DNA of 25,790 nt. Source: a virus. The notes below the pieces were generated by a model. That model saw only the letters and a list, made by a program, of their open reading frames with translations. It did not search any database and had not been told where the DNA came from. Below, in pieces: positions 1-25,790 of this stretch. The translations under genes were made by a program, and so were the position numbers. The number at the start of each line of letters is the position of its first letter. Position 1 is the first letter of the stretch. The DNA is taken from IMG/VR virus record IMGVR_UViG_3300035126_000545, positions 1-25,790 of that record, one strand, 5' to 3'.

Positions 1-338
1 TTGATCAATTAAGTAAAGAAGCTTGGGAAACAATCAATATTGCGACTGATCATGGCATGGTTCCAGCAAGAATCCAAGCAATTAAACTTGCCGGAGAGCT
101 TGCAACTAAGAAGGCTCAACTGCATAAACTTCTGGGCGTTAACACTTCGGATGGGGAATATATCCAGAGAATGCAAAAAGCAGAAAATGTTAACCAGATC
201 CTTTCTAGAGTTCTGCGAGATGTTATCTCAAAGCATCCAGAAATTGCTGATGCTGTGAGAAAAGAATTAGCAATAGCTTTTGAGATTATGGAGAAGGAAG
301 AGGCTATTGATGTTGAGTCGGAAGAAGTTGAATCATAA
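1..338 (+). CDS. 5'-partial protein, possible terminase small subunit
   Basis: The reading frame is open from base 3 with no upstream stop, so the start lies outside the window and at least 111 codons are present. The product is helical and charged, with a strongly acidic C-terminus (about 15 residues rich in Glu and Asp). It sits directly upstream of the terminase large subunit, the usual place for a small terminase subunit, which recognises phage DNA at packaging start. No helix-turn-helix could be recognised with confidence, so the assignment rests mainly on position and size. An internal ATG at 57 exists, but coding clearly continues upstream of it. Confidence 0.6.
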   Translation, partial: DQLSKEAWETINIATDHGMVPARIQAIKLAGELATKKAQLHKLLGVNTSDGEYIQRMQKAENVNQILSRVLRDVISKHPEIADAVRKELAIAFEIMEKEEAIDVESEEVES

Positions 339-435
339 TTTGAGAATGCGTTTTTCGCTCTTACCTATTCATAAGATGAGAACGCAAAAATCGCCCTTAC
401 CTCATAATTTGAGAACGCAAAAATCGGCTCTACGG
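334..435 (+). repeat. Three tandem imperfect repeats of 33-36 nt
   Basis: Copies begin at 334, 370 and 403, each opening with CATAA followed by TGAGAA. Copies 2 and 3 continue with CGCAAAAATCG, whereas copy 1 has TGCGTTTTTCGC. Copies 1 and 2 end in CTTACCT. The array fills the gap between the possible small terminase gene and terL. Such repeats between terminase genes can be packaging-initiation or regulator-binding sites; here that is inference. Confidence 0.7.
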
Positions 436-452
436 TATTAGGAGAATAAAAA

Positions 453-2195
453 ATGACTGACTTTATGGGAATGAATCTTCGATTTGAAGATTTCGATAAT
501 TTATTAAATCAAGACGAACTTGTAGAAGTACCAGTTCCTATTGAAGTATTTGTAACTGATAAGAAATATTTAGGTTTACCAAATCTATCACCAATTCAAT
601 TAGAAATAGTCAGGCATAGCACCCAAATCTTGAAAGAGCATACACTAAAAAAGATCATGGGGGAGGAAGAAGGCGCAGAATATTATAAAAAATATACCGA
701 TAACGAAGTTATTTGTATGTTAGGTAAAGGTTCTGGTAAAGACCACTGTGCAAGAATTTCGATTGCATATACGGCTTACTTATTGCATTGCTTGAAAGAC
801 CCATTAAGTTATTTCGGTAAAGCAAATGGAGTTTATATTGATCTTCTTAACTTGGCTGTTAACGCACAGCAAGCACAAAGAGTTTTCTTTGAGCCTTTAA
901 AGAACCTTTTGCTTAGTTCTCCTTACTTTAACCAAGTTGGTTTTGAACCAAGAGTTTCAGAAATCTTTTTCTTTAGTAGACCAGTAAGATGTTTCTCCGG
1001 TCACTCAGAAAGTGAAGGTTGGGAAGGTTATGAAGTATTAACAATTATCCTTGACGAAATTGCTGCCTTTAAAACTGACGCTGAGGTTAAGGGAGACACT
1101 AGATCAAAAGGTTCTGCATCAGCGATTTATAACATGAGTAAGTTATCTGTTATGTCTCGTTTCCCAGAAGTCGGTAAAGTTATTCTTTTGTCATTCCCTC
1201 GTTATAAGGGAGACTTTATTCAGCAGAGATTTTTTAGTTCCAGAGAAAAGGAAGAGCCAAAAACTTGGTCAATTAAAGCTGCTACTTGGGAAGTTAACCC
1301 AACCATAAAAAGAGAGCAATTGGAATCGGAATACATTAGAAATCCAATTGAAGCAAGAGCAAGATTTGAATGTGAACCACCAAATATGGAAGACGCTTAC
1401 TTTAGAGATCCAGATTTGGTTAGAAAATCATTTTTGTATGGAGAGAATCCATTAGATGAAGATGGAATATATAAACCTTGGTTTAACAATCAAGATGGTC
1501 ATAGAAGATTTATTCATGTTGACCTTGGATTAAAGAGAGACAGATCAGCTTTATGTATGTCTCATTGTTCTGGATTTAAAGAATTAAAAACATCAATGGG
1601 AGTTGAAACGCTTCCAGTTATTAATGTTGATTTAATTCATTCTTGGGAAGCTCAGCCGGGAGCTGAAATTAACTTTGCGTCTGTTAGACAAATGATTGTT
1701 GAACTATGTAGAAAGTTTGATGTTGCAAAAGTAACTTTTGACCGTTGGCAATCTATCGAGATGATCCAAAGTTTAAGATCTCTGGGTATTAATGCAGATT
1801 TTCATAGCGTTAAGAAAACTGATTATGACACGCTAACAGGTGCAATTTACGATACTCGTTTGCGTGGTTATTGGAATGAATTATTAGTTGAAGAAGAACT
1901 TTTGAAATTAAGATTGTTCTCAAACAATAAGATTGATCACCCAAACTCAGGAAGTAAAGACTTAGCTGATGCTTTGGCCGGTTCTGTTTATCAAAGTGTT
2001 CAATACATGGCTTTTGAGGCTGAGGTTGATATTGAGATTATTGGAACTGACTTTAAACAATTTGAAGATATGGATGAAGACAGCGATTATGGAACTGTCA
2101 AGGTATATAATCCAGATATGGAACAATTTGTTCCTGGATATTCAAAATATGAATTATCAACAGAGAATGGAGAAAAATGGCTAGAAAACCTATAA
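453..2195 (+). CDS. terL: Terminase large subunit (packaging ATPase and nuclease)
   Basis: This 580-residue protein is the DNA-packaging motor, which translocates DNA into the prohead and cuts it. The N-terminal ATPase shows a Walker A-like loop at residues 91-97 (GKGSGKD) and a Walker B with catalytic acid at 197-202 (TIILDE). A likely coupling motif follows at 246-250 (LLSFPR region). The C-terminal RNase H-like nuclease has acidic clusters at D357 (HVDLGL), D430 (TFDRW) and D503/D506 (DLADAL), which are the expected metal ligands. The start is supported by AGGAG eight bases upstream. The length is normal for the family. Arg is mostly AGA, typical of this genome. Confidence 0.95.
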   Translation: MTDFMGMNLRFEDFDNLLNQDELVEVPVPIEVFVTDKKYLGLPNLSPIQLEIVRHSTQILKEHTLKKIMGEEEGAEYYKKYTDNEVICMLGKGSGKDHCARISIAYTAYLLHCLKDPLSYFGKANGVYIDLLNLAVNAQQAQRVFFEPLKNLLLSSPYFNQVGFEPRVSEIFFFSRPVRCFSGHSESEGWEGYEVLTIILDEIAAFKTDAEVKGDTRSKGSASAIYNMSKLSVMSRFPEVGKVILLSFPRYKGDFIQQRFFSSREKEEPKTWSIKAATWEVNPTIKREQLESEYIRNPIEARARFECEPPNMEDAYFRDPDLVRKSFLYGENPLDEDGIYKPWFNNQDGHRRFIHVDLGLKRDRSALCMSHCSGFKELKTSMGVETLPVINVDLIHSWEAQPGAEINFASVRQMIVELCRKFDVAKVTFDRWQSIEMIQSLRSLGINADFHSVKKTDYDTLTGAIYDTRLRGYWNELLVEEELLKLRLFSNNKIDHPNSGSKDLADALAGSVYQSVQYMAFEAEVDIEIIGTDFKQFEDMDEDSDYGTVKVYNPDMEQFVPGYSKYELSTENGEKWLENL

Positions 2196-2362
2196 CAAGT
2201 GAAGACTTAAAACCTTCTTACGATGAAGTTGTCAATGATTTATTGGCGACTGTTTCTAAGTTAATTATGGAGAATACAATTATGAAATTAACAATCAGAA
2301 AACTCGAAGGAACTCTGGAAGGCTTTTATCAAGAGTCTGATCAAGCCAAAAATGAATTTTAA
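2177..2362 (+). CDS. Small coiled-coil protein overlapping the end of terL
   Basis: A 61-residue product, largely helical with heptad-like spacing of Leu, Ile and Met in residues 15-50. The start overlaps the last 19 bases of terL and has GGAG four bases upstream, implying translational coupling. Function is unknown. Coupling to terL could suggest a packaging accessory role, but no motif shows this. Confidence 0.7.
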   Translation: MARKPITSEDLKPSYDEVVNDLLATVSKLIMENTIMKLTIRKLEGTLEGFYQESDQAKNEF

Positions 2363-2437
2363 AAAACTTTGCATTTTGGCACATTGTTGCGATTAGTGCT
2401 GTTAGTATGTTCATCACAGGGGCAGAAGCCCATTACA

Positions 2438-2443
2438 TATAAA
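2438..2443 (+). promoter_or_regulatory. Candidate -10 element for the 2462 gene
   Basis: TATAAA is followed by a purine-rich Shine-Dalgarno (AAGGAT, about 2449-2454) and the ATG at 2462. No convincing -35 is visible. A promoter here would give a short leader and, with the terminator at 2831, a single-gene transcript. Confidence 0.4.
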
Positions 2444-2461
2444 ACAGTAAGGATAAAAACA

Positions 2462-2800
2462 ATGGCACTAGAAATCACTTCAGTTGATACTTTTCCGCAG
2501 ATTACTCGTACAGGTCGTACTTCTGCTGAACTTCAGCAAATTGTTGATTCATTGATGGAATCAAGCAAGACCGGCAAGACATTTGTAATTTCAAATGTTG
2601 AAGAAGGTAAGAAGTTTAACTCTTTGCAACAGCGTATTCGCACACAGGCTAAGAAGCTTGAACTTAAGGTTATGATTCATTTTAACAAGAATGAGCGTAA
2701 TGTTTATTACAAGTCTGAAACCGTTGAATCAGCAAACCATGTTGTTAAGGCAAAAGATGTGAAGTCTGTTAAGACCACTACAAAGGCAAAAGCACAATAA
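2462..2800 (+). CDS. Small basic protein of unknown function, host-like codon use
   Basis: The frame is open from 2369, but ATG 2462 is preferred because AAGGAT precedes it and the upstream part looks like leader. The 112-residue product has a mixed N-terminal region, a central basic segment with RIRTQAKKLELK, and a Lys/Thr-rich tail ending in KAKAQ, so it may bind nucleic acid. All its Arg codons are CGT or CGC, while neighbours use mostly AGA, which hints at high expression or a different origin. It appears to be its own transcription unit, between a -10 at 2438 and a terminator at 2831. Function not recognised. Confidence 0.8.
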   Translation: MALEITSVDTFPQITRTGRTSAELQQIVDSLMESSKTGKTFVISNVEEGKKFNSLQQRIRTQAKKLELKVMIHFNKNERNVYYKSETVESANHVVKAKDVKSVKTTTKAKAQ

Positions 2801-2830
2801 TTTAAAATAAAAAATCTAAAAGATTTTTAT

Positions 2831-2859
2831 GACCAGTCCGTATGGGCTGGTCTTTTTTT
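2831..2859 (+). terminator. Rho-independent terminator
   Basis: A nine-base-pair stem (GACCAGTCC with GGGCTGGTC, one G-U pair) with a four-base loop is followed by seven T. It closes the unit of the 2462 gene. Confidence 0.9.
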
Positions 2860-2862
2860 ATG

Positions 2863-2868
2863 TATACT
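2863..2868 (+). promoter_or_regulatory. Candidate -10 for a leaderless transcript
   Basis: TATACT ends six bases before the ATG at 2875. That spacing would place the transcription start at or next to the A of the start codon. The ATG has no Shine-Dalgarno, because the DNA upstream is the previous terminator. Leaderless mRNAs with TANNNT boxes at this distance are common in actinobacteria. Confidence 0.6.
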
Positions 2869-2874
2869 CTGTGT

Positions 2875-3693
2875 ATGACAATTTTCCACGAACAAACAAT
2901 AGAAATTACACAAGAAGAAATTGAATCATGGTATCCAATGATTGCTCTTCCTTGTTACGATCAACTTATTTCTGAGCCAACAGTTATGTCTTTGATTAGA
3001 ACAGTTATGCAATTTAAAGAAATCGGTTTGAAGTTTTCTATTTGCACAATGAGTGATTCATTAATTTCAAGAGCAAGAAATCAGATTGCTGCTAAGTTTT
3101 TGGCTAACAAAGAATTTACACATTTGATGTTCATTGACTGTGACCTTGGATTTTCTGGTGACGATATTATTAAGCTTTTATGGCATGATAAAGATATTAT
3201 GACAGCAGCTTATCCGATTAAGAATATCGATTGGGAGTTAGTTGCTAATAATGCAAAAGCCGGTACCCCTAGTAATGAACTTATGGAAAGTTCTTTGCGC
3301 TATGTTGTGAATACAGTTAAAGCAGGTAGTGGTGATAAAGTTAGAGTTGACAAAGGTGCAATTGAAGTTTATGATGCAGGCACAGGATTTATGCTCATAA
3401 AAAGAGAGGTATTTGAGAAGCTCATTAGTGCTTATCCTGAATTAAGATATCAAGATGATACAGGTGGATTACAAGAGAATGAAAAGGATCACACTTACGC
3501 TTTCTTTAATTCTTATGTTGACCCAGACACAGGGAGATTCTTATCAGAAGATTATGGTTTCTGTAGATACTGGCAAGAAATTAATGGTGGAGTTTGGACT
3601 GATCCATCAATTGAAATGTTACATTTAGGAAGAATGAGATATCAAGGAACAATGTTAAATTGGCTTGAAAGACACGCTGCTCCGGCAGACTAA
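2875..3693 (+). CDS. Glycosyltransferase-like protein (GT-A type)
   Basis: A 272-residue protein starting MTIFHEQ. The frame is open to 2842, but that ATG lies inside the preceding terminator stem, so 2875 is chosen. It resembles phage GT-A glycosyltransferases: an early strand with LPCYD (about 25-29), a SRARN helix (about 65-69), and FIDCDLGF with a DXD-type metal-binding motif at 88-90. A GTGFMLIKREVF strand-helix follows near 170-185. GT-A enzymes move sugars from nucleotide-sugars to an acceptor; the target here (virion protein, DNA or host surface) cannot be told. The gene seems to be read from a leaderless mRNA and is followed by 445 nt without genes. Confidence 0.8.
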   Translation: MTIFHEQTIEITQEEIESWYPMIALPCYDQLISEPTVMSLIRTVMQFKEIGLKFSICTMSDSLISRARNQIAAKFLANKEFTHLMFIDCDLGFSGDDIIKLLWHDKDIMTAAYPIKNIDWELVANNAKAGTPSNELMESSLRYVVNTVKAGSGDKVRVDKGAIEVYDAGTGFMLIKREVFEKLISAYPELRYQDDTGGLQENEKDHTYAFFNSYVDPDTGRFLSEDYGFCRYWQEINGGVWTDPSIEMLHLGRMRYQGTMLNWLERHAAPAD

Positions 3694-3745
3694 AAATCAC
3701 TTGGAAATTGGTTTTTACTGTATTACATTGTACCCTTCTGAAATA

Positions 3746-3751
3746 TATACT
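3746..3751 (+). promoter_or_regulatory. Candidate -10 (TATACT) upstream of the structured block
   Basis: TATACT, identical to the box before the 2875 gene, lies at the start of the repeat-rich block. A transcript from here would carry about 380 nt of structured leader before the GTG at 4139. No clear -35 is visible. Confidence 0.4.
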
Positions 3752-3807
3752 AAAATTTGGTATAAGATTAATAAAAATCAGGGGGCGTTAAAAATTTAAT
3801 TAATAAG

Positions 3808-3857
3808 TTAATGAGGTTCTCGATCAAAGATTTGATGCGCGGCCTCATTAATTTTTT
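3808..3857 (+). terminator. Nested hairpin with T-tract, possible attenuator
   Basis: The outer stem is TTAATGAGG/CCTCATTAA and the inner stem ATCAAA/TTTGAT. The outer stem is followed by six T (3852-3857). This has terminator form but is AT-rich with interior loops, so it could be an attenuator. A second CTCATTAA at 3890-3897 could pair with the same upstream strand, giving an alternative fold. Confidence 0.45.
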
Positions 3858-4138
3858 AATCAACTCTCGATCTGATCTTTTGTAATGATCTCATTAATTA
3901 ATTAACGAAAGGCTCGATCACTAAGCTCGTAAGCCTTTGATCAAAGATCTCCTGGACTGATTTATTAATTTTTTCATTAATGGCTGAAGAGTTCTCTGAG
4001 CTCCAAAATGAATTCCAAAATTCATTGTTTCCTGTGTAGTCTTTGAATTTTCTTCACGCTACACTTTGTGTCAGCCTTCATTAGAGCTTTGATGAAGTAA
4101 TAAATAAAAAAAAAGAAATAATAAATTAGGAGTTTATT

Positions 4139-4690
4139 GTGGATAATAATTTAGGCAAATCAAAAGCTGAACTTATTGACGAAAAGTTGATGGGTTTAGA
4201 AATTGAAGATGGTGAAAAAAATTACGGTATTATTTGCCGAATTGATGAAATAAACAATGACTTCAAAGTTTACACAACTCTTGGGTATAGTTTTAACGCA
4301 GGACTAATCTTAAATTTGGTCGCATTGGTAAATCTTCATAATAAGGCTGCTGCTAAGGCTGAGGAAAATGATGACCCAAATGTTGAGTATTTACAGCCTG
4401 CTTATTTTGATAATGCTAAGTTATCCAATAAGATTATGTCTCGCCCTAAGCCAATGGCTCACTCAAAAGTTTTGCGTTCTAATGGTTCTGTAAATAATAC
4501 TGCTCAAGTCAGTAAAGATGAGGCTATCAGTATTACTTCTCATACAAGTAATGCTGATGCTTTCCCTGAAGATACTTCTTACAATGCGACTAAGAATAAA
4601 ACAGGTCTTACTATTGACGAAATTTGTGAGCGTGAGGGTATTTCTGTAAATGAGTATTTCGAGAGCCGAAAGGGTAAGGAAAATGAGTAA
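4139..4690 (+). CDS. Unknown 183-residue protein, GTG start
   Basis: GTG at 4139 is preceded by AGGAG with a six-base gap, which decides the start. The N-terminal ~75 residues look folded, with a strand run around GIICRIDEI and YTTLGYSF. The middle is Ala/Glu-rich, then Ser/Thr/Asn-rich and probably disordered, ending in a helical segment (LTIDEICEREGISVNEYFE) that resembles a small helix-turn-helix-like or docking helix pair. Arg codons are CGT, CGC or CGA rather than AGA, as in the 2462 gene. It heads a run of overlapping genes up to the terminator at 5964. Confidence 0.8.
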   Translation: MDNNLGKSKAELIDEKLMGLEIEDGEKNYGIICRIDEINNDFKVYTTLGYSFNAGLILNLVALVNLHNKAAAKAEENDDPNVEYLQPAYFDNAKLSNKIMSRPKPMAHSKVLRSNGSVNNTAQVSKDEAISITSHTSNADAFPEDTSYNATKNKTGLTIDEICEREGISVNEYFESRKGKENE

Positions 4691-4949
4691 TCAAGAAGAA
4701 ATCGAATACTGGAAAGAAAAGTATCAGCAATCTCAAATGGTAAATGCCAAGTTGAGAGAAGATCAAATAAGAATGGAAAAATTCAAGATAGTAGAACTAA
4801 TGGAAAAAATGTTCAGCTTTTTGGATTTGCCAATAAATAATGACGAAGATGTTGTTATTTATAATGCTAAGGCTAAAGATAGCCTTGTAGCTTATTTGAA
4901 AGGTATGATCAATAATGAACTTGGTCATAATCATTACAAAGGAGAATAG
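4683..4949 (+). CDS. Small coiled-coil protein
   Basis: The ATG at 4683 overlaps the end of the previous gene and has an AAGGA just upstream inside it, so this start is preferred over 4650. The 88-residue product begins with a charged helix (EEIEYWKEKYQQ) predicted to form a coiled coil over residues 3-45, followed by a compact C-terminal helix. It is similar in layout to the next gene, which may be a distant paralogue. Function unknown. Confidence 0.75.
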   Translation: MSNQEEIEYWKEKYQQSQMVNAKLREDQIRMEKFKIVELMEKMFSFLDLPINNDEDVVIYNAKAKDSLVAYLKGMINNELGHNHYKGE

Positions 4950-4951
4950 CA

Positions 4952-5338
4952 ATGAATGAAATTGAAATTCAAAAGCTCAAAGAAGAAGTTGAGTTTTACA
5001 AACAGAAAAGCGAACAGTATTCTCAATCTTGGAGATTAGCTTTGACTGAAGGTAGAAAAGCTAAGCAAGATGAAATAAATGTTGCAAGATTTAATGTTGC
5101 AAGAATTCTTACTTCATTGCTTCTCAAAGATATTAAGAGAATTTGCTTTACTGATTCTAAGCCTAATGATGGATTGAAATCAGACATTATTATTGCCTTG
5201 AACAAATTGAAGAGTGAAATGAATATTCATTTTGAAGACGGAATGTTTTACTTCTATTCTGAACAAGGTAATAAGTCAATCGTTGATGGAATTGATTTGA
5301 CACAGTATGAAATTTACAACAAAGAATGGATGAAGTAA
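4952..5338 (+). CDS. Coiled-coil protein, possible paralogue of the preceding gene
   Basis: 128 residues, with a strong AAAGGAG seven bases before ATG. Residues 1-25 form a charged coiled coil (IQKLKEEVEFYKQK), followed by a second helix with hydrophobic spacing (ARFNVARILTSLLL) and a C-terminal mixed region. The coil-then-compact-helix design matches the 88-residue protein just upstream, hinting at an old duplication. No enzyme motif seen. Confidence 0.75.
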   Translation: MNEIEIQKLKEEVEFYKQKSEQYSQSWRLALTEGRKAKQDEINVARFNVARILTSLLLKDIKRICFTDSKPNDGLKSDIIIALNKLKSEMNIHFEDGMFYFYSEQGNKSIVDGIDLTQYEIYNKEWMK

Positions 5339-5532
5339 TGGAACAAGAAGAAAACAAAATCAAAAGAGCAACTAATCGTTTGGATAAAATCCAAAATGAT
5401 TTGGCAAAAGGATTAATCAATCAAAAACAATTTGAAAATCATCGACTTCTAATTTTAGTTAGTTTAGTCATTGAAACAAAGAAACAAGCAAAAGAAGAAT
5501 TCAGTAATGGTTGGAGAAATCACAATGGATAA
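5338..5532 (+). CDS. Small helical charged protein
   Basis: The ATG at 5338 shares one base with the previous stop (TAATG), so translation is probably coupled; an in-frame ATG at 5326 is less likely. The 64-residue product is almost all charged helix (NKIKRATNRLDKIQNDLAKG), consistent with a coiled coil or partner-binding helix. Function unknown. Confidence 0.7.
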   Translation: MEQEENKIKRATNRLDKIQNDLAKGLINQKQFENHRLLILVSLVIETKKQAKEEFSNGWRNHNG

Positions 5533-5941
5533 CGAAGAAACAAAAACAGGAATTCGAAAAGTAAATATCAATACTCTTAATCTTAGAAGTAGAGGTGCTG
5601 GTAAACCAAAACCAAAGCCTTCGCTTTTTGATAATCCAGAAGATAGAACTTTCTGGAAGAGTGATGATAAAGGCATTGCTTTAGAAATGGCATTGACTAA
5701 GAATGAGATTAGGCGTTCTCTTAAAAATGGGGAGATGCTTGATGTTAAGAATAGTCGTACAGCTAGGCATTTAGATAAAGATCACATTAGTGAATTAATG
5801 AAGTATCAGCTTGATCTTATGCTTGACATTGCTGTTGAGAATGAAGCAAACATTTTTGTTGATATTAACGGTGACGGAATTGTTATGGTTGATTTCAATA
5901 AAGAGACTGAACAATTTGAATTTATCTTTACTAAGAAGTAA
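5525..5941 (+). CDS. Unknown 138-residue protein with a DxNGDG loop
   Basis: ATG 5525 follows GGAG (5512-5515) and overlaps the previous gene by eight bases; a longer frame to 5471 lacks support. The N-terminus is basic and Pro/Lys-rich (GKPKPKPS) and probably disordered. A helical middle follows, then a C-terminal segment with FVDINGDGIVMVD at 112-123. That segment resembles the calcium loop of EF-hand or dockerin repeats but lacks the usual acidic residue at loop position 12. Last gene before the terminator at 5964. Confidence 0.8.
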   Translation: MDNEETKTGIRKVNINTLNLRSRGAGKPKPKPSLFDNPEDRTFWKSDDKGIALEMALTKNEIRRSLKNGEMLDVKNSRTARHLDKDHISELMKYQLDLMLDIAVENEANIFVDINGDGIVMVDFNKETEQFEFIFTKK

Positions 5942-5963
5942 GTAAAGAAAACAATTGTAAGAA

Positions 5964-5990
5964 AGCCGGGGCTTTTGCCCCGGCTTTTTT
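5964..5990 (+). terminator. Strong rho-independent terminator
   Basis: A perfect nine-pair stem (AGCCGGGGC with GCCCCGGCT) closes a TTTT loop, followed by a run of T. It separates the 4139-5941 genes from the accessory run that starts at 6004. Confidence 0.95.
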
Positions 5991-6003
5991 ATTAAGGAAA
6001 ATT

Positions 6004-6210
6004 ATGGAAGAACATTATCCCAAACTTAAAAAACTAATTGAAGGAATTCATTATGGACAAACAGTTGGTTATTATGTTGGTGAACTTGATGACCAACAAG
6101 AAAAGAATGTTGTAAAGATGATTAAAAAGATTGCAAAAAGAAATCTTATTGAAATTCACATTCGTTGGTCAGCAGATAAGCAAACTGTAAAAATTACGGA
6201 GGTATTTTAA
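6004..6210 (+). CDS. Small protein of unknown function
   Basis: First gene after the terminator, with AAGGA five bases before ATG. The 68-residue product looks like an alpha/beta fold: an N-terminal helix, a YYVGELDDQQEKNV stretch, a basic helix (MIKKIAKRNL), and two strands (IEIHIRW, QTVKITEV). Function not recognised. Its stop is TAATG-coupled to the next gene. Confidence 0.75.
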   Translation: MEEHYPKLKKLIEGIHYGQTVGYYVGELDDQQEKNVVKMIKKIAKRNLIEIHIRWSADKQTVKITEVF

Positions 6211-6371
6211 TGAGCATTAATCCTAACTCAGATGAAGTTATGTTGTTAATGATGATTGAAGATCTTGAAAGAAGAATTCAAGATTTGCAAAAAAAGAATA
6301 AAAAGATGAAAGAACTTCTCAACATTCTTTTTGAATATAACAAAAACTTAAAAACAAATGGAGATGAATAA
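6210..6371 (+). CDS. Tiny coiled-coil protein (53 aa)
   Basis: GGAGG lies seven bases upstream of the ATG, which overlaps the preceding stop. The product is a single long helix with heptad Leu/Ile spacing (IEDLERRIQDLQKKNKKMKELL), a textbook short coiled coil. Its stop overlaps the next ATG (TAATG). Probably a real coupled gene; role unknown. Confidence 0.75.
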   Translation: MSINPNSDEVMLLMMIEDLERRIQDLQKKNKKMKELLNILFEYNKNLKTNGDE

Positions 6372-6613
6372 TGGCTATTTGCAAAATATGTAATGGTGAA
6401 TTCATAGATGAAAGATTTGAAGCTGGCTATGATTATTGCTTAGATGAAAAGTGTAATCGTATTGGTCTTGATGAAAGAGAAAGAGAATTTCGTAAGATTT
6501 ATACTCCGGCTTTACTTCACAAATGTAATTACTTTTGGGTTCGTAAAGACGAATTGAAAAGTCTAAATACAAGAGCAGACATTATAGATGGTTATGGAGA
6601 TCAAAATGGTTGA
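6371..6613 (+). CDS. Small Zn-finger-like protein
   Basis: 80 residues; GGAG seven bases upstream of a TAATG-coupled start. CKIC at 4-7 and a second Cys pair at about 23 and 28 (CLDEKC) look like a four-Cys zinc site, followed by a charged helix. Similar N-terminal knuckles recur in several small proteins of this window. Function unknown; nucleic-acid or protein binding is a guess. Confidence 0.75.
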   Translation: MAICKICNGEFIDERFEAGYDYCLDEKCNRIGLDEREREFRKIYTPALLHKCNYFWVRKDELKSLNTRADIIDGYGDQNG

Positions 6614-6773
6614 AAATTCTACTTATGGTTGGCCTTGTGATTATTGCGGTGATTTAGATCCAGATTTTAATTCAACTTGTGAAAAATGTTTTGAAATTCA
6701 CAAAGATGAAATTAAGAAAAAAATGCTTGAAATAATAGATAGACCAAAAAGAAAAAGGAAAGTAAGAAAATGA
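6606..6773 (+). CDS. Small Zn-ribbon protein
   Basis: ATG 6606 has GGAGAT just upstream and overlaps the previous gene; the ATG at 6588 lacks an SD. The 55-residue product has CDYC and CEKC pairs about 14 residues apart, typical of a zinc ribbon, and a very basic tail (RPKRKRKVRK) that could bind nucleic acid. Stop and next start overlap as ATGA. Confidence 0.75.
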   Translation: MVENSTYGWPCDYCGDLDPDFNSTCEKCFEIHKDEIKKKMLEIIDRPKRKRKVRK

Positions 6774-6928
6774 AGTTGGTTAGATGTATTGAATGTGGTG
6801 AAACTTTTGAAAAGTTTTTTCCTGAAGAAAAAATATGTATTGTATGTCATCAACATAAAATGGTATGTGTTGGAAAAGAATGTAAAACTTGCAAAAGAGT
6901 TAGAAACAAAAAGGAAAATAAGAAATGA
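6770..6928 (+). CDS. Tiny multi-Cys protein (52 aa)
   Basis: Coupled by ATGA to the previous stop. The product carries three CxxC-type pairs (CIEC, CIVC, CKTC) plus an extra Cys and His, and ends in a Lys/Arg tail. It is probably a one- or two-zinc binding peptide. Function unknown. Its own stop again overlaps the next ATG. Confidence 0.7.
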   Translation: MKLVRCIECGETFEKFFPEEKICIVCHQHKMVCVGKECKTCKRVRNKKENKK

Positions 6929-7020
6929 TTGAATGGTTAGTATTTGGTGTCGTAATGATACCTTTTATTGCAGTTAGTATTGCATTAATAATTGAATGCA
7001 TTGATGAATATAGGAGTTGA
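6925..7020 (+). CDS. Tiny single-pass membrane protein (31 aa)
   Basis: ATGA-coupled start. Residues 4-24 are an unbroken hydrophobic run (LVFGVVMIPFIAVSIALII), a likely membrane helix, followed by a short charged tail. It could be a small membrane effector. The coupling on both sides supports its reality more than its length does. Confidence 0.6.
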   Translation: MIEWLVFGVVMIPFIAVSIALIIECIDEYRS

Positions 7021-7021
7021 A

Positions 7022-7201
7022 ATGAACTTTAATGAAATGTATGACACTGTAACAAAACTTGTAGATGAGTTTGCAAAAAGCGAAAGTAAGTTTGCTTTTC
7101 CAAATGAATATATAAAAGTGTTAATGAAGTTAAAAGCTGTTCAAGATGATTTGTCTTGGGCAGCTTATTATGAAGAAGTTAAAGATAAGGAAACCAAATG
7201 A
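7022..7201 (+). CDS. Small helical protein of unknown function
   Basis: ATG 7022 is preceded by AGGAGTTGAA, so it is preferred to the upstream ATG at 6992. The 59-residue product is amphipathic and helical, with no Cys and no recognisable motif. Its stop overlaps the next gene's ATG. Confidence 0.7.
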   Translation: MNFNEMYDTVTKLVDEFAKSESKFAFPNEYIKVLMKLKAVQDDLSWAAYYEEVKDKETK

Positions 7202-7542
7202 TTAGTAATGAACTTATTAGTTATAGACTCAGTGAAGACGAAGTAAAACAATTTGTTTCCGCTGACTATGGAGTTGATTCAAAATCTGGAAATAAAACAA
7301 TTGGCAAAACAATTGTTGAAGTTATGAGTTCTTTTGAAATTAAAAAAGAACGTAGTTGTTTTTATTCACAAAGAGTTAAAGATTTGACAATTCAAAAGTT
7401 GAAGCAAAATCGTAAAGCCGGTCCTTCAATTAAAATGGGAATTGCAAGTAATTATGTTCATTACATGATTATGTATCAAATCAGAACTTTTATTTTTTAT
7501 AAAAACAATCCCGATATCGCAAAAATTGTGAAAGGAAAATAG
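7198..7542 (+). CDS. Unknown basic protein (114 aa)
   Basis: The start overlaps the previous stop (ATGA). The N-terminus is acidic and helical (LSEDEVKQFVSADYG); the rest is basic (IKKERS, VKDLTIQKLKQNRKAG) with a hydrophobic, aromatic C-terminus. It could bind nucleic acid. No family recognised. Confidence 0.75.
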   Translation: MISNELISYRLSEDEVKQFVSADYGVDSKSGNKTIGKTIVEVMSSFEIKKERSCFYSQRVKDLTIQKLKQNRKAGPSIKMGIASNYVHYMIMYQIRTFIFYKNNPDIAKIVKGK

Positions 7543-7544
7543 AC

Positions 7545-7919
7545 ATGAATAACGAAGAATTTAACGAAGAAGAAAACTTTGATCCTGTCTTTATTGAAGA
7601 AGTCAATGAAGAAGAAGACTTTGATTTTGTTCTTGAAGTTGTAGACCCTAGTGATTTTCAAAATCAAGGTAAGTTTGCAACTAGGGATCAAAATGGTAAT
7701 TTGAAGTATTATCACGAACTGGAAAGAGCTATCCAAGACTTTTTAAGTTACGATGGTTATAGGCTTGATCTTGAAAGTGATGATGCTTATATGTTTATTC
7801 ATAGAGAAGAATTGCCAGAAGTAGTTGACTATAAGCCAGGAAGTATTGGATTTGCTAATCCAAGTTCTACTGTTTTTTATCAAGCAAAAATTACTGTAAT
7901 GATGAAAAGGAAGTTCTAA
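7545..7919 (+). CDS. Unknown protein with acidic N-terminus (124 aa)
   Basis: Begins two bases after the previous stop, with AAAGGAAAA upstream. The first ~35 residues are almost all Glu, Asp, Asn and Phe, a disordered acidic tail reminiscent of DNA-mimic segments. The remaining ~90 residues look folded (HELERAIQDFL helix, then DAYMFIHREELPEV and a strand FYQAKITVMM). No known family recognised; DNA mimicry is speculation. Confidence 0.75.
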   Translation: MNNEEFNEEENFDPVFIEEVNEEEDFDFVLEVVDPSDFQNQGKFATRDQNGNLKYYHELERAIQDFLSYDGYRLDLESDDAYMFIHREELPEVVDYKPGSIGFANPSSTVFYQAKITVMMKRKF

Positions 7920-7920
7920 T

Positions 7921-8022
7921 ATGAACATAACAGATTTAATTGTTGATGAAGATGAGTGCAAATGTGAAGAAATGGAACAAGGTCAACCTTGTGTTCATTG
8001 TATTGAAACAAAATATGAATAG
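7921..8022 (+). CDS. Tiny Cys-rich peptide (33 aa)
   Basis: Starts one base after the previous stop, with AAGG just upstream in the previous gene. It has CKC and CVHC pairs in an acidic background and probably binds one metal ion. Fits the pattern of small Zn-binding proteins here. Function unknown. Confidence 0.55.
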   Translation: MNITDLIVDEDECKCEEMEQGQPCVHCIETKYE

Positions 8023-8030
8023 GAGTAACA

Positions 8031-8300
8031 ATGAGAGCTAATGTTTATTTAGTTAACGAGAATGTTTATGGGTTTACTAAAACCTGTATGCATTGTAATG
8101 AAGATACTGATTTCATTCTTGATGAAACTGAGTATCAAAGATTGATTATCAATAACGAATACATTCAAGATGTATTTCCTCTTCTTGGTAAAGAAGAGCG
8201 TGAAATGATGATTAGTGGAACACATCCAAAATGTTGGATTGAAATGTTTGGTTCTGAAGATGATTATTCAGAATACGAAGAAGGAGAAAACAATGAGTAA
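8031..8300 (+). CDS. Small protein with CxxC, unknown
   Basis: AGGAG lies five bases before ATG. The 89-residue product has a CMHC pair at 19-22, a helical middle (DETEYQRLIINNEYIQDVF) and HPKCW near residue 66, which together could form a zinc site, then an acidic tail. The fold suggests a treble-clef or ribbon, but no named family is claimed. Confidence 0.75.
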   Translation: MRANVYLVNENVYGFTKTCMHCNEDTDFILDETEYQRLIINNEYIQDVFPLLGKEEREMMISGTHPKCWIEMFGSEDDYSEYEEGENNE

Positions 8301-8544
8301 TTTTGAAATTTGTACTTGTGGTGAGCCGGGCTGTGTTGGAAATATTTTTAAAAATGCTGATACATACTTTAAAGAAATTCCAATTCTATTTATGACTAAG
8401 TTCTATAACAAAGTAATGTCAATTCACGCAATTGAAGACCATGAAGTATTCCCAGAGCGTGAATGTATTTTTGACGATTACACAGATGATTTGGATTTGG
8501 ATAATCCAGATTGGCTGCTTTGGGAATGGGAAATGGCAAAGTAA
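8293..8544 (+). CDS. Small Cys-containing protein (83 aa)
   Basis: ATG 8293 has AAGGAG upstream and overlaps the previous gene by eight bases. The product starts with CTCGEPGC, a likely metal-binding knuckle, followed by a helix and an acidic, Trp-containing C-terminus (DNPDWLLWEWEM). Function unknown. TAATG overlap with the next gene. Confidence 0.75.
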   Translation: MSNFEICTCGEPGCVGNIFKNADTYFKEIPILFMTKFYNKVMSIHAIEDHEVFPERECIFDDYTDDLDLDNPDWLLWEWEMAK

Positions 8545-8657
8545 TGTACGAATGCTATGTTTGCTTTACGGTTTATGATGAAGAACCTGAAGATTGTATT
8601 TGTACAGTTTGCTATGAAGAAACTGTTGTAAAAATTAGAAATGGAAGGTATATGTAA
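8544..8657 (+). CDS. Tiny Zn-ribbon peptide (37 aa)
   Basis: Coupled TAATG at both ends. The cysteines pair as CYVC and CICTVC, a likely single-zinc ribbon, followed by a short strand and a basic tail. Size and spacing match the other Cys-rich peptides in the window. Confidence 0.65.
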   Translation: MYECYVCFTVYDEEPEDCICTVCYEETVVKIRNGRYM

Positions 8658-8983
8658 TGGGTATTGAATATATGGAACTTGGTTCTACTCCTTATGATGA
8701 AGATTGTGCTCAAGTTGGTTCTGTGGAATACAATAAGTATTCCCGGAAGGAAATGGAAATCTATATTAATCAATTAGATCGTATGTTTCCTGATGCTGAA
8801 TTGAAAGGCATTGATTTTAAAATCAAATGGTTTAATCATGATTTTGGTCGTTATGGTGAAGTTTGTGCTTATTGGAACACAGGCGATGAAATAGCTGATG
8901 AATATGTTTATATCATTGAATCTGATTTACCAAGCAATTGGGATGAACAAGCAAAACAAGAATTGAGTGAGCTTTATGTATAA
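8657..8983 (+). CDS. Unknown protein (108 aa)
   Basis: TAATG start with GGAAGG upstream. The product contains KEMEIYINQLDRMFPDA (helix), a strand pair (IDFKIKWFNHDFG, YGEVCAYWNT) and a C-terminal helix. It could be an alpha/beta two-layer fold. No family recognised. Confidence 0.75.
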   Translation: MGIEYMELGSTPYDEDCAQVGSVEYNKYSRKEMEIYINQLDRMFPDAELKGIDFKIKWFNHDFGRYGEVCAYWNTGDEIADEYVYIIESDLPSNWDEQAKQELSELYV

Positions 8984-9659
8984 AGGTAAAACTATTACTG
9001 AACTTGCTAAAGACGGTTTAGCGAGACCTCAAGACTTTGGTTATTGGGGCCCAGAAGATATGTTTAAAACTTGGGGTTTTTGTGGTATTGATAATACACA
9101 TCAAAGCCTTTTGGAAAAATCAAATTTTGAATGTATCACAAGGGATTTGATGAAACTTCATCCTGAAGATTTTAGAATTGAAACTTATAGACATTGGGCT
9201 GTCGGTTCAATTGACAGATTAGTTTGTCGAATCTTAAAGAGTGAAAGTGAGATTACATATGATAATGTAACTCAAGCTTTTATTGTAACTATGGGAATTC
9301 TTGATTCTCTCGATGATTATTGTATTTATGATGAAACTCATTATTACAATATGGAATATGATGAGTGTGTTGAGATTATTAAAGATCTGGATGAACATCT
9401 TGATATTATGATTAATAAGAGTAATGATGATTGGGCTGAAAGCATTTATCATGAATTAACTCGAAATCTTAATATTGAGTTTTGTCCTGATGCTGATGCT
9501 TATCCAAAAGATAATGACATTATTGAAGCTGTCTATAATCTTCAACTTTGGAATAAGGAAGCAATAGATAAATGGAATGAATGGACAGACCAAAATGGTT
9601 TAGAAAGAGTTCCTGTAAGAGTAATAAGTCCAAATCAATTAAAACTATTTGAGGAGTAA
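8976..9659 (+). CDS. Unknown protein (227 aa)
   Basis: ATG 8976 lies just inside the end of the previous gene; an in-frame GTG at 8967 is an alternative and neither has a strong SD. The product has WGPEDMFKTWGFCGID near the N-terminus, a helix-rich middle with many Asp, Glu, His and Tyr (ETHYYNMEYDE), and an NLQLWNKEAIDKWNEWT helix near the end. I recall similar hypothetical proteins in actinophages but cannot name the family. Longest accessory protein before the ATPase at 13599. Confidence 0.75.
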   Translation: MYKGKTITELAKDGLARPQDFGYWGPEDMFKTWGFCGIDNTHQSLLEKSNFECITRDLMKLHPEDFRIETYRHWAVGSIDRLVCRILKSESEITYDNVTQAFIVTMGILDSLDDYCIYDETHYYNMEYDECVEIIKDLDEHLDIMINKSNDDWAESIYHELTRNLNIEFCPDADAYPKDNDIIEAVYNLQLWNKEAIDKWNEWTDQNGLERVPVRVISPNQLKLFEE

Positions 9660-9661
9660 AA

Positions 9662-9946
9662 ATGAACCACTATGAAGAATACATGAAGCATGTTGAAGAA
9701 AATCCAAGTAAGTATGAAGAAATTGATGCTGCTTTTGATTCTTTAACAAGAAATATTAATGATCTATCTAAGCCAATAAGTGATGATTATGAATACGGTG
9801 ATGAATGGGATTGGGATAGAAATGACCGTTCACAATATTGTATTCATGGAACTTTTATTGGATCTTGGTGGGGGCCAGATATTTTATGTGGAAGATGTGA
9901 AATGGGCGAAGGCTCAGATAATAATGAAGAAGATGATGAATTTTAA
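9662..9946 (+). CDS. Small protein with actinophage-type CxHG...CGRCE motif
   Basis: AGGAG lies upstream. The first 55 residues are acidic and helical. The C-terminal part carries YCIHGTF, then GSWWGP and CGRCE, a Cys/His metal site similar to C-x-HG...C-x-x-CE modules I recall from many small actinophage proteins. The tail is very acidic. Function unknown. Confidence 0.75.
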   Translation: MNHYEEYMKHVEENPSKYEEIDAAFDSLTRNINDLSKPISDDYEYGDEWDWDRNDRSQYCIHGTFIGSWWGPDILCGRCEMGEGSDNNEEDDEF

Positions 9947-10122
9947 TGGATAAAGAACAATTAATAGATGAACTTCAAAATGTCCTTATTGGTATGGATG
10001 TTCCAAACCAAAGAAAAAAGGATATTGGATGGCTCAATCGTAATCTAGCAATTAATAATCAAGATCACCCAAACTTTTTAAAAGCGGTTTGGATTCTTAA
10101 ACAACTAAACAAGGAAAAATAA
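9946..10122 (+). CDS. Small helical protein (58 aa)
   Basis: TAATG start. Two helices (EQLIDELQNVLIGMD and LKAVWILKQLNK) flank a basic, Asn-rich middle (RKKDIGWLNRNLAINNQ). No motif recognised. Confidence 0.65.
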   Translation: MDKEQLIDELQNVLIGMDVPNQRKKDIGWLNRNLAINNQDHPNFLKAVWILKQLNKEK

Positions 10123-10123
10123 A

Positions 10124-10261
10124 ATGGAAGAACAAAATAACGATACAGCACTTTTTAGTGCAACAATGGTGCTTACAGCATATGTTGATGAGCAAGGAAA
10201 TGTTAAATATGTAAAGTCATCTTGGGATGACCTTTTCAAGAAAGAAGAAGACAATGCCTAA
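10124..10261 (+). CDS. Small protein (45 aa), unknown
   Basis: AAGGA at 10111-10115 precedes ATG 10124. The product has a beta-like core (TMVLTAYVDEQGNVKYVK) and a charged tail that overlaps the start of the next gene by eight bases. Probably real given its position; function unknown. Confidence 0.6.
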   Translation: MEEQNNDTALFSATMVLTAYVDEQGNVKYVKSSWDDLFKKEEDNA

Positions 10262-10796
10262 TTGGTGCGAAAATCATTTGACTATCTATGGCAAAAAAGA
10301 AGATATGGACAAATTCATTTCTGTTATTAAAGCAGGTGAAGAAGAATATCAATTATTAGAAAAACTTTATCCAACTCCTGAAGAGTTGATGATTGGTGAT
10401 GTTTCATTTACAGTTGATGAAATCCAAAAAGCCAATTTTGAAAAGTTTGGCTATAAGAGCTGGTATGACTGGCGAATTAGTAAATGGGGAACTAAATGGC
10501 CGGAGACAGATTTATTTGTTCAACAAGAATATACAAATCGTCGAGATGATAAAGCAGAAATTGCTTTTGGTTTCAATACAGCTTGGTCACCACCTATTGA
10601 AGCATTTGAAAAAATTAGTGCTGATTATCCAAACATTCTTTTCTGTCTTTATTATGAAGAACCAGGAATGGGCTTTTGCGGAAAGAATATTTGGTTTGAT
10701 GGTGAATGCAAAGAAGAGTACCAATCTGAACTGATTCAAAACTATTTTGAAGAAGATTACCTTTTTGAAACCTATAGCGAAGAAGCTAAAGCGTAG
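10254..10796 (+). CDS. YubB/Api92-like protein with ferredoxin-like fold
   Basis: 180 residues starting MPNWCENHLTIYG, the N-terminal signature I associate with the Api92-like/YubB ferredoxin-like family, common on phages and plasmids. Other family-like elements are KWGTKW (about 83-88), FNTAWSPPIEAF (about 108-119) and a terminal YYEEPGMGFCG stretch (about 134-144). The family's biochemical role is not established; the Trp-rich face suggests binding of another molecule. The frame is open from 10227, but MPNWC is the natural start. It overlaps the previous gene and precedes a 72-nt leader. Confidence 0.85.
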   Translation: MPNWCENHLTIYGKKEDMDKFISVIKAGEEEYQLLEKLYPTPEELMIGDVSFTVDEIQKANFEKFGYKSWYDWRISKWGTKWPETDLFVQQEYTNRRDDKAEIAFGFNTAWSPPIEAFEKISADYPNILFCLYYEEPGMGFCGKNIWFDGECKEEYQSELIQNYFEEDYLFETYSEEAKA

Positions 10797-10868
10797 ATAC
10801 TCAAAATCTACAAACAATAAAACAAAAACAACGGGCGTAAGCCTAATCTAAACGAAAGTAACAAAACA
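10797..10868 (+). promoter_or_regulatory. Leader containing a repeated motif, no SD
   Basis: This A-rich leader holds AACAATAAAACAA followed by GGGCGTAAG (10813-10841). A close copy precedes the 16217 gene. No Shine-Dalgarno stands before the ATG at 10869. Possibly a conserved 5' UTR or regulator site. Confidence 0.4.
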
Positions 10869-11294
10869 ATGGAAAACGAACTTTTTGACACAATCTTTGA
10901 TTTGTCAATGACAAATCCTGAAATCACAAATGCAAAAGCATACGGTTTCAATAAGACTGATGATGGGGTGACTTCAAAATTAATCATGAACGCATCAGAT
11001 ATCTATGAAATGATCGATCACCTTAATGATGACAAATCATTTCATATTTACAACTATCTTAGCCTTGTAGCAACAGGTTGGGCTGCACCTTTAAAAAATG
11101 GTGAAGTTGATGGTGCGCCTAGTGAACATCCAGAAAGAAGAAGAGTATCTTTGGTAATTCTTGCTGATGTTGATAATAAGAGTATCTTGGGCAGTGTACT
11201 TCAGTTTGAAGGTGAAGAAGAAGAAAAATTGTATGATTACAATACAGCAACAGGAACTCTTGCTGATGCTTTTAGTTCAATCTTCGAGGATTAA
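10869..11294 (+). CDS. Conserved actinophage-type protein with ATGWAAP motif (141 aa)
   Basis: The product shows ATGWAAPLKNGEVDG near residues 68-82, then EHPERRRVSLVIL near 86-98, then an acidic GEEEEKLYDYNTATG stretch. The G-W-A-A-P and HP.RRRV pattern is one I recall from short actinophage proteins of unknown function. The start lacks an SD but follows the A-rich leader shared with the 16217 gene, so initiation may depend on that leader. Soluble, no Cys. Confidence 0.8.
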   Translation: MENELFDTIFDLSMTNPEITNAKAYGFNKTDDGVTSKLIMNASDIYEMIDHLNDDKSFHIYNYLSLVATGWAAPLKNGEVDGAPSEHPERRRVSLVILADVDNKSILGSVLQFEGEEEEKLYDYNTATGTLADAFSSIFED

Positions 11295-11297
11295 TTA

Positions 11298-11642
11298 ATG
11301 TTCTCGATGGATGATTTCAATAAAGATAAAGATTATTACGAAAATTTCAAAAGTGTTGATAATTTAGGTGAGTTTCCAACATATCTTATGTTGGTAACTC
11401 ATAAACTCAAAGAAATAAATCTTGATGAAACTACAAAGAGTGGTCATGAATTGATGATGAAAATCTTCAATATGACAGGACTTAGCCTTATAGATGAAAA
11501 TGAGCAAGCACTAAATGTAGTTATGGCTTTGATTTCTCATATTTATGCAATGATTCTGTTTTTTGAAAATCAAGATTCTTACTTTGAATATTTTGATAAT
11601 ACCGTAATCTATCCAATGATAAATGGAGGTAAAGATATCTAA
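11298..11642 (+). CDS. Unknown helical protein (114 aa)
   Basis: GAGG stands about eight bases before ATG. The N-terminus is acidic and aromatic (FNKDKDYYENF); the rest is helical, with a hydrophobic stretch ALNVVMALISHIYAMILFF near 70-90 that could be a buried helix or a membrane segment. Its stop overlaps the WhiB start (TAATG), so the two are likely co-translated and may act together. Confidence 0.75.
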   Translation: MFSMDDFNKDKDYYENFKSVDNLGEFPTYLMLVTHKLKEINLDETTKSGHELMMKIFNMTGLSLIDENEQALNVVMALISHIYAMILFFENQDSYFEYFDNTVIYPMINGGKDI

Positions 11643-11968
11643 TGGATTGGATTGATAAAGCAGCTTGTAAAAACATTTCATCAGAGATATTTTATCCAGA
11701 TGGGATTGATAAAGCAGTTGATGCAAAGAGAGAGGCTTCTGCAAAAATTATTTGTAAACAATGTCCAGTTGCTGCTGAATGTTTAATGCATGCAATTACA
11801 AATGAAGAAAAATATGGAGTATGGGGTTCTTTTGCACCAAAAGAAAGAACGAGTATTCTCTCTTTATTTTCATATGAATATATAAATGTCGATTTATGTA
11901 GAGCAATTGTTAACATAGAAGTTAAGCATATCAAAGCAAAAGTCTTAAGAAATGAGTTTACTTACTAA
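11642..11968 (+). CDS. WhiB-family iron-sulfur transcription regulator
   Basis: WhiB-like proteins bind a 4Fe-4S cluster and the principal sigma factor to redirect transcription. They are essentially confined to actinobacteria and their phages. The four ligands are C9, C38, C41 and C47 (CKQCPVAAEC, spacing C-x2-C-x5-C), followed by GVWG at 59-62. The usual GVWGG turn is GVWGS here. The ~35-residue tail after KERT is longer than in minimal phage WhiB proteins and carries basic residues that may contact DNA. Start is TAATG-coupled to the previous gene. Strong evidence for an actinobacterial host. Confidence 0.92.
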   Translation: MDWIDKAACKNISSEIFYPDGIDKAVDAKREASAKIICKQCPVAAECLMHAITNEEKYGVWGSFAPKERTSILSLFSYEYINVDLCRAIVNIEVKHIKAKVLRNEFTY

Positions 11969-12135
11969 TGGAAAAAGATGTAGGTCTTTCTTTTAATTCA
12001 ACAATAACCGTTGAAGAAGCAAGAAAGAAATTGCGTGTTCCTTTTCAATCTGAGAATCAGAAGATTGATGTTGAGATTAAAAAGTCTTTCATTGATAAAA
12101 TAGTAGGAAGGATGTTTAAAAAAGATGGAGCGTAA
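11968..12135 (+). CDS. Small protein (55 aa), unknown
   Basis: ATG overlaps the WhiB stop (TAATG). The product has a strand-like N-terminus (VGLSFNSTITVEEARKKL) and basic residues through the C-terminal half (EIKKSFIDKIVGRMFKK). No motif recognised. It overlaps the start of the next gene by 11 bases. Confidence 0.65.
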   Translation: MEKDVGLSFNSTITVEEARKKLRVPFQSENQKIDVEIKKSFIDKIVGRMFKKDGA

Positions 12136-12565
12136 AGCGATGGTCTTGATAAACAAATATAGGAATGCTTATTTAGTTGCACAACACGAAGGGTCTTATG
12201 CTTTAAATATAAAGTATTATGCCCATCGTCATTATATGTCAGATGAAGATTTTTCTGAAGCATATGACATTGCGAAGAAAGCATTCTTTGATAAAGTTGA
12301 ATTCATAATTGCACATTATGGATTTAAAGATTTTTCCGTTGAAGGAAGAAGTGGTGGTTGGCTAAAGCCAATGACTGAAACAAACAAAACAGTTCAAACT
12401 GTGTTCGATGATTATCTTACTTTTGAAGAATATCTTGTTCAAGATAAGATCTATCATATGTTTGAAATGATAAAAGAACAACAAAGAGGTATTAAAAACA
12501 TTCTTGAGTATTCAGAAACTCTGGATGATTTTATTCAAAACATAGAAAGTTATGAGGAAATATGA
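12125..12565 (+). CDS. Unknown protein with GRSGGWL motif (146 aa)
   Basis: ATG 12125 has AGGAAGGA 12 bases upstream; in-frame ATG 12140 has GGAG nine bases upstream and would end the overlap, so the start is open. The middle holds DFSVEGRSGGWLKPM near residues 69-83, a glycine-rich turn I recall from phage proteins of unknown role. The C-terminal ~60 residues are helical and charged. Co-translated with the next gene (ATGA). Confidence 0.75.
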   Translation: MERKAMVLINKYRNAYLVAQHEGSYALNIKYYAHRHYMSDEDFSEAYDIAKKAFFDKVEFIIAHYGFKDFSVEGRSGGWLKPMTETNKTVQTVFDDYLTFEEYLVQDKIYHMFEMIKEQQRGIKNILEYSETLDDFIQNIESYEEI

Positions 12566-12921
12566 GCACAACAGAGAAAAAGACTTGCGCTGAGCTTGTC
12601 TATGAGAAAATGCTTGATAGAAGCGTTCAGATTGAAGAGCTGAATGACATTATTGAAGACATTGAATCTGATGGTGATAAAGTATCAGAGGCTGTGGAAG
12701 AACTTAATAATCTTGCATTAGAGATTAGTTCTTTTAAGGTTATTAAAATTCTTTTATCAACAGGCGGTCCTGCCGATTGGCTTGAGGCAAAAATTGATGA
12801 TGATGGTGAGCTTTTTCAATTGACTTATCATTATTCTGATTGGTTTGACCACGCAGAAGTAAATGTCCCAATTAATTCATATCTTTGGGATTATGCAACA
12901 ACTATCATTGACACTGAATAA
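12562..12921 (+). CDS. Conserved actinophage-type protein with STGGPADWLE motif (119 aa)
   Basis: The N-terminal 50 residues form an acidic coiled-coil-like helix. The C-terminal domain has KILLSTGGPADWLEAKID near 60-77 and YHYSDWFDHAEV near 88-99. This GGPADW...DWFDHA pattern I recall from short actinophage proteins annotated as hypothetical. Function unknown; no catalytic signature known to me. Confidence 0.8.
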   Translation: MSTTEKKTCAELVYEKMLDRSVQIEELNDIIEDIESDGDKVSEAVEELNNLALEISSFKVIKILLSTGGPADWLEAKIDDDGELFQLTYHYSDWFDHAEVNVPINSYLWDYATTIIDTE

Positions 12922-12938
12922 TAAGAAAGAGAAATAAA

Positions 12939-13529
12939 ATGGAATTAGAAAATGTAAGCATTAAGCTTTCACAAACTGCATTGTCAGAAATTATCGATAC
13001 GGTTGCTGATGCAATCAAAGATAATATCAGTGATTCAATCACTGAGGGGATCAAAGAAGATCTTAAAGATGACATTATGCAAGAACTTGATATCACAGAT
13101 GATATTAGATCCTATATGTCAGATTGGTTTGACCTTGATGATTATCTACAGCATGTAGATTTGGATTCATATATTGATAAGCCAGATGTTGAAGATGAAA
13201 TTCAAACAATGCTTCACAATTATAGTCCACTTTCAGATTGTACTACTGCTAAAGCTGCAACTGAGGCTATGCGTGATGCATTGAGATACTTCTTGCTTAA
13301 AGATAATGAGATTGTCGAAGACATTGCAAAAGCTTTAGAGCGCCGTAATAAAAGACAACTAGAGTCAGAAATTCGTGATTCAATCATTGAACAAACAAGA
13401 GAAGTCATGCGTGAAAGTTTGCGTCATGAGTTCATTAATGAACTTAACGAATACTCTAATGCTGTTAAGAAAGCAGAAGAAATCGTTAATCTCAACAACC
13501 AGACAACCAATTGGATTGTCAATCAATAA
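12939..13529 (+). CDS. Long coiled-coil protein (196 aa)
   Basis: A purine-rich AAGAAAGAGAAAT replaces a strict SD. The product is almost wholly helical with repeating acidic segments (ISDSITEGIKEDLKDD, DYLQHVDLDSYI) and a long basic C-terminal helix (EIRDSIIEQTREVMRESLRHEF). This suggests a scaffold or oligomer. It directly precedes the GHKL-like protein, separated by a hairpin. Function unknown. Confidence 0.75.
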   Translation: MELENVSIKLSQTALSEIIDTVADAIKDNISDSITEGIKEDLKDDIMQELDITDDIRSYMSDWFDLDDYLQHVDLDSYIDKPDVEDEIQTMLHNYSPLSDCTTAKAATEAMRDALRYFLLKDNEIVEDIAKALERRNKRQLESEIRDSIIEQTREVMRESLRHEFINELNEYSNAVKKAEEIVNLNNQTTNWIVNQ

Positions 13530-13542
13530 ATAAAAATTGATG

Positions 13543-13573
13543 TGAGGGGATGGAAGATAATTCTATCCCCTCA
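13543..13573 (+). promoter_or_regulatory. Twelve-pair hairpin before the GHKL gene
   Basis: TGAGGGGATGGA pairs with TCTATCCCCTCA (one G-U) around a seven-base loop, with no T-tract after it. It is GC-richer than its surroundings and lies 26 bases before ATG 13599. It could be an RNA-binding site, mRNA stabiliser or processing site. Confidence 0.6.
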
Positions 13574-13598
13574 TGTCGTTAATCAAGAAAGAAAAATT

Positions 13599-15056
13599 AT
13601 GAAATATATTAAAGTAACAAATAGTGCAAATAATGTAAATCGTCTTAAACTTGAGAAACTTGGTTTTTCTACAAAGCGAGATGATGTAAATACAATTGGT
13701 CAATTTGGTTCTGGTATTAAGTTTGCTCCAATTGCTGCTGCTCGAAAAGGTATTGAGTTTATATTTGTTGGTCAAGATGATAAAGGCCCATATACTTTAG
13801 AGTATGTCATTCGAGAAGAAGAAGATATTTCATCAATCTTCTATAAGTATGAAGATTATGAGAAGCCATCTTCTTTTACTGCTGAAGCAGGAATTTTATC
13901 TTGGGAGTCTGATTTTCAGATTTATCGTGAAGTAATTGCTAATGCAATCGACGAGGCTAAGATTTCTGGAACTGAATGGAATGCGGAAATTGTTGATGTT
14001 GAAAAGATTATCCCGGTTGAAGGTGAGTTTTCTGTTTATCTATCAGCAACTGAATCTCTATCACATATTCATGATAATTTTGATAAGTATTTCTCTGTTA
14101 ATAGAAATCCAATCTTCATTGATTCTTCTGGAAATAAAATCTATGAACCCATTGATCCAAATGTATTCAGAGTTTATTCTAAAGGCGTTCTTGTATTTTC
14201 AGCAGACAATACTTTTAAATCATACGCAAGAGAGCAAAGTCTGCCCGGATTCTTTGATTATGAATTAGATTACAATTTAGAATTAAACGAAGAACGAACT
14301 GTCAGTAATACTTTCCAAATGAATAATTCTGTTGTATCTTTGCTTTCAAAAGCTATGGATAGCAATATTATGAAAGCTGTTTTAGATAATCTCATCAATT
14401 CAAGCAGCTTAAACAATTATTATGAGAATCAACACATCTCAGAATATTCTTGGAGTTCATATTCGTATTTACAAGATAAAGATCAATTCTTTGACAATTT
14501 TATTGAGGTCTTCCCTGAAGGTATTCTATTAAGTGCTAAAGAAGCAAATGTAAATATTATTGAATCAACAAGAGTTCGTGGTTATAATCCAATTGTAATT
14601 CAACATGATGGTATTTTTAGCTTTTTGAAAAACATTGGTGCTCCAACATACAATAGTATTCTTGGTGAATATTTCAAATATGATGTAACTAAGGATCTAA
14701 GTTTGTATCCAACAATCGTAAGTTCAATGGCCATCATTAATGATATCTATCCAGAATTTGTTGAAGAAAATGATGGAATTGGGGTTTACTTTGGTGATGA
14801 TGAAAGAATTCTTGCTGTAACAACAAATATTCCTTTTGAAAACGAAACGGAATACACTAAGAAAATTCTTGTAAATCATTCATTTGCTGATGTTGCAAAT
14901 ATTCCACAAATGATTTCTACTCTTGTTCATGAATGGGATCATAAGAAAAGTGGAATTGGTGATGGTGATTCTATGGGTAGAGAATTTCGTAGTCTTGCTG
15001 ATGAAAAAATCGGTTATCTGATTTATGAACTCTGGAAGGCGAAGAAGAAAAAATAG
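13599..15056 (+). CDS. Putative permuted GHKL ATPase with C-terminal HEWDH motif
   Basis: 485 residues; the frame is open to 13542 but that part is the hairpin, so 13599 is chosen. Residues 22-51 read GFSTKRDD...IGQFGSGIKFAPIAAARKG, close to the glycine-rich lid (G2) of GHKL ATPases such as Hsp90, MutL and Morc. An N-box-like EVIANAIDEA follows at 111-120. In ordinary GHKL proteins the N-box comes first, so this order looks permuted. Near the end HEWDH at 444-448 matches the HExxH zinc-protease motif, followed by GIGDGDSMGREF and ADEKIG. Either motif may be degenerate. It could be an ATP-gated protease-like takeover or defence-related protein. No relative can be named with certainty. Confidence 0.7.
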   Translation: MKYIKVTNSANNVNRLKLEKLGFSTKRDDVNTIGQFGSGIKFAPIAAARKGIEFIFVGQDDKGPYTLEYVIREEEDISSIFYKYEDYEKPSSFTAEAGILSWESDFQIYREVIANAIDEAKISGTEWNAEIVDVEKIIPVEGEFSVYLSATESLSHIHDNFDKYFSVNRNPIFIDSSGNKIYEPIDPNVFRVYSKGVLVFSADNTFKSYAREQSLPGFFDYELDYNLELNEERTVSNTFQMNNSVVSLLSKAMDSNIMKAVLDNLINSSSLNNYYENQHISEYSWSSYSYLQDKDQFFDNFIEVFPEGILLSAKEANVNIIESTRVRGYNPIVIQHDGIFSFLKNIGAPTYNSILGEYFKYDVTKDLSLYPTIVSSMAIINDIYPEFVEENDGIGVYFGDDERILAVTTNIPFENETEYTKKILVNHSFADVANIPQMISTLVHEWDHKKSGIGDGDSMGREFRSLADEKIGYLIYELWKAKKKK

Positions 15057-15121
15057 CGAAACCCCTCACTTGACTGTCTAGTGGAGTGTAGACTATGGCA
15101 AACAATAACAAGGAGTTTGCT

Positions 15122-15247
15122 ATGGACATGGAACAATATTATCGATTTATGAAATGGACTACCTTTGTAGTATTTTGCATAATCTTTCCTCCGATAGTAT
15201 TTCTATTGCTTATTGCAATGGTTATGTTTATGGTAGGAGGTAAGTAA
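15122..15247 (+). CDS. Tiny membrane protein (41 aa)
   Basis: ATG 15122 has AAGGAG six bases upstream; an in-frame ATG at 15095 with GGAG nine bases upstream would add nine residues. After a short charged N-terminus, residues 13-38 form an uninterrupted hydrophobic stretch (TTFVVFCIIFPPIVFLLLIAM), one or two membrane passes. Stop and next ATG overlap (TAATG). Role unknown. Confidence 0.65.
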   Translation: MDMEQYYRFMKWTTFVVFCIIFPPIVFLLLIAMVMFMVGGK

Positions 15248-15609
15248 TGCCAAGATATGAAAATTATTTTGTTGTTGAGTTTAGATTTCCTGTAATTGTT
15301 GAAGATGTTTCAACAGTAGCAGAAGCTGTATCTAAAGCAAACAGAATATGCGAAAGAGTGCATGGATTCAAACCAAACAATTGGTTTGCGAGAATATTTG
15401 AATATTCCACTAGACAGAAAAATCCCGGTGTTGCTAAAGAGTATTTTTATAATCCAAACTCTTTAACTTATAGAGAGATAACAAAGAATGTTGAGTTGTT
15501 TAATACTCTTCATTCTAGAAATCTTTCAGTTGAAGATATTTATGATTATGAGAAATTCATTAGCAAGGTAGCTATTGATGAAGAAATAAAAATTAATGAC
15601 GACCAATAA
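15247..15609 (+). CDS. Unknown protein (120 aa)
   Basis: AGGAGG stands just upstream of the TAATG-coupled start. The product begins with two strands (NYFVVEFRFPVIVED) and a helix (TVAEAVSKANRICERVHG), suggesting an alpha/beta fold. A second helical part follows. No family recognised. It overlaps the HNH gene by 14 bases. Confidence 0.75.
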   Translation: MPRYENYFVVEFRFPVIVEDVSTVAEAVSKANRICERVHGFKPNNWFARIFEYSTRQKNPGVAKEYFYNPNSLTYREITKNVELFNTLHSRNLSVEDIYDYEKFISKVAIDEEIKINDDQ

Positions 15610-16036
15610 TAGAAAGGTTGTTTGCTGCGGTTGCCAAAATCAATTCCTAACATCTAGTACAACTGTTTATAGAAAGAAAAGATGTTGTGGTAATGAAATG
15701 TGTTACAAGGTTATTGATCAAAAAGTAACCAATGCAAATTACAAGAAACAACAAAAGAAAATTGCAAAAGGAACTTTTAGACATGGAGTTCCTATTGAAA
15801 TTAAAAAGGAAATTATCCTAAGAGATAAGAATACATGTAAACTTTGCTATGAAACCTGTGCTGATAATAAAGCACAGGTTCATCATATTATTCCGGTATC
15901 TAATGGTGGATTGGATGAAAGAAACAATTTAGTTCTTCTTTGTTCTGATTGTCATACATTAGTTCACCAATCAGGTTGGGAAAAATACCAAGCTCATTTG
16001 AATAATTACACGAAGTATACAGAAAGAACTAATTAG
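15596..16036 (+). CDS. HNH endonuclease with N-terminal zinc knuckle
   Basis: The C-terminal domain is a clear HNH nuclease of the zinc-containing type: CKLC at 81-84, VHHIIPVSNGG at 95-105 with the catalytic His pair, N111 in DERNNLVLLC, and CSDCHTLVH at 116-124. HNH enzymes make metal-dependent nicks or breaks in DNA. The N-terminal ~40 residues add a four-Cys knuckle (CCGC ... CCGNEMC), probably for DNA recognition. It lies next to a tRNA cluster, where free-standing homing endonucleases often insert, but no intron is evident. Confidence 0.9.
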   Translation: MTTNNRKVVCCGCQNQFLTSSTTVYRKKRCCGNEMCYKVIDQKVTNANYKKQQKKIAKGTFRHGVPIEIKKEIILRDKNTCKLCYETCADNKAQVHHIIPVSNGGLDERNNLVLLCSDCHTLVHQSGWEKYQAHLNNYTKYTERTN

Positions 16037-16051
16037 TAATAATTAAGGTTT

Positions 16052-16134
16052 GGAGATATGGCGGAATAGGCAGACGCAGAAGACTTAAAATCTTCCGATG
16101 AATAATCGTATGGGTTCGAGTCCCATTATCTCTA
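16052..16134 (+). tRNA. tRNA-Leu (anticodon UAA)
   Basis: Acceptor GGAGATA pairs with TATCTCT (one G-U). The anticodon stem GAAGA/TCTTC holds loop CTTAAAA, giving anticodon UAA. A long variable arm (CGAT/ATCG) marks a type II tRNA. T arm ATGGG/CCCAT with TTCGAGT is intact. CCA is not encoded. Confidence 0.95.
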
Positions 16135-16216
16135 CAATGCTAGGTAAGGCAACTAGCATATACTAAAAATGCCTAAAGAATAACAATAAAACAACTGGCG
16201 TAAGGATAACATTAAT
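16135..16216 (+). promoter_or_regulatory. Leader with hairpin, TATACT box and repeated motif
   Basis: ATGCTAG/CTAGCAT forms a hairpin (16137-16159) overlapping a TATACT -10-like box (16159-16164). The copy of the A-rich AACAATAAAACAA...GGCGTAAG motif follows at 16182-16204. A transcript starting near 16171 would give the 16217 gene a ~45-nt leader. Confidence 0.45.
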
Positions 16217-16813
16217 ATGGGATATTATGTAAACACAACAGAAAATGTAGAATTTTTTCTACCAAAAGAAAACATTGATAGCGTTTATCAAAAGATGTGC
16301 GAACTAAATGACTTTGACGATTTAAAGCGTGGAGGAATGTATGGTTCAAACAATGACCCGGTTGAAGGAGAACGATATCGCAGAGATAAATGGTTCTCTT
16401 GGATGTCTCCTAACTATCCAGAAACTTGTAAGGATATGTTTGAGATTCTTCAAGAACTTGGGTTTTACTGGAATCTCGATGAAGAAGGAAATGTAATTAA
16501 CATTGGTTATGATTACAACAAGACAGGTAATGAAGAGTATTTCTTATGCTGCTTTGCTGGATTTGTTGCAGATGGATCAGAAATTGAATTCAAAGGTGAA
16601 GACGAATCTTATTGGAAATTCGTATTCAAGAATGGGAAAATGACTCGATATGATGGCGAAGTCGAAATTAAATACTATCTTAAGAATTCAGAAGAATACG
16701 AATTTGGCAAGCCAACAAATGCTGATGTTCAAGCAGAAATTTGGAGAAAGAACTTTTATGAAGATCTTAAGAAGAACAAAGATCTCGAATCAAAAGTAAT
16801 TGGTGAGCTTTAA
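16217..16813 (+). CDS. Conserved actinophage-type protein (198 aa)
   Basis: The product follows a pattern I recall from widespread actinophage proteins of unknown function: a strand-helix start (MGYYVNTTENVEFFLP), then DDLKRGG near 34-40, WFSWMSPNYPETC near 59-71, GFYWNLDEEGN near 83-93, a DYNKTGNEEYFL segment, and FVADGSEIEFKGED near 116-129. The family looks single-domain and soluble. An SD-like AAGGAT lies about 10 bases upstream. It sits between two tRNA genes. Confidence 0.85.
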   Translation: MGYYVNTTENVEFFLPKENIDSVYQKMCELNDFDDLKRGGMYGSNNDPVEGERYRRDKWFSWMSPNYPETCKDMFEILQELGFYWNLDEEGNVINIGYDYNKTGNEEYFLCCFAGFVADGSEIEFKGEDESYWKFVFKNGKMTRYDGEVEIKYYLKNSEEYEFGKPTNADVQAEIWRKNFYEDLKKNKDLESKVIGEL

Positions 16814-16822
16814 ATAAGTTCG

Positions 16823-16895
16823 GGGGGTTTAGCTCAGTTGGTAGAGCAGTAGACTTTTAATCTATTGGTCATGGGTTCAAGTCCCATAGCCCCTA
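16823..16895 (+). tRNA. tRNA-Lys (anticodon UUU)
   Basis: Acceptor GGGGGTT/AGCCCCT, D arm GCTC/GAGC, anticodon loop CTTTTAA on stem GTAGA/TCTAT, and T arm ATGGG/CCCAT. It decodes AAA and AAG. No encoded CCA. Confidence 0.95.
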
Positions 16896-16916
16896 CTTTT
16901 AAAAGAAAGGAAAAGT

Positions 16917-16991
16917 ATGTTTCATATTTTTACAACAGCAATGATAATTATTTTTCTATCAATAATTCTTTTAGGATTAAAGGATGGATAA
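16917..16991 (+). CDS. Tiny hydrophobic peptide (24 aa)
   Basis: AAAGGA lies about six bases before ATG. Residues 4-21 are almost all hydrophobic (IFTTAMIIIFLSIILLGL), a probable membrane helix. Its stop is shortly before the -10 box of the next gene. Existence is suggested by the good SD; function unknown. Confidence 0.45.
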   Translation: MFHIFTTAMIIIFLSIILLGLKDG

Positions 16992-16997
16992 GTAGTG

Positions 16998-17003
16998 TAT
17001 AAT
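16998..17003 (+). promoter_or_regulatory. Consensus -10 (TATAAT)
   Basis: A perfect TATAAT lies 16 bases upstream of the ATG at 17020. A start near 17010 would leave a very short leader that retains little of the AAAGG SD at 17008-17012. No good -35 is visible. Confidence 0.45.
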
Positions 17004-17019
17004 GTATAAAGGTAACACT

Positions 17020-17382
17020 ATGAGGATTAAACCATTTGAAGAGCATAAAGATCAGTTATTTACTGATTATGCTATGCAACTTTTTAATGCTCATTGTTCA
17101 GATAATAGCCATGAGATGATAAAATTCCTTGTGGATTCTCTTGAAGAAGAGGCTGAAGATAATCCTGCATTTTTGCCGGGCCTTGTCTTTGGCTGTATGG
17201 TTCATATGTTAATGATGACTCAGATTATTTCTTTAGAAAGAGATGTTCCTATTAGTGAAGCTACTGCTTCATATGTTTCTATGTATCAGAGTAATAGAAA
17301 GAATCTTGCTAAGATGTTGGGAAATAGACCCGATTACGCAAAAGAATTGATAACCAAACTGTCTGAAGAAGACTTCAAATAA
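17020..17382 (+). CDS. Unknown helical protein (120 aa)
   Basis: ATG 17020 with AAAGG seven bases upstream is preferred; ATG 17002 overlaps the TATAAT box. The product is all-helical, with a central Met-rich hydrophobic helix (LVFGCMVHMLMMTQII) flanked by charged helices. No motif recognised. It lies between tRNA-Lys and tRNA-Ile. Confidence 0.75.
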   Translation: MRIKPFEEHKDQLFTDYAMQLFNAHCSDNSHEMIKFLVDSLEEEAEDNPAFLPGLVFGCMVHMLMMTQIISLERDVPISEATASYVSMYQSNRKNLAKMLGNRPDYAKELITKLSEEDFK

Positions 17383-17403
17383 ACTTTAGTTAAAATCTAA
17401 TAA

Positions 17404-17477
17404 GCCGAATGGTCCGAACGGTTTGACGGAGAAAACCTTATAAGTTTTTTGAATAGGTTCAATTCCTATATTCGGCA
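17404..17477 (+). tRNA. tRNA-Ile (anticodon UAU)
   Basis: Acceptor GCCGAAT/ATTCGGC is perfect, D arm TCCG/CGGA, anticodon stem AAAAC/GTTTT with loop CTTATAA, giving anticodon UAU, and T arm ATAGG/CCTAT. It would read AUA directly, without the lysidine modification most bacteria need for their CAU-anticodon Ile tRNA. Position 8 is G instead of the usual U. No encoded CCA. Confidence 0.85.
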
Positions 17478-17494
17478 CTTAAACCATTATTTGA

Positions 17495-17500
17495 TATAAT
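17495..17500 (+). promoter_or_regulatory. Extended -10 promoter (TGA-TATAAT)
   Basis: TATAAT preceded by TGA fits an extended -10. It sits inside a perfect eight-pair palindrome (ACCATTAT/ATAATGGT, 17483-17503), which might be an operator. Transcription from about 17507 would give the Rpf-like gene a ~177-nt leader. Confidence 0.6.
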
Positions 17501-17506
17501 GGTACT

Positions 17507-17683
17507 TACATTTTTTATCACTGGAGGTGATGCTTATTGAAATAACCTGTGAAACAAGTAGCATTAAAAGATTGATGCAGTGATCTTGTTTCGCAACCTT
17601 AGCAAAATGCTAATACGGTCTGTATAAAAAGATTTGTAGGTCTTATTTATCTTCCGTAAAACCAATAGTTTTAAGGAGCGAAA
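17507..17683 (+). ncRNA. Structured leader with candidate pseudoknot
   Basis: P1 is ATCACTG (17517-17523) with CAGTGAT (17578-17584). P2 is TGTGAAACAAG (17548-17558) with CTTGTTTCGCA (17585-17595), 11 pairs with one wobble. P1 and P2 cross, and their 3' strands are contiguous, the geometry of an H-type pseudoknot with stacked helices. Two hairpins follow: TTAGCA/TGCTAA with an AAA loop (17599-17613), and TACGG/CCGTA around ATAAAAAGA/TCTT-A-TTTAT (17614-17658). Then an SD and ATG 17684. It has the form of a riboswitch or regulatory leader; no known class recognised. Confidence 0.55.
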
Positions 17684-18394
17684 ATGAAAACTAATCATAA
17701 AATAAAATCTACATTACTGTCAACAATTATGCTTTCAACAGTAATGTTAGTATCAGAAGCAAAGGCTTCTAAAAATGAAAGCGTAACAATAACTTCATCA
17801 AATAATATTGCTGTATTAATTGATGAGTATCCAAAGTATCTAGAAAATGGTAAGCCTAAAGCATTGGATATCTATTGGGATAGAATGGCCCAATGCGAAA
17901 CAGGTGGAGATTGGAAGAACGGTGGAAGATGGTCTGGAGGTTTAGGAATATATCAACAGACTTGGGAAGGTTTTGGTGGAAGACAATTTGCAGCAAAACC
18001 TCATTTAGCAACAAGACAAGAGCAAATAGTTATTGCTAATAGAATATCAACACAAGGGTATCAAACAAAGAATACTTTTAGAACTCTTAAGGATAAACAA
18101 AACAATAAACCTCATTTTCAAAATCCAGTTGGATTTGGAGGATGGGGTTGTAAAAAATCTGTTGGTAATCCGGTGCTTGTTACTAAACCACCTTATAAGA
18201 TATACTTTTGGAAATTTCCTGTTGGAGAAAGAAGCCAAAGGGTAAGGAAACTTCAGCGTCTAATCGGTGTTGAAGCAGACGGTTATTATGGTGAATGGAC
18301 AAAAAAGAAACATCTTGCTTTTGTTAAAAAGTATAGGCAGTCCATTGAAGATGACCATAATAATTATTTAAGATCTAAAGGTTTGGTGCGCTAG
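17684..18394 (+). CDS. Secreted Rpf-like transglycosylase with peptidoglycan-binding domain
   Basis: 236 residues with AAGGAG seven bases before ATG. An N-terminal signal peptide (Lys-rich start, hydrophobic 10-23, SEAKA region) implies export. Residues ~63-160 match the resuscitation-promoting-factor-type lysozyme-like domain, which cleaves peptidoglycan: WDRMAQCETGGDW with catalytic Glu at 72, SGGLGIYQQTWEGFGG, and GWGC (Cys156), likely disulfide-bonded to C71. Residues ~185-215 form a PG_binding_1-like module (VRKLQRLIG...ADGYYGEWTKKKHLAFV). It may be a lysis enzyme or a mimic of host Rpf. No holin is evident next to it, though a tiny hydrophobic ORF lies at 16917. Expression may be set by the structured leader. 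Confidence 0.9.
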   Translation: MKTNHKIKSTLLSTIMLSTVMLVSEAKASKNESVTITSSNNIAVLIDEYPKYLENGKPKALDIYWDRMAQCETGGDWKNGGRWSGGLGIYQQTWEGFGGRQFAAKPHLATRQEQIVIANRISTQGYQTKNTFRTLKDKQNNKPHFQNPVGFGGWGCKKSVGNPVLVTKPPYKIYFWKFPVGERSQRVRKLQRLIGVEADGYYGEWTKKKHLAFVKKYRQSIEDDHNNYLRSKGLVR

Positions 18395-18524
18395 AAACCA
18401 AAGAGACACAGCAATGTCTATATTAACAATAGTTAATATCTAGCAATTAAATAGGGGTTTAGTTATTACCTCAAAACCCCGTATCTGGTATATGTGCGGG
18501 TAAAAATAACTAATATACCAATAA
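18395..18524 (+). ncRNA. Structured gene-free segment before tRNA-Arg
   Basis: Hairpin ATATTAAC/GTTAATAT at 18420-18439 is perfect. GGGGTTT/AAACCCC is at 18454-18480. TAGTTATT (18460-18467) can pair with AATAACTA (18505-18512), and TGGTATAT (18486-18493) with ATATACCA (18513-18520). The last two cross, with adjacent 3' strands, again pseudoknot geometry. The elements partly exclude each other. The segment ends five bases before tRNA-Arg, so a processing role is possible. Confidence 0.4.
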
Positions 18525-18596
18525 GCTTCTATAGTTAAATGGATATAACGAGGGACTTCTAATCCTTTATTCTAGGTTCGAATCCTAGTGGAAGCA
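18525..18596 (+). tRNA. tRNA-Arg (anticodon UCU)
   Basis: Acceptor GCTTCTA/TGGAAGC (wobble pair included), D arm GTTA/TAAC, anticodon stem AGGGA/TCCTT with loop CTTCTAA, giving anticodon UCU, and T arm CTAGG/CCTAG. It decodes AGA, the main Arg codon here. No encoded CCA. Confidence 0.95.
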
Positions 18597-18599
18597 CTA

Positions 18600-18654
18600 A
18601 GAGAATGGTTACGGTTAGGTCCTGGATATTACTAACTGTAGCCATTCTCTTTTT
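18600..18654 (+). terminator. Long-stem rho-independent terminator
   Basis: A 19-pair stem with wobbles, starting AGAGAATGG and ending CCATTCTCT, encloses a 13-base loop and is followed by TTTT. It ends the tRNA/Rpf region. Confidence 0.9.
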
Positions 18655-18680
18655 ATATCCCCAAAAACAAGGAGAATAAT

Positions 18681-19103
18681 ATGGTTAGCAAACACTGGCC
18701 TTTTAGTGAAGAACAAACTGAATTCATAAAGAGTGCAAACAAGTTAACAAATGCTTTTCATGATTTGTTAATCAAATGGCATACTCTTGATTCAAAAGAT
18801 GATCAATTAGCTTGTATTGGTTATCCTTTTGGTGAATCATTAGAAGATGTTTGGGCATCGGTTTCAGAATGGAGTGAAGGTATAATTAAAAACTTTAAAG
18901 AGTCAAATCATTTTTCCCCAACAATTACTGTAAGACAAATGAAGAAAGTTCTCGATGGACTTGAAGATGATGAACAAATTGTTATTTGGGATGAGCAGAA
19001 AATGTGGTGGTTAAATATTGGTTCAGTTGATGTACCAGATCAAGAAAATCTTTTTACTTTAGTTCTTTACCCAAAAGATACATTCGATACAAGACAATTC
19101 TAA
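18681..19103 (+). CDS. Unknown protein (140 aa) with TVRQMKKVLDGL module
   Basis: AAGGAG lies about seven bases before ATG, right after the terminator. The N-terminal 70 residues are helical with Trp (WASVSEWSEGI). The C-terminal part, TVRQMKKVLDGLEDDEQIVIWDE and following strands, matches a short alpha/beta module (helix, then D-x-x-x-V-x-V) I recall from many phage proteins of unknown role. First gene of the second accessory run. Confidence 0.8.
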   Translation: MVSKHWPFSEEQTEFIKSANKLTNAFHDLLIKWHTLDSKDDQLACIGYPFGESLEDVWASVSEWSEGIIKNFKESNHFSPTITVRQMKKVLDGLEDDEQIVIWDEQKMWWLNIGSVDVPDQENLFTLVLYPKDTFDTRQF

Positions 19104-19114
19104 AGGAGAATACA

Positions 19115-19351
19115 ATGAGAACATTAATGAGTTGGTCAGAAGAAGATATTGAAGTTCATGACCATTATTTAGAAACAGGAAATTATGAGGCATTGGCTAA
19201 CTTTCACGCTGATTGTGCAAGTCAGTTAATGCTTTCAATGAAACCACAGAAAGGTGTATTTTATAATACAACGCCTTTCCCATTGGTTGAAGCACAAATT
19301 CACGCACAGCTATCTACAACATTTGCAATTCTACATAAGGAAAATAATTAA
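19115..19351 (+). CDS. Small protein (78 aa), unknown
   Basis: AAAGGAG lies eight bases upstream. Helical and soluble, with SWSEEDIEVHDHYLETGNYEALANFHADCA near the start; the many Asp, Glu and His could bind a metal, but the spacing fits no known site. No motif recognised. Confidence 0.7.
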   Translation: MRTLMSWSEEDIEVHDHYLETGNYEALANFHADCASQLMLSMKPQKGVFYNTTPFPLVEAQIHAQLSTTFAILHKENN

Positions 19352-19352
19352 A

Positions 19353-19490
19353 ATGGAAGATAGAGTTATTATTGAAGGAATTATTCAAGTATTACAAACA
19401 CCGGGGGAAGAGTTAACTGACGGTGAATGTCTTGATGAAATAATTAAATTAATCGAAACAAAATACACAATTGATTGGAGCAAGCAATGA
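19353..19490 (+). CDS. Small helical protein (45 aa)
   Basis: AAGGA lies 13 bases before ATG 19353, which starts just after the previous stop. The product is acidic with an amphipathic helix (IIQVLQTPGEELTDGECLDEIIKLI). The longer frame reaching 19254 lies inside the previous gene and is not used. Coupled by ATGA to the next gene. Confidence 0.65.
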   Translation: MEDRVIIEGIIQVLQTPGEELTDGECLDEIIKLIETKYTIDWSKQ

Positions 19491-19933
19491 AAAAGTACAG
19501 AGTAGAAAAGCACTATAACAAAGTAGAAATTTATATTGTCGAGTGTGAAGAAGGTGAAGATCCAAAAGATTTCGTTGAAAGAAATTGGGATTTAGAACCT
19601 GATGACATTGTTGAAGACTTTGACTATTATAATGTCATCGATAAAGAAATGGATGATGCAATGGAATTAGTTGGAAGAATGAGAAGAATTGATTGGTATT
19701 ATCATTACAGTGATGACTATTCAGTTTGGTCTAGAGGACAAAATGAAGTTGACAAATTGATTTCTGATTTGTCAAAGTTGAATCTAACAGAGAAAGACTT
19801 GGCTAATCTTAAGGAAGCTTCTCATATTTACAATCAGGTAAGTCACAAAGAGCAAGAAAAACTTGATTTAGCTAATTCAGATTGGGATAGCAGATTAGAT
19901 TGGCTTTATAAGAGGACACAAAATGGAAAATGA
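19487..19933 (+). CDS. Unknown protein (148 aa) with DWYYHYSDD motif
   Basis: GGAG lies six bases before the ATGA-coupled ATG 19487. The N-terminus is a strand pair (YRVEKHYNKVEIYIVECEEGEDP). A central RRIDWYYHYSDDYSVWSRGQNEVD stretch (about 66-89) is the likely conserved core; I recall similar text in phage hypothetical proteins. A charged C-terminal helix follows. Function unknown. Confidence 0.75.
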   Translation: MKKYRVEKHYNKVEIYIVECEEGEDPKDFVERNWDLEPDDIVEDFDYYNVIDKEMDDAMELVGRMRRIDWYYHYSDDYSVWSRGQNEVDKLISDLSKLNLTEKDLANLKEASHIYNQVSHKEQEKLDLANSDWDSRLDWLYKRTQNGK

Positions 19934-20174
19934 ATTTAACGAAGAATGGCCAAGAAAAATTACTGCACATAAAGTAATTACTTATGATACAGAAATTGCC
20001 TATGAGCAAATCTTGGAAGAAAGAAAAGAAGATAAAGATGACACCCCAGTTACTTTTGAAGATGTGGTTGAGAGAATTCTTGAACTTGCAAAAGTAGATT
20101 TTAGTTGTGGTTGGGGCCATCAAGCAGATATTACTGATCTTATTATTACTGATGAGAATGGAGATGATTATTAA
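19923..20174 (+). CDS. Small acidic protein (83 aa)
   Basis: GAGG lies inside the end of the previous gene, which it overlaps by 11 bases. The product is acidic, with a helical middle (FEDVVERILELAKV) and a CGWGHQADITDLII turn. No known motif. TAATG-coupled to the next gene. Confidence 0.7.
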   Translation: MENEFNEEWPRKITAHKVITYDTEIAYEQILEERKEDKDDTPVTFEDVVERILELAKVDFSCGWGHQADITDLIITDENGDDY

Positions 20175-20299
20175 TGTTAGAAGAAGAGTTTGACCCTTCA
20201 GAAGTTGGATACTGTGATTATTGCGATAAGCCTTATGTGTTAGGTAGCGAAACGGATCATAATCCAGAAACAGGAAATCATTTTGAATGTGAGGAATGA
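20174..20299 (+). CDS. Tiny Zn-site protein (41 aa)
   Basis: TAATG start with GGAG upstream. The CDYC pair near the start and H/C residues near the end (NHFEC) fit a CxxC...HxxxC zinc site. Acidic overall. Function unknown. Confidence 0.6.
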   Translation: MLEEEFDPSEVGYCDYCDKPYVLGSETDHNPETGNHFECEE

Positions 20300-20303
20300 T
20301 AAA

Positions 20304-20444
20304 ATGCAAAAAGTATTTAGTGTTTATCTTACTGTTGAGCAAATTAAATTGATAATGAGATCAATTGAAAATGACGATCATGAAAATGATTCATGGTTAG
20401 TTATTTATAAAAAGCTAAGCCAAATGTTGAAAGCAGGTAAATAA
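20304..20444 (+). CDS. Small helical protein (46 aa)
   Basis: GAGG lies nine bases before ATG. It begins KVFSVYLTVEQIKLIMRSIEND, a strand-helix unit, followed by a second helix. Possibly a small interaction module; function not recognised. Confidence 0.6.
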   Translation: MQKVFSVYLTVEQIKLIMRSIENDDHENDSWLVIYKKLSQMLKAGK

Positions 20445-20445
20445 T

Positions 20446-20643
20446 ATGTTAGTTAAATATACAATTCATAGAGTTGGAACTCCAAAATTAGCTTTCCCAA
20501 ATCATCCAAGTTATTGGGAATCTGAATATTGGAACAATGATGATGGTTGGGGTCATAAATCAACTGCAACTGTTTTTGAAAACAAAGAATCAAATTTACC
20601 ATTAGATGGAGAATGGGTAGAAATTTATGTCAACGAAGATTAA
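20446..20643 (+). CDS. Small beta-rich protein (65 aa)
   Basis: AGG-rich upstream sequence; starts one base after the previous stop. The product is rich in Trp, Tyr and strands (KYTIHRVGTPKLAF, WVEIYVNED). No motif recognised. Confidence 0.7.
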   Translation: MLVKYTIHRVGTPKLAFPNHPSYWESEYWNNDDGWGHKSTATVFENKESNLPLDGEWVEIYVNED

Positions 20644-20806
20644 CAAAGAAAAAGTCATTTATAAAGAAATGCAACCGAATTTTTTTATATGCTACTTTTG
20701 CGAATTACCTATGTATCAAGATCTTGGTTATATTGGATTTCAAAATGGGCATATTGTTCATCCAATGAGTTGTCAAAATTGTAAAATTAAAATGGAGAAT
20801 GAGTAG
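20627..20806 (+). CDS. Small Zn-ribbon protein (59 aa)
   Basis: ATG 20627 overlaps the previous gene by 17 bases; ATG 20669 is an alternative. Two Cys pairs, CYFC and CQNC, about 25 residues apart, form a likely zinc ribbon. The N-terminus MSTK is shared with the next gene. Confidence 0.6.
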   Translation: MSTKINKEKVIYKEMQPNFFICYFCELPMYQDLGYIGFQNGHIVHPMSCQNCKIKMENE

Positions 20807-20812
20807 AAGATT

Positions 20813-21244
20813 ATGTCAACAAAATTTAACGAAGAAGAAGTAACAGTATTTCCATTTGAATTAACAAATGAATGCACTTGCGAAGATTATGATGAAGAAA
20901 CTGAAGCCTTTAGTCCTTCATCAGATTGTTTTGGTGATTGCTTTAATGATCAGTTAGATTATTTTAGTATGGCTACAAAAGAACTATTTGATAATAGTGA
21001 AACATCGTGGTGGAAAGTATCAAACTTAAAGCTATGGAATGGTAATCATAGTGGTTTATTTTATGCCGAAAGTGTTGAACAATTGGTTGAAGGTATGACT
21101 GTTCGTAGCGGTTGGATTATGCGTGGAACTATCTATAAAGATAAGATTGAGTATTCTCTTTCACATCACGATGCTCCAATGGGTAGCAATACTTTATTGA
21201 CAAATGTAACAGAAAAAGAAAGACAAGAATGGGGATTGTATTAA
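20813..21244 (+). CDS. Unknown protein (143 aa) with SLSHHDAPMGS motif
   Basis: No perfect SD, only purine-rich DNA upstream. The N-terminus is acidic with four Cys (CTCEDY ... CFGDC). The core has WWKVSNLKLWNGNHSG (about 66-81), WIMRGTIYKDKIEYSLSHHDAPMGS (about 101-125) and a TEKERQEWG tail. I recall this W-W-x-V-S and HHDAPMGS pattern from actinophage proteins of unknown function. The His pair could bind a metal or a substrate. Confidence 0.8.
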   Translation: MSTKFNEEEVTVFPFELTNECTCEDYDEETEAFSPSSDCFGDCFNDQLDYFSMATKELFDNSETSWWKVSNLKLWNGNHSGLFYAESVEQLVEGMTVRSGWIMRGTIYKDKIEYSLSHHDAPMGSNTLLTNVTEKERQEWGLY

Positions 21245-21245
21245 T

Positions 21246-21683
21246 ATGAAGATTCCAAATTTTAAATATGACATTGAATGGCTACAAGACACATTGCCAA
21301 ATCAAATTTCAGATATGTTTTATTGTGAAGGTTATGGTCATAGTCCAGTTTGTCATATAACTGGTAAAGGTAAGAAAGTTTTAATTTCTTGTGATGGAGA
21401 AATGAAGCTTAGATACAATGACAAAACTGGAAAAGAACATATCATTACTGATTTATGGGATCTTATGGAAGCCGGAATTAAAACAGATGATGATTACAAT
21501 AACAACATAATGAGGATGGAATGGGATTATAATCCTTGGTTTACTGCTTATGATGTAACTCATAATTATGATCCAACATTAGGTGAAGATACATATGACC
21601 ATCTGGATTTTGTTGAAGGAAACTTATTAGACATAATTGACCAAGTTGTTAAATACATAGAGACAGGAGAGGTAAATGACTAA
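21246..21683 (+). CDS. Unknown acidic protein (145 aa)
   Basis: Starts one base after the previous stop. It has two strands (CHITGKGKKVLISCDGEMKL) and an acidic, aromatic C-terminal half (YNPWFTAYDVTHNYDPTLGEDTYD). No motif recognised. Overlaps the DUF3846-like gene by eight bases. Confidence 0.75.
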   Translation: MKIPNFKYDIEWLQDTLPNQISDMFYCEGYGHSPVCHITGKGKKVLISCDGEMKLRYNDKTGKEHIITDLWDLMEAGIKTDDDYNNNIMRMEWDYNPWFTAYDVTHNYDPTLGEDTYDHLDFVEGNLLDIIDQVVKYIETGEVND

Positions 21684-22005
21684 GGGATTAGTTGTTAGAG
21701 CAGATAACACAAAAGAATATGTTGAAATTCAAGACTGGAAAGAAATCCAAGATATTGTAGGAGGGTTTTTCAGTGTTGTAGATTTTGGCAATAAAGGATA
21801 TTTTTGTTATATAGATGACGAAGGTAAACTTAAGAATCAACCTTTAAATAAACTTGCAACAGACTTATGGTATGACTCAGGACAAATGATTTTGGTTGGG
21901 GATTATCTTGCCGGTAATGCATTGTTTTTTGGAGGTATTGATGATGAAGGAAACGATATGGATATTCCAGAAGATTTCATTAATGTATTCATGAGGTATG
22001 AGTAA
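21676..22005 (+). CDS. DUF3846-like protein (109 aa)
   Basis: The pattern LVVRADN...EYVEI...IVGGFFSVVDF...YIDDEGKLKNQPLN...AT followed by MILVGDYLAGNALFFGGIDDEG fits the DUF3846 family, a small domain frequent on phages and actinobacterial mobile DNA. It has no known activity. GGAGAGG lies just upstream inside the previous gene. TAATG-coupled to the next gene. Confidence 0.85.
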   Translation: MTKGLVVRADNTKEYVEIQDWKEIQDIVGGFFSVVDFGNKGYFCYIDDEGKLKNQPLNKLATDLWYDSGQMILVGDYLAGNALFFGGIDDEGNDMDIPEDFINVFMRYE

Positions 22006-22289
22006 TGAAAAACTATAGAGTAAGTATATGGACAACAGTTGATGTTGAAGCTGGCAATGAACTTATAGCAGAGGAAATTGCTAGAGATATGTTAACTACT
22101 GGAGAAATTAAAAACAGAGATTTTTTCACAAATGCTGAAATTCAAGATTGTGATCATGAATTAAATTATGATGATCAACAATCAGAACCACACAAAGGTA
22201 ATGAATATTACTACTGTAAGCAATGTCGTGAGTCATTTGTATATGATTCCGATAACGATAAATTAATCAAACAATCAGAAGGAAACTAA
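22005..22289 (+). CDS. Small protein with CDH and CKQC zinc site (94 aa)
   Basis: TAATG start. An N-terminal strand-helix unit (YRVSIWTTVDVEAGNELIAEEIARDML) is followed by a CDHE element and a CKQC pair, a probable C-x-H...CxxC zinc site. Function unknown. Confidence 0.75.
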   Translation: MKNYRVSIWTTVDVEAGNELIAEEIARDMLTTGEIKNRDFFTNAEIQDCDHELNYDDQQSEPHKGNEYYYCKQCRESFVYDSDNDKLIKQSEGN

Positions 22290-22290
22290 T

Positions 22291-22785
22291 ATGCCACTCA
22301 ATTGGTCAACAGAAAAAGTAGAATACTTTAAAAACAATCCAGATAGCCTTTGGGTAAAGTATTATAAAGATACTCCTGAAGAGTATGAAGATCTAAATGC
22401 AGAAACAAAATCATTGGTTTTTGGAACAATGGCTGTTTGCATGAATTCAATTAACTGGAATAAGTCAGCTGAATTCTTTGCTCGATGGTCTGTTCTAGAG
22501 AAATTTGATAATTTCTTTTTGTATTCAGTCTATAAAGAGGGAATGGTATTGGAAAAGGTTTACCTAACTCCACAAGCTGTAATTAAGCATATTGGTTTAT
22601 CAACTAATGCAACTTCAAAAACCACAAGAGAGTGGATTACTCATCTTTATAATTCTTATGTAAGAGAAGGAAAGCATGAGGGTATTGCAAGAAAAGATAT
22701 CCAGAACGCTTATGATGAAGCAATTGATAAGTTTAATAATCATATTGCAAATGCTCTAATCAATCAGTCATCAACAAAGGAGTAA
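22291..22785 (+). CDS. Unknown helical protein (164 aa)
   Basis: AAGGA lies inside the previous gene. The product is helical with SLVFGTMAVCMNSINWNKSAEFFARWSVLEKFD (about 41-73), then LTPQAVIKHIGLSTNATSKTTREWITHLY (about 92-120), the latter resembling a helix-turn-helix layout with a basic second helix. It could bind DNA or act as a phage regulator, but no family is claimed. Confidence 0.75.
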   Translation: MPLNWSTEKVEYFKNNPDSLWVKYYKDTPEEYEDLNAETKSLVFGTMAVCMNSINWNKSAEFFARWSVLEKFDNFFLYSVYKEGMVLEKVYLTPQAVIKHIGLSTNATSKTTREWITHLYNSYVREGKHEGIARKDIQNAYDEAIDKFNNHIANALINQSSTKE

Positions 22786-22790
22786 CAAAG

Positions 22791-23000
22791 ATGGCAAGTA
22801 AGAAACCAGCAAAGCCAATGGCAGGCCAAGGAAATGATACAAATAAGAAGCTTCCCGGTAAAGCTGTAATGTATTTTGGATCTAAGACTGCTCAGGCATT
22901 TATTTGTCCTACTTGTAGTAGGACTTTGACAAAGGGTATTGTTTATGAAGAAGCAAACTCAATGTTTTGTACTAGAACTTGTATTCCAAAGGTAGCATAA
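22791..23000 (+). CDS. Small Zn-ribbon protein (69 aa)
   Basis: AAGGAG lies about nine bases upstream. The basic N-terminus (KKPAKP) is followed by CPTC, then CTRTC, giving four Cys in ribbon spacing. Its stop shares a base with the next ATG (TAATG). Confidence 0.75.
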   Translation: MASKKPAKPMAGQGNDTNKKLPGKAVMYFGSKTAQAFICPTCSRTLTKGIVYEEANSMFCTRTCIPKVA

Positions 23001-23170
23001 TGAGTACTTATGTAGATTTAAATCTTGATGAAGTTAAGGTATTATTGTCCGGACTTCATAATCTTGTAATTGATAAGGAACTTCTCGACTATCTTCAGAG
23101 TCGAGATAACAAGTCAATTTATACAATTGAAAATTTAATTTGTAAATTTGAAGATACTTTTAGGAGGTAA
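23000..23170 (+). CDS. Small helical protein (56 aa)
   Basis: ATG 23000 overlaps the previous stop, so it is preferred to the upstream ATG at 22979. The product is helical with regular Leu (LDEVKVLLSGLHNLVIDKELLDYL). No motif recognised. Confidence 0.7.
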   Translation: MSTYVDLNLDEVKVLLSGLHNLVIDKELLDYLQSRDNKSIYTIENLICKFEDTFRR

Positions 23171-23174
23171 TGAA

Positions 23175-23723
23175 ATGAATATCAAAACAGATAAAGATGC
23201 ATTTAACTTTGTAGCAAAGCAATTAATTGCTCAAGATGCAAAATGTCTAAATTCAGCTGAGGATTGTGTTTATAGAGGTTATTCACAAAGTTTTCTCGAT
23301 GAACTTAGGGATAAAGCTCGTGAAGCAGTTTATGGGTATGATGAAAAATTAGAAGATGAAGATTGTTTTGCAGATGGTCAAGATTATTTTCTTGATTTAT
23401 TATCAGAAGCTGATCCAGATTTAAAGTGTGCTGCAGGTCATCTTATTCTTGATCAATTCTATGATCAAAATATAGAGGGTCAAACTGTTATGGAAGATGC
23501 TCCTGTTGAAGAGGCTATTAAACTTTCAAATCCTGACTGGAATTATCAGGATTCATCTTTAGAATTAGTTAAGACATTACAACAAGTTCATGATTTCAGA
23601 GAGGTTTCATCTTGGCCTGTTTTGTTTCAAAAACTTGAAAAGTACTTTGATGAAGATGGAAAGTATCTTCCTAATAGTGTTTTAAAATCAGAAGTAAGGT
23701 CTGATGGCTATCGGAATGACTAA
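23175..23723 (+). CDS. Conserved phage-type protein with CAAGHLI motif (182 aa)
   Basis: ATG 23175 has AGGAGG eight bases upstream, deciding the start over 23148. Residues ~93-125 read DLKCAAGHLILDQFY...NIEGQTVMEDAPVEEAI, a motif I recall from phage hypothetical proteins, followed by a long helix (SSLELVKTLQQVHDF). No catalytic role known. Overlaps the next gene by 20 bases. Confidence 0.8.
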   Translation: MNIKTDKDAFNFVAKQLIAQDAKCLNSAEDCVYRGYSQSFLDELRDKAREAVYGYDEKLEDEDCFADGQDYFLDLLSEADPDLKCAAGHLILDQFYDQNIEGQTVMEDAPVEEAIKLSNPDWNYQDSSLELVKTLQQVHDFREVSSWPVLFQKLEKYFDEDGKYLPNSVLKSEVRSDGYRND

Positions 23724-24075
23724 TTGCGACTTATGTAAATCTTGGATTTCAAGAGAAGAAGTTGCAACACACAATTGTAAAAATAACACACAGAAAGAAA
23801 ATAAAATGCAATTACAAAATGTAGCATATCCAATTGGATTGAAAATTACCAATATCAGAATGATGACAAAACTTGAGTTAACGGCTGAAGGCTGGGAAGA
23901 ATCTTATGGTGGATTTCCAGTAGTTATTGAACTTGAAGATGGAGGAAAACTCTATGCCTCAAGTGATCCAGAAGGCAATGATTCAGGTTGTATTTTTGGT
24001 ATGACTGAAAAAGGTGAAGCGATTATTATTTCTCCTTTAACTCAGGAAATGATTGATGAAGGCAGAAAAGCCTAA
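23704..24075 (+). CDS. Zn-finger fused to conserved actinophage-type domain (123 aa)
   Basis: AAGGT lies about six bases before ATG 23704; ATG 23716 and 23806 are internal options. The N-terminal ~30 residues carry CDLC and HNC, a compact zinc finger. The rest, ITNIRMMTKLELTAEGWEE, VVIELEDGGKLYASSDPEGNDSG and FG, is close to an actinophage domain I recall (RPMT...EGW...DGT.LYPSRDPEGNGPG.LFG) of unknown role. The fusion is plausible but could also be two starts of one gene. Confidence 0.75.
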   Translation: MAIGMTNCDLCKSWISREEVATHNCKNNTQKENKMQLQNVAYPIGLKITNIRMMTKLELTAEGWEESYGGFPVVIELEDGGKLYASSDPEGNDSGCIFGMTEKGEAIIISPLTQEMIDEGRKA

Positions 24076-24241
24076 GATGCAGTATGAAACAGCCCATGAA
24101 TGGAAGCAAACAGATATGCCAAATTATTATATCTGTAATTGCGGAAGTATTGGGATTTGGCATGAAGAATTGAATAAGGTTGAGGTTTTAGTTCCAATCC
24201 CTTATGAGGTTTATTGTAAAAAGCATGGCTTAATGCTATGA
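24056..24241 (+). CDS. Small Cys-containing protein (61 aa)
   Basis: ATG 24056 follows AGGAA; ATG 24077 is an alternative. It has an ICNCG element and YCKKHG near the end, fitting a CxC...CxxH metal site. Overlaps the previous gene by 20 bases; ATGA-coupled to the next. Confidence 0.65.
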   Translation: MKAEKPKMQYETAHEWKQTDMPNYYICNCGSIGIWHEELNKVEVLVPIPYEVYCKKHGLML

Positions 24242-24438
24242 GAAAGATAAATAAAATGAAAAACTACCCGGTTTGCCCTTTGTGTAAAGGTTATATTCCG
24301 AATAATGATACCCCAGGAGAATATCCTGGGGCTTTATCAAGGGTTGATAATACTACTGAGATTTGCTCTGAATGTGGTGTTATGGAAGCTCTTGCGGATT
24401 ATGCAAGATCACAAAACAATCCTAATGTTCTAGATTAA
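24238..24438 (+). CDS. Zn-ribbon protein with ICSECG motif (66 aa)
   Basis: Two Cys pairs, CPLC at 13-16 and CSEC at 43-46, make a zinc ribbon. The text between and after (GYIPN, YPGALSRVDN, ICSECGVMEAL) is close to a motif I recall from many actinophage small proteins. The gene contains a perfect hairpin at 24311-24331. Role unknown. Confidence 0.8.
   Translation: MRKINKMKNYPVCPLCKGYIPNNDTPGEYPGALSRVDNTTEICSECGVMEALADYARSQNNPNVLD
24311..24331 (+). repeat. Perfect hairpin inside coding sequence
   Basis: CCCCAGGA pairs with TCCTGGGG around a GAATA loop. It is GC-rich in an AT-rich gene and has only CTTTAT after it, so termination is doubtful. Codon constraint might explain it (TPGEYPGA), or it may be an mRNA structure. 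Confidence 0.6.
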
Positions 24439-24463
24439 TTATACCTAGGACAATTTCTAAGAC

Positions 24464-24514
24464 ATTGTGCGCTTTTCAAAATCAATTTTGAGGTGAAAAC
24501 GCATTTGAAACAAT
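24464..24514 (+). promoter_or_regulatory. Long imperfect hairpin in the leader of the 24566 gene
   Basis: Nested pairs ATTGT/ACAAT, TGCG/CGCA, TTTTC/GAAAA and AAAA/TTTT form an extended stem with interior loops. It lies between the 24438 stop and the 24566 start. The A-rich leader after it lacks a clear SD. Confidence 0.4.
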
Positions 24515-24565
24515 TAAAACGAACACAAGACCAACCAGTGCTAAATAAGAAAGAAATAAAAACAC

Positions 24566-24838
24566 ATGACTAGCAACATTTACATCAACAAGAAGCAATT
24601 ATCTATTTTGAAAATTGCTTTAATGTCTCTAACGAGAGATGACGAAATGTTTGAATTTGCGATTGAGAATGGAGTATTTAGCGAAGACGATATCCATAGT
24701 TATATCGAAACTCTTGGTTTGGTAGTTGATTCATTGAGTGAGGCTGAAGGGATGCTTATGGTTAGCGAAATTGATTTGGATACCATTATGGAATGCTCTG
24801 ATCTTTGGGGTAACTCTATCAATGGTGCTGCTAACTAA
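24566..24838 (+). CDS. Unknown acidic helical protein (90 aa)
   Basis: Only A-rich DNA stands before the ATG, with no SD, as with the 10869 gene. The product has a helix-rich acidic sequence (LKIALMSLTRDDEMFEFAIENG, SEDDIHSYIETLGLVVDSLSEAEG). No motif recognised. Heads the last group of genes. Confidence 0.7.
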   Translation: MTSNIYINKKQLSILKIALMSLTRDDEMFEFAIENGVFSEDDIHSYIETLGLVVDSLSEAEGMLMVSEIDLDTIMECSDLWGNSINGAAN

Positions 24839-24865
24839 TCATAAATTAAAAATAGGAGGTTTGAG

Positions 24866-25036
24866 ATGATTATCTTAAACATTATTGGAGTCCTGATTCT
24901 GTATGTTATATGGAAGATGGAGAAAGAGACTAATGGAGGTGTTAGGAATATGGATACGGTTTCGGCCTTCCTTATTCCTTGCCTTATGGCAGTCTCAATT
25001 TGTTGGATTATCTTTGATATTTTGTTGAAGGTATGA
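24866..25036 (+). CDS. Small two-pass membrane protein (56 aa)
   Basis: AGGAGG lies six to seven bases before ATG. Two hydrophobic stretches, residues 2-16 (IILNIIGVLILYVIW) and 33-54 (SAFLIPCLMAVSICWIIFDIL), flank a charged loop, suggesting a hairpin in the membrane. A holin-like role is possible but no family evidence is seen. Confidence 0.65.
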   Translation: MIILNIIGVLILYVIWKMEKETNGGVRNMDTVSAFLIPCLMAVSICWIIFDILLKV

Positions 25037-25047
25037 CCGGAGGAATA

Positions 25048-25161
25048 ATGAGAAACATTAGAAATAGGATAATTCTTTGGCGGGCAAATCGCCGGGTCAA
25101 TAAGATTATGAAGAACTCATACGAAAGAGCTCTTCGTGATTTTATGGATAAGCCAGTATGA
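25048..25161 (+). CDS. Tiny very basic peptide (37 aa)
   Basis: GGAGG lies five bases before ATG. Eight Arg and four Lys in 37 residues (RNIRNRIILWRANRRVNKIMK) suggest nucleic-acid binding or an amphipathic helix. ATGA-coupled to the next gene. Confidence 0.6.
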   Translation: MRNIRNRIILWRANRRVNKIMKNSYERALRDFMDKPV

Positions 25162-25340
25162 ATTATGAAGATTATGTTAGGAAGACCATTGAGGAATTGA
25201 AGGGGTTTAATGCTCTCTATAAGGTTTATGCACCGTTTGGTCTTAAATCTAATGGGGATGACATTATAATCCGGGTCAATAAATTATTGGAAACCCTAAT
25301 TGAAAAGACACAAAACGATAATAGAGAAGATCCATTTTAA
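25158..25340 (+). CDS. Small helical protein (60 aa)
   Basis: ATGA overlap with the previous stop. The product has an N-terminal helix (YVRKTIEELKGFNALYKVY) and a C-terminal helix (IRVNKLLETLIEKTQ). No motif recognised. Confidence 0.65.
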   Translation: MNYEDYVRKTIEELKGFNALYKVYAPFGLKSNGDDIIIRVNKLLETLIEKTQNDNREDPF

Positions 25341-25353
25341 TTGGGAGCTTCGG

Positions 25354-25425
25354 GTGGCCAAAAAAGACTATCCAAAATCTCAAATATTTGCGGGGCTAAA
25401 TTATTTACTATCCCTAGAGGAATAA
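25354..25425 (+). CDS. Possible 23-codon ORF with GTG start
   Basis: GGGAG precedes GTG with about seven bases between, followed by 23 codons (VAKKDYPKSQ...). The SD and position just after the last gene make it possible, but its length makes it doubtful. Confidence 0.25.
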   Translation: MAKKDYPKSQIFAGLNYLLSLEE

Positions 25426-25790
25426 CCTAGAGAGAAATAGATAAGATAGAGAGTAGATATAGATGGAACCTTTCCTTATTTTGATTACTAGACGAAATCA
25501 TCGAAAAGTATATTAATAAGAGACGACATAAGCGTAAATTATCGTAATATATATTCTAATTTAGATGGAGTACGGAAGTATTATCCTTATAGATAGGCAT
25601 TAAAAGGGCTTAGGAGTAAGAGAAATCTTATTCTTAAGCCTTTTTTTTGTGCCCAAAAACCCATTAATTTTAATAGAAAAGTTAATAAAAATATAGAAAA
25701 ATGGTCTAATTTGGAGTAAAAAGCTTCCGTTTCTTTCTATTCTCTCTAGGGGATTTAACCATAAGGTGAGAATCTAATATTTAGGCCTTA
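25426..25790 (+). other. Gene-free DNA with long-range inverted repeat
   Basis: No credible ORF on either strand. CCTAGAGAGAAATAG (25426-25440) is matched by CTATTCTCTCTAGG (25737-25750), its reverse complement except one extra A. Between them lies a purine-rich stretch (GATAGAGAGTAGATATAGATGG) and a terminator. Possibly an intergenic control region or a noncoding RNA. Confidence 0.5.
25607..25648 (+). terminator. Rho-independent terminator
   Basis: GGCTTAGGAGTAAGA pairs with TCTTATTCTTAAGCC (wobbles included) around a GAAA tetraloop, followed by eight T. It probably ends transcription of the last gene group or of a noncoding RNA. Confidence 0.9.

Follow-up and report, generated by a model that had tools for sequence, protein, structure and literature searches.

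A conserved structured RNA leader of phage lytic transglycosylase genes with a putative strand exchange over the Shine-Dalgarno region

In actinobacteria, the ydaO-yuaA c-di-AMP riboswitch is found upstream of rpf and of further genes for cell-wall hydrolases. Attenuators of the ermC type combine an upstream ribosome-binding site with mutually exclusive helices, one of which covers the downstream Shine-Dalgarno site. In phage T4, translation of the lysozyme gene e is limited by a hairpin at the ribosome-binding site, with a distinction between early and late transcripts. The 5ʹ UTR of M. tuberculosis rpfB contains an RNA attenuator, which was argued to keep an enzyme in check that could kill the cell by acting on its wall; this switch terminates transcription and occurs only in some pathogenic mycobacteria (PMC6009663). 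Stabilisers of the STAB-SD or polypurine type at mRNA 5ʹ ends were described in Bacillus and for mycobacterial katG (PMC2358910).

Here we analyzed a leader of 177 nt in a 25.8-kb viral contig with 33% G+C (the whole stretch of 25,790 nucleotides, called the window below). A preliminary description of this DNA had proposed a structured RNA in front of an Rpf-like gene, with an extended -10 promoter upstream. Across positions 17404-18597, the order was tRNA-Ile(TAT), promoter, leader, Rpf-type transglycosylase gene (PF06737), and tRNA-Arg (Table 1). The extended -10 element (TGATATAAT) was found about 7 nt ahead of the expected transcription start and is taken as the leader's own promoter; a TATAAT or TACAAT -10 was kept in all leaders, including those without tRNA-Ile. 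The tRNA genes of the window were scattered among small genes. The window also contained a WhiB gene, and its terminase was related to terminases of large Streptomyces phages. Judging by the WhiB gene and by the related phages, the host is probably an actinobacterium.

Table 1. Features of the leader and its flanks, in window coordinates
Feature	Position	Strand	Remark
tRNA-Ile(TAT)	17404-17478	+	Upstream neighbour, conserved in most leaders of the group
Extended -10 promoter TGATATAAT	17492-17500	+	Transcript start expected at about 17507
Seven-pair helix, 5ʹ strand	17517-17523	+	Partner 17578-17584; not conserved
5ʹ box GGAGGUGAUG	17523-17532	+	Complementary to 16S rRNA 3ʹ end
Possible short upstream ORF MLIEITCETSSIKRLMQ	17530-17583	+	Putative
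P1 helix, 5ʹ arm	17548-17558	+	Pairs with 17585-17595
Hairpin inside P1	17561-17578	+	GCA...UGC kept in 11/12 leaders
P1 helix, 3ʹ arm	17585-17595	+	Pairs with 17548-17558
Alternative pairing strand UUUCGC-AA-CCUUA	17589-17601	+	Overlaps P1 3ʹ arm
P2 hairpin UUAGC/GCUAA	17599-17613	+	Almost invariant; competes with CCUUA:UAAGG
P3 hairpin, UUGUAG cap at 17634-17639	17615-17657	+	Stem covaries
Shine-Dalgarno region UAAGGAGCGAAA (UAAGG-A-GCGAAA)	17672-17683	+	Predicted to pair with 17589-17601 in the alternative state
Secreted Rpf-type transglycosylase, PF06737	17684-18394	+	Profile match to solved RpfB/RpfC/RpfE

Homologous leaders were found in 15 viral contigs by protein and DNA-pattern scans of IMG/VR. 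Every relative was a metagenomic contig, and the leaders represented only about five independent lineages (window/L002; L003; L021/L022/L070/L083; L030 and L077; L035/L087; L017). When proteins alone were scanned with the Rpf alignment, 12 relatives were obtained, all of which (12/12) were on leader-carrying contigs. The leader was more conserved than the coding sequence: when the window was compared with the remaining Rpf lineages, nucleotide identity was 77-80% in the leader versus 58-60% in the coding sequence. A covariance model found one strong copy per phage record. When built without L017, the model detected the L017 leader (33.7 bits, E 8.5e-5), a detection that is only partly independent because an exact 16-nt pattern from the 5ʹ box had been used to select L017. 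None of the isolated relatives (Gordonia Phendrix/GodonK, Streptomyces LukeCage, Actinomycetia phage DSL-LC01) was matched by the model, and the SLT gene of DSL-LC01 was without the leader. A gapped 5ʹ box/P1 pattern, applied to 84,980 genomes for host leaders, gave seven matches in unrelated bacteria, which were judged to be chance because of their scattered taxonomy. The majority of matches to a loose P2 pattern were likewise chance, lying in coding regions.

In L035/L087 and L017, the gene after the leader coded for an SLT-type secreted transglycosylase (PF01464) instead of Rpf. The PF01464 score was 33.5 bits for L017, above the cut-off, and 19.0 bits for L035, just under it. The SLT proteins of L035/L087 and L017 showed no significant similarity to Rpf, and those of L035 and L017 resembled each other (E 5e-5). 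The tRNA-Ile(TAT) upstream in L035, on the reverse strand, was identical to that of the window in 75 of 75 nt while the next gene was unrelated, which points to cassette exchange beside the tRNA. Because the same leader precedes Rpf-type and unrelated SLT-type genes, it behaves as a mobile regulatory module of enzymes that lyse the cell wall, retained while the transglycosylase genes are exchanged. The association of this module with lytic transglycosylases is shown by the sequence comparison.

Some further features of these contigs were recorded. Upstream of the tRNA/leader block, the gene at 16217-16813 had relatives among isolates only in Arthrobacter phages (phrog_38862), whereas the terminase pointed to large Streptomyces phages. 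A large protein was conserved with 44% identity between the window (13542-15056) and L017 (3366-5069); it carried a GHKL-ATPase-like stretch (FGSGIKFAPIAA) and, towards its C-terminus, a motif resembling HExxH (LVHEWDH), and no Pfam match was obtained. On the minus strand at 17694-17723, a strong promoter-like TTGACA-18-TATGAT was directed antisense into the leader; by eye it was absent from L003 and L021, and it was not conserved.

The window and its relatives were searched against Rfam 15 at gathering and permissive thresholds, and nothing but tRNAs was found. The best sub-threshold matches (eukaryotic snoRNA and PreQ1 fragments) lay on the wrong strand or scored much lower than the cut-off. 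The ydaO-yuaA model (RF00379) gave no match at the gathering threshold or at E-values up to 5, in agreement with the earlier remark that the ydaO core was not visible in this leader.

The predicted fold of the leader was better than chance, with an MFE of -43.8 kcal/mol and a z of -3.1 (1 of 200 shuffles as good). The 11-pair helix with one wobble (U-G) that had been described, P1 here, was present in all homologous leaders found, and its inner pairs were never broken. Compensatory changes were observed at three pairs (GC/AU, AU/GC, and UA/AU). None of 500 shuffles matched P1 in covariation score or in paired percentage; one covariation alignment leans towards the P1 structure because it was fitted to the model, and a second alignment was not fitted. 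When the partner strand was slid, the paired fraction fell from 98% to 32-48%. P1 is well shown by this comparison of leaders. Two further hairpins had also been described, and both exist as P2 and P3, small hairpins being kept in the relatives. P2 is so nearly invariant that its covariation says nothing for or against it; P2 and the 5ʹ box are shown, from the alignment, as conserved features. The loop inside P1 varied in size and sequence among leaders. The sequence UUGUAG was present in every leader, in L035 and L017 carried by the hairpin inside P1 and not by P3; this loop might be a protein- or RNA-binding site. With a covarying P1, a fold beyond chance and no counterpart in Rfam, the leader does place a structured RNA before the Rpf-like gene.

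The 3ʹ strand of P1 and the bases next to it (UUUCGCAACCUUA) were complementary to the Shine-Dalgarno region of the gene itself (UAAGGAGCGAAA). Since positions 17589-17595 are common to P1 and to this sequestering helix, the two helices are mutually exclusive. The sequestering duplex, at -11.9 kcal/mol, was the strongest among 40 window genes tested. Across the remaining leaders, this strand ranked first or close to first among all partners for the Shine-Dalgarno region within the leader, and 0.4-7% of shuffles did equally well; L017 was the exception, with a duplex (-7.1) no better than shuffles. A three-way change was observed in L003, in which the shared C was replaced by U, and both its P1 partner and its Shine-Dalgarno-side partner were changed from G to A. 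The energies of P1 and the sequestering duplex co-varied, with P1 ahead by 2.4-3.8 kcal/mol, and by 5.7 in L017. When the 5ʹ arm of P1 was blocked in silico, the 3ʹ strand moved to the Shine-Dalgarno site with 7-9 expected pairs in 9 of 12 leaders, and moved only partially (2-3 expected pairs) in the window, L002, and L077. The block left the computed accessibility of the Shine-Dalgarno site nearly unchanged in the window and in L077, owing to a competing local hairpin. Covariation in the sequestering helix consisted of one doubly changed pair, which was equaled by 87 of 500 shuffles. We regard the strand exchange with the Shine-Dalgarno region as supported but unproven. No terminator-like site was found in 17380-18600; transcription attenuation was rejected on this ground, and the output of the leader would be translation.

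The 5ʹ box (GGAGGUGAUG) lay near the expected 5ʹ end of the transcript and 20-24 nt before P1 in all leaders. It matched the complement of the 3ʹ end of 16S rRNA, beyond the usual core. With either strand considered, GGAGGTGA occurred once in the window, and so did GGAGCGAAA. An AUG or GUG followed the box at the same place in every leader. Four other lineages carried a seven-codon ORF whose end coincides with the P1 base; the upstream ORF of the L021 group consisted of a start and a stop, AUG UAG. Translation of the upstream ORF is doubtful because the start codon is only 2 nt from GGAGG. A conserved leader peptide was rejected, as the upstream ORF sequence was not conserved among leaders. 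We also considered whether the 5ʹ box holds a minimal ORF, UUG-NNN-UAA, but this failed on L030, L077, and L035. By analogy with known mRNAs, the 5ʹ box may instead be a 30S-binding stabiliser or a standby site.

The best explanation, in which we have moderate confidence, is that this is a cis-acting leader that switches translation on and off by strand exchange and governs the secreted peptidoglycan transglycosylase of the phage. An extended -10 promoter belonging to the leader would drive its transcription. In the ON state, P1 (GUGAAACAAG:CUUGUUUCGC) and P2 would hold the strand UUUCGCAACCUUA, and the Shine-Dalgarno site would be free. In the OFF state, UUUCGCAACCUUA would leave P1 and pair with UAAGGAGCGAAA, so that the Shine-Dalgarno site would be covered. 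We infer that the trigger is ribosome occupancy: most likely a ribosome or 30S subunit would sit on the 5ʹ box complementary to 16S rRNA or on the short ORF associated with it, and its footprint would reach the 5ʹ arm of P1 and melt P1. If so, enzyme output would follow the translation state of the infected cell. The timing of a cell-wall enzyme matters because, when mistimed, it would make the phage kill its factory early. A broader and more speculative view, which we think unlikely to hold in full, is that a 30S subunit or leader ribosome at the 5ʹ box would sense the translational state of the dying host, that the exchange between P1 and the Shine-Dalgarno region would time the lytic enzyme, and that the leader would be an RNA lysis timer, kept while the enzyme gene is swapped, of a new phage RNA family.

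The main rival retains the same Shine-Dalgarno exchange and changes its trigger: a small molecule, or a phage or host protein, would bind the invariant loops (UUGUAG, GCAACCUUAGC) and stabilise or break P1. The loop and joining sequences were conserved beyond the needs of pairing, and UUGUAG was kept even though its hairpin differs among leaders. Host rpf leaders also include ligand switches, namely ydaO, and the list extends to the M. tuberculosis rpfB attenuator (PMC6009663). However, known aptamers gave no match in Rfam at gathering and permissive thresholds, the loop within P1 is variable, and a compact conserved pocket was not apparent; we consider this rival unlikely.

The second rival dispenses with a switch. 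The 5ʹ box would be a 30S-binding mRNA stabiliser of the STAB-SD/polypurine type or a ribosome standby site, and P1-P3 would be protective or serve as spacing. The position of GGAGGUGAUG near the 5ʹ end, its extended 16S complement, its lack of a well-spaced start codon, and its uniqueness in the window are all consistent with this, and the fixed 20-24 nt to P1 would suit a seated 30S. Polypurine stabilisers also have precedents in Bacillus and in mycobacterial katG (PMC2358910). This reading is nevertheless improbable to us, because it leaves unexplained the complementarity between the P1 3ʹ strand and the Shine-Dalgarno region, the shared changes in L003, and the near invariance of CAACCUUAGC.

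The preliminary description had proposed an H-type pseudoknot, in which the 11-pair helix is crossed by a seven-pair helix. Both pairings were present in the window, and the 3ʹ strands of the two helices do adjoin, at 17584/17585. In the window, the seven pairs were perfect, with an energy of -9.3 kcal/mol that 2-3% of shuffles equaled, only weakly beyond chance, and the near-twins of the window shared the complementarity. The L021 group had GAUUACU/AGUAAUC with one compensatory change, only if its transcript begins about 2 nt upstream of the assumed start. In L003, L030, L077, L035, and L017, however, the crossing helix was absent or weak, with nothing above chance in the shuffle test; homologous leaders that lose a helix are what the preliminary description had named as counter-evidence. 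In the window, the 5ʹ strand of the crossing helix also pairs locally with the 5ʹ box (AUCAC/GUGAU). The crossing helix does not belong to the conserved architecture; the pseudoknot was rejected as a family trait, and an H-type pseudoknot RNA as first proposed is very improbable. Conservation at the DNA level or a purely coding constraint (through recent common descent, an operator, or a hidden ORF), with no RNA function, would fit the near-identical leaders of close relatives, but it is hardly credible, being contradicted by the compensatory changes of P1 across lineages, by a leader more conserved than its gene, and by the failure to find an ORF common to the leaders.

The translational strand-exchange reading can be compared with the described systems. 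Like T4 gene e, the leader belongs to a phage cell-wall enzyme and has predicted structure over the ribosome-binding site; unlike gene e, the phage leader itself contains both alternative partners. With the STAB-SD/polypurine stabilisers it shares an SD-like sequence near the 5ʹ end and apart from the start codon, but here a covarying helix and an anti-SD strand follow the 5ʹ box at a constant spacing. The ermC type is similar in its upstream ribosome-binding site, possible short ORF, and mutually exclusive helices, one of them over the Shine-Dalgarno site. It differs in that the phage leader peptide is not conserved, the start codon lies too near the SD, a drug-stalling motif is absent, and the gene that follows codes for a phage lytic enzyme. 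Like the M. tuberculosis rpfB switch, it is an RNA leader of an rpf gene, but the phage leader is without a terminator and is unrelated in sequence. Compared with ydaO-yuaA (RF00379), the phage leader has different helices, no terminator, and the Shine-Dalgarno site as its output; in both cases, a structured leader of one RNA class stands before Rpf/SLT-type hydrolases of different families. The leader is a new RNA outside Rfam that would work like the known leaders restraining cell-wall enzymes. If true, lytic enzymes would be controlled at the RNA level in phages of uncultivated actinobacteria, by a module that stays while Rpf and SLT are exchanged, and the phage leader would parallel the habit of the hosts to place RNA switches ahead of rpf genes.
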